From Promethearchaeota archaeon (GTDB lineage: Archaea > Asgardarchaeota > Lokiarchaeia > Sigyniarchaeales > SOKP01), in assembly GCA_016839705.1 (NCBI GenBank), contig JAEOTR010000023.1, positions 1-64,000 of the forward strand: a stretch of 64,000 bases of DNA. The letters are read 5' to 3'. Below, piece after piece: positions 1 to 64,000 of this stretch. The stretch's first letter is position 1, and each line of letters opens with the position of its first letter. A program made the position numbers and the translations under genes. The notes below the pieces were generated by a model, which was not told where the DNA came from, did no database searches, and saw only the letters and a list, made by a program, of their open reading frames with translations.

Positions 1-185
1 AAAATAAAAATATCTCTAATCCCATTTTTAATAAAAGTACGGATATTTCTTTCTATAATAGATAATCCACATAATTTTTTTAAATAGAAAGGTTGTTTTT
101 TAATAAGAAATGGATCATCAGGTAGAAATATTATTCCTATAAAATTAATTGAACTTTGGTTAACTGATTTATATTGATTAATCAT
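1..185 (-). CDS. Nucleotidyltransferase-like protein, N-terminal part (runs off window)
   Basis: An open frame begins with ATG at 185-183 and runs off the left edge of the window, giving 61 codons. The visible protein reads like the start of a sugar- or alcohol-phosphate nucleotidyltransferase: a hydrophobic strand (INFIGIIFLPDD), then a stretch resembling the usual K-P-L-x-x-x-x-G-x-x-I-I-E-R region (KKLCGLSIIERNIRTFIKNG) followed by a strand IRDIFI. The glycine-rich NTP loop is not the canonical LAAGxGxR, so it may be a divergent or inactive paralogue. It lies 19 bp downstream of a better recognisable nucleotidyltransferase on the same strand, probably in one operon. Only the N-terminus is visible, so the function is tentative. 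Confidence 0.5.
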   Translation of the reverse strand, partial: MINQYKSVNQSSINFIGIIFLPDDPFLIKKQPFYLKKLCGLSIIERNIRTFIKNGIRDIFI

Positions 186-204
186 ATGAAAAATTATCTT
201 AATA

Positions 205-1020
205 TTAGTTTTTTTTTCCTTTATTTAAATAAGCAAGGTACTTAGGGGGGATTAAACCAAAAGGATAAAAGTTAGATTTATTATTACAAAGTCTTATTAA
301 TTGAAGGTATATTTTATAATCATCAATGTCTAACCATATGGTATTTGGAAAATCATAATATCCGACATTTAAATCTGAATTAAGAACTGATAGAACAACG
401 TTTGTAACACCAAATTTAAATAGATTTAACTTGACTCTCTGACAGATTTTTTTAATATTTTTCGATTTTAATATAAATACACCCATATCTAAACGATTAT
501 AATTAGATAAATCCTTTCCTATATCGATGATAAAAGAATTTTTTCCATATACTTTAGTTGCATCCTCTAGGTCGTAATACCCTTTCCTGTGCATTGGATC
601 CGTAGCTAACAGAATATCCTTTCCTTTATAGTTCTTTACCAATTGAGAAAATATATTTTTTGAAAAAATATGATCTGCCATCGATAATAAAACATATTTA
701 GAAGAAATTGTATTGAGACCTAAAAAAAGGCTATATCCATTTTCCCTATCTGGAATTTTATTTTCAATAATATCTAATTCAATATTTTGTATATTTACCA
801 ATGATGGGACTACTGATTTTAAAATCCTTTTTTTGTATTTAAATTTGTTAAAAATTTTACTAGTAACAATCTTTATTTTTCTTATTCCTGCTTTAATCAT
901 TCCAGCAATAATGTAACCTAAAATATTAGAATTATTTAACTCTAAAAAGTACTTTTTAAATTTATCATTTTCATAATTAAACCTACTAGAATAACCTGCT
1001 GCTAGAATTAAACCTTCTAT
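205..1020 (-). CDS. Nucleotidyltransferase, inositol-1-phosphate cytidylyltransferase-like; probable AUA start
   Basis: Transfers a nucleotide to a phosphorylated alcohol or sugar; the closest family I recognise is archaeal CTP:inositol-1-phosphate cytidylyltransferase. Read from the ATA at 1020-1018 it is 271 residues. Residues 3-14 (GLILAAGYSSRF) are the NTP-binding loop, residues 114-119 (MADHIF) match the metal-binding MSDHxF motif, and downstream come DATKVYG and a NRLDMGVF strand typical of this family. The first ATG is only at 900-898, after the NTP loop, and so cannot be the real start. Between the upstream stop (1056-1054) and that ATG there is no ATG, GTG or TTG. AUA at 1020 is preceded by AGGG at 5 nt and gives the usual family N-terminus. 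A frameshift from the ATG at 1057-1055 is the alternative. CDP-inositol would feed inositol lipid or di-inositol phosphate synthesis. Confidence 0.65.
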   Translation of the reverse strand: MEGLILAAGYSSRFNYENDKFKKYFLELNNSNILGYIIAGMIKAGIRKIKIVTSKIFNKFKYKKRILKSVVPSLVNIQNIELDIIENKIPDRENGYSLFLGLNTISSKYVLLSMADHIFSKNIFSQLVKNYKGKDILLATDPMHRKGYYDLEDATKVYGKNSFIIDIGKDLSNYNRLDMGVFILKSKNIKKICQRVKLNLFKFGVTNVVLSVLNSDLNVGYYDFPNTIWLDIDDYKIYLQLIRLCNNKSNFYPFGLIPPKYLAYLNKGKKN

Positions 1021-1403
1021 TTTATCCCTATCTATTATTATAATCCAACTTTTTCATTCGTATTTTTAAATATCTTTTAGGGGAACTGATTTAAATAACT
1101 AAGTTTTCAGAAATTTATTCCTTATGTAATACTTCTTTTGTTGTATCCAGTCGGATATATCCGCAAAAATTCAATTTTTTTATTTCTAAACATCTCGAGA
1201 AATATTTTTTGAATTTCTTTAAGATCTAAATCTCTCTTTTATAGAAATATTAATTTATTAACCTTTATATAAGGTTTAGTTTTTTGTTAAAAAGATAAAT
1301 GGTTTATTAATTAAATAAAAAGTTATTTTAATAAATTTTTTTTTATATGAAATAAATTTAAAGTGTAAAAAATAAAAAAATTAAGGTAGATATTTTTGAG
1401 ATT
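1021..1403. other. Intergenic, no gene recognised
   Basis: About 380 very AT-rich bases separate the nucleotidyltransferase start from the stop of the next gene. I see no open frame with protein-like composition, no tRNA-like element and no strong hairpin apart from a short palindrome GGATATATCC near 1154-1163. Promoter elements for the minus-strand nucleotidyltransferase gene presumably lie just upstream of 1056. Confidence 0.5.
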
Positions 1404-2801
1404 TTATTTTATTAGTACACCAGCTTGATCAAAATTAAGGAATGCTGAAATCTTTTCTTTAAGTGGATATATTCCCTCTTTCAACAGAGTATATAAGAAA
1501 ATCACTATAAATATTGTTGAGCCTAATCCGGGTGCTAATCTACTCAGGGAATCCATAAAAGTAGTAGAGGGATCAAGCGAAAGAAACATCCAAACTAACG
1601 AAATTCCAGCAATTAAAATCGATATAAAGGAAATTGTTACTGCAGTTTTTTTGCTAAGATTCAAATGCAAAGGTCCAATATCAAGTCGAAAAAACTTGGG
1701 TTGTACTACTATTGAAAGAATAGTATGGCTAATTATTTTCTCCTCAAATTCTATGAATACATTTAAAAATCTTCTTTCGATTTCTTTTTTCTTCTTTTTC
1801 TTTTTTTTCGATTTCAGTGGCATTATGGAAAAAATCATAACCGGGGGATTTACCGCATCTTTTTTTACTTCGACTTTTCCAAATATGGGATGAACTTCAA
1901 AACCTTCTCCTTCAATTTTGAGATCTAAAACAGGAGGTTCCTTTTTTGTTGTAACAACTTGAACAGTAGTTTTATAAATGGTTTTTCCTTCTTCATCAAC
2001 TATTTTCAATTCCTCATGTGAAAAATACACATAAAACAGATAACTTCGTTGCTCCATCATAACAGAGTAATATTGTAGTCCCATATTAATATCATATTCT
2101 GTAGGTTGAGGTGCTTCAGCTTCGGTTGTAGATACTATAGGTTTCGCTGGCTCACTAGCTCTAGCACCTGCAAATGCGTCGGAAGGAGGTGGAGGTGCTG
2201 CAGGGGCAGATTTTGGTGCGGGACGTTCAGCAGGTTCGCTCATCGGACCACCACCAGGAGCGGGAGAAGGAGGTGGCATGGATCGTTTTCTCATTTTTAC
2301 AGATTCCTTTTTTTCTTCCGATGCTTGTTTTTCACGTTCATCTCTACTTAAAACTGCCTCTTCTTCAAATATCTCTTCTTTATATTTGACGTCATCTGCA
2401 ATTGAAGACAGAGTACTAACTTCCTCGTCATAATCTTCTTCTTCAATTTTATATGTATCTTTCTTCTTGAAATCCATAACCTTTTGTGGTTTTGCCTTCT
2501 TTCCTTTTTTCTTTTCGGTCTTTTTTTTTCCTGCTAGTTTTAAGTTCTTTACCTTTGTATTACCATGAATTTTATTAAGCGTATTAGCGTCTAAAAAATA
2601 AATATCCTCACGTTCAAATTGAACATCTCCTAACGAAGCGTAAATATCGTTTAAAACTTGACTAATCCTCACAGATTTCTTATAAATTCCTACAAACATA
2701 AAATCTAAGATTTTTACAGATAATATATTTGTCTTTTTATCATAAGACATGTCATTAGTCGTAATTTCAATACTCGAAATATTTTGTAACAGTTCCACCA
2801 T
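1404..2801 (-). CDS. Unrecognised membrane-anchored protein with charged and proline-rich linkers
   Basis: A 465-residue protein I do not recognise. Residues 1-90 form a compact alpha/beta-looking region ending KVKNLKLAGKK, which could be a ubiquitin-like beta-grasp fold (speculative). Residues 90-170 are a highly charged Lys/Glu linker, 170-230 are Pro/Ala-rich (MPPPSPAPGGG), 240-375 look like a beta-rich domain carrying a run of nine lysines, and two transmembrane helices lie near residues 388-410 and 428-447. Predicted topology: a large cytoplasmic part anchored at the C-terminus. The start ATG at 2801 has no strong ribosome-binding site. The Lys run is encoded by a slippage-prone T-rich tract near 1780-1810. 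It is transcribed alone; neighbours give no clue. Confidence 0.75.
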   Translation of the reverse strand: MVELLQNISSIEITTNDMSYDKKTNILSVKILDFMFVGIYKKSVRISQVLNDIYASLGDVQFEREDIYFLDANTLNKIHGNTKVKNLKLAGKKKTEKKKGKKAKPQKVMDFKKKDTYKIEEEDYDEEVSTLSSIADDVKYKEEIFEEEAVLSRDEREKQASEEKKESVKMRKRSMPPPSPAPGGGPMSEPAERPAPKSAPAAPPPPSDAFAGARASEPAKPIVSTTEAEAPQPTEYDINMGLQYYSVMMEQRSYLFYVYFSHEELKIVDEEGKTIYKTTVQVVTTKKEPPVLDLKIEGEGFEVHPIFGKVEVKKDAVNPPVMIFSIMPLKSKKKKKKKKEIERRFLNVFIEFEEKIISHTILSIVVQPKFFRLDIGPLHLNLSKKTAVTISFISILIAGISLVWMFLSLDPSTTFMDSLSRLAPGLGSTIFIVIFLYTLLKEGIYPLKEKISAFLNFDQAGVLIK

Positions 2802-2973
2802 AATTCATACCTCTTTATTAGATTAGATGAAAAGTATATTAAATCTTTATAGTTAACAATTATCTTCTTATAAGTTTTTATATTGAAATTATAAATAATA
2901 AAGTAGTTAGTCTATTTATATAAGATAGTTATCGCATTTGCTAATAAAAGAATATCAATATTTGAAATACATT

Positions 2974-3981
2974 TTAGGAATTTAAATCTCTAAAATAAGC
3001 TTTAATCAGTAATAATTTATCTTTCACCTTTCTTATTTTCTCGATATTTTCTTCAATGCCGATAAACTTCTTTATCGCATTATTAATCAATGTAAGATGC
3101 TCATAAGCTTTAGGATTTTCATAGACATTCTGATCAAAATGTTCTTCCCATGGCTTTAATTTCGGGAGAGAATCAACATTTCTTAAGGACCATTTAACTT
3201 TTTCCTTATAATCTTCTGTTAGTGGTTTTAAATTAAATTTATTCCATCTTTGAATTACCCAAGGAGCATATTCATGTAATTTATCAAAATCATACTCAAG
3301 ATCATCTCTCCATTCATACTGGTGCACCCAATTAGCTACAGCTAGAAAATTATCGTTTTTAGATTTAATAAAAGGAAAAAATTTCCAGGGAGTCTGTGTA
3401 ATATCTTCCTCGTTAAATGGATGTCCCTCTCCATATTGGAACAAGTAACCGACATTTTCTATACTTCCTTTATTGAGTGGATTTAATTTCAAATAGGTTT
3501 CAATTTGTGAGATAGTAATCTTACTTCCTAATACTTCCTCTTGATACATTTTATATATAACATTTTTTACCTCATTTGGATGGCAATTACCTGTAAAAAT
3601 AGGGTAATAAGAAAAACAATAGAAGTTGGCATTATCTATCGATTTTCCCTTAAACACTTCAAACCAGCATTCTAATGGTTTAATATATACATTAGATTTA
3701 AGATAATTTATCATGAGGAGAATTGCGCTAATTACGCCAATGGTAATGAAGATGATAAATAAGAATAAACTAAATAATATCGGAGCTAAAAAGTATGTAA
3801 TAGCAATATAAATAAGTAATCCTCCCGCTATGAAGAAGAAGGCTATTAATGAGATGTATGCCTCATGTTCTTTATCTTTCTTTGAATAAAGTATAGTAGG
3901 GGCATATTTAATTATAATTTCCTTACCAAATTCTTCAAGGAATTGATCATAGTCAACTTTATCCCATTCAGAATCAGACAT
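2974..3981 (-). CDS. Unrecognised protein with two N-terminal transmembrane helices
   Basis: 335 residues, family unknown to me. A short acidic N-terminal stretch (residues 1-40) precedes two adjacent hydrophobic helices (about 42-64 and 66-92) forming a hairpin anchor. The remainder is a soluble domain rich in Trp, Tyr and Lys, with WKFFPF, WVHQYEW and PWVIQRWNKF segments, ending in a helical, possibly coiled-coil tail (IEENIEKIRKVKDKLLLIK). There is no signal peptide, so the soluble part is probably cytoplasmic. It is divergent from the acyl-CoA synthetase gene at 4165 and stands 172 bp from the previous gene. Confidence 0.75.
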   Translation of the reverse strand: MSDSEWDKVDYDQFLEEFGKEIIIKYAPTILYSKKDKEHEAYISLIAFFFIAGGLLIYIAITYFLAPILFSLFLFIIFITIGVISAILLMINYLKSNVYIKPLECWFEVFKGKSIDNANFYCFSYYPIFTGNCHPNEVKNVIYKMYQEEVLGSKITISQIETYLKLNPLNKGSIENVGYLFQYGEGHPFNEEDITQTPWKFFPFIKSKNDNFLAVANWVHQYEWRDDLEYDFDKLHEYAPWVIQRWNKFNLKPLTEDYKEKVKWSLRNVDSLPKLKPWEEHFDQNVYENPKAYEHLTLINNAIKKFIGIEENIEKIRKVKDKLLLIKAYFRDLNS

Positions 3982-4164
3982 GTGTACTAGGAAAGATAAT
4001 TTATTTATTTAAATTTGATTTTATCTTATAAAAAGATTGTTAAAAAGGGATCTTGAGGGATATAAGATATGATTCATAAAACTAAAAGATGAGTTTTAAT
4101 TAATAAAATCATTATAACCATTCTTAAAATTTAAAAAAGAAAAGAGAAATTGAGGATATTGCCG

Positions 4165-5637
4165 ATGGATCCCAATACTAATAGAACCTTGGATACACTA
4201 TTTAACCCTCGTAATATAGCCATTTACAAAGCGAGTAATAAACTAGATTATTTTCTAATGGGGCTAAGACAACACAACTTTCCAAAAGACAAATTGTATT
4301 TGGTTAATCCTGAAGTAGATGAAGTTTTTGGTCAGAAAACTATCAAATCTTTTGGGGAGATCCCAGAAGATACTATTGATTTATTGATTTTAGCAATTGG
4401 AAGAGATAAAATCATTGAGACTTTAAAAATGTTGATTCATCAGAAAAAGATTAAAACGATCCATATCTTTACTGCGGGAATGGGAGAATCTGATAATGTA
4501 GGAAAAGAGCTTGAGAAAGAGATGATGAATATTTTACACAGTAATGAAGATAACATTCGTGCTATTGGTCCAAACTGTATGGGTGTATATTCTCCGAAAG
4601 GACATATCGCTTATGAACCATTTCTTCCAATAGAGCCTGGAAATATATCCTTTGTATTTCAATCAGGAGATCTGCATTCTCAAACGATAAGAATAGGCGC
4701 AAGGCGATATAATTTAAGATATTCAAAAGGAGCTAGTGTTGGGAATTGTCTTGATTTACAAGTTTCTGATTTTTTGAATTATTTTAACAATGATATTGAA
4801 ACGGATATCATTGGGGTATATTTTGAAGGTTTTTCAAAACTTCATCCTAATGAAGGGAAAAAATTTCTAGATACTCTTAAAAGTATGAAAAAACCTGTTT
4901 TATTTATGAATGGGGGGAATACTGAGAGAGCACAAACTGCAGTCTTAACACACACAGGATCAATTGGTTCAAACAAAAATATTTGGAATGGTGTCATAAA
5001 ACAAACACCTATTATTAATGTTCCAACTTCCATGGATGATATGATTGACTATCTTTACCTCTTTAATAGTTATTTTAGTAGATTCAAAAAGCAAGGCAAA
5101 ACCTTAGAAGCTGTTAAATATCCTATGGGAAAAAATGTCTTATTGATTCTGTGGTCAGGTGGATTTGGGATTATTGATACAAACACATTAACAGAATTAG
5201 GATTAAACGTTCCTTATTTTGATGGGAAACGCCTGGAAAAATTAAGAAAAATATATCCTATCAAAATAGGAAGTCTAAATAACCCTATAGATATTCCGTG
5301 GATCTCGTCTTCCGCAAAATACATCGAAGTTGCTAAAACAGCTATTTCAGAAAATATTGATCTAGTATTGATCGAAACAGATATATTTGGTAATGATTTT
5401 GATCCTGAAAATCTAAGTAATTATTACAGAAATATTTTAACACTAAAAGAGTACACCGAATCTCTAGGTAAGACTTTTATGTTAATTCTACCCCAATATC
5501 CAGGCAAAAAAAGAGAAAAATATATCAATAAACTTTTTGAAGATGGATTTATTGTTTATCCTTCAGTCCGAAGAGCAGGCAAATCATTTCTAGCTCTTTA
5601 TGAATATGGCAAAAAAGTCAAAACCTTAAATAAATAG
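4165..5637 (+). CDS. Acyl-CoA synthetase (NDP-forming), CoA-binding alpha-like subunit
   Basis: Resembles the alpha subunit of archaeal ADP-forming acetyl/acyl-CoA synthetases, which interconvert acyl-CoA + ADP + Pi with acid + CoA + ATP. The protein is about 490 residues, the size of an alpha subunit without the ATP-grasp beta domain. Order: CoA-binding Rossmann domain (starting LFNPRNIAIYKAS; AIGPNCMGVYSPKGH near the end of the first third), then the ligase CoA domain with FVFQSGDLHS and a THTGS segment holding the His expected to be phosphorylated. I prefer ATG at 4165, with GAGG about 10 nt upstream, over an upstream TTG at 4150. No beta subunit is present here, so it may partner with one elsewhere or have a regulatory role. 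Confidence 0.75.
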   Translation: MDPNTNRTLDTLFNPRNIAIYKASNKLDYFLMGLRQHNFPKDKLYLVNPEVDEVFGQKTIKSFGEIPEDTIDLLILAIGRDKIIETLKMLIHQKKIKTIHIFTAGMGESDNVGKELEKEMMNILHSNEDNIRAIGPNCMGVYSPKGHIAYEPFLPIEPGNISFVFQSGDLHSQTIRIGARRYNLRYSKGASVGNCLDLQVSDFLNYFNNDIETDIIGVYFEGFSKLHPNEGKKFLDTLKSMKKPVLFMNGGNTERAQTAVLTHTGSIGSNKNIWNGVIKQTPIINVPTSMDDMIDYLYLFNSYFSRFKKQGKTLEAVKYPMGKNVLLILWSGGFGIIDTNTLTELGLNVPYFDGKRLEKLRKIYPIKIGSLNNPIDIPWISSSAKYIEVAKTAISENIDLVLIETDIFGNDFDPENLSNYYRNILTLKEYTESLGKTFMLILPQYPGKKREKYINKLFEDGFIVYPSVRRAGKSFLALYEYGKKVKTLNK

Positions 5638-5687
5638 ATAAATCTATTCCCATTGAAATTTTTAATTAAGATTGCTCATTATAGGTA

Positions 5688-8042
5688 TTGAAGCAATTTA
5701 TGGTTGATTTCGAGGAATTTTTACGCTATTTAAAGTCTCAGGATTATTATTCTGATCAAATTTACCATATTGAACATATTCCCCAAAAAGAAGCTCAATA
5801 TAGTGCCTTAGAAGAACCATTAAGAAAACGCCTTCAGAGGTGGTTAGATAACAACAACATCAATCTCTGGCGTCATCAGACAGATGCAATAAATTCAATT
5901 CGTAAAGGAAATAATACAGTTGTTGTAACCTCTACCGCATCTGGAAAATCTCTCTGTTACAACCTTCCTGTAGTACAAGCAATCTTAGAGGAGCCAAAAA
6001 CAACGGCAATTTATATATTCCCAACAAAAGCTTTAGCAAGAGATCAATTCACCGTTTTATCTCAATTATTAGCAAATACTAATATAAAACAAAATAGAGT
6101 TGGAGTTTATGATGGGAGTGTGGATGCAAATGAAAAGAGACTAGTTTTAGCTAATGCTAATATAATAATAACTAATCCGTATGGGCTCCATTTTTATTTA
6201 CCATGGTTTAAACAAAAATGGAGGAGAATTGTTCAAAATCTAAAATATATTGTCCTGGATGAGATTCATATCTATAGGGGGATTTTTGGCTCGAATTTTG
6301 CGCTTTTGATTAGAAGACTAAAAAGAATGCTTGATATTTACAATATAAAGCCTCAATGGATTTTATCTAGCGCTACAATTAATAATCCCCAAGTTTTTTG
6401 TGAAAAGTTAATTGGTGAAGAGTTTCACATTATCGAAAGAGATGATTCTCCATCAGGAGCTAAAAAAGTTATTTTATGGGACTTACCTTATGATCAGGTT
6501 TCAAAAAAATATCGTTCACCACACCAAGAAACTAAAAATCTCTTTATGAGTCATTTAAAATTTAGGGATGGTATACAAACATTAACCTTTACGTTATCAA
6601 GGAAAATGGCGGAGTTACAGGCAATATGGACAAGAGAATCTATTCCTAGGTTAAAAGATAAAATTTTTAGTTATCGAGCCGGTATTAGCAAAAAGAAAAG
6701 GAGAGAAATCGAACAAGGCTTCAAAAATCGAAAAATCTTAGGTATTAGTTCTACCAATGCTCTTGAATTAGGTATAGATATAGGTTCTTTAGATGCTACA
6801 ATAAGTTCTGGCTTTCCAGGAACAATTTCGAGCTTCAGACAACAAATTGGTCGTTCGGGAAGAGGGACAGATCTCTCTATTTCTACTCTTATTCCGATGC
6901 CTGATCCTTTGGATCTTTTTTATATCCACAATCCTAATCAGCTATTTGGACCCATAAAAGAAGAATTACTTATTACACTCAATAATAAATACATCATCAA
7001 GAACCATTTATGTTGTGCGTCTAAGGAGATCCCTATTAGAATTGAGGATTATAAGAAATTCGGGGTCCAAGACAAAGAATTCTTTTTACAATGTTTGAAT
7101 GAATTGATTTCAGAATCTCTGCTTTTAAAGCAGGGAGATCGCTTTTATTGGAATAGCGATTTTTTTCCAAATGAAAAGTATGGATTAAATGACCTTTCAA
7201 CTAAAGGATATAAAGTTATACTAAGAACTGAAATTAGTGAAGAATTATTAACTGTTGAGGATGAAAGTTTTGTATTTCGAGATCTACATCCTGGAGCGGT
7301 TTACCTATACGAAGCCGAAGCGTATATAGTGGAGGATCTTGATCTGGAAGAAAGAATGGTATATCTTTGCAAAAAAAATGTGGATTATTATACTCAATCT
7401 TTAAAGCATACAGATATCACCCCACTTGAGGTAATTTATGAAGGCACAGCAGGAGTAGATAACAATTTATCCTCATATTTCGGAAAAGTGAAAGTAGAGC
7501 ATGAATATTATTCCTATAAAGTTGTTGATACGTTAACTCAAGAAATCCGCTCAAGACATCCCCTTGAGGATATTCCACTTATTAAATTCGAATCCCAAGC
7601 TGTATGGTTCACGATTCCCTTCGAAAATCAAAAGGAAGTAGAAAATAAGGGGTATGATCTTGGAGGAACTGTTCATGCCATTGAACATGCGATGATTGCG
7701 ATGGCTCCTGCTTTAGCTCAAATTTCTCGCTGGGATCTAGGGGGGGTTTCAATAGATTTCGATCCTATCAAACAACAACCAATAATTTATATCTATGATG
7801 CTTACAGAGGTGGTATTGGGATATCTGAAACGTTGTATTTTAATCTGGATGAATTAATGTTACTTGCTTTTAAGTTAATTAAATCTTGTAGCTGTAAAGC
7901 CTCTAATGGTTGTCCAGCATGTATAATGTCCCCAAAGTGTGGTAATTCAAATGATCCATTAGACAAACAAGGAGCATTCTTTCTGCTAGGAAATTTAACT
8001 AATAGTGAAACGGGAATTTCAGTTGATTTAGAAGAAGAATAA
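5688..8042 (+). CDS. DEAD/DEAH superfamily 2 helicase, Hrq1/YprA type with C-terminal MZB (DUF1998) domain
   Basis: A DNA helicase of the family containing yeast Hrq1 (RecQ4-like) and bacterial YprA/MrfA, involved in DNA repair. 784 residues. Motif I TSTASGKS is at residues 81-88, the Walker B box is DEIH (VLDEIHIYRG, near residue 190), motif III is SSATI, and the C-terminal RecA domain has QQIGRSGRG. The last ~150 residues form the MZB domain with four clustered cysteines (CSCKASNGCPAC, then PKCGN), a probable metal site or Fe-S cluster. Starts with TTG at 5688; an ATG four codons later is equally possible. It follows the acyl-CoA synthetase by 50 bp on the same strand, without a functional link I can see. 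Confidence 0.88.
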   Translation: MKQFMVDFEEFLRYLKSQDYYSDQIYHIEHIPQKEAQYSALEEPLRKRLQRWLDNNNINLWRHQTDAINSIRKGNNTVVVTSTASGKSLCYNLPVVQAILEEPKTTAIYIFPTKALARDQFTVLSQLLANTNIKQNRVGVYDGSVDANEKRLVLANANIIITNPYGLHFYLPWFKQKWRRIVQNLKYIVLDEIHIYRGIFGSNFALLIRRLKRMLDIYNIKPQWILSSATINNPQVFCEKLIGEEFHIIERDDSPSGAKKVILWDLPYDQVSKKYRSPHQETKNLFMSHLKFRDGIQTLTFTLSRKMAELQAIWTRESIPRLKDKIFSYRAGISKKKRREIEQGFKNRKILGISSTNALELGIDIGSLDATISSGFPGTISSFRQQIGRSGRGTDLSISTLIPMPDPLDLFYIHNPNQLFGPIKEELLITLNNKYIIKNHLCCASKEIPIRIEDYKKFGVQDKEFFLQCLNELISESLLLKQGDRFYWNSDFFPNEKYGLNDLSTKGYKVILRTEISEELLTVEDESFVFRDLHPGAVYLYEAEAYIVEDLDLEERMVYLCKKNVDYYTQSLKHTDITPLEVIYEGTAGVDNNLSSYFGKVKVEHEYYSYKVVDTLTQEIRSRHPLEDIPLIKFESQAVWFTIPFENQKEVENKGYDLGGTVHAIEHAMIAMAPALAQISRWDLGGVSIDFDPIKQQPIIYIYDAYRGGIGISETLYFNLDELMLLAFKLIKSCSCKASNGCPACIMSPKCGNSNDPLDKQGAFFLLGNLTNSETGISVDLEEE

Positions 8043-8208
8043 CAATATCTCATATTTCTGAACACATTTTTTAGCAGTAATCTTAAAATTGATTTTGATG
8101 TTAAATTTTTAAGGAGTAAAAACAATATAATATTTAATATTAGTCTGATACCTACAAAATTAGGTAAAACTCTAAAAAAACAAAATCTTATTAAAATGGG
8201 TTTCAGGG

Positions 8209-8745
8209 TTGGCAAGCGAAATATTTACATTTAAAATAGTAATTTTTGGAGACCCCCGGACAGGAAAAACTACTCTTACTCATAGATTTTTGACGAATTT
8301 ATTCAAAGAAGAAATTTCTATGACACTTGGCTTAGATTTCATGCTGAAGGCGGTAGATATAGACAATATAAAAATTAAACTTCAGATTTGGGACTTTGCT
8401 GGTGAGGAACGATTTAGATTTCTATTTCCCTCTTATATCAGAGGTGCAAAAGGTGGAATTTTTATGTATGATATTACAAACTATGGCTCACTCGCACATG
8501 TTGATGATTGGCTTGAAATTGTAAACAAAGAAATAGATTACGACTTCCCTATTATATTTGTTGGTGGAAAAACAGACTTAATTCACCTTAAAGAAGTTTC
8601 GACAAGAAAGGCAATGGAAGTGGCAAACTCAAAAGGCGCTGATGGATTTATAGAATGCAGTTCTAAGACGGGAGAGAATGTTCATAAAATATTTCACTTA
8701 TTAACTAAACTAATCCTAAAAAATAAGAATCCTGAACAAAATTAA
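8209..8745 (+). CDS. Rab/Ras-like small GTPase
   Basis: A GTP-binding switch protein of 178 residues with all motifs in normal order: P-loop GDPRTGKT (about residues 14-21), switch I threonine in SMTLGLDF, G3 WDFAGEE, G4 GGKTDL (Asn of NKxD replaced by Gly) and G5 CSSKTG. There is no C-terminal cysteine, so no prenylation signal, as usual for Asgard GTPases. The start is TTG at 8209; there is no ATG before the P-loop. It lies between the helicase and the thioredoxin-like gene on the same strand. The effector or pathway cannot be told from the sequence. Confidence 0.92.
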   Translation: MASEIFTFKIVIFGDPRTGKTTLTHRFLTNLFKEEISMTLGLDFMLKAVDIDNIKIKLQIWDFAGEERFRFLFPSYIRGAKGGIFMYDITNYGSLAHVDDWLEIVNKEIDYDFPIIFVGGKTDLIHLKEVSTRKAMEVANSKGADGFIECSSKTGENVHKIFHLLTKLILKNKNPEQN

Positions 8746-8814
8746 TAGATTTTCGCATGATTCTATGATCTATTAAGATAATTTTTTTAATCTTTAACGA
8801 ATTTTTTATAATTT

Positions 8815-9318
8815 ATGGCTACAGATAATTTGAAATGGGAAGATCTCGTTTCACCAACAATGAGTCCTGACGACTATTTAAAAGAATATGGTGAAAAAAT
8901 AGAAAATAACTTTAAGACATACAAACCAAAATTAGATGTTTTAGAAAAAATCTGTTCCCTACTTAAAGATAAAAAGGAAAAGTTAAAAATTGTTGCGTTA
9001 GGAGCAGACTGGTGTCCAGATTGCAACATAAATGTACCCAGAATGATAAAAATAGTAAACTTGATGGAAGACAAGGATGTCAATTTTAAAATTTTGTATG
9101 GTATCATGGTAAATGCTTTACATAAGCCTGGAGAAACTATATGGCATAAAAAACGGTCGCCGTCGGAAGCAATGGAGCCTAAATTTGATTTAAAAAAAAT
9201 TCCAACGTTCTACTTTTTTAATGAAAGTGGTGATCTTCTGGGGATTATCGTAGAAAATCCTAAATACTCCTCAACTCTAGAAGAAGATTTACTTGAAATC
9301 TTAGAAAATAATCTATAG
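8815..9318 (+). CDS. Thioredoxin-like protein with CPDC active site
   Basis: 167 residues with a thioredoxin fold: a helical N-terminal extension (residues 1-55), then strand KIVALGADW followed by the redox motif CPDC, and later the conserved cis-proline region KKIPTFYFF. It lacks a signal peptide and so acts in the cytoplasm, probably as a thiol-disulfide oxidoreductase. CPDC differs from the classical CGPC and resembles several archaeal and bacterial thioredoxin-like proteins of unknown target. ATG at 8815. Confidence 0.82.
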   Translation: MATDNLKWEDLVSPTMSPDDYLKEYGEKIENNFKTYKPKLDVLEKICSLLKDKKEKLKIVALGADWCPDCNINVPRMIKIVNLMEDKDVNFKILYGIMVNALHKPGETIWHKKRSPSEAMEPKFDLKKIPTFYFFNESGDLLGIIVENPKYSSTLEEDLLEILENNL

Positions 9319-9338
9319 AAATACTGTTTTTGTTTGTT

Positions 9339-9379
9339 TTTTTAAAAATCTATTTCTTTGTGTATTAAAATTTAAATTA
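9339..9379 (+). repeat. 41-bp direct repeat, copy 1 (left flank of the oxamate island)
   Basis: Matches 20783-20823 at 40 of 41 positions (G at 9360 versus A at 20804). It ends in TTTAAATTA, which looks like an archaeal TATA element; in both copies an ATG follows at the same distance (9401 here, 20845 in copy 2), the spacing of a leaderless gene. The intervening ~11.4 kb is the GC-richer transporter/oxamate island. Confidence 0.85.
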
Positions 9380-9594
9380 CTTCTGAAGAGGAAATAACTA
9401 ATGTTCTAGACCATGTTGAGGTTTCTCTTAAGCATGTATCTGATGTTCTTATAAATAGATTTATAAAAGATTATAGCCAAGAGAGAGATTTTGTACAAGA
9501 TAATTTGACCTACCGTATTGAATTTTTTAAAAATTATTTCAAAGAATCACTACAGAATAAAATGCCTGAAACAATTAATTACAATAAAAAATAG
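9376..9594 (+). pseudogene. Short open frame without usable start; probable broken gene
   Basis: A 73-codon open frame begins just after a TAA and ends with TAG at 9592-9594. It encodes an amphipathic, protein-like sequence (ITSEEEITNVLDHVEV..., ending NYNKK) but has no ATG, GTG or TTG near its beginning. The ATG at 9401, which lies where a leaderless start is expected from the repeat-borne TATA element, is in another frame and stops after two codons. A single small indel after that ATG would join them. I take it as a decayed small gene at the island border; a gene with an unusual start is the alternative. No family recognised. Confidence 0.35.
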
Positions 9595-9755
9595 GAAAGT
9601 AAACCAATAGGAAGATACTAAAAAGCTACTCTTTTTCCAATAGGGATATTCTTCTACTTTAATTCAATTCATTTGGGAAATAATCTTTAATAATTCAATA
9701 ATTTAATTAAATCTCATTTAAGCTCTTACAACACCAATATTAAGCAAAAATCCAA

Positions 9756-9807
9756 GAAATAAAAAAAAAAAGAAAAAAAAAAGAAAGTCATTATGCTCCG
9801 CAGGAGC
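9756..9807 (-). terminator. Hairpin plus U-rich tail after the binding-protein gene
   Basis: On the minus strand, GCTCC-TGC-GGAGC (9807-9795) directly follows the stop codon of the substrate-binding protein gene. After 10 bases comes a long T-rich run (down to about 9756). This has the form of an intrinsic-type terminator; archaea terminate mainly on the U-tract. Confidence 0.5.
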
Positions 9808-9811
9808 GGAA

Positions 9812-11050
9812 TTAAGATTTGTGTTTATTAACGATTCTCCGTGATCTGTTTATCAATACCAACATCACACCAAGCATTGTTGTTGTTGCTAACCCTATGT
9901 ATAAAAGGGGGAATCCAGGTATAGGTGGGGCAGCATCTATGGGACAGTCTGTAGGTTCATCCGGTCCAGTTGATTCATCATCCCATATACGGGGGACTAC
10001 GATTGTACCGTTAGCAATACCGGCTTTGGCATTATCAACTTGATCTTTCACTGACTGAGGGATTATAGTATCATAATGATGGTAGGGATATAGGTAATTA
10101 CCAATGGGTAATTCCCAAGATGTTCCACCCAGCTCTGATATGCCTGTTCCATTCTCGATTTCCTGTGCGACTAAATCCATCATGAGTGTTGTATTCATCC
10201 CAATGCTAGTCATTGTGTTTAAAGGTGCTAAGCTATATTGATCAGCAACCGTTCCGATTACTGCAATACCGGCCTCTATGCAAGCAGCGATAACTCCTCT
10301 TCCGGTTGTATCAGCTACCTGGACAACAATATCAACATTTTTTGATTGTATCAGCGATTCAGTGATCTGTTTACCAAGCGCAGCATCACCCCAATCACCA
10401 GCCACTCTACCATGCACGCAAGCGATATCGTTAACACTCTCAACGCCAGCTTTAAAAGCATAGAACTCCATTGACAGGTATTCATACCATTCTCCAAAAA
10501 TTACACCCAGATTATCGGTTTCTGTCATCAATCCTGCGAGTACTCCAGCTAGGTAGTGACCTTCTGTCTGGAAAGCTGGATGAAGACCCACCGTATTATT
10601 TGGGCAAGGTGCGTATGGGTTAAGACCGGGTATCTGAACAAATAAGGTTTCATTGTATAGTTCAGCAACCCCCGAGAAGTAGGAAGTTTCTATGAATTGG
10701 CCTCCGACCATGAAAACCACATCATATCCAGCAGCACCGTAAGCACTAGCTACAGTATACTGATCGGGATACGCTATTTGGCGTGATATGCTTATATTCC
10801 AACCATAATTGGCCTCCAGAGCGTACATACCTTGTATTGCCACCCAAGAGAATCCCAGGTCGGTTTCATCACCACCTATCATGAGAGCCGCCTTATATGG
10901 TGGTCCTATACTCATAGTAGGTGACTCAATTTGTAACTCGTCATTTGAGATCATGGTTGTACTTGGAACCATTGGAAACATTGAAACCATAATTATAGCC
11001 GTTATGACGATTATGGAGAATCTCCATTTCATATTTGTTTTAACTTTCAT
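9812..11050 (-). CDS. BMP-family ABC transporter substrate-binding protein (nucleoside/purine type)
   Basis: Extracellular solute receptor of the basic membrane protein (PnrA/BMP) family, which binds nucleosides and related purines. 412 residues: a signal peptide with hydrophobic core (residues 8-26), a periplasmic-binding fold starting PYKAALMIGGDETDLGFSW, and a C-terminal transmembrane segment (about 380-403) ending in RSRR. There is no lipobox cysteine, so it is held by the C-terminal helix, a common archaeal solution. Divergent from the AllG-like gene (140 bp intergenic) and facing the permease/oxamate genes; the ATPase is at 19034. Base composition is richer in G+C than in the flanking chromosome. 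The ligand may be allantoin, oxamate or a nucleobase, by context only. Confidence 0.88.
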   Translation of the reverse strand: MKVKTNMKWRFSIIVITAIIMVSMFPMVPSTTMISNDELQIESPTMSIGPPYKAALMIGGDETDLGFSWVAIQGMYALEANYGWNISISRQIAYPDQYTVASAYGAAGYDVVFMVGGQFIETSYFSGVAELYNETLFVQIPGLNPYAPCPNNTVGLHPAFQTEGHYLAGVLAGLMTETDNLGVIFGEWYEYLSMEFYAFKAGVESVNDIACVHGRVAGDWGDAALGKQITESLIQSKNVDIVVQVADTTGRGVIAACIEAGIAVIGTVADQYSLAPLNTMTSIGMNTTLMMDLVAQEIENGTGISELGGTSWELPIGNYLYPYHHYDTIIPQSVKDQVDNAKAGIANGTIVVPRIWDDESTGPDEPTDCPIDAAPPIPGFPLLYIGLATTTMLGVMLVLINRSRRIVNKHKS

Positions 11051-11190
11051 TATTAATCTAACTATCTAGTTTTGATTTCATTTTTAATAAGATTATTTAC
11101 ATAATCCTCCATCATTTATTAATCATTGATCATTTCATATGAATATTATAAAATGGTTGATAATACCACTTATAGGTTTAATGATTTGAA

Positions 11191-12441
11191 ATGACAAATT
11201 CGATAAGTTCCAAAATTGAAGAAGCGAATGAAGAAGCAGTCAAGAGGATACTATCAGCTGATTGTAACTTAGTTGATATTGAACCAGCTGGCAAAATTAT
11301 ACCCGGTTTTAAGAGTGATTTATTTACACATGCAGGACCACCAATTGAGTGGGAGAGGATGTGTCATACACAGAAATATGCAATTACAAATCTGATAAGG
11401 TATGAAGGATTAGCTGACACACCTGAAAAAGCTGCAAGACTAGCTGAAACCGGAGAAGTTACAATCGAACCCAACCACAACTACGATGCAGTTAGCGGAA
11501 TGTGCGGAGCTACATCGGCATCCCTTCCAGTTCTCGTGGTTAAGAATCCGGTACATGGTAACACTTCTTATTGCCTTCAACAAACAAGTTTGACAGCTTT
11601 CGGTAATAAGTATGAGACAATCAACGAGCTTGATTTTGTACGAAATACACTTGCACCAGTATTGAAAGCAACTATCAAAGAAGCGGGAGGGATTAACCTT
11701 AAAGAAATACTTGCAACCGGCATACAGATGGGTGATGAGCTTCATGGCAAGTTAGATGGTACTAGGAGTGTCTTTGTGAGTGGTCTTCTACCACATATTG
11801 TGAAGACAGATTTCGATAAAGATACCCTTGCTCAAGTTGGGGAGTACTTCAACACCAACCCAGGACGCTGGTACGGAGGAAACTTGATGATGGCATCTTG
11901 CAAGGCAATGATGGATCCAGCCAAGAACATCGAGTACAGTACAATAGTAACTGCAATGGCTAGAAATGGTGTGGAGTTTGGTATTCAAGTCAGCGGACTT
12001 GGGAATGAATGGTTCACTGGGCCTGCGGGGACAATAATTGGGTATACTTTCCCTGGATATCGACAAGAAGACTCTACATTAGACCTTGGAGATAGTGCCA
12101 TCTCAGAAACGAGAGGTTTTGGAGGGATGGCAGCACCAGCAGCGCCTGGTCACGCAAGATTCATAGGAAGAGATTTCAAAGACGCTATTGAGCGCACTAA
12201 ACAGATGTATGAAATCACCCAAACAGAGGACACTCTTTTTCAGATCCCTTATCTTGACTTCATTGGTGTTCCTGTGGGGATTGATATAAAAAAGGTTGTT
12301 GAAACAGGAATTTTACCTATTGTAAATACTGGTATGGCTCACAAGGACGGTGGCCATCCTATGATCGGAGGGGGTAGGGCTGACGCTCCAATGGAATGTT
12401 TTAAAGGAGCTTTTGTCGCCTTTGCTAAGAAGTATACATAG
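11191..12441 (+). CDS. allG: DUF1116 protein, oxamate carbamoyltransferase subunit AllG-like (YlbE)
   Basis: 416 residues, full-length DUF1116 family. Recognisable family signatures: DLFTHAGPPIEWERM near residues 45-60, SGMCGATSASLPVLVV near 103-118, IQMGDELHGK, and a Gly-rich C-terminus (GGHPMIGGGRADAPMECF). In E. coli the three proteins FdrA, YlbE and YlbF (AllF, AllG, AllH) together form oxamate (oxamic) carbamoyltransferase of allantoin degradation, which converts oxalurate plus phosphate to oxamate plus carbamoyl phosphate. All three homologues are in this island together with carbamate kinase. First gene of the plus-strand operon; the permease follows 38 bp later. Confidence 0.85.
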   Translation: MTNSISSKIEEANEEAVKRILSADCNLVDIEPAGKIIPGFKSDLFTHAGPPIEWERMCHTQKYAITNLIRYEGLADTPEKAARLAETGEVTIEPNHNYDAVSGMCGATSASLPVLVVKNPVHGNTSYCLQQTSLTAFGNKYETINELDFVRNTLAPVLKATIKEAGGINLKEILATGIQMGDELHGKLDGTRSVFVSGLLPHIVKTDFDKDTLAQVGEYFNTNPGRWYGGNLMMASCKAMMDPAKNIEYSTIVTAMARNGVEFGIQVSGLGNEWFTGPAGTIIGYTFPGYRQEDSTLDLGDSAISETRGFGGMAAPAAPGHARFIGRDFKDAIERTKQMYEITQTEDTLFQIPYLDFIGVPVGIDIKKVVETGILPIVNTGMAHKDGGHPMIGGGRADAPMECFKGAFVAFAKKYT

Positions 12442-12479
12442 TAAAACAACGATTGTGAACACAGAATGGCTGATTTTAT

Positions 12480-13733
12480 ATGGTGAAGGAACTTGAATAT
12501 AAAAAAATAAAAACTGAAAAAAAACTTTTTTTTAAATACCAAAGTTACTTATCTTATCCAATTGGATTGTTTTTGGCCATACTTGTCTTTTGTATCACCC
12601 TCTGGTTGTTGGGCTACGATCCTATCAGCGCTTTAGTATCAATACCTATCGGTGCTTTTGGTAATACCAATAGCCTTAGTGAAACGTTAATCCGTTTTAT
12701 TCCACTACTACTGACCGCAATGGCTTTCTTGATTGCTCTCAAAGCTCGATTCATGAATTTAGGTATCGAGGGGCAACTCTACATTGGTGCGCTTTTAGCG
12801 TATTTGGTTGGTGCTAGGATGGAGATAGTACCTAGTTTTATCGCAATACCATTGATATTTATTGCAGGTTTCATAGGAGGAGTGTTATGGTTGGTAATCC
12901 CACTTTTCATGAAGACCAAGCTGGGAGTTAACGAAATATTTCCAACTGTCGTTATGAACTTCATTGCGATGTTTGTAATCGCTTGGCTCACTAATGGGCC
13001 GCTCAGAGATCCAGCTTCGTTTAATCCAAGAACACCTTTCCTACCAGAGTCAACTTGGATGCCTTTGATAGATCCAATATTTATCATTTATGTTTTCATA
13101 TCTATATTTGGATTAGCAGTTACAATTAAGATTTATCTAAAATGGAAAGAAAGAAAAGTGCATACTACACGATATTTAGCATTATTTTTTACATTTCTTA
13201 CTCTTTCAATTATTACTTTAAGCATAGGATTAATAGAAGTAATAATCATCGGAGAGAATAGCGTATACAGGCTTTATATAGGTGTCTTTATAGTGGTCAT
13301 TATAGCTTTGATTATCTATATAATTCTGTATAAAACAACAATTGGTTATAAAATTAGAGCTGTTGGACAAAATCCAAGGGCTTCCGAACATGGAGGGGTT
13401 GACGTAACTAGGGTTGTGATTACTGCAGGACTGCTAAGTGGGGGAATAGCTGGACTAGCAGGGTTTATGGAAGTATTTGGTGTACATCATTACTTGATTG
13501 GGGGATTTTCTCCTGGTTTTGGTTATATGGGAATAGCAGTAGCAGCTTTGGGAATCTTTCAACCTATTGCTGTAATTTTTGCGGCTTTATTCTTTGCAGT
13601 TCTACAAGTCGGGGGGGAATCAATGCAGCGGGGGGCAGGAATCCCCGTTGATATCATTTTCATCATGCAGGCAGTGCTAGTGCTCACTGTCTTGATAGTT
13701 AAAAAATGGATGACTACGAGGAATTCATCATGA
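12480..13733 (+). CDS. Nucleoside-type ABC transporter permease 1 (BPD_transp_2 family)
   Basis: Inner membrane subunit of the island's ABC importer, family of YufP/RbsC-like permeases; 417 residues, about 10-11 hydrophobic segments. Family landmarks: FMNLGIEGQLYIGAL (about residues 91-105), NEIFPTVVMNF, and GYKIRAVGQNPRASEHGGV preceding the last helices. Between STWMPLI (residue ~197) and YRLYIGVF (~259) it carries about 60 extra residues with added hydrophobic segments, encoded by DNA near 25% G+C within a gene otherwise near 50% in the lines I counted. It starts TTG/ATG-proximal at 12480 and its stop overlaps the next permease start (ATGA at 13730). Confidence 0.88.
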   Translation: MVKELEYKKIKTEKKLFFKYQSYLSYPIGLFLAILVFCITLWLLGYDPISALVSIPIGAFGNTNSLSETLIRFIPLLLTAMAFLIALKARFMNLGIEGQLYIGALLAYLVGARMEIVPSFIAIPLIFIAGFIGGVLWLVIPLFMKTKLGVNEIFPTVVMNFIAMFVIAWLTNGPLRDPASFNPRTPFLPESTWMPLIDPIFIIYVFISIFGLAVTIKIYLKWKERKVHTTRYLALFFTFLTLSIITLSIGLIEVIIIGENSVYRLYIGVFIVVIIALIIYIILYKTTIGYKIRAVGQNPRASEHGGVDVTRVVITAGLLSGGIAGLAGFMEVFGVHHYLIGGFSPGFGYMGIAVAALGIFQPIAVIFAALFFAVLQVGGESMQRGAGIPVDIIFIMQAVLVLTVLIVKKWMTTRNSS

Positions 13734-15049
13734 CAGATATTATTACATTGATCCTTGCAGCAGGTGTTTTACTCGCAGTTCCGATTCTCTTTGTTTCCAT
13801 TGGCGAGGTTTATAATGAGCGAGCAGGAGTAATCAACTTAGGACTCGAAGCAACAATCACGCTCGGTGCCTTCGTCGGATTGTGGGTAACTTTCAAAACT
13901 GGAAATTTCTTCTTAGGCACACTTGCAGCTATTGTTATGGGTGCAGGTGTTGGATTGATTCATAGCTTTACTTGTGTCAAAATGAGAGTCAATCAATTAA
14001 TAGCTGGATTGCTAATCCTGTCCTTAGCTGATGGTTTGGCTAACTTTCTTTATAGTGTTGTCACTAAAACTGCAGTTCCAATTGTTGCTACCCTACCCTC
14101 TATCTATATCCCTTTTCTGAGCGATATTCCAGTGCTTGGGGAGATTTTATTTCAACATAATGCATTTGTCTATCTCGCCTACTTCCTAGCGATTGTTTTC
14201 GGGTTGATCCTATACAAAACCACGTGGGGTCTCAAAATTAGAGCGGTTGGAGAGAATCCTGAAGCGTGTGATGCGGCTGGTATTAATGTTAACCTGATTA
14301 GACATCTTTGTGACATTTTTAGCGGGGCAATGGCAGGATTGGCTGGTGCATTTATGTCATTGGGATATCTAGGGCTCTATGATGGCGGTATTGCAGGAGG
14401 ACGTGGCTGGATCGCCATCATTGTTGTAATTTTTTCACGCTGGAGTCCATTCAGAGCCATTTTGGGTAGTCTGATATTTGGTTTAGGATATTCTGTAGCG
14501 GCTAATCTAATAGGATGGTATGGAGGTTTATTAGGCGTGCCTATTAGTGCTATTCTTATTCCGGTTATAATGTTTATTAGTGCTATTCTTATTCCGGTTT
14601 TAATGTTTCTTATTGGAGTAGCGATTACAAAAAGGCTCGCGGGTAAAAAAAGATGGAATGATAGTTTTAAAACAACTCTCATCATAAATCTTCTATGGTT
14701 TGTAATAAGCTTTATAATATCCTTGATTTTTAGTTTAGTACTTCCATCAGCAGGTTGGATTGGTTCAATTGTCGTCCTTATTATTAGCATAATTCTAGGG
14801 TCAATAATTGCTAGTAAAGTTTATGAAAAAGAATTTGGGGAGTCCTTAATTTTCGTTATTAAAATTCAAGTGATATTATTTATATTGACGATACTAATTG
14901 GTTTTATACTGGGATTTATTTTAGCGTCTGGGATATCGCCCTACTTAATCAATATTATGCCCTATCTTGTGGCCTTAGTAGTAATTGTACTATTTAGAGG
15001 AAAAACAAAAGCCCCATCTGCACTAACCGTCCCGTATTGGAGAAAATGA
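13730..15049 (+). CDS. Nucleoside-type ABC transporter permease 2
   Basis: Second permease subunit (YufQ-like), about 439 residues from the ATG at 13730, which overlaps the previous stop as ATGA and has GAGGA 7 nt upstream; an ATG at 13706 in the same frame lies inside the previous gene and is less likely. Landmarks: NERAGVINLGLEATITLGAF at the N-terminus, GLKIRAVGENPEACDAAGI in the middle, and a PYWRK C-terminus as usual. After GWYGGLLGVP there is a recent 33-bp tandem duplication (14543-14608) and then ~120 AT-rich, hydrophobic residues before the normal C-terminal helix (NIMPYLVALVVIV), so the protein is longer than relatives. Confidence 0.88.
   Translation: MTDIITLILAAGVLLAVPILFVSIGEVYNERAGVINLGLEATITLGAFVGLWVTFKTGNFFLGTLAAIVMGAGVGLIHSFTCVKMRVNQLIAGLLILSLADGLANFLYSVVTKTAVPIVATLPSIYIPFLSDIPVLGEILFQHNAFVYLAYFLAIVFGLILYKTTWGLKIRAVGENPEACDAAGINVNLIRHLCDIFSGAMAGLAGAFMSLGYLGLYDGGIAGGRGWIAIIVVIFSRWSPFRAILGSLIFGLGYSVAANLIGWYGGLLGVPISAILIPVIMFISAILIPVLMFLIGVAITKRLAGKKRWNDSFKTTLIINLLWFVISFIISLIFSLVLPSAGWIGSIVVLIISIILGSIIASKVYEKEFGESLIFVIKIQVILFILTILIGFILGFILASGISPYLINIMPYLVALVVIVLFRGKTKAPSALTVPYWRK
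14543..14608 (+). repeat. 33-bp tandem duplication inside permease 2
   Basis: Two adjacent 33-bp units (14543-14575 and 14576-14608) differ at one base. They are in frame and encode ISAILIPVIMF and ISAILIPVLMF, duplicating an 11-residue piece of a membrane helix. The near identity shows that the duplication is recent or maintained. Confidence 0.92.
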
Positions 15050-15061
15050 AGGTATTATAAT

Positions 15062-16645
15062 ATGACTGTAACTGTAATTATTCGCAAAAACACGTATCGA
15101 GACTCTGTGATTCTAATGAAACTATCTAACAAAGTTGCTGAGCTCGATGGGGTGTTACAAGCTGGTGTTATCATGGGCACACCTACCAACAAGAAATTTT
15201 TGAAAGCCTTGAATCTTCTAACCGAAGATGCCAGACAGGCAAGTCCAAACGATCTAGTGATAGCTCTAGATACTCAAGATGAAAAGAGCATGGCTCATGC
15301 GCTCTCTGAAGTTGACAGGCTCCTTACAACTCGAGTTTCAAAAGATGAGACCAAAATCGTCCCCAAGACACTTGATTCCGCACTTAGAGAGATACCTGAC
15401 GCAAATTTAGTTATTATTTCAGTACCGGGCATATATGCCAAAAGAGAAGCGTCGAAAGCCCTTAAAAAAGGACTTAATGTCTTCATCTTCAGCAGTAATG
15501 TATCTCTTGAAGATGAATTAGAGCTCAAACAATTAGGTCTGGAAAAAGGTCTCTTGGTCATGGGTCCTGACTGTGGAACTGCAATAATCAATAATGTAGT
15601 CTTAGGCTTTGGGAATGTCGTTAATCAAGGGAATATTGGACTAGTAGCAGCAGCTGGAACAGGATTGCAACAGGTTTCCACTCTGATACATAATGAAGGT
15701 TTTGGTATATCCCAAGCAATTGGAACCGGTGGGAATGACCTCTCCAAAACTGTAGGAGGCATCATGATGATTGAAGGCATAAAGCGTTTGGAGCAAGATG
15801 ATGAAACCAAAGTTATCGTTCTCATTTCTAAACCACCCAATCAAGAGATTAGTGAAAGAGTACTAAAAATCGCACATCAATCCAATAAGCCAGTAGTAGT
15901 AAATTTTCTTGGTGGTGATATTGAAAATATTGAAAGTCAAGGTTATACTGCCGCCAAAACATTAGAAGATGCAGCCACCACAGCTTGTGCTCTTGTTCAA
16001 GGAAAACAAGCAATAAAAAATATATTTACTGCATCAAGAGAAGAAATTCTTTCTATCGCCCAATCAGAATGGGATAGATTGACTTCTAATCAGAACTTCG
16101 TACGGGGTCTTTATTCAGGTGGAACTCTCTCCTATGAAGCGTTAATTCTTATGACACCTCTGCTCGAAGAGATTTACTCCAATTCTCCACTGAAACCTCA
16201 TCTGAAGCTAGAAAATTCAACTTTAAGCAAGAAACATACTTGTGTGGACATGGGTGCCGAAGAATTCGTAATTGGAAGACCACACCCAATGATTGATTAC
16301 ACACTCCGTAATCAAAGAATAATCAAAGAAGGAAATGACGCTGAGACAGCTGTTATTCTCTTGGATGTCGTCCTAGGGTATGGATCTCACGATAATCCCG
16401 CAGCCGAACTCATATCACCCATACAAGAAGTAAAAGCTAATGCTGAACGTAACGGGAGATACTTGTCTGTCGTGGCTTCCATCGTGGGTACATCCCTTGA
16501 TCATCAAGAATATCATAAACAATGTAAACTTCTGGAGGATGTAGGTGTGATGCTTATGCCTAGTAACGCACAAGCAGCCAGATTGGCGGCATTGATTGCG
16601 ACTAGAGGTGCTATACAAGATAAACTTTTTGAGGAGGTGCTCTAA
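15062..16645 (+). CDS. allF: FdrA/AllF-like subunit of oxamate carbamoyltransferase
   Basis: 527 residues of the FdrA family, built from acyl-CoA-synthetase-like Rossmann and ligase domains without ATP-grasp. Visible landmarks: a short N-terminal domain ending QAGVIMGTPTNKKFL, LVMGPDCGTAIIN around residue 160, GLVAAAGTGLQQVSTLI around 193-210, TGGNDLSKTVGG, and a C-terminal segment with DVVLGYGSHDNPA. FdrA is AllF of the E. coli oxamate carbamoyltransferase. The gene follows the permease by 12 bp and its stop overlaps the next small gene by one base (TAATG). Operon position and neighbours strongly support the oxamate role; the exact carbamoyl donor in this organism is inferred. Confidence 0.87.
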   Translation: MTVTVIIRKNTYRDSVILMKLSNKVAELDGVLQAGVIMGTPTNKKFLKALNLLTEDARQASPNDLVIALDTQDEKSMAHALSEVDRLLTTRVSKDETKIVPKTLDSALREIPDANLVIISVPGIYAKREASKALKKGLNVFIFSSNVSLEDELELKQLGLEKGLLVMGPDCGTAIINNVVLGFGNVVNQGNIGLVAAAGTGLQQVSTLIHNEGFGISQAIGTGGNDLSKTVGGIMMIEGIKRLEQDDETKVIVLISKPPNQEISERVLKIAHQSNKPVVVNFLGGDIENIESQGYTAAKTLEDAATTACALVQGKQAIKNIFTASREEILSIAQSEWDRLTSNQNFVRGLYSGGTLSYEALILMTPLLEEIYSNSPLKPHLKLENSTLSKKHTCVDMGAEEFVIGRPHPMIDYTLRNQRIIKEGNDAETAVILLDVVLGYGSHDNPAAELISPIQEVKANAERNGRYLSVVASIVGTSLDHQEYHKQCKLLEDVGVMLMPSNAQAARLAALIATRGAIQDKLFEEVL

Positions 16646-16815
16646 TGACTGAGAAAGAAAAATTGTTAAACAACGAACTCAAGATCATCAATATAGGAAT
16701 CGAAATGTTTGCTGATGATTTGGAGAAACAAAATGTGGATGTAATCCACGTAAATTGGCGACCTCCTGCTGGAGGAGACCTTGATATCCTCAAATTCCTT
16801 GAAAAATTGGAATAA
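16645..16815 (+). CDS. 56-residue protein of the FdrA/DUF1116 system
   Basis: ATG at 16645 overlaps the FdrA stop (TAATG), with a very strong ribosome-binding site GAGGAGGT 8 bases upstream. The product contains IINIGIEMFADDLEKQ and HVNWRPPAGGD, a segment I know from FdrA-associated proteins, where the same INxGLExFAxxLxxQ...VDWRPPAGGD block is found next to or fused with the larger subunits. It is therefore a real, separately encoded small subunit or domain of the oxamate carbamoyltransferase. It is easily missed because of its length. Carbamate kinase follows 43 bp downstream. Confidence 0.8.
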   Translation: MTEKEKLLNNELKIINIGIEMFADDLEKQNVDVIHVNWRPPAGGDLDILKFLEKLE

Positions 16816-16858
16816 TTTTTTTTTACGTGTTCAACAAAGTCCGTAGAAGAATAAAACA

Positions 16859-17764
16859 ATGAAAAAATTAATTATTGCATTGGGTGGTAACGCCTTCATC
16901 CAAAAAGGCCAAGTAGGCACAGCAGAAGAGCAACTTGCAAATATTCGAAAACCTATTGCTTCAATTGCCGAACTCTCGAAAAAATTCCGCATCGTTATAA
17001 CTCATGGTAATGGACCTCAATCGGGGGCTTTACTTTTACAACAAGAAGCATGTGATAAGGTCCCAAAAATGCCGTTATCCATCATCGTTGCGCAGACACA
17101 AGGTCAAATTGGGTACATGATTGAATCCACTTTGGACGAAGAGTTAATGCGCCTAGGTATATCCGATGAAAAACTTTTTCTCACGGTACTTACTTATACC
17201 TCGGTAAAAAAAGATGATCCCGCATTTGAGAACCCTTCAAAACCCGTTGGACCTGCTTATCCAGATTCCCGTCCGGGATTTGTCAACACGTCACGAGGGT
17301 GGCGTCGAGTGGTACCATCACCGAAACCCCATAAAATTTACCAATGGCGAGAAATTAAGCATTTAATGGAAGAAGGGTTTATTATCATCGCATGTGGCGG
17401 GGGAGGAATCCCTGTGTTTAAAAAAGATAAACGACTACACGAAGTCGAAGTGGTCATTGATAAAGATTTAGCAACCGCCAAACTCGGGGAACAGATCGGG
17501 GCCGAAATCCTCTTGATAGCCACAGATGTAGAAAAAGTTGCCATTAATTTCATGCAACCTGATGAGAAATTTGTCGATTCATTAACCATCTCCGAAGCAA
17601 CAATTTTTTTGGACGAAGGGCAATTTCCAAAAGGAAGTATGGGACCGAAAGTCCAAGCGTGTATCAATTTTATTGAACAAGGCGGCGCTCAAGCGATCAT
17701 TACGTCGATTGATCATATCCATGATGCCCTCCTTGGAAAGACCGGTACACATTTTAAAAAATAA
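16859..17764 (+). CDS. arcC: Carbamate kinase
   Basis: Converts carbamoyl phosphate + ADP to carbamate + ATP. 301 residues, the usual family length, with ALGGNAFIQKG (residues 7-17), THGNGPQSG, the Pro-rich insertion region around VGPAYPDSRPGF, ACGGGGIPV and a C-terminal MGPKVQACINFIEQGG. ATG at 16859. As last gene of the plus-strand operon behind the FdrA-type subunits it would harvest the carbamoyl phosphate made by oxamate carbamoyltransferase as ATP, the last step of fermentative allantoin breakdown. Confidence 0.95.
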   Translation: MKKLIIALGGNAFIQKGQVGTAEEQLANIRKPIASIAELSKKFRIVITHGNGPQSGALLLQQEACDKVPKMPLSIIVAQTQGQIGYMIESTLDEELMRLGISDEKLFLTVLTYTSVKKDDPAFENPSKPVGPAYPDSRPGFVNTSRGWRRVVPSPKPHKIYQWREIKHLMEEGFIIIACGGGGIPVFKKDKRLHEVEVVIDKDLATAKLGEQIGAEILLIATDVEKVAINFMQPDEKFVDSLTISEATIFLDEGQFPKGSMGPKVQACINFIEQGGAQAIITSIDHIHDALLGKTGTHFKK

Positions 17765-17886
17765 TTTTTTCTCATTAATAAAACTGGATTATTTTGATCT
17801 GTACCTCTGATAAATATCCATTATTTTAAATCACCAAGTGTAATCTCTTCCAAAAGAAATGGTGATATCAATTACCAACCTCTTTC

Positions 17887-18948
17887 TTATGGGATTGATG
17901 GATTAAATTTTTGAAATTTAATCTCTTGAAAAATACCCTCATTTTTATTGCTATTATAGCATATGTCGATTAGCATTAAATGTGAACCTAAGATGACTCC
18001 AAACACAGTATCTGTGCCAGATGTACCACCATAATCCAAGACATTTCTAACAGAATTCTCTAACTCTCTTTGTCTTGAAGTTAATAAATTCTCCATAAGA
18101 GAGGCGACAGCTTCATTTACTTTTCCAACTGAAGCTTCTCTTAAGAACTCTTCGCTTATAATTGTAGTCCTCCCCGAAATAATTGATACAATATCCTTAT
18201 TGATTTTCTTGACATCGATACTCGTTTCATTAAAGTTTTCTGAAAAATACAACATACTAATCATTAATCCGAGAAGCATATCATCAGCAGCAGGAGTTAA
18301 TCCTGGACCCAATCCTACAAGACGTTTGGTAATTCGTATTATGTCATGAGAATGACCAGATTTTATTGCTTTGAGCATTGAGGAAATATAAGGTAATACC
18401 AAATGAGAAACAGAACCTAATTTCTCAGTTTTCGAATCTTTAAGGCCATTAATGTGTGTGAAAGGAATTAATTCACCTAAACCACTGAGTTGATCAGAAG
18501 CAAGGGCAACATCTCTCATAATCTCTATGTTTCCCATAATTGTCTTAAGGGATTGCAGACTAGCTAGAAATTTTCTCTTTGGCTTCCATAGTTCAGTCAA
18601 CTGGGTTGATATCACAATAACATTCTCACCTATAACTATCGACTCACCGACTCGTGCTACGATATCACCCCTCTTTATCCCGATTGTTGACAAATTGATA
18701 TGATTAGGAATGTTTACAAGTATATTCAACGGTCCTTGTCCTACCTCTTGTCCAACCAAACTGATCAATCGGTTCTGCAATACAGTGATGTTGATTACAC
18801 GCTGGAATATACTATGTATCAGTCCAATTTTGCCTTGTATTTGAATCCTGTTATCAGCAGACAGACCTATTGATTGAGCATTTAAGTACAAAGTTTTAGC
18901 ATGATGACCTGAATTTGAACGATAATAGGGCGACTCCAAATCAGTCAT
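17887..18948 (-). CDS. allH: DUF2877 protein, oxamate carbamoyltransferase subunit AllH-like (YlbF)
   Basis: 353 residues. The DUF2877 core is visible: LVGLGPGLTPAADDMLLGLM (about residues 210-230) is the family hallmark, and LDYGGTSGTDTVFGVILG near the C-terminus matches the second conserved block. In E. coli YlbF is AllH, third subunit of oxamate carbamoyltransferase. It is encoded on the opposite strand to AllF/AllG, convergent with carbamate kinase (122 bp), and 85 bp after the transporter ATPase gene on its own strand, with which it probably forms an operon. Confidence 0.85.
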   Translation of the reverse strand: MTDLESPYYRSNSGHHAKTLYLNAQSIGLSADNRIQIQGKIGLIHSIFQRVINITVLQNRLISLVGQEVGQGPLNILVNIPNHINLSTIGIKRGDIVARVGESIVIGENVIVISTQLTELWKPKRKFLASLQSLKTIMGNIEIMRDVALASDQLSGLGELIPFTHINGLKDSKTEKLGSVSHLVLPYISSMLKAIKSGHSHDIIRITKRLVGLGPGLTPAADDMLLGLMISMLYFSENFNETSIDVKKINKDIVSIISGRTTIISEEFLREASVGKVNEAVASLMENLLTSRQRELENSVRNVLDYGGTSGTDTVFGVILGSHLMLIDICYNSNKNEGIFQEIKFQKFNPSIP

Positions 18949-19033
18949 AGTGAATTGTCCTCATCTAATCTCAGTCCTCATCAATATTAACAAGGTTCTC
19001 CTATACCATGATCAAAATTTTCATCAGTGGACC

Positions 19034-20668
19034 CTATGCAACACCAGTCATCATCCGACCAATTTCATTGATCTTTGCATCAGCAGCAGGAACTATCCCT
19101 ACAATTTTACCCTCATATATGACTGCGATGCGATCACTCAGGGTCATAATTCTTTCTAAGTCCTCAGAGATGAGTAAAATGGCCACTTGTCTTTCTCTCT
19201 CCTCCAATATCTTTTTAGATATGAATTCTGTTGCTCCAACGTCTAATCCAGCTGTAGGTTGAGCGAGAATAAGCAATTTTGGATTTCTAGAGAGAACTTT
19301 TGCTAAGAGAATCTTCTGGAGGTTACCACCTGACAAATTTCTTACTGGAATATTAGGACTTGGTGTGTCAACGTCATATTCTTGGATAATTTTTTCTGCA
19401 TACTTTTTGATTTCTTCTTTATTCATGAACCATCGATGTGAAAATGGAGTCTTAGTATGGGACTCTAGAATCAAGTTTTCCGCGATAGAAAAATTCATCA
19501 GAAGACCAGTGCCTGCTCGATCCTCAGGGATGTCCCCTATACCTATTTCGATTAATTTCTTTGGGGTGTAATTGGTTACATCTTGCTTCAGAAAGTGAAT
19601 CGTGCCATCTGTAGATGGTCTCATACCAGAAAGTACATCTGCGAGCTCCTTCTGACCATTTCCTGAGACCCCTGCAATTCCAAGTATCTCACCCTCGTGA
19701 ATTGAGAAGGAAATACCCTTGAGGGCTTCTTGACCTTTGTCATTCATGGTTTTAAGACCCTGAACATCAAGAACAACCTTATCAGGTTTAATATCAACCC
19801 TCTCCTGTCCTGAATGGATCTCTCTTCCGATCATTTTTATCGAAAGGTCCTTTGGGTTAGTTAGATTGGTCTCAACTGTCTCAACAAAACGTCCACGTCT
19901 GAGGACTGTGACACGGTCACTTATGGCAAACACTTCGGGTAACTTATGAGTTATAAATACAACAGTTAACCCTTCTTTTACCATGAATTTCAGTGCCTTA
20001 AAGAAATTGTTTATTTCCAAAGGAGTGAGAACTGAGGTCGGTTCATCGAGAATAAGTATCTGTGCACCACGGTACAGAGTTTTTATTATCTCAACTCGTT
20101 GGCGAATACCCATTGGGAGCTGTTCTACCTTTGCTTTGGGGTCAACCTCTAGATTGTAGGTTTTTGAGAGCTCGATGATTTGTTTCTCGACTTCAGTGAG
20201 ATTCAATAGAGGTCCTTTGGAGGATTTGACCCCCAGAATAATATTCTCAGCAACTGTCATTGTCGGTATTAGTGTGAAGTGCTGGTGAACCATTCCAATT
20301 CCAATTGCAATGGCGTCCTTTGGCGATTTTAGGTGAACCGGGATTCCTTGAATTTTAATTTCACCTGAATCAAATCGATAGAGTCCGTATAAGATATTCA
20401 TCAAGGTTGTTTTGCCTGCACCGTTTTCTCCAAGCAAAGCATGGACCTCACATGCTTTCAGCTCAAAATTAATATTATCATTAGCTAACACACCTGGGAA
20501 TCGCTTTGTGATCCCCTGCATCTCTACTATTGATTCACCGGGTTCAATTTGCTTAATTTTAGTATGTTTGTTGTAATCGCTCATTTTCCTTAACTTTATC
20601 CTGTCCCAAAATCTCGAAACAACAGTTTTTATTCGAGTCATTTTTGTGTCATGTATCATTGCGATCAA
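19034..20668 (-). CDS. ABC transporter ATPase with two nucleotide-binding domains (nucleoside importer)
   Basis: ATP-hydrolysing subunit of the BMP-type importer, like YufO/RbsA: two ABC domains in one chain. The first has a full Walker A (GENGAGKTT) and LGxxQ-like MGIRQRVEI with ILILDEPTSVLT; the second has the degenerate P-loop GVSGNGQKEL and LSGGNLQKILLAKVL usual for this family. 544 residues from 20668; an internal ATG at 20584 (MSDYNKH) preceded by AAGG may be the true start because the first 28 residues are not family-like. It energises the two permeases at 12480-15049 across the membrane. Confidence 0.9.
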   Translation of the reverse strand: MIAMIHDTKMTRIKTVVSRFWDRIKLRKMSDYNKHTKIKQIEPGESIVEMQGITKRFPGVLANDNINFELKACEVHALLGENGAGKTTLMNILYGLYRFDSGEIKIQGIPVHLKSPKDAIAIGIGMVHQHFTLIPTMTVAENIILGVKSSKGPLLNLTEVEKQIIELSKTYNLEVDPKAKVEQLPMGIRQRVEIIKTLYRGAQILILDEPTSVLTPLEINNFFKALKFMVKEGLTVVFITHKLPEVFAISDRVTVLRRGRFVETVETNLTNPKDLSIKMIGREIHSGQERVDIKPDKVVLDVQGLKTMNDKGQEALKGISFSIHEGEILGIAGVSGNGQKELADVLSGMRPSTDGTIHFLKQDVTNYTPKKLIEIGIGDIPEDRAGTGLLMNFSIAENLILESHTKTPFSHRWFMNKEEIKKYAEKIIQEYDVDTPSPNIPVRNLSGGNLQKILLAKVLSRNPKLLILAQPTAGLDVGATEFISKKILEERERQVAILLISEDLERIMTLSDRIAVIYEGKIVGIVPAADAKINEIGRMMTGVA

Positions 20669-20782
20669 TTAGTCTAATTTATCAGATAAAATTATCTAAA
20701 TGAAGTGAGTTTTTCTAAAAAAATAAATTTAACTTAGAAAAATAGAATCTTTTCCGATAATGGATATATTTTTTTTATTTTC

Positions 20783-20823
20783 TTTTTAAAAATCTATTTC
20801 TTTATGTATTAAAATTTAAATTA
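20783..20823 (+). repeat. 41-bp direct repeat, copy 2 (right flank of the island; carries promoter of the next gene)
   Basis: Second copy of the repeat at 9339-9379, one mismatch. Its end (TTTAAATTA, centred about 26 bases before the ATG at 20845) sits where the TATA box of a leaderless archaeal gene belongs, so this copy is probably the promoter of the DUF4139 gene. Confidence 0.85.
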
Positions 20824-20844
20824 TTTTGACATTATAATAATTCT

Positions 20845-22896
20845 ATGTCGAAACTCAAAGTGAAAAAAGTTATAATTTTTAAACATGGTGTTTCCTATTA
20901 CATTCTTGAAGGCACACTGAAAGGCTCAAGTACATTTGAACTTGAATTTAAAATCGATGAGATGAATGATGTACTGAAGTCGCTTTTTGTTTTAGACACT
21001 AGTGAAAAAGGATATATATCATCTATTTCTTATGACGCGGCTTTAGAGACGTCTCAATTATTAAAATCCATAATGTTAAACATACCAGATCTAGATTCAT
21101 TCTCCTCGTTAGTTAGTCAGATTAAAGGAGCAGATATCAGTATTACAATTGGAGGGGCTAAAAAAATATCAGGGAAGATAATGGGGATTGAATTTTACGA
21201 GAAATTAAGTAAGAATGAAAAAATTACAGAGAAACAATTAGTACTTCTACAAGATGATGGTTTAATTACTAAACATGACTTCTTAGAAATCAAATCAATT
21301 GATATAATGAATGATGAGATTAAGAAAGATTTGAAATTCTTCTTAGAGACTGTAATCGCCGGAAAAAAGAAAGATGCTAAGAATATAATAATTAATTGCG
21401 AATCTGGAGGAGAAGATGAAGTTGAGAGGAATATTTTTGTTTCATATATTCGCGAAAGCCCTATATGGAAAACGTCATATCGTTTAATTATGAGCAAGAA
21501 GCAAGCATTGGAGCAGAAATGCCTACTCTCTGGTTGGGGTCTTATAGAAAACACTACAAATCAAGATTGGGAAGGTGTAGAATTATCTTTAGTAGCAGGA
21601 ATGCCCGTTTCTTTTATTTATGAATTCTATCGGCCAATATTTATTCAGCGCCCAATAATTCAACCCCCAAAAGTATTAAGCGCACGTCCTACTGAAATTG
21701 AAGAAGGTTTAGAGATGGAAAAATATGAAGAATACGGTACAGCGATGGAGGATGCATTACCCGCCGCAGAAATGGTTTCAGCTAAAAAAAGGGCTAGAGC
21801 CCCAAGGGGTCCTCCTGGAGCTGCTCCATCACGAGCATTAGGGATTATAGGGGGAGGAATGTCTGATGAGGCTTTCTTAGATAAAATTTCATCACAGACA
21901 AAGATTCAGACAAAAGATCTAGGAGAATTATTTGAATATACCATTTCAAATCCAGTGACGATAAAAAGAAAACAATCCGGATTAGTTCCAATACTCACTG
22001 AATCAATACAAGCAAAAAGAGTTTTACTGTACAACATGAATGACCATGATAAAAATCCCAACGCGTGTTTAGAAATCACCAATAATACGAATTTAACTTT
22101 AGAAAGAGGTCCCTCTACGATCATCTATGACGATAATCTCGCAGGAGAAGCCATCATTCCCTTCTTAAATAAAGGTGATACGAGATTGCTAAATTATGCG
22201 GTAGAACAAGCGGTACTTATTACCCATGAACAAAAATCTGAGAATAAAAGCGTACATAGGGTAACTTTTGGGAGTGGATATTCCTATGAATATTATTATA
22301 CTAATTTAATGACAACCTATAAGATTAAAAATAAAACTGACGAAGAAAAGGAAATATATTTAGATCATCCCAAGACGCATGGATATAAATTTATAGATAA
22401 GCCTATTGACCCTGAGGAAACTCCTAATTACTGGCGTTTTAAGATTACATTAAAACCTAAAGATGCAATTAATTTTGAGATTAAAGAGCAAAGAGAAGAT
22501 TATTCTAGCAATTATTTATGGGATTTTAACAAGGAAGATTTCTTGAAAAGAGTTGGTTTTTATGTTAAACAGAAATTTATTAATACTGAACTTGAAACCC
22601 AATTAAAAGAGGTTGCGGAATTAATTCAAACTCTAAACAATTTAAGAGCAAATGATGAAAAATTGAATGAAGAAAGAGATTTGATGACTGATGAACAAGC
22701 AAGGTTAAGAGAAAATATTTCTGTCTTAGGTGATGACACCCAATCTGTTTCATTAAAAGAAAGATACATTAAAAAATTGAGTACTCAAGAAACTAGGTTT
22801 GAAGCAATTAAGAAAGAACTAAAAACATTAGATAAGAAGATGACTGAATTAGATAAAAAAATTGCAGAAAAAATGGATATGCTCTCTCCTCCATAA
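20845..22896 (+). CDS. DUF4139 (mucoidy-inhibitor A-like) protein
   Basis: 683 residues. The N-terminal part (KVIIFKHGVSYYILEG) and the middle beta-rich region (SYIRESPIWKTSYRLIM, then LSGWGLIENTTNQDWEGVELSLVAGMP) are typical of the DUF4139/MuiA superfamily, whose biochemical role is unknown. A low-complexity Ala/Pro/Arg linker is at residues ~310-335, and the C-terminal ~100 residues form a long coiled coil (from about 585). No signal peptide or membrane segment is seen, so it is probably cytoplasmic. A likely leaderless promoter lies in the repeat just upstream. A permuted small GTPase follows 41 bp downstream, probably co-transcribed. Confidence 0.8.
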   Translation: MSKLKVKKVIIFKHGVSYYILEGTLKGSSTFELEFKIDEMNDVLKSLFVLDTSEKGYISSISYDAALETSQLLKSIMLNIPDLDSFSSLVSQIKGADISITIGGAKKISGKIMGIEFYEKLSKNEKITEKQLVLLQDDGLITKHDFLEIKSIDIMNDEIKKDLKFFLETVIAGKKKDAKNIIINCESGGEDEVERNIFVSYIRESPIWKTSYRLIMSKKQALEQKCLLSGWGLIENTTNQDWEGVELSLVAGMPVSFIYEFYRPIFIQRPIIQPPKVLSARPTEIEEGLEMEKYEEYGTAMEDALPAAEMVSAKKRARAPRGPPGAAPSRALGIIGGGMSDEAFLDKISSQTKIQTKDLGELFEYTISNPVTIKRKQSGLVPILTESIQAKRVLLYNMNDHDKNPNACLEITNNTNLTLERGPSTIIYDDNLAGEAIIPFLNKGDTRLLNYAVEQAVLITHEQKSENKSVHRVTFGSGYSYEYYYTNLMTTYKIKNKTDEEKEIYLDHPKTHGYKFIDKPIDPEETPNYWRFKITLKPKDAINFEIKEQREDYSSNYLWDFNKEDFLKRVGFYVKQKFINTELETQLKEVAELIQTLNNLRANDEKLNEERDLMTDEQARLRENISVLGDDTQSVSLKERYIKKLSTQETRFEAIKKELKTLDKKMTELDKKIAEKMDMLSPP

Positions 22897-22937
22897 TATT
22901 TATACTGGGAGTTGGAAAAAACCACAGAGGTCTAAAT

Positions 22938-23573
22938 TTGATAAGTGTTACCTTGTCTTTATGGGATACCGGGGGTCAAGAGCGGTTCAACTTTTTCAAA
23001 ACCGATTTTTTCAAGGGAGTTGCTGCTGTTGCTTTAGTATTTGACTTATCTCGACCAGATACATTTGAATCGGTAGATGAATATTTCGGAGATATCCGAG
23101 AACTCTCTGGAAATATTCCTATAATTTTAGTGGGAAATAAGGATGATTTAAAAAAAGATATTGGGGAAACTATTCCACGAGATAAAATAATACAAATGGT
23201 GAATCAATATAATTTGTTTGAGTATCTCGAGACATCCGCATTAGAAAACCTAAACGTAGAAAAACTATTTTATAGATTAGCTTTAACATCTTTAATAGAT
23301 ATAAAACCAAGATTAGGAGAGATAATCGATTCTAATCACTTTAGGTTTAAAATCCTTCTCGTTGGAGCTGCAGCTGTTGGGAAATCTACGCTAATAAATG
23401 TTTTTACCAAAAAGAAATTTGAAGAAAATTACAAATTGACTGTTGGATTAGATTTTATGATCCAAGACCTTGAAATTGAAGAAGAGGATATCCCGAATGA
23501 AACTCTCACCCTAATGAAAAGCGCAACTAAAAAGAAAAGGATCAAAAAGATTCGAAAAAAAGAAGAAGATTAA
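22938..23573 (+). CDS. Circularly permuted Ras/Rab-like small GTPase
   Basis: 211 residues containing one complete set of GTPase motifs in rotated order: G3 WDTGGQE (9-15), G4 NKDD (67-70), G5 TSAL (99-102), then P-loop GAAAVGKS (143-150) and switch I Thr168 in KLTVGLDF, followed by strand DFMIQDLEIE and a basic tail. The chain thus begins at strand beta-3 and ends after beta-2: the beta2-beta3 hairpin is opened and old N- and C-termini are joined by a short linker (residues ~120-136). The TTG start at 22938 has AGAGGT 6 nt upstream, supporting it as an intended start. No G3 region follows the stop. Known permuted GTPases (RsgA, YlqF) are cut elsewhere (G4-G5-G1-G2-G3). It could instead be a remnant of fused tandem GTPases. 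Confidence 0.82.
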   Translation: MISVTLSLWDTGGQERFNFFKTDFFKGVAAVALVFDLSRPDTFESVDEYFGDIRELSGNIPIILVGNKDDLKKDIGETIPRDKIIQMVNQYNLFEYLETSALENLNVEKLFYRLALTSLIDIKPRLGEIIDSNHFRFKILLVGAAAVGKSTLINVFTKKKFEENYKLTVGLDFMIQDLEIEEEDIPNETLTLMKSATKKKRIKKIRKKEED

Positions 23574-23723
23574 GACAATTTTGGATATATTTATAGGTTA
23601 ATAATAGTCATGAACCATATTCTTATTTATTAGTATTAATTTGTTAATTCTTACAAGTTATATTTTGAGAAAAAGAAATAAATGATAATAAACTACTGAA
23701 TATAAATCAATTTGGTGAGAAAT

Positions 23724-23930
23724 ATGAGTATAACCCAACTTGAAGAAGAAAGAGATGAGTTATTGGACCAAATAGAAGCCCTCGAAGAAAAATGTGATAC
23801 TTTACCAATATGTGAGGAAGATGATGGCTGCGAAAGATGTGAAACTTTTGCTAAAATTGAAGCACTTTCTACTAAGGTAGAAGAAATTGAAGATAAAATC
23901 GAAGATTTACTGGGCGAGGACGAGGATTAA
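23724..23930 (+). CDS. Small acidic coiled-coil protein with four cysteines
   Basis: 68 residues from ATG 23724, chosen because GGTGA lies five bases before it; a TTG at 23712 is in frame but sits on the ribosome-binding site. Two heptad-like acidic helices flank a central CEKCDTLPIC-like segment with four Cys (C at about 24, 30, 37, 40 counted from this start), which could bind a metal between the helices. Family not recognised. Stand-alone gene convergent with the acyl-CoA dehydrogenase. Confidence 0.75.
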   Translation: MSITQLEEERDELLDQIEALEEKCDTLPICEEDDGCERCETFAKIEALSTKVEEIEDKIEDLLGEDED

Positions 23931-24018
23931 CCACTCAAATTTCTAAAATTAAGTTTTTTTCCTTTATTTTCTTACTTATAATTTTCTTTTCAATAAAAAA
24001 AAAGAAGGATAAGTTTTT

Positions 24019-25320
24019 TTATAGGTTTTTGAATAATCTCCTTAAACCTCTGGACATGATCAGTTTTTGGACTTCTTTCGTACCTCCGACCACTTCTAAA
24101 ATCCTCGAAACTCCAATATAATCATGCATTAAGGTATTATCGCATACACCCGCACCTCCCATAGAGTTTGCAGATTCGAAGCATACCTCTTTCGCTAATT
24201 TAGCACATATATATTTGTATTGACTCGCTGAAGAAACCATTGATTGAGCTACCGGATCAGGCAAATTTCCACCGTATTTCTTGACTTTTTCATCATATTT
24301 TTCTGCGAATTTTAAAACACCGTGAGTTATTGCTGCCGTTTTAGCCCATAAATCTGCTAAGGTAAATCCAACTCCCTGAAAAAGCAAAATTTCTTTATCA
24401 AACTGTCTTCTCATATTGGCGTATATAGTAGAATGAGCCAATGCTCCCCAACAAGCACTTATACATCTCACTGCAATTGCAATTCTTTCAGGAATTAAAC
24501 CTTCAAAAAGATGTTCTCTCCCCTTTCCAATTCCTCCCAAAACATATTCTTTTGGTACTCTTAGATTCTTAAGCCGTTCTTTTCCTATAAATAACTTGGG
24601 TGTCCAAGGAATGTTTACTCGTTCAATATTCCAACCCTCCCAGGAGGTATTAATTAAAAATTGTCCCATTAAATTTCCCTGATTTTTCTCTGCGGTGGCA
24701 TAAGAAACAGCCCATTTTGCTTTAGGGGCATTGGTATTAAATATTTTTTCTCCGTTTAGGAGAAAACTCCCATCATCCTGTTTATCACAAGTTGTTAATT
24801 GATGTACGGCATCAGATCCTCTTTCGGGTTCTGTTATTAATAAACATCCTACTTCTTGACCTGTGACGAGTTCTTTCAATGCGTCTAGTCTCACAGGAAC
24901 ATTTTCATGGTGAGCATAAATAGGATTGATACAAATAACTGTTGCCCCAGTACTCATTGCAAATTGAGGATCGAAATTATCTAAGGCTAAGATTCTCATA
25001 AATTCAATAGCCATTCCATAATCTTCATAATTTAAATCAATACATTTATAAGGTGTTTGACGAGTAATATAACCTTCCTTCCCAAAATCTGGTACCCAAT
25101 CATAGATATCCTCATCTGGTCCATGTGTTATTTTATTCTTAGTTTCATAATTGAGGCAGAATTCCTGCACTTGATTAAGAAATTTAAATTCTTTTTCAGA
25201 AAGTATCGTTCTTAAATTATCATTTACAAAATTATATCGGTTTTGAAGACTTAATTTTGCTAATATTTCGTCATTAATAACTTGTGTTTCAAATCGCTTT
25301 TTCTCACTCATTTTATTCAA
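24019..25320 (-). CDS. Acyl-CoA dehydrogenase family protein (paralogue 1)
   Basis: Flavoprotein of the acyl-CoA dehydrogenase family (fatty or amino acid oxidation), 433 residues. FAD/substrate landmarks: GCLLITEPERGSDAVH (around 155-170), LNGEKIFNTNAPKAKW, ARLARQxF-like IYANMRRQFDKEI, and the C-terminal SANSMGGAGVCDNTLMHDYIGVSRILEVVGGTKEVQ. At the position of the MCAD catalytic Glu (YEGT) there is Gly (VGGT), so the base must lie elsewhere, as in the isovaleryl/long-chain group, or activity differs. A close paralogue lies at 29219; two unrelated hydrolases separate them. Its own promoter region is in the 25321-25376 gap. Confidence 0.9.
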   Translation of the reverse strand: MNKMSEKKRFETQVINDEILAKLSLQNRYNFVNDNLRTILSEKEFKFLNQVQEFCLNYETKNKITHGPDEDIYDWVPDFGKEGYITRQTPYKCIDLNYEDYGMAIEFMRILALDNFDPQFAMSTGATVICINPIYAHHENVPVRLDALKELVTGQEVGCLLITEPERGSDAVHQLTTCDKQDDGSFLLNGEKIFNTNAPKAKWAVSYATAEKNQGNLMGQFLINTSWEGWNIERVNIPWTPKLFIGKERLKNLRVPKEYVLGGIGKGREHLFEGLIPERIAIAVRCISACWGALAHSTIYANMRRQFDKEILLFQGVGFTLADLWAKTAAITHGVLKFAEKYDEKVKKYGGNLPDPVAQSMVSSASQYKYICAKLAKEVCFESANSMGGAGVCDNTLMHDYIGVSRILEVVGGTKEVQKLIMSRGLRRLFKNL

Positions 25321-25376
25321 TTGCTTTATTTTTGATTTTTTAATTTGTATAAATTTTTACCTCGAAAAAATTTTTT

Positions 25377-27620
25377 TTAATTTGGGATTAAATTGAAAAT
25401 TCCTTCGAGATTTTTAGAAATTGCTTCTTTAGTATATAGTAAAGGAACATATTTCCCTCTTAACCATAGTTTCATCAAATCGTTGTAATGCTTATGGAAA
25501 GGTAAACCAGATTGACCTCCAGGAATAACTCCGATAGATTTATCCCAATCAGATAAATCATGAATATGTCGGAATGAGGGCCCCACAATGTTTTCATAAT
25601 TATTCATTGGATCAAATGAACCATTACATAGAGTATTTCCATCCCCTCCAATTTTAAATGGCCCAATATTTAACATTTTAGCTTCCTCATTTGCCTGAGA
25701 AAATGGGTGAGTTAGAACCACTTTATGAAGATTTCCCCATTTCCATTTATTAATATCTGATGATAATCTCTCTGATAAGAACATAATTGTATTTTCTAAT
25801 GCAGCTAATAATTTTTCCTCAAGTTCTTCATTGTTATCACCATAAATCTTAAATAATCTTTTGAGCTCGAATGGATTTGATGTTAAATAGATATCGAAGA
25901 GCTCCTTTCCGATTAGGGGAACTAATATTATTCTTAAAGATTCTTGGAACCAAATTTTGTAAATAGTTCCTGCCACCGTATTTTTCGTAAGGTAATAATC
26001 CCAGTTTTCTAATAAAGTAATAACCTCCCTTAGTTGATTGGATTGTACTTTACCTTTGACATAATTAAGCATTATAGGTAATAACTCCTGTGCTTCTTCA
26101 GTAAAAAGATCTAATTGAAAACTCTTAAAATCTTCAAACGAAAATTTTTCTTTTCCTTGAAGTAATTTTTTGATCCTCAATTGTCGGTAAGGTCTATTAC
26201 TATCCTGAGCTAATAATACACCGTTAGGTGCTTTTTCTTCATTATAATTAGCAGTATACACAAACCCATAATCCGGGTTATATATTGAAAACATCTTCTC
26301 GAATGGTACAAGATCACTCCAATTATATTTCTCATCGGTCCCAGGAGTTACCATTGCTCCATCTCCAAATCTACGTTGAGGAAGCCTTCCTCCATGTTGA
26401 TGACCAATGTTCCCTTCCACATCACCATATATGAAATTTTGAGGTGTAACCGTTATTTTACCTACTGCTTCACGAAACTCCTCCCAATTAGATGCCGAAT
26501 TTATCATTCTAAAGCCTTCTAACGAATCCTCTAAATTTGCAATATAACTGGTCCACTTCATAGCATATTTTCCAGGGAGCTTAATTTTATGAGTTTTGGT
26601 TTCAAGTTCGAGATATTTCATAATTGGTCCAAATTTAGTTAATTTTACTTTATAATCAAGCGGACTAGAAGAACCTTGAATGCTTATTGGTTCATTAACT
26701 ACCTCAAAATCGACCCATTTGCCATTATACATGTATTGATTTTTATTTTCTGGATTAATCTCGAGCTTGAACAAGTCAACATTATCTGTGTGTACTGTAG
26801 TAGCTCCCCACGCAATTTTATCATTGTGACCTAAAATGATAACTGGAACACCTGGAAATGATGACCCAATGGAATTAAAATCAGAGCAACTTAAATGCAT
26901 GAGTATCCAAATTGATGGCAAAGTGAGATTTAAGTGTGGATCATTAGCAAATAAAACTGATCCTGAATTTGATTTGTTGGGGCTAACAACCCATCCGTTA
27001 CTTCCCTTAGATCTATCAATCTTTGCTCCAGAATAGAGGGGGATTATTTTATCTGCCATTTCAACCCCTAAATCCATAATTAAATGCTCCCGTAATAATT
27101 CTAGAGTATAACTCCAACCTCCCAAACCCCATTCAATTAAACTCATAATCCTAAGCGAATCTTCCAGAGTCCATACTTGAGGTTTAATATTAATAATGGC
27201 AAATTCGAGAGGTAGGTTTTCCAAGGCCTTTTGAATTCCAACATTTACACCTTTTACATATGATTTTAAACCTTGGAAGATTTCGTTATTTGGGTTTTTT
27301 CTTAAATTTTCCACACTTCTCTTTGCGATTCGATGCAATCCAAGTGTACGATAATGCTTGTCTCGATCTAATGTTGCTTCACCAACAATTTCTGATAATT
27401 CCCCAGAAGTGACTCTCCTAAAAAATTCCAATTGCCATAATCTATGGGAAGCATGGATATAACCTTGAGCAAAATAAGCATCATTTGCAGATTTAGCATA
27501 AATATGCGGGATACCCCATTTATCCCACAATATCTCAACCTCATCTTGAATCCCTTCTACTTTTTCGATCCCAGATACAGAAGGAAAAGCATTCTTCGCA
27601 ATGTTTAATAAATCTTCCAT
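25377..27620 (-). CDS. Penicillin acylase-family amidohydrolase (Ntn hydrolase)
   Basis: 747 residues, precursor of a two-chain N-terminal nucleophile hydrolase that cleaves amides such as acyl-homoserine lactones, penicillins or N-acyl amino acids. The alpha part contains IPHIYAKSANDAYFAQGYIHA; the autoproteolysis site is G-SNGWVVSPNKS (Ser about residue 210 becomes the nucleophile), followed by FANDPHL, GHNDKIAWGAT and, near the C-terminus, GGQSGLPFHKHYNDL. No clear signal peptide, unlike bacterial periplasmic members, so it may act in the cytoplasm. It lies between two acyl-CoA dehydrogenase genes on the same strand, which hints at an N-acyl or fatty-amide substrate (inference). Confidence 0.9.
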   Translation of the reverse strand: MEDLLNIAKNAFPSVSGIEKVEGIQDEVEILWDKWGIPHIYAKSANDAYFAQGYIHASHRLWQLEFFRRVTSGELSEIVGEATLDRDKHYRTLGLHRIAKRSVENLRKNPNNEIFQGLKSYVKGVNVGIQKALENLPLEFAIINIKPQVWTLEDSLRIMSLIEWGLGGWSYTLELLREHLIMDLGVEMADKIIPLYSGAKIDRSKGSNGWVVSPNKSNSGSVLFANDPHLNLTLPSIWILMHLSCSDFNSIGSSFPGVPVIILGHNDKIAWGATTVHTDNVDLFKLEINPENKNQYMYNGKWVDFEVVNEPISIQGSSSPLDYKVKLTKFGPIMKYLELETKTHKIKLPGKYAMKWTSYIANLEDSLEGFRMINSASNWEEFREAVGKITVTPQNFIYGDVEGNIGHQHGGRLPQRRFGDGAMVTPGTDEKYNWSDLVPFEKMFSIYNPDYGFVYTANYNEEKAPNGVLLAQDSNRPYRQLRIKKLLQGKEKFSFEDFKSFQLDLFTEEAQELLPIMLNYVKGKVQSNQLREVITLLENWDYYLTKNTVAGTIYKIWFQESLRIILVPLIGKELFDIYLTSNPFELKRLFKIYGDNNEELEEKLLAALENTIMFLSERLSSDINKWKWGNLHKVVLTHPFSQANEEAKMLNIGPFKIGGDGNTLCNGSFDPMNNYENIVGPSFRHIHDLSDWDKSIGVIPGGQSGLPFHKHYNDLMKLWLRGKYVPLLYTKEAISKNLEGIFNLIPN

Positions 27621-27790
27621 TTTAAACTCTTCTCAAATTGGAATATGTATTTATTAATATTGAATGAGTTAAAAGGAATATCAAATAACAAAAGAATAAG
27701 GAAAAATAAGATTTTAGAGCATATAAAATCATTTAAAAATTCAAAGACCTTCAAAGATAGTATTTATTGGCTCTTCTTCTTAATTATCAA

Positions 27791-29044
27791 TTATGAAATT
27801 TTTTGCTTAATAACGTCTTTTGCTTTTTTTAATTTTTCTAAAGCATTAATATAATCCCCTTCCATAAATTGAAATATTGCATCATTCGCAGGTTTTACTA
27901 ACTCATTTCTCTCCTCGTCATTTAGTTTAGAGAGATTAGTAATTAGTTCTTGACCAATATTAATAGCTTTAGCCCAAATTGATTTAAAATTTTTCGGTAA
28001 TCTTGGAATTCTACTCTCTGTACTAGAAAGGGATCTGAATTTTTTATGGGGTTCTTTTTGATACCAATAAGCTACACTTGAATAATCATTTTCAAAATTA
28101 TTGGCGTGGCCATGTTCAATAGTCCATTTAATATTTTTTTTAAACCTTATGGAATCCTGAATAAACCATCGATACATGGCATTGTTCCCAGAATAATTTT
28201 TATTTTCGATTAGGTGGAATCCTGAAAAAGGACGGCAAAACTCCATTTGTGGGCTAGCTCCACCACCAAAAATTTCCTCTGTCCCTGTTCCATGTATAGA
28301 TGGAGACCATATCTCATCATCAATAAATATCATATCATCTCCTTCGCCATACCATCCTCCTGCAATATTATCAATACAGAGAAATAGACCAACTAATTTT
28401 CCATCTCCCTCAGTATCTAAAATTACATAATTATCATATCCAGTTATATTCTTACCTGGCCATAGCTGTTTATTTATATCGTTTTCTGTAATCGCGTTAG
28501 AAGTTTTGGTTAACTTTTCTCTATTCCAATACGCATGAAAATATCCAATTTCCTCTGGAAATTGTTCATCTAAAATATCATAGTCAATATGATACCATAA
28601 CGATCCATATACACCACCAAAAGTAGAAGAAGATTGATTTTCTATTTCTATTCTCGCTTTATTAGAAAATGGCATAGGAAAATATGTATTAAACCCATAA
28701 CTGCCCCCGATACCTTTATTTACAGTAATCATTAATGAATTAATTTCACGGACTCTACAATTACCAATTAGAAAAAAATCTCCAAAAGGCACTTCCACCG
28801 ATGGATTTTTCTCATTATCCCAGTATATTTTTATGATTGCTCCCCTGAAATCTAATGGATTTTGAAGGATCATGGTGAAATAAATATGTTTAATTATACC
28901 AGGACCTTCAATTTCTGCCAAGATTTTAGTGGAATTACCTTTAATACGTAAATAATCTTGATTTCCTCCTGATTTGTCCCAACTTGAAATTCTTTTGCTA
29001 GCTTTTTTACTTAGTTTAAATATATCAAAACCATTAAAATACAT
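27791..29044 (-). CDS. DUF2961 / GH172-like protein
   Basis: 417 residues of the DUF2961 family, now glycoside hydrolase family 172 (difructose anhydride or arabinofuranan-active enzymes). Family landmarks: RISSWDKSGGNQDYLRI at the N-terminus, LAEIEGPGIIKHIYFT, VEVPFGDFFL, GGGASPQMEFCRPFSGFH in the middle, and FKKNIKWTIEHGHANN. No signal peptide is visible, so it would be intracellular or exported by another route. Together with the penicillin-acylase-like hydrolase it is bracketed by two acyl-CoA dehydrogenases; no sugar gene is near. Confidence 0.85.
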   Translation of the reverse strand: MYFNGFDIFKLSKKASKRISSWDKSGGNQDYLRIKGNSTKILAEIEGPGIIKHIYFTMILQNPLDFRGAIIKIYWDNEKNPSVEVPFGDFFLIGNCRVREINSLMITVNKGIGGSYGFNTYFPMPFSNKARIEIENQSSSTFGGVYGSLWYHIDYDILDEQFPEEIGYFHAYWNREKLTKTSNAITENDINKQLWPGKNITGYDNYVILDTEGDGKLVGLFLCIDNIAGGWYGEGDDMIFIDDEIWSPSIHGTGTEEIFGGGASPQMEFCRPFSGFHLIENKNYSGNNAMYRWFIQDSIRFKKNIKWTIEHGHANNFENDYSSVAYWYQKEPHKKFRSLSSTESRIPRLPKNFKSIWAKAINIGQELITNLSKLNDEERNELVKPANDAIFQFMEGDYINALEKLKKAKDVIKQKIS

Positions 29045-29218
29045 ATTAGACCTATTTTATTGCTGTAAAATATCATAATGAATGAATTAATTATAATTAA
29101 ATCTTATTCTAAATCTTCCATATTTAACTCCATTCAGATTAAAATATGTAATTATTAATACTCTAGGAATTAAATGGAGATTCAAAAGAAAAAAAGAAAT
29201 AAAAGAGAAAATTAAAGC

Positions 29219-30502
29219 TTAGAGCATCTTAAAGAGCTGTCGTAGAGCCATACTCATAATATATTGCTGAATTTGCCTACTTCCTCCAAGAATTTCTTGT
29301 ATTCTTGAAATATTTACGTAATCATGCATCAAAGTGTTATCTGACAATCCAGCACCCCCCATTAAATTAGCAGCTTCATAACATACCTCTTTTGAAAGGT
29401 TTGTGGTATGATATTTAAATTGGGATGCACTGGCCACCATCGCTCGTGAGATATTTCCAGGTATTTTTCCCGCAAATTTCTCCATTTTATCATCATAAGC
29501 TTCCGCAAACTTCAACAACCCTAATGTTAAATTCGTTGTTCTTGCCCAAAGATCAGTTAATAAGAATCCAACTCCTTGGAATTTTAGAATTTCTTGATCA
29601 AACTGTTTTCGTAAATTGGCATAAATCGCAGCATGAGAAACAGCTCCCCAGCATTGGGCAATAGCACCAATTGCTATTCCTAGTCTTTCAGGCACTAATC
29701 CTTCAAAAAGATGCTCCCTTCCTTTGCCCACCCCGCCTAATACATATTCTTTGGGTACTCTTAAGTCTTCAAGAAGTTCATGACCCAAATATAATTTCGG
29801 TACCCACGGGATATTTACCCTTTCACACTTCCAGCCCTCCCAAGATGTATCAACTAAAAATTGTGCCATTAAATTACCATTATTCTGTTCTGCTGTCGCG
29901 TAAACAACCGCCCATTTTGATTTGGGAGCATTAGTGTTAAATACTTTCTCACCATTTAGAATAAATGAGCCATCTTCCTGTTCATCGCAAGTAGTCAATT
30001 GATGCACTGCATCTGAACCTCTTTCCGGTTCTGTGATACAAATACATCCTGATACCTTTCCTGTAGCAAGATCTTCTAATGCTTCTAATCTAGCAGGTAT
30101 ATTTTCATGATGTTCTAATATAGGATTAATTGCTAAAACGGTTGCTCCACTTCCCATTGCAAATTGAGGATCAAACATATCAATCGCAAAATATCGAAGA
30201 AGATCCGCAGTCATTCCATGATAATCATAATTTATATCAATCATTTCAAAATTATGCGCTCGAGTAATATATCCTTCTGCCCCAAATGCAGGGATCCAAT
30301 CATAAATATCTTCTTCTGGACCATGAGTGATTCCATTTTTTTTCTCGAATCTTAGACAAAACTTTTGAACTTTCTTTAAATGATTAAATTGTTCAGGAGA
30401 TAAGATTGCCATTAAGTTATTATTTAAGAAATTGTAGCGATTTTTTAGGCTGAGTTTATCTAAAATCTCGTCATTTATGACTTTATTCATATATTTAGAC
30501 AT
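29219..30502 (-). CDS. Acyl-CoA dehydrogenase family protein (paralogue 2)
   Basis: 427 residues, clearly homologous over its whole length to the protein at 24019, from NDEILDKLSLKNRYNF onward. The same landmarks occur: GCICITEPERGSDAVH, FNTNAPKSKW, LMGGAGLSDNTLMHDYVNISRIQEILGGSRQIQ. Like its paralogue it has Gly instead of Glu at the MCAD catalytic position (LGGS for YEGT). Probably acts on a different chain length or branched substrate. Start at ATG 30502; an ATG four codons later is possible. Confidence 0.9.
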   Translation of the reverse strand: MSKYMNKVINDEILDKLSLKNRYNFLNNNLMAILSPEQFNHLKKVQKFCLRFEKKNGITHGPEEDIYDWIPAFGAEGYITRAHNFEMIDINYDYHGMTADLLRYFAIDMFDPQFAMGSGATVLAINPILEHHENIPARLEALEDLATGKVSGCICITEPERGSDAVHQLTTCDEQEDGSFILNGEKVFNTNAPKSKWAVVYATAEQNNGNLMAQFLVDTSWEGWKCERVNIPWVPKLYLGHELLEDLRVPKEYVLGGVGKGREHLFEGLVPERLGIAIGAIAQCWGAVSHAAIYANLRKQFDQEILKFQGVGFLLTDLWARTTNLTLGLLKFAEAYDDKMEKFAGKIPGNISRAMVASASQFKYHTTNLSKEVCYEAANLMGGAGLSDNTLMHDYVNISRIQEILGGSRQIQQYIMSMALRQLFKML

Positions 30503-30679
30503 ACCTTTTACCCCTCTAGTTTATTAAAATTGTAAATACTATTCATGAAAAAAGTAATTTTAATTTTTGGTTTTCTAAAATAATTTGATTCAATATTGCA
30601 AATTGTTTTACTTTTTTTTAAATCCTTATTTATAGAATGATTAATATTGTTCCGTTTTCATTTTGAATATTCAATACAT

Positions 30680-31432
30680 TCAACAAATTAGTTTTTGTAG
30701 TCTGTTTGAAAATCTCTTTGATATAATAAGAGCCGTTTCGAACGGACAATTATTTTTAAACTGAATAACTGAAATAAAATGTTCATCAATTCCTATTAAG
30801 GATAGAACTCCAAATTTTTCGAGGGATATAAGCTCATTAACTCTATAATTCCCTGAAAGAAACCTACCTTCTAATAGCTTAATAATTTCTGAAACCACAT
30901 TTGGCTGTAAATTAGAAACAATAACCCTCCCAGTCTGAGTTAGTAGCGCAGAAGCTACAACGAAAGAAGAAAAAGTGTGTAATTCATTGAAAATCCCCAG
31001 TAAATCTCTTTTCACATCTTCTGAGACTAATTGATTTCCGGTTTCCATTATTTTATTGATATTATGCTCAAAATCGAAAAACTGAGAAATCTCACCATCA
31101 AAATTATCAGTTAATCGATTGAGATCAAATTTATTCAAAAATTGATTTTTAATTTCTCTCAATTGGTTTCTAAGTTCAACTAAATTATCTGTTCTATCGC
31201 TAAACAAGGCAAAAAGCAATTCATCACTCTTAATCTTCTCAATTTCAAATATAAAGCGAAAAAGGCCTACTTCTATTTCAGATAATTCTTCTGTTTTTAG
31301 GGTTTGCTTAACAAATGAAAATATCGCACTGAGAAAGCTGCTAGTTAATTTAACGTTAAATATATCTTCATAAGTTTTATAAAAGATTAATTCACCTGTG
31401 TTGCCTTTCATTATGAAGATATTCTTAATCAT
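30680..31432 (-). CDS. Longin-like plus roadblock-like protein (Asgard eukaryotic-signature type)
   Basis: 250 residues. The first ~110 have the longin pattern (IKNIFIMKGNTGELIFY strand pair, amphipathic helix SSFLSAIFSFVKQTL, then strands FRFIFEIEKIKSDELLFALFSD and two helices). The last ~100 fit a roadblock/LC7-like domain (ASALLTQTGRVIVSN, FGVLSLIGIDEHFISVIQF). Such domains bind and regulate small GTPases in eukaryotes and are abundant in Asgard archaea. The combination suggests a GTPase partner or exchange-factor-like scaffold; four small GTPases are in the window. Start at ATG 31432. No membrane segment. Confidence 0.65.
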   Translation of the reverse strand: MIKNIFIMKGNTGELIFYKTYEDIFNVKLTSSFLSAIFSFVKQTLKTEELSEIEVGLFRFIFEIEKIKSDELLFALFSDRTDNLVELRNQLREIKNQFLNKFDLNRLTDNFDGEISQFFDFEHNINKIMETGNQLVSEDVKRDLLGIFNELHTFSSFVVASALLTQTGRVIVSNLQPNVVSEIIKLLEGRFLSGNYRVNELISLEKFGVLSLIGIDEHFISVIQFKNNCPFETALIISKRFSNRLQKLIC

Positions 31433-31662
31433 GGAACCCAGACTTTTCTATTCAAAAGATTTTAAAAAACCTTGTTATTTCTCTAAAAAAAGTTCAGATA
31501 TAAAAATCCTTTTATTAATCCCTTTCTTAAGGCAAACGCAACAGACATTTAACTTTTCGTTTCTTTAATCTCACGACATTTATCGAGAAAACGCTTTAAG
31601 TTCGTAATTAATTTAAGAGTATTTGCTTTTTATAGAAAACTAATCGATTCAGCCCTAATACT

Positions 31663-32412
31663 CTAAAATCCATCAAATTTAGCCCATTCATCTTCTTCGT
31701 CAGATTCATCCTCATCATCAGTATAATCTTCAACCGTACTGCTTTTATAGCTCTCTGTTACATCTTCCTCAAATTCTTCAAATTCATCTTCAAATGTAAT
31801 TGATTGTTCTAGATCAGTTATAACATCAGCTGATACCTTTATTTCAGGAACAGGTTCTTTAACCGGCTTTTTCTTTTCAACTAATTTTAGATAATCTCCA
31901 TGAATCTTGATAGTTATTGGAGTTTCCTCTTGGAGAAGTCTAACAACGACTTCTTCACTCTGGGAGGAGTCATGAGGCAAGCGTATTGCTAAAGCACGCG
32001 ATCCTTCAAATACGCCACTGATAATTTCTACAGTATCACCTTCTTCTAAGTATTCTGTCACACTCCTTGGCAATAAGACATGTTTAAGTTCACTTAATTC
32101 AATATTCTGAACAATCCTTCCTTTAATGTGTGGAATTCCTTGAACAGCTATTTGAACCTCTCTCTTAGTGGGTGCTTCGAAAAAAATGTAACCCGGTAAT
32201 AATGGAGAAACAAGCATGGCTCTAATATCAGGAATTGTATCAAGTATTTTAAATCGATAGAAAATTTGTCTGAGGATATTGCTTTCTTGGTTAATTGTAG
32301 TCCTTACAGCAAATAGGGTAGTAAGATCTTCCGCATCTTCTATAATTAGGGTTTCATCAAACTTAATTTCTTCTTCCTCATTCCTTGAAATATCTTCTTC
32401 TTGATCTGCCAC
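31663..32412 (-). CDS. spt5: Transcription elongation factor Spt5 (NusG-like) with long acidic C-terminus
   Basis: Binds RNA polymerase with Spt4 and promotes processivity. 249 residues versus about 150 in most archaea. After an acidic N-terminal stretch, the NGN domain spans about 30-110 (TTLFAVRTTINQES, LLPGYIFFEAPTK), the KOW domain about 113-170 (GDTVEIISGVFEGSRALA), and the last ~70 residues are a strongly acidic, Asp/Glu-rich tail. No L11 gene follows, unlike many archaea. The convergent side (230 bp to 31432) contains nothing I recognise. Confidence 0.9.
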   Translation of the reverse strand: MADQEEDISRNEEEEIKFDETLIIEDAEDLTTLFAVRTTINQESNILRQIFYRFKILDTIPDIRAMLVSPLLPGYIFFEAPTKREVQIAVQGIPHIKGRIVQNIELSELKHVLLPRSVTEYLEEGDTVEIISGVFEGSRALAIRLPHDSSQSEEVVVRLLQEETPITIKIHGDYLKLVEKKKPVKEPVPEIKVSADVITDLEQSITFEDEFEEFEEDVTESYKSSTVEDYTDDEDESDEEDEWAKFDGF

Positions 32413-32586
32413 TTTTTCTCACGAATCTCATTTGAATTTAGGTTTTTAAAAGATTTATTAGAAAAATAAGTATATGCTAGTATGGGAATACTAAATTATA
32501 AAATTTTGCTTTTTAATTAGAAGTCAATAGTGGTGATTCCAACCAATAGAAGCATACTTTTATGGAAGAATAGTTGTAATTGGGGA

Positions 32587-32976
32587 TTAAAATTGAATAT
32601 TATTAATATCTAAAATATCAGGAACTTTATTATTTCGCTCAAGCCAGGAAATCTCAGCTCTTGTATATCTCCATGATATTTCACATTTCCCTAACTTATC
32701 TTTGCTTTCAGTCTCCCATTCCCACGGGTTTATAATTACTAAGTCTCCACGCCGAATCCATACTCGCTTTTTTATTTTACCACGAATTCTTCCTACTCTA
32801 TGCTTTCCATCTTCACAAAAAACTCGCATTCTCTCGCCACCGAGAATTTCAACAACAACTCCAAACATTTCTCCTAATCTTTTACTCGGGTATTTAACTC
32901 TTGTAATAACGGGTGGTGTATATCCTCCTCTTCCTCCTTTTCCCCTTTTTACTTCTTTCCCTTTTTTTTTAGCCAT
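32587..32976 (-). CDS. eif1a: Translation initiation factor aIF1A
   Basis: S1/OB-fold factor of the small ribosomal subunit. 129 residues with a basic N-terminal tail (KKKGKEVKRGKGGRGG), the OB domain GVVVEILGGERMRVFCEDG, RIRGKIKKRVWIRRGDLVIINPWEW, and a helical C-terminus. All parts are collinear with eukaryotic eIF1A. ATG at 32976; promoter and a likely TATA lie in the 40 bp gap to the cupin gene. Confidence 0.95.
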   Translation of the reverse strand: MAKKKGKEVKRGKGGRGGYTPPVITRVKYPSKRLGEMFGVVVEILGGERMRVFCEDGKHRVGRIRGKIKKRVWIRRGDLVIINPWEWETESKDKLGKCEISWRYTRAEISWLERNNKVPDILDINNIQF

Positions 32977-33015
32977 AATATTATCTATCTTTTATTGTTA
33001 ATTAGATTTTTAAAT

Positions 33016-33351
33016 TCAAATTTTATCTTCGGGTTTATACTCTCCCTTTATAAAAATAATTTTTATTGGTTTTTCAGAATCATTTCTTATATTGTGCATT
33101 TCTTCAACTTCGCATAAAAACACACTCCCTTGAGGTGCAGCATATTCTTTATCATCAATTATCATTTTCCCATCCCCTTCAGCAAAATAGAAAGTTTCGT
33201 CTATAAACTTATGACCATGTGGTTTTTCACCCATTAGTTCACCAGGATTAAGTAAAATAATACCCCAATCGATAGAAGGGCCTCGCATTAAATATTTAAC
33301 ACCTGAGGTTCCACCTCGATATTCAAAATCGGTTTCATGTACTTTTTTAAT
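33016..33351 (-). CDS. Cupin-domain protein; probable AUU start
   Basis: 111 residues if started at ATT 33351-33349. Cupin motifs: GEKPHGHKFIDETFYFAEG (first metal box) and QGSVFLCEVEEMHNIRND (second), so a small metal-binding beta barrel of unknown substrate. The conserved N-terminal strand FEYRGGTSGVKYLMRGPSIDWG lies upstream of the first ATG (33288), showing that this ATG is internal. No ATG, GTG or TTG occurs between the upstream stop (33360) and that ATG, but GGTGA is placed 6 nt before ATT 33351. A frameshift is the alternative explanation. Confidence 0.75.
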   Translation of the reverse strand: MKKVHETDFEYRGGTSGVKYLMRGPSIDWGIILLNPGELMGEKPHGHKFIDETFYFAEGDGKMIIDDKEYAAPQGSVFLCEVEEMHNIRNDSEKPIKIIFIKGEYKPEDKI

Positions 33352-33496
33352 TTCAATTCACCAGAAGTGTAATTTATACTATGAGAAAAATTATCTAGAG
33401 TAAATTATAAATCTTATCTATTACAAAGAGATTCATAGTTTGATTTCTCTGTTAAAAAATATTGACGAATTCATCAATAGATAAGAGGTATGTAGT

Positions 33497-34684
33497 TTGA
33501 TTCCATCGTTTAATTTCACCACAATTCCACATATACTATTTGGTCCCAGAAAACTAAATGAACTTTTTGAAATTATTCCTAAATTCGGAAAAAATGTACT
33601 TTTCGTTATTGGTGAAAACTCACTTAAAAACTCAGGCAGATGGGATGCAATAGTAACTGAATTAATCCATAAATCACTTAATTATTATGAGATATCTATA
33701 ACAGGAGAACCCTCACCACGTCTTATTGATGATTCAGTTGGGAAATTTCAACACAAAAAGCTTGATTTAGTTATTAGTATAGGTGGGGGTAGCGTTATTG
33801 ATGCGGGAAAAGCAATATCTGCAATGATGTTTAAAAAAGATTCGATAAAAAACTATTTAGAAGGAATTGGTAATAAAATTCATGATGGAAAGAAACTCCC
33901 ATTCATTGCAATTCCTACAACCTCTGGTACAGGGAGCGAGGCTTCTAAAAATGCTGTCATCAGTGAAATTGGACCAAAAGGGTTTAAAAAATCCTTACGA
34001 CATGATAACTTAATTCCCAACCTTTCGATTATAGATCCTGAATTGATGATCTCTTGCCCCCCCTCAATTTCAGCTGCTTGCGGTATGGATGCCTTAACTC
34101 AACTAATTGAGGCGTATGTATCACCTAAAGGAAATCCGATAACAGACGCTTTAGCGATCAATGGAATGAAATTTATGTGTGAAAATTTATTAAAGGCATG
34201 TTCATTAGGAGCATCCAATATTAAGGTGCGAACTGCAATGGCATATGGATCGCTTATTTCTGGAATTACTCTTGCTAATGCCGGTTTAGGCATTGTTCAC
34301 GGATTAGCTTCTTCAATTGGAGGATATTTTGATATACCACACGGCGTCGTTTGTGGAACTTTATTATCTGAAGCTTCCAAAATGAATATAAAAAAGCTAG
34401 AAGAAATGGGAGTTAGTGGGAGGGAAGCGTTAAGAAAATATGCCCAAGTTGGTGCTTTAATAAAGGGAAAAAATACTGTTGAAAACCGCGATATTAAAGA
34501 TCACTGTTCAAATTTAATCAACACTCTTAATGATTGGACTGACCAATTAAAATTAGATCGATTAGGTAAATATTGTATTATTATAGATGATGTTGATAAA
34601 ATTCTTAATAAAACGGGAATAAAAAACAATCCTGTTAATTTAAACCGAGAGGAGATTAGATCTATTATAATGAATCGACTTTAG
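33497..34684 (+). CDS. Iron-containing alcohol dehydrogenase
   Basis: Group III NAD(P)-dependent dehydrogenase, 395 residues. N-terminal nucleotide-binding part with SIGGGSVIDAGKA (around 93-105) and PTTSGTGSEAS (around 138-148); the C-terminal domain holds the metal ligands Asp (GMDALTQLIEAYVS), His in GIVHGLASSIGG and His in FDIPHGVVCG. Likely reduces aldehydes or ketones or oxidises alcohols; substrate not deducible. TTG start at 33497 follows AGGT at about 8 nt. Convergent with the GTPase gene (11 bp). Confidence 0.93.
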   Translation: MIPSFNFTTIPHILFGPRKLNELFEIIPKFGKNVLFVIGENSLKNSGRWDAIVTELIHKSLNYYEISITGEPSPRLIDDSVGKFQHKKLDLVISIGGGSVIDAGKAISAMMFKKDSIKNYLEGIGNKIHDGKKLPFIAIPTTSGTGSEASKNAVISEIGPKGFKKSLRHDNLIPNLSIIDPELMISCPPSISAACGMDALTQLIEAYVSPKGNPITDALAINGMKFMCENLLKACSLGASNIKVRTAMAYGSLISGITLANAGLGIVHGLASSIGGYFDIPHGVVCGTLLSEASKMNIKKLEEMGVSGREALRKYAQVGALIKGKNTVENRDIKDHCSNLINTLNDWTDQLKLDRLGKYCIIIDDVDKILNKTGIKNNPVNLNREEIRSIIMNRL

Positions 34685-34695
34685 TTAATTTGGTA

Positions 34696-35232
34696 TTATA
34701 CATAAAGTTTCTTTATAACTTCTTTTGCTAATAACTCGAATGCTAAATTCACATTCTCTCCTGTTTTAGAGGAAATCTTTAAATATTTAAAAAAATCATA
34801 CTTTTTAGGAAAAGTTAACGCGAAATCATCGTTTACAGAAATTGATTCTGTTAAATCCAATTTAGTTCCTAGGAAAATTATCGGAATATTTGGATTTTCT
34901 CCTCTACAAATGTTTACCCATTGTTCTATTTTATCTAAACTAGATGGACGTGTGAGATCAAAAAGTAGAAGAGCCCCTCTTGCCCCTTTGGAATAGTTTT
35001 TTAATAAAGGTCTAAAATGCTCTTGTCCACCAAAATCCCAAACTTGTAAATTAATTTTTCTCTTTTCAATCTCTAATTCTTTCATGAAGAATTCAACCCC
35101 GAGTGTCATCTTAGTGTCAACCAGAAACCTCCCTTCAATATAGCGATAAAGGAGGGTTGTCTTCCCCACGCCTCCTTCACCGGCTGTAATAACTTTGAAT
35201 AGTATTGGTTTGGGCATATTATTTCGCTTCAA
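34696..35232 (-). CDS. Ras-like small GTPase, GTPase/PIN cluster, member 1
   Basis: 178 residues. P-loop GEGGVGKTT (about 18-26), switch I Thr in TKMTLGVEF, G3 WDFGGQE, G4 GTKLDL (Asn replaced by Thr), G5 ISSKTGEN. GGQE at G3 is Arf/Rab-like. It is about half identical by eye to the GTPase at 35694, from which it is separated by a PIN-domain gene, all on the minus strand with short spacing. No lipidation signal. Function unknown; probably an operon-coupled switch. Confidence 0.92.
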   Translation of the reverse strand: MKRNNMPKPILFKVITAGEGGVGKTTLLYRYIEGRFLVDTKMTLGVEFFMKELEIEKRKINLQVWDFGGQEHFRPLLKNYSKGARGALLLFDLTRPSSLDKIEQWVNICRGENPNIPIIFLGTKLDLTESISVNDDFALTFPKKYDFFKYLKISSKTGENVNLAFELLAKEVIKKLYV

Positions 35233-35253
35233 TTTGCGTAGTTCACAATCCTA

Positions 35254-35697
35254 TTAAGCTCTCTCAAAAGATAAATATTTCTTTTGTCTTAAAAAAATAA
35301 CATTAATACTTAACTTTTTTGATCTTCGGCGTAATTCTGAATCATTTGTAGCAAGAAAGACAGATTGATAATTTTCTTTTAATTCAGTTAACTTTCTAAT
35401 CATAAAATCATCAGTTGTTTCATTTATAGCTTTTATATCTTGAATAAATTCAATCTCAAAACGGTCCTTATTTTTTTCTAAATACGATAAACCAGATTTA
35501 AGTAATCTTATGAATCTCGTTACCCTAGGTTCTCTCTTTCTCTTTGCTTCAAGTTCATTTAGAATTTGTTGGAAAACTATAAACTTTAGTTTCCCATCTA
35601 AATTGGCTCGAATCTCATTTAGATAATCGATTTTAAACTGAAAAGGAAGAAGTATAAAATTAGCATCTAATATAATTAAAACAAGATTGGATCTCAA
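35254..35697 (-). CDS. PIN-domain protein, Fcf1/Utp24-like
   Basis: 147 residues. PIN nuclease fold: VLIILDANFILLPFQ (first Asp), a middle helix with LNELEAK (Glu), NETTDDFMIRKL (Asp pair) and FLATNDSELRRR (final Asp). The pattern resembles archaeal relatives of the rRNA-processing nuclease Fcf1 rather than VapC toxins, and no antitoxin gene is present. TTG start at 35697 overlaps the stop of the GTPase at 35694 (TTGA), indicating translational coupling with it. Confidence 0.82.
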   Translation of the reverse strand: MRSNLVLIILDANFILLPFQFKIDYLNEIRANLDGKLKFIVFQQILNELEAKRKREPRVTRFIRLLKSGLSYLEKNKDRFEIEFIQDIKAINETTDDFMIRKLTELKENYQSVFLATNDSELRRRSKKLSINVIFLRQKKYLSFERA

Positions 35698-36215
35698 TAA
35701 GTTTGTCGCTCTAATATTTTTTTTGTTAAAATCTCAAAAGCTTTCCCTACATTTTCACCCGTTTTAGAAGAGATTTTGAGAAAGTCAATTAAATTATATT
35801 CATTAAGAAACATTTTAGCATAATCATCGTCGACTTGAATATCATCATCTAAATCCAGTTTCGTCCCTAAAAAGAGAACGGGAAGATTTGGGTCACCCTT
35901 TCTTACTATATTGAGCCATTGTTCCAAATTTTCTAATGTGGTCATCCTTGTGAGGTCAAACATGAGCAGTGCTCCTTTTGCGCCTAGAACATAGCTTTCA
36001 AGTAAAAATCGAAATCTCTCTTGCCCACCGAAGTCCCAGAGCTGCAGTGTGCATTGTTTCTCCTCAATCAACGTCTCTTTTAAAAAAAATTCCACACCTA
36101 TCGTCATTTTTGTTTCAGCAGAGAATTTTCCTTCTACGTATCTATGGAGAAGTGTTGTTTTCCCTACTCCTCCCTCTCCTGCTGTTAAGATCTTAAGTAT
36201 GAATTTCTTCGGCAT
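35694..36215 (-). CDS. Ras-like small GTPase, GTPase/PIN cluster, member 2
   Basis: 173 residues with GEGGVGKT at 13-20, MTIGVEF switch I, WDFGGQE at G3, GTKLDL at G4 and ISSKTGEN at G5. It is a close paralogue of the GTPase at 34696. First gene of the minus-strand GTPase-PIN-GTPase run; its stop overlaps the start of the PIN gene. No membrane anchor is seen. The two paralogues share the Thr-for-Asn change in G4, so they probably arose by local duplication around the PIN gene. Confidence 0.93.
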   Translation of the reverse strand: MPKKFILKILTAGEGGVGKTTLLHRYVEGKFSAETKMTIGVEFFLKETLIEEKQCTLQLWDFGGQERFRFLLESYVLGAKGALLMFDLTRMTTLENLEQWLNIVRKGDPNLPVLFLGTKLDLDDDIQVDDDYAKMFLNEYNLIDFLKISSKTGENVGKAFEILTKKILERQTY

Positions 36216-36507
36216 TTTTACAATCTCATTTTACTTATTGGACGAATAACATTTAAGATTAATCTTCTGTTGTGCATATTATGAGATTAATCTTTTTTTA
36301 TTATAATTATAATCTTATTACTACTTAATATTCTTTATTTAATAGAAATTTTAAAATTTAATTTAATTCTTAAAATAATTTCTTATTTTTGTTCTTTATC
36401 CTTTTTTTTAGCCATAATTCTAAAACAAACGATGACAAAATAAATTTTATTAATATAGAAATAATACTTCTACTAATCATTTATAAAAAGATGGAATGTG
36501 ATTCAAA

Positions 36508-36801
36508 ATGAAAATGAAAAAGAAAATCCCTACTGAAGCGGATTTAAAAAAATTAGACGTTGAATCATGGGGTACATGGAGTAAGGAAGTTAGTGAATTT
36601 GATTGGTCCTATGGTGATACTGAAACGTGTTACATACTTGAAGGTGATGTGGAGGTAACAGATTCTAAAACCGGTGAAAAAATTGAATTTAAGAAAGGAG
36701 ATCTTGTTCAATTCGAAAAGGGATTAAATTGTGTATGGAATGTAAAAAAACCAATAAGAAAATACTTTAATTTTGATTTGGATTTTGGTGCTATAGATTA
36801 A
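36508..36801 (+). CDS. Small cupin (DUF861/EutQ-like)
   Basis: 97 residues, a single cupin barrel: EFDWSYGDTETCYILEGDVEVTD is the first motif and EFKKGDLVQFEKGLNCVWNV the second, typical of the DUF861 family (related to (S)-ureidoglycine aminohydrolase and EutQ). ATG at 36508; an ATG two codons later is possible. Isolated gene; the preceding ~290 bases (36216-36507) contain AT-rich DNA with no other feature I can support. Substrate unknown. Confidence 0.85.
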   Translation: MKMKKKIPTEADLKKLDVESWGTWSKEVSEFDWSYGDTETCYILEGDVEVTDSKTGEKIEFKKGDLVQFEKGLNCVWNVKKPIRKYFNFDLDFGAID

Positions 36802-36852
36802 TTAAATTCAAATTCTTTTTTTTTAAATTCTCAGCAAATAGCTTCAAATTAT

Positions 36853-37395
36853 TTAAGAAAATCTTTGTTTATCTTGATGTTCTTTAACAGAGGTTTCTCT
36901 CTCGCTGAGCCTTTCAAGTTTAATTAAACCCTCCTTTATAGCTTTTATCTCCGTTCGAGTATTTACTTTATAATCCTTGAGGTTATCTAGAATTTCTTTT
37001 TCAGTAAAACCCTTATTGTATACTTCCTTGAACGCTTGAATAGTTTCCTGATGGTAAAAAATGTATTGTTTATTTAGAAATACTATCAACCACTTTTTCT
37101 TCAACTGGTTCTGTGATAATTCAAACATTTCTTCTCTAACTTTTTCAAGAGATTTTTTAAGCTTACGAGCAATTAATTCATCCTCGATCTTATAAAATCC
37201 CTTCATGAACTTGTGTAATTTATTTTTAAAGAATATTCTAGGAATGTAAGATAAGAAGAATAGTATTATAGTAATAACCGCCATCCAAATTGCGGTAACT
37301 GGATTAAAAAAAGCTATTATTATAATGGCAATAATAAGAAATGCAAACCATTTACGTCCAATAGTTTTAAAAAAGACAATATATTTTTTTGGCAT
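36853..37395 (-). CDS. Unrecognised membrane protein with helical cytoplasmic tail
   Basis: 180 residues. Two closely spaced hydrophobic helices (about 14-35 and 36-52, KWFAFLIIAIIIIAFF and WMAVITIILFFL) followed by a basic, helical domain with Lys-rich amphipathic segments and a polar C-terminus (EREtSVKEHQD). Predicted type: membrane hairpin with a cytoplasmic coiled-coil domain. No family recognised. It lies about 105 bp downstream of the permuted 5S rRNA gene on the same strand, but a U-rich run in between suggests separate transcription. Confidence 0.7.
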   Translation of the reverse strand: MPKKYIVFFKTIGRKWFAFLIIAIIIIAFFNPVTAIWMAVITIILFFLSYIPRIFFKNKLHKFMKGFYKIEDELIARKLKKSLEKVREEMFELSQNQLKKKWLIVFLNKQYIFYHQETIQAFKEVYNKGFTEKEILDNLKDYKVNTRTEIKAIKEGLIKLERLSERETSVKEHQDKQRFS

Positions 37396-37447
37396 AATTT
37401 TCTACTTTAGCACTAGTTATTATGATCTATAACATTAATGATCACAT

Positions 37448-37454
37448 AAAAAAA
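37448..37454 (-). terminator. U-run after the 5S rRNA gene
   Basis: Seven consecutive A on the plus strand (U7 in the transcript) about 50 nt downstream of the 3' arm of the processing stem, before the next minus-strand gene. U-tracts are the main archaeal termination signal. Confidence 0.45.
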
Positions 37455-37500
37455 TTATTTCTAGGTAAATCTTTATATAAATAAAGTAAGTAAGTTTCAA

Positions 37501-37676
37501 ATAACCACATAAACAAGCGTTTCCGGGTTCGGATGGGACCGGGTATTATCCTAAATCACCATGACCGTGAGCGAACTCACAGTTTGTAGTTTCCCACAGA
37601 TATCAACCGCAGTACTATCTACAACGCGAGAAAGTTTAACTTCCGGCGCTTTACTTTATGTTATTTATGTGGTTAT
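37501..37676 (-). other. Precursor of the permuted 5S rRNA with processing stem and BHB motif
   Basis: The 5' arm AUAACCACAUAAA (37676-37664) is perfectly complementary to the 3' arm UUUAUGUGGUUAU (37513-37501). Nearer the rRNA, AAGCG (37651-37647) pairs with CGCUU (37519-37515). Inside follow CCGG (37646-37643) paired with CCGG (37526-37523), each strand carrying a 3-nt bulge on its 3' side: AAG (37642-37640) and AAA (37522-37520). Helix, bulge, 4-bp helix, bulge is the geometry recognised by archaeal tRNA splicing endonuclease. Cutting after the second base of each bulge releases 37640-37521. The inner flanking helix is weak (GUU/AAC at best), so it may be a relaxed BHB. Confidence 0.75.
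37521..37640 (-). rRNA. 5S ribosomal RNA, circularly permuted gene (predicted 120-nt circular product)
   Basis: Read on the minus strand, the 3' half of 5S rRNA comes first: GUUAAAC, helix II 3' strand, UUGUAG...CUACAA (helix V), AGUACUG and GGGAAA of loop E, helix IV UGCGG/CUGUG, then ACUGUGAG. A UUCG tetraloop (GUGAG-UUCG-CUCAC) connects to CUCACGGU, giving an 8-bp helix I, then CAUGG, the helix II 5' strand, and helix III/loop C with CCCGGUCCCAUCCGAACCCGGAA. Every conserved 5S block is present once, but rotated. Joining 37521 to 37640 restores GAACCCGGAAGUUAAAC as in ordinary archaeal 5S rRNA, total 120 nt. Helix II is the weak point, with central pyrimidine mismatches. No normal 5S gene is in the window. 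Confidence 0.9.
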
Positions 37677-37693
37677 AAAACCACGAGATTACC

Positions 37694-37702
37694 ATTTAAT
37701 AA
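37694..37702 (-). promoter_or_regulatory. TATA-like element for the permuted 5S rRNA gene
   Basis: TTATTAAAT on the minus strand, centred at 37698, which is about 22-25 bases upstream of the 5' end of the processing stem (37676). That is the usual TATA-to-start distance in archaea, so the transcript would begin at or next to the stem. Confidence 0.45.
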
Positions 37703-37846
37703 GGACGGTTATTTTCTTTGTAAATACCTTCTTATTTGGTAAAATGTAAATAGAAAAAATATAGCTTAATAATTAAATTTTTTCATTAGAAAGATTAAAT
37801 TTAAAAGGAGCAAAACAAATCACGCTAACGACAGATAGGATTTTAA

Positions 37847-39967
37847 TTAATTATCATTAATTCGAGCATATCTCCTTATTTCCTTAAAAATTAGGAATAC
37901 AGAAAGTCCAGTAATTCCAATAATTAGAATTAAAGACATAGGAAGAATATAATCCATTATGGGTGTCGGGATTATCAATTTAAATCCTAAATCTTGAAAG
38001 ATGTTTGAATTATTCGCATAATCTCTTGAAATAATACAATAGGAATAATCTCCAGGTTTAACTTTATTAAGATTAAATGTCAATAGGTTTTGATTTTCAA
38101 GTAACCCATTTGATCTACTGAAATATTCATAACTTTCAAAATTATTGTCAGATAACAGTAAATGTACACTCTCTATTCCCGAATAATTATCAAGTATTTC
38201 GATTTTAAAATTTATTGTGTCTGAGGTCATTGGGCTTTTAGGAATACATTCAATACCTATAAATTCAGGTTTACTTGTATCTGGAAGTGTAGTAAAATTG
38301 AAATGAGTTGGTATTAAATTATGACCAGTTACAGTTACATTGTAAGTTTCATTTGCTAATGCTGGAAGTCGGAATTTAGTGATCCCGTTTTTATCAGCAT
38401 AGACAGTATTAAATTTACCATCACTACTAGTAAAATAAACTCTTGCAAATGGTATTGTTTTACTGTGAATATCCATAATAGTAATAGATGCAAGTTGACC
38501 TTCATAAATATTCTCGTAAAAAGGATTAGCTGCTTGTTGAGGTATATTTGTATAAATATCAACTTCGGGATCACCTAAAAGATTATAGCTTAAAATATTT
38601 TTCCGTTCAAAATCGTATCTAGTTGATCCAGTTCCCTGCGTATAATAATCACTATTTATATAGGAAACTTTAGAATCATAAAGTGCTTTCCCTTGTTGGA
38701 ATTTTTCTTCCTGAAAAAATTCCTTCCAAAACATTTTGGCATTTCCACGATTAAGTTTTTCTAAATTCTCATCATCTTCGAAATACCAAGTTACTCTTAA
38801 TCCCCCAATTGCCCCGATGGCACCTCCATTAATCCTTTTTATTAGGGTTTCCCCTATACTATTATCATTAGCATCATAACTAGATGTAGAACACGCATCA
38901 ATATATACTAAAGAAGGCATATAAGCATTAGAACTTGAAGCTGCATCTGAACTAGAATAACCAATAGTTGAAGGATCAATATAATAAACCGTTGGGGCAC
39001 CATGTCCTGCCATAATAACTGTTGAATAACCATTATTAAAGAATGCTTTAAGATTTGACCTTGTAAGATTCCCTTCTTCTTTGACTAGATGTGAATAGTT
39101 AATGTCATATTGAGCATAGTGTTGAATAATAAAATTAGTTAAAGCACTTTCATATTCTCCCGAATCTTGACCAGAAACACTATAACTGGAAATACCCCCA
39201 GTTAACAACATTCTATTCATCCAATCTCCTATTTGTGGATTTTTTTCATATTTTAAAGTCTTATTCACCATAATTTCAAGTTCATTTGCATCATTTGCAG
39301 GAAATCTACCGACGTATACTTCTGGAGTCCAAGAGATTTCATCTAAACCATAGAGATTATCTCGGGGAGCTTCACCCCAAATATTATCTTCATCACTATC
39401 CCAACTTCCTGATAAATCTGCATAATAAAAATCTGTGGGCTTATAATATTCACCTGAAATTGACTCAGTCCTTCCTCCTCCCCACCTCAGAACATCTGGA
39501 TTATACACCATTCTGATTGGGATTAAATTTTCTTGAGCATCTCCAGCTAAAAGTACCCACTGAATGTTTTCTTTTTCGTAATAAGATTTTATCATGTTTC
39601 TTATTTTTTCTGCATCATCCCTACCCTCATACAGAGAAAAATTACTCAAGATAATTGTCTTAACACCTTTTTCATTTTTCCAATCCATTAAAGGTTTTAA
39701 CGCATCAATAAAATCCGATCTGTTAGGACAAATAATCAACATTTCAATTTTGGGGTTGTACCACATATCATGTAAAAGTTCATAATCAATATCAGGAACA
39801 AAAGATACATCAACTTCAGGATATCCATTAGTAGACATATTCACTTTAAAAAAATTTGATGATTTTAAAGCCATCATAGAAGAATTTAAAGTTAACCCTA
39901 CAATCGACAATAGGATTAAAAGGAAAGCAATAGAGTATTTTGGCTTCTTTGAGTGAATATGTATCAT
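37847..39967 (-). CDS. Gingipain-like (peptidase C25) surface protease
   Basis: 706 residues. Signal peptide with hydrophobic core (residues ~13-33), then the C25 cysteine peptidase domain: IEMLIICPNRSDFIDALKPL, VLLAGDAQENLIP, EVYVGRFPA, TVIMAGHGAP (catalytic His, near residue 322) and LVYIDACSTSSY (catalytic Cys, near 360). After a beta-sandwich-like region (FKIEILDNYSGIESVHLL) it ends with a transmembrane helix (~675-697) and a short basic tail. It is therefore an extracellular protease anchored to the cell membrane at its C-terminus. Minus strand, 170 bp from the 5S rRNA promoter side. Confidence 0.88.
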   Translation of the reverse strand: MIHIHSKKPKYSIAFLLILLSIVGLTLNSSMMALKSSNFFKVNMSTNGYPEVDVSFVPDIDYELLHDMWYNPKIEMLIICPNRSDFIDALKPLMDWKNEKGVKTIILSNFSLYEGRDDAEKIRNMIKSYYEKENIQWVLLAGDAQENLIPIRMVYNPDVLRWGGGRTESISGEYYKPTDFYYADLSGSWDSDEDNIWGEAPRDNLYGLDEISWTPEVYVGRFPANDANELEIMVNKTLKYEKNPQIGDWMNRMLLTGGISSYSVSGQDSGEYESALTNFIIQHYAQYDINYSHLVKEEGNLTRSNLKAFFNNGYSTVIMAGHGAPTVYYIDPSTIGYSSSDAASSSNAYMPSLVYIDACSTSSYDANDNSIGETLIKRINGGAIGAIGGLRVTWYFEDDENLEKLNRGNAKMFWKEFFQEEKFQQGKALYDSKVSYINSDYYTQGTGSTRYDFERKNILSYNLLGDPEVDIYTNIPQQAANPFYENIYEGQLASITIMDIHSKTIPFARVYFTSSDGKFNTVYADKNGITKFRLPALANETYNVTVTGHNLIPTHFNFTTLPDTSKPEFIGIECIPKSPMTSDTINFKIEILDNYSGIESVHLLLSDNNFESYEYFSRSNGLLENQNLLTFNLNKVKPGDYSYCIISRDYANNSNIFQDLGFKLIIPTPIMDYILPMSLILIIGITGLSVFLIFKEIRRYARINDN

Positions 39968-40074
39968 GGAATATTAATAATAAAATGTTTTAAGGTATAT
40001 ATTTAATTTTAGAAATAAAAATATAAAAATAAGAATCTATTTATTATAAAAAGAAAAAGTCGGGTTATTACATC

Positions 40075-40293
40075 ATGCCTGTAAGATTCAATACTTGTCC
40101 ACACTGTTCTAATAAAATTACGTTTAAGATTGAAATAGAAGATATAGATTCTAGTCAATATCCTGCTCCCGTTTATATAGTATGCCATTCTTGTAAGAAA
40201 TTATCTACTTTCTATGTAGATAGCCTCTTGAGAGTGTCATATAAAGAGCTCGAGAAGAAGATAGGTGGGAAAAAAACAATTGAAACCAGATAA
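40075..40293 (+). CDS. Small zinc-ribbon protein
   Basis: 72 residues with two CxxC knuckles, CPHC (residues 8-11) and CHSC (about 43-46), separated by 31 residues: a one-zinc ribbon. The rest is polar and ends in a Lys-rich helix. Probably a nucleic-acid- or protein-binding adaptor; no family name recognised. Plus strand, between the divergent protease gene and aIF2gamma. Confidence 0.82.
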   Translation: MPVRFNTCPHCSNKITFKIEIEDIDSSQYPAPVYIVCHSCKKLSTFYVDSLLRVSYKELEKKIGGKKTIETR

Positions 40294-40418
40294 AAGATTT
40301 TTTCTCAAATTTTTCTAAATTAAAAGGGTTTTTTGATTAATTTAATAAAAAATATTTACTTAATGTTTTATAAGAAACACTATAAACGGTAGATACAATA
40401 CCTAAAATTTGTGCTAAT

Positions 40419-42005
40419 ATGTCATTTGATTTAGAAGATATTGCAGGAATTGGGAAAACAACCGCAGAAAAAATGAGAGCGGCAGGGATAGATTCAATTG
40501 AAAAATTAGTTGGAGTTAAACCTGAAGATTTAGTAAAGTTAAAAATCAAAGGTGTAGGTAAGGCTAAAGCTCAAAACATAATTTCAGATGCAACAGAAAT
40601 TCTTGAAGAGCTTAGCAAAAAAGAAAAATCCTCAAAAGTGCTAACGGAAAAAATTGATGAGAAACCAAAACCAAAATCTAAACCTGAAACAGCAACAAAA
40701 TCTAAATCAAAACCAACTTCTAAAGAAAAGCGAACTTCATTAAAAGAATTAATAAAACAACAAGCAGAATGTAATATTGGTCTTGTTGGGCATGTAGATC
40801 ACGGAAAAACTACACTTGTTAAATCTTTAACGGGAGATTGGACTGATCGACATTCTGAGGAACAAGAACGAGGCATTTCAATAAAATTAGGTTATTCTAA
40901 TGCTACAATTCTCTACTGTCCTGTTTGTGATGAATATACTACCGCCCATCTTATAGAAATAAAAAGAGCAAAAGGTCAACCTCGGTTTACATGCCAAAAC
41001 TGTAAAGGGAATTTAGAATTTAGAAGAAATATATCATTTGTTGATGCCCCTGGTCATGAGATTTTAATGGCAACTATGTTAAGTGGTGCGTCTTTAATGG
41101 ATGGTGCTTGCCTTCTAATCGCTGCAGATGAGAGATGCCCCCAACCTCAAACACGAGAACATCTAGCCGCATTAAATATTGCGGGGATTAAAAAAATAAT
41201 CATCTTACAAAATAAAATTGATGCAGTTTCTCGGGAACAAGCTTTAGAGAATTTTCAGCAAATTAAAATATTTGTAAAAGGCACTGTTGCAGAAAATGCT
41301 CCAATCATACCAGTTTCAGCAGTTTTTGAGGCGAACCTCCATTTAGTTATAAGAGCTTTTGAAGAAATTATCCCTACTCCTACTTTTAATGAGGAGGAAA
41401 CCTTTCAATTTTTAATTGCTCGATCATTTGATATCAACAAACCAGGAAAAAATATTGCAGAATTACAAGGTGGGGTAATAGGCGGTTCAGTATTAAAGGG
41501 TAATATTGAAATTGGGTCTCAAATTGAAATAAAACCAGGTATACGCGTTAAGGAGGAGTATATTCCTATTAAATCAAAAGTTGTAAGTATTAGTCAAGGA
41601 GATCAAAATTTAGAAATTGCAAAACCAGGTGGACTAATTGGTTTAGGTACGAACTTAGATCCAGCATTGACTAAAGGCGATCATCTAATTGGACACCTAG
41701 TTGGAAAACCAGGAACACTTCCCGAAATTCTTAAAGAAGTTGAATTAAAAGTCAATCTTTTAGACAGAGTAATTGGTTCAGAAGTACAGATGAAGGTCCA
41801 ACCACTAAAACATGGTGAAAAATTGTTATTAGTTGTTGGAACTGAGAAAACGGGTGGAACTGTTACCAAAATATTAAAGAATAGTACAATAATAAATCTC
41901 ACACCGCCAATCTGCCCTCCTGAAGATTTTATATATGCAATTTCTCGTATCATAAATAGACGTTATCGTTTAATAGGATATGGTGAAGAAGTAAACCACA
42001 AATAG
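40419..42005 (+). CDS. eif2g: Translation initiation factor aIF2 gamma with N-terminal helix-hairpin-helix domain
   Basis: Carries initiator tRNA to the ribosome as GTPase subunit of aIF2. 528 residues; ordinary aIF2gamma is ~410. The extra ~115 residues are a helix-hairpin-helix domain (IAGIGKTTAEKMRAAGI and LKIKGVGKAKAQNII, residues 8-60, like the N-domain of RadA or topoisomerase-linked HhH) and a Lys/Pro/Ser linker (65-108). The GTPase follows with GHVDHGKTT (124-132), the zinc knuckle CPVC...CQNC, DAPGHE and NKID, then the two beta-barrel domains. ATG 40419. The HhH domain could bind rRNA, tRNA or DNA (inference). Confidence 0.93.
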   Translation: MSFDLEDIAGIGKTTAEKMRAAGIDSIEKLVGVKPEDLVKLKIKGVGKAKAQNIISDATEILEELSKKEKSSKVLTEKIDEKPKPKSKPETATKSKSKPTSKEKRTSLKELIKQQAECNIGLVGHVDHGKTTLVKSLTGDWTDRHSEEQERGISIKLGYSNATILYCPVCDEYTTAHLIEIKRAKGQPRFTCQNCKGNLEFRRNISFVDAPGHEILMATMLSGASLMDGACLLIAADERCPQPQTREHLAALNIAGIKKIIILQNKIDAVSREQALENFQQIKIFVKGTVAENAPIIPVSAVFEANLHLVIRAFEEIIPTPTFNEEETFQFLIARSFDINKPGKNIAELQGGVIGGSVLKGNIEIGSQIEIKPGIRVKEEYIPIKSKVVSISQGDQNLEIAKPGGLIGLGTNLDPALTKGDHLIGHLVGKPGTLPEILKEVELKVNLLDRVIGSEVQMKVQPLKHGEKLLLVVGTEKTGGTVTKILKNSTIINLTPPICPPEDFIYAISRIINRRYRLIGYGEEVNHK

Positions 42006-42012
42006 TTTTTAT

Positions 42013-42339
42013 CTATGAAGAATACGAAAGAAAAATTTCACGTATCTTTCCCTTAACTAGATTTAATGATGAGTCAACACTACTAAACACACTCTTTAAT
42101 GTTTTTACAACTTCGATATCAACATCAGAATTTTTAGATTTCGTTATAATTTGTTTAGTTTCGTAGAGGATAGTAGTATTTTCTACTTTAGCAAGAAAAT
42201 GTAGAACAATTTCTATATTTACTTGGCTAACAAGAGAGTTGCTTGTAATTTCTTTAAATTCGTAAAAAACCTCGTCTATTGTACGTCTGTCTAAAAACCT
42301 AATAAAATCATCAATATTGTCACAAAAGATAACAATCAA
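42013..42339 (-). CDS. Unrecognised small helical protein
   Basis: 108 residues, mainly helical and acidic/polar (DDFIRFLDRRTIDEVFYEFKE, VVKTLKSVFSSVDSSLNLVK). It starts with TTG at 42339, only six bases after the stop of the upstream membrane-protein gene, so both are probably co-transcribed. No membrane segment, no Cys cluster. It converges with aIF2gamma (7 bp). Confidence 0.6.
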   Translation of the reverse strand: MIVIFCDNIDDFIRFLDRRTIDEVFYEFKEITSNSLVSQVNIEIVLHFLAKVENTTILYETKQIITKSKNSDVDIEVVKTLKSVFSSVDSSLNLVKGKIREIFLSYSS

Positions 42340-42345
42340 TTTGAA

Positions 42346-44031
42346 TTAACGAAATTTTTTAAATTTAAGATAGGATAAGGCACCTACTACTAAAATAATC
42401 CCACTTGTCATTCCAAAAATTAAAATCCATAGAGGGAAGTGAGGAACACTAGTGAGAACATAATTAACTTCCTGATCTGTCGTAATAATGGCTTCTTTTA
42501 CTATCTTTCCTTGCCATATCACTCTCGCAGTATAATTCCCACGAGGAATATCATGTAATATAATTTGCCCATTTTCATCGGTTCTACCGGGATCAATAGG
42601 TTGTGTTGTCTTATTTGAGATGTACGTTCCATACGGCGCACCAAAATGAAGTATTTCAACAGTTACACCCACTAAAGGCATTTTGATGTTATCAGTAACA
42701 ATAAGATTCAGTGTTTGCGTTGCCCTGTATCTAATTGAAAACGGGCAAGTTTCACCCATGATTAGATAAGGCATATTCATTTTCAGACCGGATTGTCCCG
42801 GAACTGTATCATTAAGGTCAAAAAATTCCACTTCTCTATTAAATAATGAACTCGAAGTTACAAATGGATCAAAAATAATACCCGTGTCATATAGCGCAAC
42901 ATTTTTCAGATAAATATACCGTGGTCCTGTAATTATTGATATAAAATAGATTCTCTCTCTTATATTTCTCTCGGCTAGCAATCTATCAATAGCCCATGAG
43001 TTCCCGACGGGCTCTTCGAACTTCAAGCCAAAAGTATAGGTAAAATTCAATGAGATAAAACTTCTATTTAGTTGAAATTGATCCGATATTTTAATACTTA
43101 TAGATTTATCGGGATTAAGATAATCATTGACATTCACATCAACAGTATTTATAATAAAGTCCTGATAACTCAATAACTCTCTTTCCGGTGGGAAAATCGT
43201 TAAAGCCGCATCTATAAATTCTATTGGCATTATAGTTTCCGCGTCTGGAAGTAGATAATATCCAAGGAGATAAAATTGATAAGTAAATCTTGACGTAAAC
43301 TCCTGTTCTATTTCTGTCATTATTAAAGGAGTTTCTTCCCTTTGATCTAAACTCCAGTCACCCAGTGCTACATTGTACTCCCAAATTAGGTACATTTCAA
43401 AATTAAAAATGGGTTTGTTGAAATAATCCTCATAATAAAAAACAATATATCCCTTACTATTTAAATAATAATCTGAACCTTTTGTTAGTTTAATGATTGA
43501 AGTACCGTCATCAACGTAAAAATCCAGTAATATTGCGTTGTCAAAAGCTGTACGGTATAGTAAATATCCCGCTTGTGTATTATTATAATAAACACCGAGA
43601 GTTTCATTTAATTTAAGTCCTATTGAATTTCTATTAGTTCCGTTTAAATTATCACTCGTTGCTTGACTGATAGTTTCAATGAATTCTACTCCTGATTCTG
43701 GTAGAAAATAAAATAAAGAAAATGAATTAAAATCCTCATCAAGAAGAGGATGGTCTTCAGAATCATTTACAATACCAAGTTGATAAAAATCAAAATGTAA
43801 ATTATCTATTGTGACATTTCCCAATCCATACTCCTCTTTCGATAATATAGCATTATAATCGTCTTTTGAGAACTCATTGGTACCAAGATCGTTACTATAA
43901 GGGTTATACTCTAAAGTAGGATTAAAGATGAAATTTCCTGCATAGATGGGAATTATAAATGAGATAACTAACAAGGAAATTAAAAAAGTCCTTCGAGAGA
44001 TTATATTATAATTCCTTGTCTTAGGAGACAT
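42346..44031 (-). CDS. Secreted or surface-anchored protein of unknown function
   Basis: 561 residues. N-terminal signal sequence after a basic start (RRTFLISLLVISFIIPIYAG, residues ~13-33), a large extracellular beta-rich part with many Asn/Tyr (residues 40-430), a prealbumin-like/CNA-B type beta domain (VTVEILHFGAPYGTY...DENGQIILHDIPRGNYTARV, about 450-525) and a C-terminal transmembrane helix (~530-553) ending in KKFKKFR-like basic residues. It may be a cell-surface structural or adhesion protein. Family not recognised. Confidence 0.75.
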   Translation of the reverse strand: MSPKTRNYNIISRRTFLISLLVISFIIPIYAGNFIFNPTLEYNPYSNDLGTNEFSKDDYNAILSKEEYGLGNVTIDNLHFDFYQLGIVNDSEDHPLLDEDFNSFSLFYFLPESGVEFIETISQATSDNLNGTNRNSIGLKLNETLGVYYNNTQAGYLLYRTAFDNAILLDFYVDDGTSIIKLTKGSDYYLNSKGYIVFYYEDYFNKPIFNFEMYLIWEYNVALGDWSLDQREETPLIMTEIEQEFTSRFTYQFYLLGYYLLPDAETIMPIEFIDAALTIFPPERELLSYQDFIINTVDVNVNDYLNPDKSISIKISDQFQLNRSFISLNFTYTFGLKFEEPVGNSWAIDRLLAERNIRERIYFISIITGPRYIYLKNVALYDTGIIFDPFVTSSSLFNREVEFFDLNDTVPGQSGLKMNMPYLIMGETCPFSIRYRATQTLNLIVTDNIKMPLVGVTVEILHFGAPYGTYISNKTTQPIDPGRTDENGQIILHDIPRGNYTARVIWQGKIVKEAIITTDQEVNYVLTSVPHFPLWILIFGMTSGIILVVGALSYLKFKKFR

Positions 44032-44283
44032 AGTAGACCTTTTAGTTATAGAATCTTAAAAACAGAAAATTAAAACTTATTAATTAAATTTTCTAAAGAT
44101 TTTAACTTTTTCCTTGATTTCATCAAAAATTCGATATTAAATAGGAATATTTATAATAATTGAATTTATTTGGAATTTATCAGATTTCAATCAGAATAAA
44201 AAAATTTGATTTAACTTACGATTTTCTAGTAATTTACACAAATAATACAATACTCTTTGTAATCTAATATTTAATTGATGTAA

Positions 44284-45663
44284 ATGACCAAGAGCCCAAA
44301 CAGAGCTAAATTTTTAGAGGTTTTTAACCATGCAGTCGATCAATTTATTGATCATTCCTATACTCGAGTTATTAACATTTCCCATAATGATGCTGATGGT
44401 ATAAGCAGCTTACACATTATCCAAAATTTATTACATAAGCTAAAATTAGATTATGATTATTTTATATATAATCGATCTGTTTCTTGGGATAATTATTTAA
44501 ATGGAATTCTTTCAAAAAGGCAAAGTGAAAAGACAGCTTTGATCTTTACCGATCTAGGGTCTAACTTAGCAGAATTAGTTCCCATTATCAGAAATAGAAA
44601 GGAACATTTTTATATACTTGACCATCATGAAGTAGAAGATTCAATTAGTATTGATGAGATACCTGAGAATCTAATTTTTGTTAATCCCACTATTCATGGG
44701 TATGATGGTCTCGACCATATCTCTGGGGCTACTCTAGCATTTATGTTTGCGAAACAAATAAAACACTCAATAATAAAACAAGGATGGTTAACGGTAATAG
44801 GAATTGCAGGAGATTCATTAAAGTCTATGGATAAACTTCAATCCTTTAATCGGGAAGTGTATGAAGAATTAATTGACGAGGAACTTATAGAAGATAAAAA
44901 TGGACTCACTATTTTTGGAAATATGCATGAATCTATCAAAAACGGCTTAAAATATAGTATTTTACCCTTTATTAAAGGTTTTGGGGGGGAATCTGATCAA
45001 CCTATTATCTCTTTTCTTAACTCTAAAAAAATTAATCCTAAAACAAAAGTTATTGACTTACATGTCAATGAAATCAAAATTCTTCAGCAAAAAATAAATG
45101 CCGATAGTTATGGCCATTTTGCTTTAATACCCCAAAAAGAAGGATTATTAAAGTTTGCCTTCGAGCATGCCCTCTTAATAAATATTCTCTGTTTTAAAAA
45201 TATTAGCGCGGCGCTCTCAATTATACAATTAAAATCAATAACTCGTTATGCTAAGGATATGTATGCTGAATATATTCACCATCTCGTAAATAATTTAAAA
45301 ACGATTTCTAATGATCCACCATCTTATGAAACAGAAAAAGCTGTTTTTTTAGAGGTAAAAGGAAAAATACCACCAAGTAATTGGTCAGATACAGCTAGTT
45401 TCAGTGCTGTTAATGAACTTTTTAGTCCTGAGAAGATTTTATTTTTAGGTGGTCTAGAAAAAAAATCTGGAACGATCAAATTAAGTATTCGATGTTCTAG
45501 AAAATATCTTGAAAATCATAATGAGAACGGTGTAAATAATATTATTTCTAAAATAAAAAAAGAATTGGGTGGGATAGGTGGAGGTCATAAATTAGCTGGA
45601 GGCATTAGATTATCCGTCCCATCCTATAATCGTTTAAAAAAATATTCTACAGATTTTATTTAA
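44284..45663 (+). CDS. DHH-family phosphoesterase (RecJ-like)
   Basis: 459 residues. Metal-binding motifs of DHH enzymes: HNDADGISS (around 36-44), TDLGSN (82-87), ILDHHEVEDS (101-110) and the C-terminal DHHA1 motif GGIGGGHKLAGG (about 430-442). Archaeal members are single-strand nucleases (GAN/RecJ-like) or Hel308/CMG-associated proteins. No GINS gene is adjacent. ATG-less start: the frame begins at 44284, an ATG. The preceding 252 bases hold no recognised feature. Followed at 30 bp by a DUF167 gene. Confidence 0.88.
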   Translation: MTKSPNRAKFLEVFNHAVDQFIDHSYTRVINISHNDADGISSLHIIQNLLHKLKLDYDYFIYNRSVSWDNYLNGILSKRQSEKTALIFTDLGSNLAELVPIIRNRKEHFYILDHHEVEDSISIDEIPENLIFVNPTIHGYDGLDHISGATLAFMFAKQIKHSIIKQGWLTVIGIAGDSLKSMDKLQSFNREVYEELIDEELIEDKNGLTIFGNMHESIKNGLKYSILPFIKGFGGESDQPIISFLNSKKINPKTKVIDLHVNEIKILQQKINADSYGHFALIPQKEGLLKFAFEHALLINILCFKNISAALSIIQLKSITRYAKDMYAEYIHHLVNNLKTISNDPPSYETEKAVFLEVKGKIPPSNWSDTASFSAVNELFSPEKILFLGGLEKKSGTIKLSIRCSRKYLENHNENGVNNIISKIKKELGGIGGGHKLAGGIRLSVPSYNRLKKYSTDFI

Positions 45664-45693
45664 TATTTTTAAAACAAGATTTTTGCATTAAAA

Positions 45694-45990
45694 ATGACAT
45701 TTCTTGAAAAAGTAAGAGATTGTTCATACCTAGCACATATTAAAGTAAAAACTAATTCGAAAAAACAAGATGTCATTAATAATGGGGAATTTCTTACAAT
45801 TTTAGTTCGATCGAAAGCAATCCATAACAAGGCAAATAAAGAGTTAATAGATCTTATAAAGAGAAAACTGGAGATATCTTCAAATCAAATTCAAATTATT
45901 AGTGGTTTAAAAAGTTCTAAAAAGTTAATTCAAATAAATTTTTCAGAAGATGTTGAAGAACGAGAAATCTATTCTAAACTAATCGTATAA
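45694..45990 (+). CDS. DUF167/YggU-family protein
   Basis: 98 residues, the normal size of this widespread family of unknown function. Landmarks: AHIKVKTNSKKQDVI, LTILVRSKAIHNKANKELIDLI and IQIISGLKSSKKLIQI. Same strand and 30 bp after the DHH phosphoesterase, probably in one operon; stop faces the TFS gene at 5 bp. Confidence 0.9.
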   Translation: MTFLEKVRDCSYLAHIKVKTNSKKQDVINNGEFLTILVRSKAIHNKANKELIDLIKRKLEISSNQIQIISGLKSSKKLIQINFSEDVEEREIYSKLIV

Positions 45991-45995
45991 GTATT

Positions 45996-46346
45996 CTAAC
46001 TCCCAATTTTCTTCATTTTACCACATTTTAAACATATAATAAAGTGAGTCATTCCCTCATCAGCACTTCGTGTTTGACGAGTTTCCAAATGTGCTTTATT
46101 ATATCCACAACGTGGACACCTAAAATCTTTGATGCTACTCCTTAAATACTCCTCTTTCCACGCCATAAATTCAGAAATGTTTGTAATTTCACCCCTGATA
46201 GAATGTTCTATTTTAGTCGTTAATTTATAAGCTCCAGAATTTTCTTCAGTTAAATTCTTCGTTGCTCCACATTTACATTTAAAAATTTTTTTCCCATTTA
46301 GCTTAGAAGGGAGCATCATACTTCCACATTTGTCGCAGAATTCCAT
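45996..46346 (-). CDS. tfs: Transcription factor S (TFIIS/RPB9-like)
   Basis: 116 residues with two zinc ribbons. N-terminal ribbon CDKCGSMM...CKCG; C-terminal TFIIS-type ribbon CPRCGYNKAHLETRQTRSADEGMTHFIICLKCG. The DE pair at the tip of the second ribbon that stimulates RNA cleavage by RNA polymerase is present, so it should rescue backtracked polymerase. A helical linker connects the ribbons. Convergent with the DUF167 gene; the CitG-like gene follows upstream on the same strand. Confidence 0.92.
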   Translation of the reverse strand: MEFCDKCGSMMLPSKLNGKKIFKCKCGATKNLTEENSGAYKLTTKIEHSIRGEITNISEFMAWKEEYLRSSIKDFRCPRCGYNKAHLETRQTRSADEGMTHFIICLKCGKMKKIGS

Positions 46347-46420
46347 AAATCTTTAATCCGTCTAATAATGATTAATACCTAAATTTAAAAAATTAATTAT
46401 CCCAAATAATTTTTATTCAT

Positions 46421-47395
46421 TTATAGTTTAAATCCAAAAATCAAAGCACAAAAGATTGTTCCTGCAAGAAGATCTGCAGTAGTACCAGGATTTAAATTAC
46501 TGTTTTTCCCTTGAATTTCCCTATCTAATTTAAAAGTTAAGTCTAAACCTTCTTCAGATGAGATGCCCCCATGCTGTAGAATTATTCTTGCTTTCTCTGA
46601 TATATCTATAGCAGCATCAATACCCGATTTTCTGATTATAAGGGTATCAGGATGATTTGATAATAACTTCAAATAAGTATTTACAGTTGTAATATTAGTG
46701 TTATGAAACTGATAAAGTGTTTCAAGGAAGTAAGGTAATCCCTCAGTTAAAATAATACTAAATCCCGTTGAATATTCATAACTAATTAGGTCATATTCTT
46801 TTGAGATTTCAAAGATCTTCTTTAAGTTAATTTTATCAACCTGAATCTCTTTAATTGAATTTTCTTTGGTAATATCATACTTTTCAACGCTCCCTAAACC
46901 CCCGGGATTACAGGTTCTTATAGCCTCATACAAATTCAGTGTATCTTCTACTGTTGATTCATCAATTACTCTTAGTAAATGATATTTAAAATCATTAAAT
47001 TTGAATGTGTTTTTTTTTAAGCATATAGTAGCAGCTGCAGCAAGAGGAGATAGTATTAAAATATGTCCTAGTAGAACATTACCCCCACTTTGCCATTTTA
47101 TCATTTCTTTAGTAGCATTCTTATAAAAAAGACCTAGTCCAATAGACTCATAATCTTTTTCAATATTAAATGAACTTTGGTATATTTTGTTACACAAAAC
47201 CTTGAAACTTGGTTGGATTGCAGTAATTCCCGCTAAAAAATGTTCAAATTTTGTATCTTTAAAATCTTGAGTACGATGCACATTACCAGGCTTTGGCCAA
47301 CCCGCTAATTCTAATAAGCTTGCGAGATTAATACTCCTCGTTATATCATCAATTGATTTAATAGATAAACTGAGAATGGGTTTTGTCACAGACAC
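46421..47395 (-). CDS. CitG/MdcB-like triphosphoribosyl-dephospho-CoA synthase family protein
   Basis: 324 residues. Family hallmark AGWPKPGNVHRTQDF (near residues 31-45) and later WQSGGNVLLGHILILSPLAAAA and a C-terminal NLNPGTTADLLAG. In bacteria CitG makes the prosthetic-group precursor of citrate or malonate decarboxylating lyases. No citrate lyase gene is present here, and archaeal members are of unproven function. The start is TTG or GTG-proximal at 47395. Neighbours are translation/transcription genes, giving no clue. Confidence 0.78.
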   Translation of the reverse strand: MSVTKPILSLSIKSIDDITRSINLASLLELAGWPKPGNVHRTQDFKDTKFEHFLAGITAIQPSFKVLCNKIYQSSFNIEKDYESIGLGLFYKNATKEMIKWQSGGNVLLGHILILSPLAAAATICLKKNTFKFNDFKYHLLRVIDESTVEDTLNLYEAIRTCNPGGLGSVEKYDITKENSIKEIQVDKINLKKIFEISKEYDLISYEYSTGFSIILTEGLPYFLETLYQFHNTNITTVNTYLKLLSNHPDTLIIRKSGIDAAIDISEKARIILQHGGISSEEGLDLTFKLDREIQGKNSNLNPGTTADLLAGTIFCALIFGFKL

Positions 47396-47445
47396 AACTA
47401 AGTATAGTTTTCAATTTATATAATAATATTGAGAAAGAAGTTGAG

Positions 47446-47766
47446 TTAGTAATAACTTAAATCGATTATTTTTTTCTCTTTTATTGAATATCCTTCTTTT
47501 TCAGATGATTTATATGAAATTGGTCTAAATTCTTTATTCAAACCTTTTTTATATAAGAATTTTTTAATCCTAAGTCTTAAAGCTCGCTTTGATAAAGTTA
47601 GGGGTAGCGAAACATTTAGTTCATTTCCATCACGATCAAGATTAATCTGTGGTAATGCTTCTGCTAAAAATCTGACTAAGTCAACTACATGCTGATCGCT
47701 CTTAAAACTTAAATCTTTAACAAAAATTGTAACTGTTTTGCTTTCAACTTCATTCATACTATTCAC
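47446..47766 (-). CDS. rpl22e: Ribosomal protein eL22
   Basis: 106 residues that follow eukaryotic eL22: a beta-rich N-terminal half (VTIFVKDLSF, NELNVSLPLTLSKRALRLRI) and the characteristic helix-loop KKFLYKKGLNKEFRPIS (about residues 68-84) ending in a strand EGYSIKEKK. eL22 is a large-subunit protein of eukaryotes found among archaea only in Asgard lineages, so this is a good taxonomic marker. M1 or M4 may be the start. It is divergent from Rubisco (132 bp). Confidence 0.78.
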   Translation of the reverse strand: MNSMNEVESKTVTIFVKDLSFKSDQHVVDLVRFLAEALPQINLDRDGNELNVSLPLTLSKRALRLRIKKFLYKKGLNKEFRPISYKSSEKEGYSIKEKKIIDLSYY

Positions 47767-47898
47767 TGAATAAATTAATTAAAAATATTATAAATTTTTT
47801 ATGATTTTAATAATTTAATTCATTAAAGTTGTTTCTTATTGAGAATTTTTGAGTTTATCAAAAGAAAATTAATTTTATATTAGTTAAGGTGGAATAGA

Positions 47899-49173
47899 TT
47901 GGTAAATTATGTAAATTTAGATTATACACCAAATAACAATGATCTTATTGCTATGTACTATGTAGAATTATCACCCGAATGTACAGATTTAGAGCAGGCA
48001 TGTGAAGAAATTGCAAAGGAAAGCTCAATAGGTACTTGGACTGAAATTGCTACACTTTCTGCTGATATCGCTGAACGATTGAAACCTTCAGCATTTTATA
48101 TCGATCCAAAAAATAGCATTGTTAAAATAGCTTACACAGAAGAATTATTCGAAGCAGAGAATTTGCCACAAATTTTAAGTGCTGTAGCTGGAAATATTTT
48201 TGGAATGAAAGTTCTAAAATACTTGAGATTATTAGATATTAGTTTTCCTAAAAATATAGTTGAAAAGTACAAGGGACCGAAACATGGAATCAATGGAATC
48301 AGAAAATTGACTAAAGTTAACGATCGTCCCCTCCTAGGAACAATTGTAAAACCAAAGGTTGGATTGAATGAAAAAGAACATGCAAAAGTGTGTGGTGATG
48401 CTTGGAGAGGGGGATTAGATATAGTGAAAGACGATGAAAATTTAACCAGTATGATTTTTAATAAATTTGAAGAAAGAGTCATCGAAACATTAAAGATACG
48501 GGATAAGATTGAAAAAGAAGTAGGAGAAAAAAAAATTTATATGCCAAATATCACCGCACCCCTCACAACTATGAAAAAAAGAGCTGATTTTGTTATTGAT
48601 AATGGTGGTGAATATGTGATGATAGATATTGTTACGATCGGATTCTCTGCCTTACAAGATATTAGAGAGTATTTAGACAAAAGAGAAGTAGTACTCCACG
48701 CACATAGGGCAATGCATGCTGCTTTTACTCGTAATAAAAAACATGGGATGACGATGTTAGCTTTAGCTAAATTGATGAGACTAATTGGGATGGATCAACT
48801 CCATACTGGAACAATTGTAGGGAAAATGGAAGGTGGAAGACAAGAAGTTTTAGAAACCAACAAGGTTATAACCGAAAACAAAATAATTGGCAATGATTTA
48901 TCAATCCTCGATCAAGCTTGGTATAATATTAAACCAATATTACCTGTAGCATCAGGCGGTTTGAGCCCTTTAGATGCACCAGAATTGATGAAGATTTTGG
49001 GAAAGGATATGGTTTTTCAATTTGGAGGGGGTTGTCATGGTCATCCTGATGGAACAGAAATGGGGGCTAAAGCAATAAGACAAGCCATTGATGCAGTTTT
49101 AGGAGATTATGGTTTAAAAGAATATTCTAAAAACCACGCCGAATTAGCCAGAGCTATTAAAAAATGGGGTTAA
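47899..49173 (+). CDS. rbcL: Ribulose-1,5-bisphosphate carboxylase/oxygenase, form III (archaeal)
   Basis: 424 residues. Active-site elements: KPKVGL from Lys151, GGLDIVKDDEN with the carbamylated Lys177, HAHRAMHAAFTR (around 266-277), HTGTIVGKMEG (loop 6, Lys) and SGGLSP/GGGCHGHP phosphate-binding ends. The short, small-subunit-less chain and these spellings fit form III, which converts ribulose-1,5-bisphosphate from nucleotide breakdown into 3-phosphoglycerate. TTG start at 47899 with AGGTG 7 bases upstream. The R15P isomerase gene faces it at 14 bp, completing two steps of the AMP pathway; the AMP phosphorylase gene is not in the window. Confidence 0.96.
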   Translation: MVNYVNLDYTPNNNDLIAMYYVELSPECTDLEQACEEIAKESSIGTWTEIATLSADIAERLKPSAFYIDPKNSIVKIAYTEELFEAENLPQILSAVAGNIFGMKVLKYLRLLDISFPKNIVEKYKGPKHGINGIRKLTKVNDRPLLGTIVKPKVGLNEKEHAKVCGDAWRGGLDIVKDDENLTSMIFNKFEERVIETLKIRDKIEKEVGEKKIYMPNITAPLTTMKKRADFVIDNGGEYVMIDIVTIGFSALQDIREYLDKREVVLHAHRAMHAAFTRNKKHGMTMLALAKLMRLIGMDQLHTGTIVGKMEGGRQEVLETNKVITENKIIGNDLSILDQAWYNIKPILPVASGGLSPLDAPELMKILGKDMVFQFGGGCHGHPDGTEMGAKAIRQAIDAVLGDYGLKEYSKNHAELARAIKKWG

Positions 49174-49187
49174 TTTGAACAATTTAT

Positions 49188-50123
49188 CTATTCTATAATT
49201 TCTGGGTACAGTTTGGCAAAATAATTTGATATATGACTCGAAGCAAATATTCCTGCTTCCGTAATTAAGCCATCTATATACCTACGAGATACAGTTTCGA
49301 AAGCAGGATTTAAAATATTAACATTATTGGGTGGATTTTCCCAGACTTCTTTTGGATCTCTCATTTCTATAGTCTCTAAAATTCCCAGATTTGTCTCAGG
49401 ATTATATTTCAAAAGTGGTGATGCAACATAGAATGGAACATGCTCTTCATGGGCTACTAACGCTAAAAGTCTTGATCCGATCTTGTTGATAATTGTTCCT
49501 TCACTAGTAATGCTATCTGCACCAATTAAAATTAGGTCAACTTGAAAATGTCTTACAGCCCATCTCATAGCACTATCAACAACATGAATAACTTCGATAT
49601 TTGACTCAATTAATTCCTTTGCAGTAATCCTTCCTTGTAATCTGGGTTGAGTTTCTGTATTAATTACTTTAAAATTTTTGTCTTGCTTCTTTGCTTCTAA
49701 TAAAATAGCAGTTACAAGACTAGAATGACAATGTGTCATTATAACAAATTTTTTGCTTGCATTAGGAATACGTCTTGCACCTATTTCAGCGATTTTTCTT
49801 TTAGATTCTTGGAGCATTTCATTATACTCGTTTTTATATCCTTCAATTATCTCTGGAATATTTTCTAGACTACAATTATGTTTTTCCCTTTCTAATTTAT
49901 GCACTATAAAATATAAACCATTTTTCATTGCAGGTTCAGTTGGTCTTGTATCAATTAAAATATCTTTTGCTTTGTGAAGGCTTTCAATACACCTATCGAT
50001 AGATTTGTATTGTAACCGCTTTGCATAATTATTTAAAAAATCAATCGCATTCAAAGCTATATTTGTAGCCCCTTGTATTTCTAGTGATCTGATTTTTTCC
50101 GCATCTTCCAATAATTTTTTCAT
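49188..50123 (-). CDS. Ribose-1,5-bisphosphate isomerase (eIF2B alpha/beta/delta family)
   Basis: Isomerises ribose-1,5-bisphosphate to ribulose-1,5-bisphosphate for Rubisco. 311 residues, helical N-terminal domain, then Rossmann-like domain with MTHCHSSLVTA (catalytic Cys, about 133-143), NTETQPRLQGR, VDSAMRWAVR and LILIGADSITSEGTIINKIG (catalytic Asp). These features match the archaeal enzyme rather than methylthioribose-1-P isomerase. Convergent with Rubisco, supporting the role. ATG 50123. Confidence 0.92.
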   Translation of the reverse strand: MKKLLEDAEKIRSLEIQGATNIALNAIDFLNNYAKRLQYKSIDRCIESLHKAKDILIDTRPTEPAMKNGLYFIVHKLEREKHNCSLENIPEIIEGYKNEYNEMLQESKRKIAEIGARRIPNASKKFVIMTHCHSSLVTAILLEAKKQDKNFKVINTETQPRLQGRITAKELIESNIEVIHVVDSAMRWAVRHFQVDLILIGADSITSEGTIINKIGSRLLALVAHEEHVPFYVASPLLKYNPETNLGILETIEMRDPKEVWENPPNNVNILNPAFETVSRRYIDGLITEAGIFASSHISNYFAKLYPEIIE

Positions 50124-50145
50124 AGATTGTCACTTACTACTTTTT

Positions 50146-50340
50146 TCAATTTTCAAAATTATTCTTCTCATGGTTTTCTTGATCTAATTCAAAATCTTCA
50201 GGGTCAATTTCTATGTAAAAGTGTCCTAGATAGCCACAATTGGTACATTCATACATATTTGGGGCTAACCAGCCCGAAACATTAACAGCATTTCTTAATT
50301 TTGGTTCTTTGCATTTGGGGCAAATTCTAATATCTACCAT
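50146..50340 (-). CDS. Small zinc-ribbon protein
   Basis: 64 residues with CPKC (residues 7-10) and CTNC (about 32-35), one predicted zinc ribbon, followed by an acidic tail (DPEDFELDQ). It lies 22 bp before the R15P isomerase start on the same strand and is probably co-transcribed. Function unknown. Confidence 0.8.
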   Translation of the reverse strand: MVDIRICPKCKEPKLRNAVNVSGWLAPNMYECTNCGYLGHFYIEIDPEDFELDQENHEKNNFEN

Positions 50341-50447
50341 AATTTTAATACAACTAATTTTGTATCTTTAAGAAAAAATACATATTAAGAATAATTATTT
50401 TTCTATAAATTTTTAATTAGAAAAGAATTAAATCGAATCCTAATATT

Positions 50448-51377
50448 ATGACAAATGTAGTGGTTGCCAGATCTTTTGGATTGGATTACATTTACCTTGA
50501 TATAATATTTCTTATCATCTGGATTCTTTTTTTAGTAAAAAAAAAATATTGGATTCCTATTGCTTGGGGTTTGTTGGGATGGTTTGTTTATCTCTTTACT
50601 GATTATATTCTATGGTACTTGATTACCCAAACACGACAATACATTGGACCATTAGATCCCCTTATATTCTTTATTTGGTTTTGTTTTTCCCCAGGATTTG
50701 TTCAATTCTCATATGTTATTTTGATGTTTGAAAAAAGAAATAGACATGATTTACTATTTTTTACATTTCTTTTCTATATTGGTTGGATAATAGTATCAGT
50801 CGGATCCCAATTACTCCCAATTGATGATACTGTTATCAGAGTATATCGCGATATGAATGTAGATAACCAAAGATTTAATATGACGATGATGGTATTTGTT
50901 AACATAATAATTGCTGTTTTTTTATATATTAAAAAAAGGTTGCGTTTAGAAGATGTTCTATATTTATTTTTAGTAGGAACCTTAGTTGAATTTGCTTTAG
51001 AACTCACACTAGCTGTTTCAGGTATACGTCAAGAACAAGGAACATGGAATTTAGGTTTGATGATTCTTAATTCTTTAATTGAATTTAATCTAGGAATCGT
51101 TTTAATATATCTATTATGGGTACCAATAAAAATAAAAAGATATCAGAAATATTATCTGCAATTAAGCTATAAGGATTTAAAAAATATTAAAACAAACTTC
51201 GATATTGTTGCTTTTATCTGTAATAGTAGATCAATAAATGAAAAACATATGAAGAATTATTCCCGTTTATACACAATCGAAGATTTCCTCTCTGACATTA
51301 TGTATTATTGTCAGAAATATAATAAAAAACCAATCAAAGAGAATTTATTAAGTGAGATAAATCGTTATTGGGAATAG
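50448..51377 (+). CDS. Unrecognised multi-spanning membrane protein
   Basis: 309 residues with about seven transmembrane helices (residues ~15-32, 37-58, 70-92, 100-118, 140-157, 164-186, 196-222) and an ~80-residue cytoplasmic C-terminal domain (YLQLSYKDLKNIKTNFD...) rich in charged residues. Aromatic-rich segments such as WFVYLFTDYILWYLITQTRQYIG and a Trp-rich start suggest a lipid-embedded sensor or transporter, but no family is recognised. Followed after 150 bp by UvrC. Confidence 0.75.
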   Translation: MTNVVVARSFGLDYIYLDIIFLIIWILFLVKKKYWIPIAWGLLGWFVYLFTDYILWYLITQTRQYIGPLDPLIFFIWFCFSPGFVQFSYVILMFEKRNRHDLLFFTFLFYIGWIIVSVGSQLLPIDDTVIRVYRDMNVDNQRFNMTMMVFVNIIIAVFLYIKKRLRLEDVLYLFLVGTLVEFALELTLAVSGIRQEQGTWNLGLMILNSLIEFNLGIVLIYLLWVPIKIKRYQKYYLQLSYKDLKNIKTNFDIVAFICNSRSINEKHMKNYSRLYTIEDFLSDIMYYCQKYNKKPIKENLLSEINRYWE

Positions 51378-51526
51378 CTAGTACTGAATTAGATTATTTT
51401 AAATAATTAAGTTTTATAATAATAAATTAAATTTATCCCCTCTTACTATTTAATAATAGGACACCCTACTTGTTGTTAAATACAACAGATTGATATATTT
51501 ATAATCAGATTTAGTTATTTTTTTAT

Positions 51527-53353
51527 ATGAAAGATATTGAATTGCAGAGAAAGAGTTTACCTAATGAACCTGGTGTTTATCTGTTCAAGGATAAAGAGGA
51601 TTCTATAATTTATATTGGAAAAGCTATAAACTTGAAAAAACGAGTGAATCAATATTTTCTAAAAACTAGTTATAATGACCCTTATTATGAAGAAAAAATA
51701 AAGGAATTAGTTAATAAAATTCAATCTGTTGAATATATAGTGACTGAAAATGAAAAGGAAGCACTCCTTTTAGAAAATATTCAAATTAAGAAATACTTAC
51801 CTCGATATAACGTAATTATGAGGGATTCTAAGACATATCCCTGGGTTGCTATTTTTTACTCTGAAGATTATCCGCGTATCCGAGTTCTTAGAAATCCCCA
51901 TAAATACTCTCAAAAAAATTTATTCTTGGGACCTTATACGGATAAAAAAGAGATTATTAGAATCTTAAGAGATTTAAGAAAAATTTTCCCTTACTGCTCA
52001 TGCAAAAAACCGGTTAGAAAAGGAAAAAGACCTTGTTTATACTACCAGTTGAAACTTTGCCCTGGTCCATGTTTTTCCGATATAACTAAAGAAGAATATC
52101 ACGATAACATTAAAAAAATCGAATTATTTTTAAAAGGCGAAACAAGTGTAATAAAAAAACAAATTGGAGAAAAAATGGAAAGAGCTTCAGGAGAACAGAA
52201 CTACGAATTAGCAGCCTTATGGCGAGACAAACTAGAAGATATTGAACATGCAACAGATCAACAACATGTTTTTATGGATTATGAAGCCAATAAGGATATA
52301 ATTGCAAATTATGCTGAGGATAACTTTATGACTTTGGTTGTCATCCATATTAGAGAAGGAAGAATAATTAATAGAAATTCTTTTAACTTCGATTTAAGAG
52401 AAAAGTTAGTTCACAAAACTGAGATTTTTGCTTCAATTTTAGAACAATATTATCAAGATTTTAAAACAAAATTACCAGATCAGATAATTATAGCTGAGTT
52501 AAATAAGAAATTTAAAATTTTAATCAATTATTTAAAAGATTTAAAACCAGATATACAAATTAGAACTCCGAAGGATGATTACGAAATCAGTTTAATTCGA
52601 ATCGCAAATAAAAATGCCGAAGTTATAGTTCAACAACAGGTTGAAATGGAAAAGATTAAAATGGATGAAATCGATTTCAGGGAAGAAGTTCTAAAGGAAG
52701 CAAAAGAAATTCTGAACTTACCAAATGAACCTAGGATTATTGAAGGTTTTGACATATCGAATGTCGAAGGTACCGATGCAACGGGCTCAATGGTCTATTT
52801 TCTGGAAGCAAAGCCTTACACTAAGAATTACAGGCATTTTAATATTAAATCCAAGTCAACTCCTGATGATGTGGCAATGATAAAAGAAGTAATAAAAAGA
52901 AGATACGAAATGATTTTAAAAAGAAATTTAGAGCTTCCTGATTTAATAATAGTTGATGGTGGAAAAGGTCAATTGAATGCAGGGATTTCTGTTTTACAAG
53001 AATTAGGTCTCGAAATCCCTATTATAGGTTTGGCTAAAAGATATGAAGAAATCTATTTTCCTAACCAAAAGGATCCAATTACTCTTCCAAAAAGTTCACA
53101 AATCTTAAAGCTCCTTCAAAGAGTCAGGGATGAGGCTCATCGTTTTGCTGTCAGACTCCATAAAAAACAAAGGAAGAAACGAATGATTGGTTCTATATTA
53201 GATGATATTGAAGGAGTGGGCCCAATTTCACGAAATAAATTACTTAATCATTTTGGGAGTGTGAACAACATAAAAAATGCTTCCTTTGAAGAAATATCAA
53301 AAATTGTTGGGAAAAAATTAGCTAAAGTGATTCTGAAAGAATTTAATGAGTAA
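51527..53353 (+). CDS. uvrC: UvrC, excinuclease ABC subunit C
   Basis: Dual-incision endonuclease of nucleotide excision repair, 608 residues. GIY-YIG domain at the N-terminus (PGVYLFKDKEDSIIYIGKAINLKKRV, residues 14-40), Cys cluster (CSCKKP...CLYYQLKLCPGPC, ~150-180), UVR motif region, RNase H-like endonuclease domain (IEGFDISNVEGTDATGSMV, IIVDGGKGQLNAG), and tandem HhH (LDDIEGVGPISRNKLLNHFG). ATG 51527. UvrA and UvrB are not nearby; in archaea the system is of bacterial origin. Confidence 0.96.
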   Translation: MKDIELQRKSLPNEPGVYLFKDKEDSIIYIGKAINLKKRVNQYFLKTSYNDPYYEEKIKELVNKIQSVEYIVTENEKEALLLENIQIKKYLPRYNVIMRDSKTYPWVAIFYSEDYPRIRVLRNPHKYSQKNLFLGPYTDKKEIIRILRDLRKIFPYCSCKKPVRKGKRPCLYYQLKLCPGPCFSDITKEEYHDNIKKIELFLKGETSVIKKQIGEKMERASGEQNYELAALWRDKLEDIEHATDQQHVFMDYEANKDIIANYAEDNFMTLVVIHIREGRIINRNSFNFDLREKLVHKTEIFASILEQYYQDFKTKLPDQIIIAELNKKFKILINYLKDLKPDIQIRTPKDDYEISLIRIANKNAEVIVQQQVEMEKIKMDEIDFREEVLKEAKEILNLPNEPRIIEGFDISNVEGTDATGSMVYFLEAKPYTKNYRHFNIKSKSTPDDVAMIKEVIKRRYEMILKRNLELPDLIIVDGGKGQLNAGISVLQELGLEIPIIGLAKRYEEIYFPNQKDPITLPKSSQILKLLQRVRDEAHRFAVRLHKKQRKKRMIGSILDDIEGVGPISRNKLLNHFGSVNNIKNASFEEISKIVGKKLAKVILKEFNE

Positions 53354-53385
53354 AAGTCTTAATATTAAAAAAAAAAAGGATTTAA

Positions 53386-54663
53386 TCATAAATATTCAGT
53401 TTTTATCTTCGAGAGCATAGCACAGATGATTATTATCGCTCCTAATAATATAAATGTTGTGCTTAAATTCCACATTACTAAGTATCCAATAAGGGGATAA
53501 AGTATCGTTCGTATGAGACTTGAAATCATATTTATTGTACTTATAACTGTCGCTCTATTCTGTGATTCGATCTGGTTATTAATGCTTTTAATAAATATTA
53601 TCCTCCTCGAGAATCCGAATCCAATTATTGATAGAATTAAAGGAATACTAATTGGAATGTAATAGATCAACGCCACTAGAATAAATCCAATTCCAGGTAC
53701 TATGGTATATAACCGTAGAAATCTTCTCTTATTTCTCACCTTGTTTTCGAGTTTAGGAATAATATTGAAAAACACTATTTGTATAATTGTCATTGATGCG
53801 CCAATGAATCCAAAAAATACCAATTGAAAATTCAATGCTTCTAGATATAGTTGATATGTCCATATTAAGAAAAATACAATAGATTCAGTTGTTATCATTT
53901 CAAATGCTAATATCCGTAGAATTTTGTTATTTATGAGCTCCTTAAATCCAGATTTTATCACAGTTAAATATTTCTCCGCTTTTACTTCTTCCAGTTCGTG
54001 ATTTGGCTCTTTTAGCGTTAGCGAAACTATTGTTGCTATGATAAATGGGAAAAACATGAAAATCATCACAAGGTTTAATGAAAAGTACGCGCCTATCATA
54101 GATCCGATTGGAGCTGAAATTCCAATTCCTATCAACATGAAGCTCCTATTCTTAGCAATCACCTGTGATATATCATTTTCTCTTCCAAGTTTTCTTAAAG
54201 AATCATATATAAAGGCTTGATCCGTTCCTGATATTAAAGCTCCTGCAAATGCCCACAGTGTTTCACCAATAACAAAGATGATTATATTAGGATAGCTTCC
54301 ATAGATCAGTGCTGCAACCGCAGTAATGAATGCTCCGAGTATTAAAGAGAATTTTCTACTTACATAATCAGCTATTGCTCCACATGGAATCTCAAATAAT
54401 AAAACCATCATTGTAAAGTAGCTTTGCAAAAGCATTACTTCCACGAAAGTAAGTTTTCCCCACGTCATGAAAAACGGTAATAATACTCCTGAAATCAAAT
54501 GAAGACCCATGAGAAAATTAAATAGATACGATTTCCATAGATTTGCATTCCATTTGTTTAAATCTGATTTATCATGAACAATACTTTGGGTTCCTTCTGT
54601 GTTTCCATTTTCTATGCTCAAGTTTTCGAATTCTTCATTTTTTTCACAATATTCTGCTGTCAT
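53386..54663 (-). CDS. Major facilitator superfamily transporter
   Basis: 425 residues, 12 hydrophobic helices in two halves with a central loop (KEPNHELEEVKAEKYLTV, ~230). The MFS signature between helices 2 and 3 is present as GAIADYVSRKFSLILG (about 97-112). A hydrophilic N-terminal extension of ~40 residues precedes helix 1. Substrate not deducible; such proteins are often drug or metabolite exporters. Confidence 0.85.
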   Translation of the reverse strand: MTAEYCEKNEEFENLSIENGNTEGTQSIVHDKSDLNKWNANLWKSYLFNFLMGLHLISGVLLPFFMTWGKLTFVEVMLLQSYFTMMVLLFEIPCGAIADYVSRKFSLILGAFITAVAALIYGSYPNIIIFVIGETLWAFAGALISGTDQAFIYDSLRKLGRENDISQVIAKNRSFMLIGIGISAPIGSMIGAYFSLNLVMIFMFFPFIIATIVSLTLKEPNHELEEVKAEKYLTVIKSGFKELINNKILRILAFEMITTESIVFFLIWTYQLYLEALNFQLVFFGFIGASMTIIQIVFFNIIPKLENKVRNKRRFLRLYTIVPGIGFILVALIYYIPISIPLILSIIGFGFSRRIIFIKSINNQIESQNRATVISTINMISSLIRTILYPLIGYLVMWNLSTTFILLGAIIIICAMLSKIKTEYL

Positions 54664-54694
54664 TTTGATCCATTCTGAGTATTTTTTTATTTTT

Positions 54695-54955
54695 TTAGCA
54701 GAAGTTAAGAAGATTATAACAGGCTTTATTCGCTTCTAGATTTCGCAAGTAAGCTTCCTTTTCTTCACGATATCTCAAATTATATAGTTCATTGATTCTA
54801 AGCTGACATAATTTACGATTTTGGTTTTCTAATTTACCCTGCCATTTTCGTAGTATTTGTACTATTAGCTCAATCAATTTTTCATTTAATTCTCCATTTG
54901 CTCTTTCTAGGCTCTTTTTATCTCTTAATTCTGCCCATTCCTTTAATTCTAACAA
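54695..54955 (-). CDS. Small helical protein, unrecognised
   Basis: 86 residues, almost wholly helical and charged (ELKEWAELRDKKSLERAN, LIELIVQILRKWQGKLENQ), ending in two Cys (KACYNLLNFC). TTG at 54955 is preferred to the GTG at 54964 because GGTGA lies five bases before the TTG and overlaps the GTG. The stop is 31 bp upstream of the MFS gene, same strand. Function unknown. Confidence 0.6.
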   Translation of the reverse strand: MLELKEWAELRDKKSLERANGELNEKLIELIVQILRKWQGKLENQNRKLCQLRINELYNLRYREEKEAYLRNLEANKACYNLLNFC

Positions 54956-55181
54956 AATTTTCACCTTATTTTTTATATTTTTTACTTTTTTTTTTTAATT
55001 TTATTTTTAAAAAAACAACATATTTGATTATCCTAAGTCAAAGTTATTGTGCACTCTATCTTGTCTAGTATCAAAGAAAAAAAAGAAACAAGAATTTAGA
55101 TCAAATAATGAAATAGGTGTAGTAATTGTATCGAAAGTGTTAAAGAGTAAAAGCTAATATTTGCCGAATTTCGTGTATTTA

Positions 55182-55319
55182 TTAGGATATAGTATTAATG
55201 CTATGTACCTTAAAGTACATATACATTAATGTCATGGCCATTGATTTACATATAGACGGAGTACGGATTAGAGTATCTCCATCGAACAATCCAATCCATC
55301 TATGATCTTTAAGTACCAT
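55182..55319 (-). pseudogene. Probable remnant of an IS6-like transposase (N-terminal part)
   Basis: In the otherwise empty 54956-55458 gap a 45-codon frame (ATG 55319 to TAA 55182) encodes RWIGLFDGDTLIRTPS...MTLMYMYFKVHSINTIS. The spacing of W-I-x-L, R-T-P, M, L and S-x-x-T-x-S recalls the N-terminal region of haloarchaeal IS6-family transposases (...RERTPRKAM...). The G+C is higher than around it, and no further transposase sequence follows. An inverted repeat (55194-55208 and 55215-55230) lies inside. Identification is from memory of the family only; a small real gene is possible. Confidence 0.35.
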
Positions 55320-55458
55320 GATTTATTCAACAAATATGTTTAAAAAATATATATTATATATTAATATTTAAATCTTACTGAAGATTTCGATTCTATGACT
55401 TAAGTGGGAAAAGGGTGGGTATTGATCCAATTATACTTCTTTTAAGAACTAGAAGAAA

Positions 55459-56898
55459 TTACATTCTGGCTATAAAGAGCTTAATAAGTTCAGTTGTGGC
55501 TTCACAATAAACTCTTGCCAGGGATTCTCTTTTGGCCTCGCTAAATATTCTTATTATGGGTTCGGTATTTGAAGGGTGAATTAAAACAAACCACTCCTTT
55601 CCTATTCCAAATCGGAGATCAAAATCAATTTGTTCTACATTTTCACCCTCATCTATTAGCTCTTTTTTTACCAATTTGATTATCAAAGCTACATCTTTAT
55701 TCTTAATTTTTATGTGTTTTCTATGGGAAAAATACCTAGGTAATTGAGCTACCAGAGCGGATATCTTTTTTCCGGTTTTCACTAAAATTTCTGTAATTTT
55801 CACGGCTGCAAAAATACCATCTCTGGTTTTGTTAAAATAAGGATATATCAATCCCCCACCTGAACCTTCTCCTCCGAAAACTAATAGATTTTCAGCGTCA
55901 TTTCTCCTTTCTTTAATCAAAGTGTTCATTTTTGCAATTAAATATCTCTCTCCTATGGAGGTTCGAAATACTTTCGCATTATATTCTTCTGCTAGTGCTT
56001 CAAATCGTAAAGAAGAAGCTAGATTTGTAATAATAATAATTTCTTTATTTGAATTATAATGATTTTTTAGATAATCTTTTGTAATAAGTGATAAACCAAT
56101 ATCCCCAGAATAGTAGGCACCATCATCCCCAATAATAGCTAATCTATCTGCATCTGAATCGTGAGCAAATCCTAAATCAAACTTACCTTGCCATACTTCC
56201 ATTATTAAATCTCGAAGATTTGTTTCTATTGGCTCAATTCCTCGAGGAAATGCGCTTTTAACAAGTAATTTATTATTAATCAATTTAACTCTGCAGCCCA
56301 TATCTTTTAATATCTGAGGAGTTGCAAACTTTCCTGCTCCCGCTCCAGTATCAATCACTACTCTAAGCTTATTCCTTCTAGTAATATCTTCAAGATCAAT
56401 CTGCTTGAAAAGATCCTGAGTATATTGTATATAGGGATTCAGATTCTCTATATTATCATGTACTTTTTTTCTTTTAACTGAATAGGATTTTACATTAATT
56501 AAGTTTAGCTTGCTTTTAATGTATTCCATCTCAGCGGCTTGTAGAAAATTTCCGCTAGAAAGTAATTTTAAACCATTCCATTCCTGAGAGTTGTGAGATC
56601 CGGTAATAATGATACCGGCTGGAATGTTGAGATTACTTTTTGCATGAATTATAATGGGAGTTGGGCAAATTCCTGCATTAAATATTTTAAAACCAGTTGC
56701 AATTAAACCATCAATAACCACCTTTTCAAATTCTTTTCCACTTGGTCGAGTATCTCTACCTATTATAACTCTTTTATCTTTGTCATTAAACCACAAACCA
56801 AATGCGATCACAATTTTCTTAACAATTTTAGGATTAAGATCTTTTCCAACTCTACCACGAATTCCGCTTGGAGTAAAAAGTAAATTTTCTTTTTCCAT
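55459..56898 (-). CDS. Phosphohexomutase (phosphoglucomutase/phosphomannomutase/phosphoglucosamine mutase family)
   Basis: 479 residues. Moves phosphate between C1 and C6 of a sugar. Catalytic serine loop TGSHNSQEWNG (about 98-108), metal loop HDSDADRLAIIGDDG (DxDxD, ~245-260), sugar-binding GGEGSGGG (~345-352) and phosphate-binding IHPSNTEPIIRIF-type loop at the C-terminus (RxEP-like, NTEPIIRI). Ser in THSxxN context is of the archaeal subgroup. The ROK kinase gene lies 27 bp upstream on the same strand, so glucose or a hexosamine could be converted to the 6-phosphate and then the 1-phosphate. Confidence 0.93.
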   Translation of the reverse strand: MEKENLLFTPSGIRGRVGKDLNPKIVKKIVIAFGLWFNDKDKRVIIGRDTRPSGKEFEKVVIDGLIATGFKIFNAGICPTPIIIHAKSNLNIPAGIIITGSHNSQEWNGLKLLSSGNFLQAAEMEYIKSKLNLINVKSYSVKRKKVHDNIENLNPYIQYTQDLFKQIDLEDITRRNKLRVVIDTGAGAGKFATPQILKDMGCRVKLINNKLLVKSAFPRGIEPIETNLRDLIMEVWQGKFDLGFAHDSDADRLAIIGDDGAYYSGDIGLSLITKDYLKNHYNSNKEIIIITNLASSLRFEALAEEYNAKVFRTSIGERYLIAKMNTLIKERRNDAENLLVFGGEGSGGGLIYPYFNKTRDGIFAAVKITEILVKTGKKISALVAQLPRYFSHRKHIKIKNKDVALIIKLVKKELIDEGENVEQIDFDLRFGIGKEWFVLIHPSNTEPIIRIFSEAKRESLARVYCEATTELIKLFIARM

Positions 56899-56925
56899 CC
56901 TTTCTGCGTTATTATTAGTTTATTT

Positions 56926-57948
56926 TTAAATAACTATTTTATTTTGTTCTATACAATACTTTGCATATGTCAAAGCTCCTCTTAAGCCAATTTCATCTTG
57001 AAATTTTGTGAGTTTTATTTTGGGGGGATGATTTATAGAAAACCTAATAGGATCCTTTTCGAACTGTTCAATTAACTCCGGGATTATCAAATCTTTATCA
57101 TTCATCATTGCTCCTCCCAAATAAATTGATGAGCAATCATAATAATTGTTTATTAAACCTATACCCACTTTCGTATAAAAAATACAATCATCAACAATTT
57201 TACAAGATAAAATATCTCCCTTTCTTGCAGCTTGGAAGACTTCCTTGGCAGTGATTTTAGTTGTATCATTCTCTATAATTTCTAACAATAAATCCGCATT
57301 TAACTTTCCTTCTTTTATCCCTTCCAAAGTTCTTAATTTTACTCCAGTTCCAGAGCTATATGCCTCCCAGCACCCATAAGCCCCACAATTACACCTAACT
57401 TTACTTTTGGGATTGACTATTCCATGTCCAATTTCAGCAGCATTACCCTCTTTTCCTAGTAATAAATGGCCATCGCAAATAACTCCTCCTCCAATTCCCG
57501 TCGACATCGTAATATATACTACATTATCTTTTTCATTTTCTTCTGCTTCAAAATAATGAACACCTAAAACACCTCCGCTACCATCATTAATAAAGTATAT
57601 AGGAATCCTTGGAAATTGATTTTCAATTGGGTCCCTTAATGGGATGATCCGAAAACCTAAATTTGCATTGTTGAAAACAACTCCAGTGTCAGTATTTAAA
57701 GGGCCTGCAGAGGCAATGCCTATGGCTAATAGCTCATTCTTCCTAATTTGATTTTCTTTCAATAATTTTAAAAGTATCTCACATATTGAAGTGCTGATAG
57801 AGAATTTATTCTCTTTTAAGGTTCTCGTTGATTTTTTCTTTAAATTTACTTCATTCAAATCTATTGTACATATTGCAACCCGAATCCAGGTACCACCAAT
57901 ATCAACACCTGCAATATATCCTTCTACTATTTTTTTCACCCATATCAA
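56926..57948 (-). CDS. ROK-family sugar kinase
   Basis: 340 residues. ATP site GVDIGGTWIRVAI (residues 13-25), substrate loop FINDGSGGVLG, STGIGGGV, and the ROK zinc/cysteine motif CNCGAYGCWEAYSSGTG (about 190-207). Likely phosphorylates glucose, mannose or N-acetylglucosamine. Start near 57948 (TTG or ATG region, no strong ribosome-binding site). It precedes the phosphohexomutase gene, supporting a shared sugar-phosphate pathway. Confidence 0.93.
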   Translation of the reverse strand: MIWVKKIVEGYIAGVDIGGTWIRVAICTIDLNEVNLKKKSTRTLKENKFSISTSICEILLKLLKENQIRKNELLAIGIASAGPLNTDTGVVFNNANLGFRIIPLRDPIENQFPRIPIYFINDGSGGVLGVHYFEAEENEKDNVVYITMSTGIGGGVICDGHLLLGKEGNAAEIGHGIVNPKSKVRCNCGAYGCWEAYSSGTGVKLRTLEGIKEGKLNADLLLEIIENDTTKITAKEVFQAARKGDILSCKIVDDCIFYTKVGIGLINNYYDCSSIYLGGAMMNDKDLIIPELIEQFEKDPIRFSINHPPKIKLTKFQDEIGLRGALTYAKYCIEQNKIVI

Positions 57949-58033
57949 TTTATTGTTATCTGATTAAATAATCTTAATCAATAATAGTTTTTCATTAAAA
58001 TATATACAAAACCGTTGATAAAAAATATCTATT

Positions 58034-58831
58034 TTAATAAAAATTGATTGTAATACTCTTATCTTGAATCAGGTCTTCAAGATATTTGACAATTTCATTT
58101 TTTCTGGTATCATCAATGCTATATACATAATACTCAGCAGGAATCCTTGCGGTTGTGTATATTTGCACTAAATCAGGTTTTATCCTTTTCAATGCTAGGG
58201 CTAATTTGTCTAAATTTGAATTATTATTATTTGATGTAAAATCTCTGTTGTAAGAATTGTAAATTAAACTTTGAATAACTAATTTATGATCAACCGTCTT
58301 TTCTTCTCGAAGTTTCACTAATGAATTTATTATCGCTTCAATATTCGGTGATTTATTATGGGGACGATTAGTTCTTTTAAAATCGTCATCTGTAGCCACA
58401 TCTAGTTTAGCTAATATAAACTCAAATTGTTTTACTCTTTCTCTAATCTCTTCTAAATATAGTGTGCTGGAATTAGTAAAAAGAGTAAGTAAGGGTTTTT
58501 GCCCTGTCCATTCACAATTTTCCCTCACCTCATAAGCTATATTTAGAAAATCCAATAAATGATCATTCAAAGTTGGTTCTCCATTATAACCGAAAGTAAT
58601 TGAATTCAAATGAGGAACTAGTGATAGAATAGAAGCTAATTCTTTTCTAAACTTGGAAGAGGGTGGAAATTTTATTCTAAAATTTGGAGGTACTAAATTT
58701 TTTTTATCAGTACTACCTATCTCGCAATATACACAGTTAAAAGTACAAACCTTATAATTTGGTAAAACATTGATTCCTAATGAAAGGCCTAATCGTCTTG
58801 ATTGAAAAGGTCCATAAGTGTAATCACGCAT
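58034..58831 (-). CDS. Radical SAM protein
   Basis: 265 residues. The [4Fe-4S]/SAM motif CTFNCVYC is near residues 29-36, followed by FGYNGEPTLN, which is the SAM-binding GxE-type element, and the ALALKRIKPDLVQIYTT end. The N-terminus MRDYTYGPFQSRRLGLSLGIN is typical of an archaeal and bacterial group of small radical SAM enzymes of unknown reaction. ATG 58831. Confidence 0.9.
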   Translation of the reverse strand: MRDYTYGPFQSRRLGLSLGINVLPNYKVCTFNCVYCEIGSTDKKNLVPPNFRIKFPPSSKFRKELASILSLVPHLNSITFGYNGEPTLNDHLLDFLNIAYEVRENCEWTGQKPLLTLFTNSSTLYLEEIRERVKQFEFILAKLDVATDDDFKRTNRPHNKSPNIEAIINSLVKLREEKTVDHKLVIQSLIYNSYNRDFTSNNNNSNLDKLALALKRIKPDLVQIYTTARIPAEYYVYSIDDTRKNEIVKYLEDLIQDKSITINFY

Positions 58832-58899
58832 ACTAAACTTTCTTAGTAATTTGATAAATCAATTTTATTCCAATTGTATTATTCATTCTTTTAGACTGA

Positions 58900-59631
58900 T
58901 TAATTATTTTTTAAATTATATCTAATAAAATGTTCTATTGCTTTATTTACTTGTTTAGGTTGTTCTAACATTACTAAATGCCCTGCTTTCTCAATTACTA
59001 CAAGTTCAGAAATATTAATTTTTTTATGAAAAAATTCGGAGTATTTTACAGGAGTCATATCATCTTCCTTACCAACTAATATTAAACAAGGAGTATTGAT
59101 TAAGGCAGTTTTATCAAGTGTATCAAATCCATCACAAATTCTATAATCATCATATATAACTTTCGGGTCAGTTTTCAAATATTCCTTTTTAAGATCATCC
59201 CCCATATCATCTATAAACATTTGAAAGTTATTTTTCACAGTTTCCAAGATTGAGGGCAAAACTCGCAATCTACACCCGGTCCCAATTAAAATTAAAGCAG
59301 AAACATCATCAGGGTATTTAAAGTAGAAATCTTGAATAATTGCTCCTCCTAAGGAATGTCCTGCTAAAATCACCTTTTCAACTTTTAAATAATCTATAAA
59401 CGATCTAAGGACATCAGTGTATAAATTTAAGGAGAGTTCTTGAAAATCATCAGAATTATTATGAGAAGGTAAATCAAGTGCATATATATTATAACTTATT
59501 CCTAGTTTTAATTGATCCTTCCATATATTTGAATTTCCACCTGAACCATGTATAAAAATCAGTACCTGGTTCGAATTATTACTTTTTATCTGATAAAATA
59601 CCTTTTTTCCAGAATAGTTAAAAAACGGAAT
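58900..59631 (-). CDS. Alpha/beta hydrolase; probable AUU start
   Basis: 243 residues from ATT at 59631. Complete alpha/beta-hydrolase: N-terminal strands PFFNYSGKKVFYQI, oxyanion region LIFIHGSGGNSNIW, nucleophile elbow GHSLGGA, acid in LVGKEDDMTPV and His in KAGHLVMLE. The GTG at 59373 would leave a truncated protein without the HGSGG region, so the real start is upstream. Between the stop at 59691 and GTG 59373 there is no ATG, GTG or TTG, but ATT at 59631 has AGGTG 7 nt upstream and gives the usual short N-terminus. Substrate unknown. Confidence 0.8.
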   Translation of the reverse strand: MPFFNYSGKKVFYQIKSNNSNQVLIFIHGSGGNSNIWKDQLKLGISYNIYALDLPSHNNSDDFQELSLNLYTDVLRSFIDYLKVEKVILAGHSLGGAIIQDFYFKYPDDVSALILIGTGCRLRVLPSILETVKNNFQMFIDDMGDDLKKEYLKTDPKVIYDDYRICDGFDTLDKTALINTPCLILVGKEDDMTPVKYSEFFHKKINISELVVIEKAGHLVMLEQPKQVNKAIEHFIRYNLKNN

Positions 59632-59684
59632 AAATTCACACCTAAATATTTTGTTATAACAAATATGAAAATTATTTGGTAAAT

Positions 59685-62240
59685 TTATTCATTTGTATTA
59701 ACATCACTACGCTGCATTTCAAGGAGACGTTTATATTTTCCATTTAAAGCTAACAAACTCTCATGATTTCCTTCTTCTATTACATTTTTCTTCTTAGAGT
59801 CTAAAACGATTATAAGGTCCGCATTTTTTATTGTCGAAAGACGATGTGCTATAATGATAGTAGTTCGTCCTTCGCGTGCTTTATTTAAGGCATCTTGAAT
59901 CAATGTCTCTGTATAGGGATCTACTGAAGATGTAGCCTCATCTAGAATTAAAATTTTAGGATCCGTTATTAATGCTCGAGCAAAAGCAATTAATTGTCTT
60001 TGCCCAACGGAGATATTTGATGCATTTTCCTTTAGCTTTGTATCATATTTTTTATACAAAGTCTCGATAAAATTATGTAAACCTAAAAATTTTGAAACTT
60101 CAACCATTCTCTCCTCGTCTTCTGGAGTTGGATTTTCATATGCATACAGAAGATTTTCCTTTATAGTTCCCGTAAAAAGAAATGCATCTTGAGGAACTAA
60201 TCCAATCAAACCCCTTAGATCCTTCTTACGAACGTTCTTGATATTAATATTATCAATTAGTATATTTCCATTATTCGTATCATAAAATCGAGCAATTAGT
60301 TTAATTAATGTCGTCTTACCCGCCCCAGTTTCCCCTACAATAGCTACCGTAATTCCTGCTGGTATTTTAACAGAAATATCTTTTAAAACATATCCCGTAG
60401 ATTGTTTATGTTGGATGAGTGTTTTCTGCTCAATAATGGCATCTTTAACTATTTTTGGAATCTCTTCGTATATTTCTGGAGGAATCATTATCGTTGCAAG
60501 CATTTGGAGCATAGACTGACGTGACATTTGACCCATACTCCCCCCCATCATACCGCCTCCTTCTCCCCCCATCCCACTACTTCCTTGTATTCCTTTACTT
60601 GAAGTAAGGGATCTCTCTAAAAATTTCACCATCATAGAAATTGCTTCTGGAGGCATCATACTCCCAAATGAAAATGGTGCACTTTCTGTTCCTTCCTTCA
60701 ACGGTTGACTTATTTCACTCTCATGCTCGCCTGTAAAGGAGATTTTATACTCAGGATGCGTTTTTGCAAATTCAGTATCAGGAACAGCATAGTTTAACTC
60801 TCCAAGAAAAGTATCAATTTTATTTGGAATTTCTTCAGACTTTGCTCCCATTAAGTTAAACATTAATTTTCGTGTTAAGTCTTGTGGCATATGCATTATA
60901 TTTTTCATAATAAATGATGAATATGGTTCGGGAAAAGTTTTGATAAATTCAATGGCTCGTTTCATCATGGGATCCTGCTCCATACTTCTAGGATCATGCA
61001 CCATGGGTTTTACTGGTTCCTCACTTGTGTTGGTTTGTTCATTATTTATAATATACCCGAAACTCGCGTTTTCGAATTCGATAGAGCCTTTTACCTCATT
61101 AAAAAATAATGGTTCTTCATCATCGGCAATTTCCACTTTTTCTTCTAATAAAGAATAGATACGATCGCTTGCTGCCAGTGAAGAATTTATGACCTGTTGA
61201 ATTTGCATCAACATCATAAACGGTTGGAAAAATTGCCCTAAAATAGTAATATATGCACTTAGCACACCTACTGTAACTGTAATACCGAAAATTGAAACAT
61301 TGCCTAGTATTACAAATCCACCAGCTAATAAAATGCACGCAGTAAGGATTGTTGTTATTACATTTATTAACGGGAATATTGTTGCCATATATCTCCGTAT
61401 TCTTATCATTGCGTTGTAGTTTGCTTTATTTGCGTGATCAAATTCTGAAGACGCTTTTTTTTCTTGTCCATAAGCTTGAACTACTTTTGCACCACCAATA
61501 TTTTCTTGTATTGAGGAAGTTACCCTGCTAATCGTCTTCCTAGTTTCCTTAAATAATCCAATTGCCATTTTCCTAAAAAATCTTGTTATAAGGAGGAATA
61601 TCGGGAAAATTGGCAGGCTAATTAAAGCTAAAAATGGATTGAGTATAAACATAAATAGCACAGTAAACGCAATTGAAACTATACTCGATATTATTTGAAC
61701 AAATTGACCTCCTACTAACTGATTAAGCAAAGTAACATCATTAGTAGTTATAGACATAATATCTCCCGATGATCTTTGATCAAAATAAGCTAGGGACATG
61801 TCCTGCAATTTATAGAACAAATCATTTCTTATATCGTAAGTAACTCTCTGAGAAATTTTTCCCATCCCATATTGTGAAAAGAAACTAGTTATCGCCATAA
61901 ATAATAATAATGAGAAGTAGATGACGCTCATCAATAGTATGAACGGGATATTACCCGCAATGATCCCTTTATCAATAATATTAGCTGTAATCATTGGTGT
62001 GAATGAAGTTATTATCGTACCCATTAGTAAAAAGATTAGATAAAGAGAAAATTTCCATCGAAATGGTTTTAAATATGAAAATAACCATCTCCATAATTTA
62101 CCTCTTGAATGCTCTAACTCTGATGCGTCAATGTCCATCATGAATTTATGGTGAGTACCTGCAGTGGGTTGGATTATTTCTTGTTGTTCTTCCTCATCTT
62201 CTTCCTGTTGAACTTCTTCCTGTTGGTTTTTAATTACCAA
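59685..62240 (-). CDS. ABC exporter half-transporter A with a ~225-residue insertion in its nucleotide-binding domain
   Basis: 851 residues; relatives are ~580-600. Six transmembrane helices (residues ~55-350), then the NBD. After the first NBD strands (FENASFGY, ~388) an insertion of about 225 residues follows, including a helical part and a Gly/Met-rich stretch (GGEGGGMMGGSM), before YVLKDISVKIPAG and Walker A GETGAGKTT (~637). Walker B ILILDEAT has the catalytic Glu, but the signature is VGQRQ instead of LSGGQ. Partner of the next gene: one composite ATP site should be degenerate, as in bacterial heterodimeric exporters. A 40-residue acidic Gln-rich N-terminus precedes the first helix. Confidence 0.9.
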   Translation of the reverse strand: MVIKNQQEEVQQEEDEEEQQEIIQPTAGTHHKFMMDIDASELEHSRGKLWRWLFSYLKPFRWKFSLYLIFLLMGTIITSFTPMITANIIDKGIIAGNIPFILLMSVIYFSLLLFMAITSFFSQYGMGKISQRVTYDIRNDLFYKLQDMSLAYFDQRSSGDIMSITTNDVTLLNQLVGGQFVQIISSIVSIAFTVLFMFILNPFLALISLPIFPIFLLITRFFRKMAIGLFKETRKTISRVTSSIQENIGGAKVVQAYGQEKKASSEFDHANKANYNAMIRIRRYMATIFPLINVITTILTACILLAGGFVILGNVSIFGITVTVGVLSAYITILGQFFQPFMMLMQIQQVINSSLAASDRIYSLLEEKVEIADDEEPLFFNEVKGSIEFENASFGYIINNEQTNTSEEPVKPMVHDPRSMEQDPMMKRAIEFIKTFPEPYSSFIMKNIMHMPQDLTRKLMFNLMGAKSEEIPNKIDTFLGELNYAVPDTEFAKTHPEYKISFTGEHESEISQPLKEGTESAPFSFGSMMPPEAISMMVKFLERSLTSSKGIQGSSGMGGEGGGMMGGSMGQMSRQSMLQMLATIMIPPEIYEEIPKIVKDAIIEQKTLIQHKQSTGYVLKDISVKIPAGITVAIVGETGAGKTTLIKLIARFYDTNNGNILIDNINIKNVRKKDLRGLIGLVPQDAFLFTGTIKENLLYAYENPTPEDEERMVEVSKFLGLHNFIETLYKKYDTKLKENASNISVGQRQLIAFARALITDPKILILDEATSSVDPYTETLIQDALNKAREGRTTIIIAHRLSTIKNADLIIVLDSKKKNVIEEGNHESLLALNGKYKRLLEMQRSDVNTNE

Positions 62241-62253
62241 ATTTTTACCCTCC

Positions 62254-64000
62254 CTAATTGGTTCCCTCTTCTAATTTAATTTTTGATTTTTGTTTTTGAT
62301 ACAATGTTTGGTAAATTTGGTTGTATAGAACATTTGAATCTATTAGTTCTTCATGCGTACCAAATCCTACTACTCTACCCCTATCCAAAATTACAATATA
62401 ATCTGCGCCTCTAATTGTAGAAATTCTTTGAGTAATTATAATTGTAGTCGTTCCTTTCATAATTCTTAATAATTCTTTTTGAATTTGATATTCCGTCTCT
62501 ACATCTACTGAACTTGTAGAATCATCGAGAATTAAAATTTTTGGCTTGATTAGTAAAGCACGAGCTATTGATAAACGTTGTTTTTGACCTCCTGATAGTC
62601 TTGTACCTCTTTCCCCAACAATAGAATCATAACCCTTAGGTAAAGTCTCAATAAAATCATGTAGATTAGCAATCTTAGATGCTTCTATTATTTCATCCTC
62701 GGTTGCTTCTTCCTTCCCATAGGCTATATTTTTTGTTATACTTTTATTAAAAAGAAATGTTTCTTGAGACACGATACCAATATTTTTACGTAGATCCTTT
62801 ACTACGTATTCACGAATATCTCTGTTATCAATTTTTATGCTCCCTTCATTTACTTCATAAAAACGTGGTATTAAGTTTATAATTGTAGATTTCCCTGATC
62901 CTGTTGTCCCCAATATTGCTATTGTTTTTCCGCTAGGTATATTAAATGATACATTTTTTAAGATTCTGTGATCATGAGTATATCCGAAGGAAACATCATC
63001 AAAAACAATTTCACCTTTTAATTCAAAAGATTCATCATCAACAACAATTTCACCATTTACTATTGGAATAGCGTCAGGAAGGTCCTTAATGTCTGGAGTT
63101 GATTCCAAAACCTCTCTGACACGAGTGAGTGCCGCATCTGCCTGAATGTAAGCTAACATTATCTGACCAAACATCATTAACGGAAAACCAAGAGCCATTA
63201 TATAGGATTGAAGCGTAACTACAGACACCAATACCAACGGGTCTTCAATAAACTGAATACCACCTATTACTAGATTAAATATTGTCACAATACCAATAAT
63301 TATGTAAATTGCAGGTGCATATAGCGAATTGAATTTCACTGAGGAAACACTGGCATCATAAAACCTTTTGTTGTGTACTAAAAATTTTTGTCGTTCCTTA
63401 TCTTGAGTACTAAACATGCGTACTACTTCAGCACCAACAATATTCTCCCGTATTGTATTTGTTAAATCACCAAAGCTTTCCCTTGTTTCCAAAAAAATTG
63501 GTTTTAGCTTCTTCGCAATAAAATATGAGAGAAAAAGTGAAAAAGAAATTACAATTACTAATATAAAAGATAATTGAATATTAAATAGTACAAACATAAT
63601 AATAACTCCTCCTATTTGAAGTGTGGATTGAAGTCCTAATGTTAAACCCATCCCAAAAATCATTTGAGTCTCTTCTATATCGCTTGTGGCACGAGATATT
63701 AATTGACCCGTTTCAGTTTTATCGAAGTAAGAGAAAGATTGCCGATAAATGGCACTACTTATATCTGTGCGAAGATGATAAATGGCTCTTGAAGAAACTT
63801 CTGCACCTCTAAGTCTGGAAGCTCTATTCGTTATATACCTTAAAAAGGAAAACAACAAGATAAATCCGAAATTAATTAAAAACGTTATTGCAGGTTGACT
63901 TGATTGGAGTCCCCCTACCATTCTCCCAATAAAAACTGGGGTGATCATGTAAAAAATTGTTGAAACTACTAAATATATAAATTCAAGAATGAAATACTTC
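62254..64000 (-). CDS. ABC exporter half-transporter B (5' end outside the window)
   Basis: The frame is open from the right edge (64000) to the stop at 62254; ATG 63948 is internal because hydrophobic in-frame sequence (KYFILEFIYLVVSTIFYM) continues to the edge. Six-helix membrane domain, then NBD: Walker A GTTGSGKST, signature LSGGQKQRLSIA intact, Walker B ILILDDST with Asp in place of the catalytic Glu. Together with half-transporter A (13 bp downstream) it forms a heterodimer in which one ATP site has LSGGQ plus Glu and the other is degenerate. Probably exports lipids, drugs or peptides. Confidence 0.93.
   Translation of the reverse strand, partial: KYFILEFIYLVVSTIFYMITPVFIGRMVGGLQSSQPAITFLINFGFILLFSFLRYITNRASRLRGAEVSSRAIYHLRTDISSAIYRQSFSYFDKTETGQLISRATSDIEETQMIFGMGLTLGLQSTLQIGGVIIMFVLFNIQLSFILVIVISFSLFLSYFIAKKLKPIFLETRESFGDLTNTIRENIVGAEVVRMFSTQDKERQKFLVHNKRFYDASVSSVKFNSLYAPAIYIIIGIVTIFNLVIGGIQFIEDPLVLVSVVTLQSYIMALGFPLMMFGQIMLAYIQADAALTRVREVLESTPDIKDLPDAIPIVNGEIVVDDESFELKGEIVFDDVSFGYTHDHRILKNVSFNIPSGKTIAILGTTGSGKSTIINLIPRFYEVNEGSIKIDNRDIREYVVKDLRKNIGIVSQETFLFNKSITKNIAYGKEEATEDEIIEASKIANLHDFIETLPKGYDSIVGERGTRLSGGQKQRLSIARALLIKPKILILDDSTSSVDVETEYQIQKELLRIMKGTTTIIITQRISTIRGADYIVILDRGRVVGFGTHEELIDSNVLYNQIYQTLYQKQKSKIKLEEGTN

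Follow-up and report, generated by a model that had tools for sequence, protein, structure and literature searches.

A 5S rRNA Gene in Permuted Order

The window, that is, the whole stretch of 64,000 nucleotides that was analysed, belongs to the draft genome of a Promethearchaeota archaeon and carries on its minus strand the elements of a 5S rRNA in an unusual order; the question that this locus raises is whether an archaeon can possess a 5S rRNA gene with its two halves exchanged and, if so, which RNA would be made from it. Reading of the minus strand between 37640 and 37521 revealed that all five 5S helices are there and that their order is permuted. Read from 37644 down to 37521, this strand begins with GGAAGUUAAAC, followed by helix V, loop E, helix IV, and helix V′, while its second part comprises the UUCG-closed helix I, GGUCAUGG, the 5′ strand of helix II, and ACCCGGUCCCAUCCGAACCCGGAA; the helix I hairpin contains both the 3′ and the 5′ ends of an ordinary 5S. 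Loop C and loop E are recognizable together with helices I-V, helix II being weak. When the predicted circle of 120 nt was folded without constraints, helix I (8 bp, UUCG), helix V (6 bp), helix IV (6 bp, with wobble pairs), and helix III were recovered, in agreement with the pairings of helices I, V, and IV given in the initial annotation, which had been made from the letters alone; helix II was again weak, with internal mismatches. The end points assigned there, 37521 and 37640, coincide with the cut sites obtained below. The features are collected in Table 1.

Table 1. Features of the permuted 5S locus in the window (model R1 and the bulge-helix-bulge, or BHB, motif are described in the text; ↓ marks a predicted cut).
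Feature	Position	Strand	Basis
Predicted mature 5S rRNA, 120 nt	37521..37640	-	sequence, R1 match 37521-37645, circle fold
Element order in predicted mature 5S: II 3′ strand, V, IV, V′, I 3′ strand, UUCG, I 5′ strand, II 5′ strand, III	37521..37640	-	
Helix I, 8 bp, UUCG tetraloop	37564..37583	-	sequence and circle fold
H*: CCGG, BHB central helix 5′ strand, mimics helix III 5′ strand	37643..37646	-	best BHB pairing by script
Bulge 2 (AA↓G), cut predicted at 37641/37640	37640..37642	-	inferred from BHB rule
H: CCGG, BHB central helix 3′ strand, also the helix III 3′ strand	37523..37526	-	best BHB pairing by script
Bulge 1 (AA↓A), cut predicted at 37521/37520	37520..37522	-	inferred from BHB rule
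AAGCG, inner flank helix 5′ strand, partner 37515-37519	37647..37651	-	sequence, BHB pairing by script
CGCUU, inner flank helix 3′ strand	37515..37519	-	sequence, BHB pairing by script
AUAACCACAUAAA, 5′ strand of the 13-bp outer flank helix, partner 37501-37513	37664..37676	-	sequence, precursor fold
UUUAUGUGGUUAU, outer flank helix 3′ strand	37501..37513	-	sequence, precursor fold
CTTATTAAATGG, TATA-box-like site	37692..37703	-	upstream regions compared by eye

Sites resembling the TATA-box-like element were also seen, by eye, upstream of the locus in several close relatives, and a promoter role is suggested for it. Two genes for small Ras-like GTPases lie near the 5S locus, at 34696-35232 and 35694-36215 (-), as read from their translations, and the gene at 40419-42005 (+) codes for an eIF2-gamma with an N-terminal helix-hairpin-helix domain (PF14520), which is common to the listed Asgard relatives. 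The close relatives of this eIF2-gamma, where named, are Promethearchaeota, Thorarchaeota, Hodarchaeota, and other Asgards, which bears out the assignment of the permuted 5S to an archaeon. A phage origin was dismissed: blastn against phages gave two short matches, to two records of one phage, with E 0.7.

Searches with 5S Models and Covariation of the Core

At the gathering threshold, Rfam produced no entry for the window. At a relaxed threshold, the linear model RF00001 matched the locus as two halves of 23.1 and 22.1 bits, the cut-off being 38, just as the initial annotation had expected of a linear model; there is no match in linear order above the gathering score at this position, and the locus was therefore filed as a permuted variant of 5S. 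The genome (G000) is a draft of 3.36 Mb in 97 contigs, 93% complete, and in the rest of it no further RF00001 match was found at E <= 10. No 16S was detected in this draft either, and this assembly by itself is therefore not enough to show that a linear 5S is absent: a linear gene could be missing from it as well. RF02547, the mtPerm-5S model, gave no match in G000 at E <= 10.

An alignment of 27 permuted cores (A2) was used to build a permuted model, R1, which scores 102.8 bits at the locus, itself one of the 27 sequences. In this alignment 30 of the 37 base pairs have changes on both sides. The covariation score is 0.576 versus 0.186 in shuffles, none of 500 shuffles being as high, although kinship among the sequences can by itself beat shuffles without any structure; the fraction of paired cells is 84.3% versus 62.5%, and for further pair types 2 of 500 shuffles were as high. 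The reference structure was taken from one aligned sequence and is for this reason favoured over slid versions. Helix V pairs in 63% of cases, probably an underestimate given that in A2 this helix is one column out of register for family f1, to which the window belongs. These patterns indicate that the permuted core is under structural selection and, together with its recurrence in 136 of 227 genomes, that the locus is not a product of chance.

Distribution of Permuted and Linear 5S Genes

A first survey with RF00001 over 117 relatives revealed many adjacent pairs of half matches. R1 and RF00001 were then each run over 227 genomes of the phylum, with stricter filters by which weak matches are lost; the permuted layout, for which the initial annotation had proposed to look in related Asgard genomes, was found in 136 of them at E <= 4e-10 (53 bits or more), including 56 of the 65 genomes of the window's family. 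Twenty families are concerned (f1, f4-f7, f9-f12, f17, f18, f20-f23, and f25-f29), and the named carriers include Baldrarchaeum yapensis and Njordarchaeum guaymaensis. Weak R1 matches occur in 37 further genomes, 34 of which carry a linear gene above the RF00001 cut-off and reach at best 48.1 bits (G218); the other three are G066, with what seems to be another breakpoint, G117, apparently permuted when read by eye, and G132. The remaining 54 genomes have no R1 match at E <= 0.01. A strict pattern scan of genome contigs returned seven Asgard and nine non-Asgard stretches; the latter score 26.5-37.4 bits with R1, two of them (L135 and L136) having been read as linear and seven judged by score only.

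Linear 5S genes above the RF00001 cut-off are present in 64 of the 227 genomes, and 59 of these belong to families f2, f8, f13, f15, and f19, which contain no strong R1 match. Seven genomes with permuted 5S consist of a single contig (G004, G008, G084, G119, G157, G158, and G159; G084 is a contig of 1,418,269 bases), two of the seven being 70-71% complete, and none of them has a linear match above the cut-off. A permuted gene and a linear match above the cut-off occur together in five genomes. The linear copies of G012, G051, and G149 adjoin bacterial LSU rRNA and were rejected as foreign contigs; that of G140 scores 38.4 bits, versus a cut-off of 38, and overlaps the permuted copy. The fifth, in G124 (C117, about 8277-8414, minus; loci L148 and L181), is a linear 5S interrupted by a BHB intron of 23 nt that falls exactly at the Asgard permutation point. 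It was rejected as an Asgard intermediate: 11 of the other 12 genomes in the genus have a match to the RpoB″ of the contig, at an identity of only 43-46%, and one has none; the best named relatives of this protein among the 120 matches listed are Aenigmatarchaeota (78%), with one Heimdallarchaeota (72%) and one Archaeoglobales also named. The contig is thus most likely a foreign one from Aenigmatarchaeota and carries no evidence on Asgard ancestry. The initial annotation had considered that a linear 5S elsewhere, together with decay of the locus in relatives, would speak against it; on the contrary, relatives retain the permuted gene and show compensatory changes in it, and the searches gave no linear Asgard copy alongside it.

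Some arrangements deserve a record of their own. Two tandem permuted units are present at G162:C510 (L145), with flanks that differ and that are self-complementary within each pair. Several permuted copies lie at contig ends in G140 (L138-L141) and G142 (L142-L144), which suggests a dispersed multicopy 5S in family f25. Three tandem linear 5S genes are found in a single-contig genome of family f2 (L013, G070:C1:1399892-1400758), a family of the same order as that of the window. The contaminating bacterial LSU rRNA gene in G012 (L005, contig C68) contains a group I intron match.

A BHB Motif in the Flanks and the Predicted Joint

The flanks of the locus pair with each other in the precursor fold (z -3.45; 1 of 200 shuffles as good), and they form a BHB geometry, in which a 4-bp helix is followed on both strands by a bulge of three bases and then by a flanking helix. 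In the 4-bp helix, an upstream copy of the helix III 5′ strand pairs with the helix III 3′ strand, which in the window reads CCGG. The window has the geometry of an EndA substrate, with CCGG/CCGG, the bulges AA↓G and AA↓A, and AAGCG/CGCUU; 12 nt separate the inner from the outer flank helix. No clear exon-side helix, as in the canonical hBHBh′ form, is seen at this locus beyond bulge 2, which lies on the 5′ side; according to the part of the source consulted, some archaeal enzymes also take relaxed BHB forms as substrates (PMC7714728).

The BHB rule that was applied takes a helix followed by a bulge on each strand, cuts after the second bulge base, and joins the ends; the script picks the best-scoring BHB pairing and is blind to the joint. 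After joining, loop C and helix II were separated by the canonical 7 nt in 60 of 74 loci (72 genomes), versus 6.4% of 1480 flank-shuffle controls; of 36 linear Asgard genes examined, 24 could be read (the other 12 did not fit the pattern), and 23 of these 24 have the same spacing. Fourteen loci lack it when the top-scoring pairing is used: three of family f21 give 8 nt, and the other eleven, which include three loci each from f23 and f1 and two from f4, miss it; L065 and L067, both among these f1 loci, do have the canonical pairing, but another one scores higher. The 74 loci exclude six with a moved breakpoint, which were tested alongside, L154, repeats of included loci, those at or close to contig ends (L058, L138, L140, L141, L143, L144, L149, L150, and L174), the weak L157, and L175, whose core end was mis-set by a loop C insert.

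The flank helix varies in sequence, with 51 distinct patterns, and its first five positions are 92-100% paired, versus 41-56% with swapped flank partners; the mean flank pair score is 30.3 for a locus's own partners and 16.2 for swapped ones. Registers were also compared by means of a profile made from 32 linear Asgard 5S genes, starting from the same 74 loci, from which three without a helix I anchor and six without a row for the joint were dropped. The BHB joint ranked top or tied among 121 registers in 40 of 65 loci and had fewer than five better registers in 57, the other eight ranking poorly. In the window, CCGGAA is present at either end, and several registers tie as a result; this repeat makes the exact cut inside it ambiguous, the product being the same.

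Moved Breakpoints and Candidate Introns

In five loci (L030, L033, L035, L036, and L037) the permutation point has moved, CCAUCCGAACCCGGAA being found at the 5′ end and not at the 3′ end; a sixth, L028, has the same kind of shift, which amounts to the transfer of a 16-nt segment from the 3′ end of the gene to its 5′ end. In the five, the BHB is formed by CCGG UC↓A and CUGG AA↓C and the rule joins ACCCGGUC to CCAUCCGAACCCGG, giving a normal loop C, while in L028 the same rule restores a loop C of normal length. CCGG is self-complementary, so that both strands of helix III are possible partners for a single flank copy, which may be the reason why the shift could occur. L154 (G066:C63, minus), of family f3 in the order of the window's family, gives no clean joint with the best-scoring BHB; a third breakpoint, on the other (5′) side of loop B, is possible there, and a better BHB was tentatively found by eye.

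Short inserts interrupt several of the permuted genes: 29-30 nt in helix IV (L064 and L031), 30 nt in loop C (L066, L072, L156, L175, and L176), and 32 nt at helix III (L169). In all eight loci a BHB exists, and removal of the insert restores a canonical or relative-like sequence. The BHB score was reached by none of 300 shuffles in L066, L156, L175, and L169, by one in L064, and by six each in L031 and L072; in L072 the joint that restores the sequence ties with another one. These inserts of about 30 nt are candidate BHB introns. In genus g5 (L039, L060, L061, and L156) helix I is extended by a hairpin of about 30 nt; introns were dismissed here, as no BHB restores a normal sequence in L039 and L156, the two examined, and the extensions are taken as longer hairpins. 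The script could not cut out the insert of L177, and no convincing BHB was found in the long linear match of G214 (L180).

Proposed Maturation and Alternative Readings

The genes themselves show that the order is permuted, that the fold covaries, that the flanks have the geometry of a BHB, and that the BHB rule gives the canonical joint, and from these findings the steps that would follow transcription are proposed. The flanks of the precursor would pair; the tRNA-splicing endonuclease (EndA) would cut at 37641/37640 and 37521/37520; RtcB would join both ends into a 120-nt circle; helix III would form after joining; and the circle, its helix I capped by UUCG, would go into the ribosome. Both enzymes are encoded in G000 (EndA, 97.8 bits; RtcB, 564.3 bits). 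We think that the circle remains closed because the tight helix I loop leaves no leader or trailer for removal. It is thus quite likely, in our opinion, that the only 5S gene found in the draft is a permuted one whose transcript is cut at the BHB and ligated into a circular 5S rRNA. Slightly less confidently, we consider it probable that most Asgard lineages have a ribosome with a covalently circular 5S, made by the tRNA-splicing machinery, that the breakpoint was moved by reuse of the BHB helix, and that several lineages have short BHB introns in the gene.

The RNA might instead stay linear, with new, unligated ends near loop B or C that the flank helix protects or trims; permuted mitochondrial 5S genes are indeed known (PMC10085705, seen in part), and the circular form is here deduced from the genes. 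This reading seems to us unlikely: the upstream CCGG copy, if left on the RNA, would compete with helix III, BHB joining leads to the exact canonical sequence in most of the loci, and the moved breakpoints lie inside loop C, which is whole only after joining. The idea that a circle is made and then reopened in the helix I loop, yielding a normal linear 5S, is equally improbable; it would follow the example of permuted tRNA genes, whose transcripts are circularised and then cut (PMC10085705, in the part available), but the helix I loops are short, with no leader or trailer, and the sequence points to no cutting enzyme or site. Decay of the gene or an assembly artefact, with a normal linear 5S elsewhere, would fit a draft in which 16S is undetected; against this stand the layout in well over a hundred genomes, its presence in single-contig genomes without a linear match above the cut-off, and the compensatory changes, so that it can hardly be credited.

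Compared with the initial annotation, the flank BHB motif, the likely circle, the phylum-wide spread, the moved breakpoint, and the candidate introns are additions. The swapped halves hide the gene from the standard model, so that many Asgard genomes would seem to have no 5S at all. Should the RNA be circular, the ribosomes of much of the phylum would have a closed ring as one of their core parts, which matters for how ribosomes are assembled, for the stability of rRNA, and for how far the tRNA-splicing enzymes reach. With its linear, permuted, shifted, and intron-bearing forms, the 5S gene offers a natural series for the study of how RNA genes become permuted, and the gene concerned codes for an rRNA of the archaea nearest to eukaryotes.

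Comparison with Known Systems

Like mtPerm-5S (RF02547), the Asgard locus has a 5S rRNA in permuted order; unlike it, it is not an organelle gene, and that family's model does not match this genome. The permuted mitochondrial 5S rRNA mtPerm-5S was reportedly described by Valach in 2014, and we know of no BHB processing as part of it. Halobacterium and Sulfolobus have ordinary 5S genes. 5S-associated circular RNAs, one of them a whole 5S, were found in these two genera and regarded by the authors as possibly belonging to a degradation process, and they have several variable joints and no permuted gene, unlike the Asgard locus (PMC12558985, as far as the accessible text goes); circular 5S RNA as such is thus not new. 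In the accessible portion of one source, permuted 5S is listed with reference to organelles (PMC10085705), and in the parts of the open-access literature searched no report of a permuted archaeal 5S gene was found, in keeping with the initial annotation, which knew of no precedent for archaeal 5S.

Archaeal circular pre-16S and 23S rRNA share with the present case the BHB, EndA, and the ligation of an rRNA, but those circles come from genes in linear order (PMC12918454, PMC7758197, PMC7714728; parts of each). A 2026 paper on circular 16S and 23S transcripts of Asgards introduces circularisation for 16S and 23S and not for 5S, in the part seen (PMC12918454). Permuted tRNA genes likewise combine a permuted order with a circular intermediate, the tRNA circle being recut to the standard order (PMC10085705, in part).

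The closest parallel is the SRP RNA of Thermoproteus, again a permuted structural RNA gene whose leader and trailer form a BHB and which standard gene finding misses; according to the available part of that report, its precursor is cut at the BHB by the splicing endonuclease, the circle binds its proteins, and permuted genes are thought plausibly to derive from genes with simple BHB introns (PMC4731332). A BHB-circularised permuted structural RNA is thus known; its occurrence as a 5S gene, the wide distribution of that gene, and the candidate introns within it appear new. The Thermoproteus circle is functional, occurs in few species, and was established by RNA-seq and by EndA cleavage in vitro (PMC4731332, same portion), whereas the 5S layout extends over 20 families and its circle is predicted from the genes.
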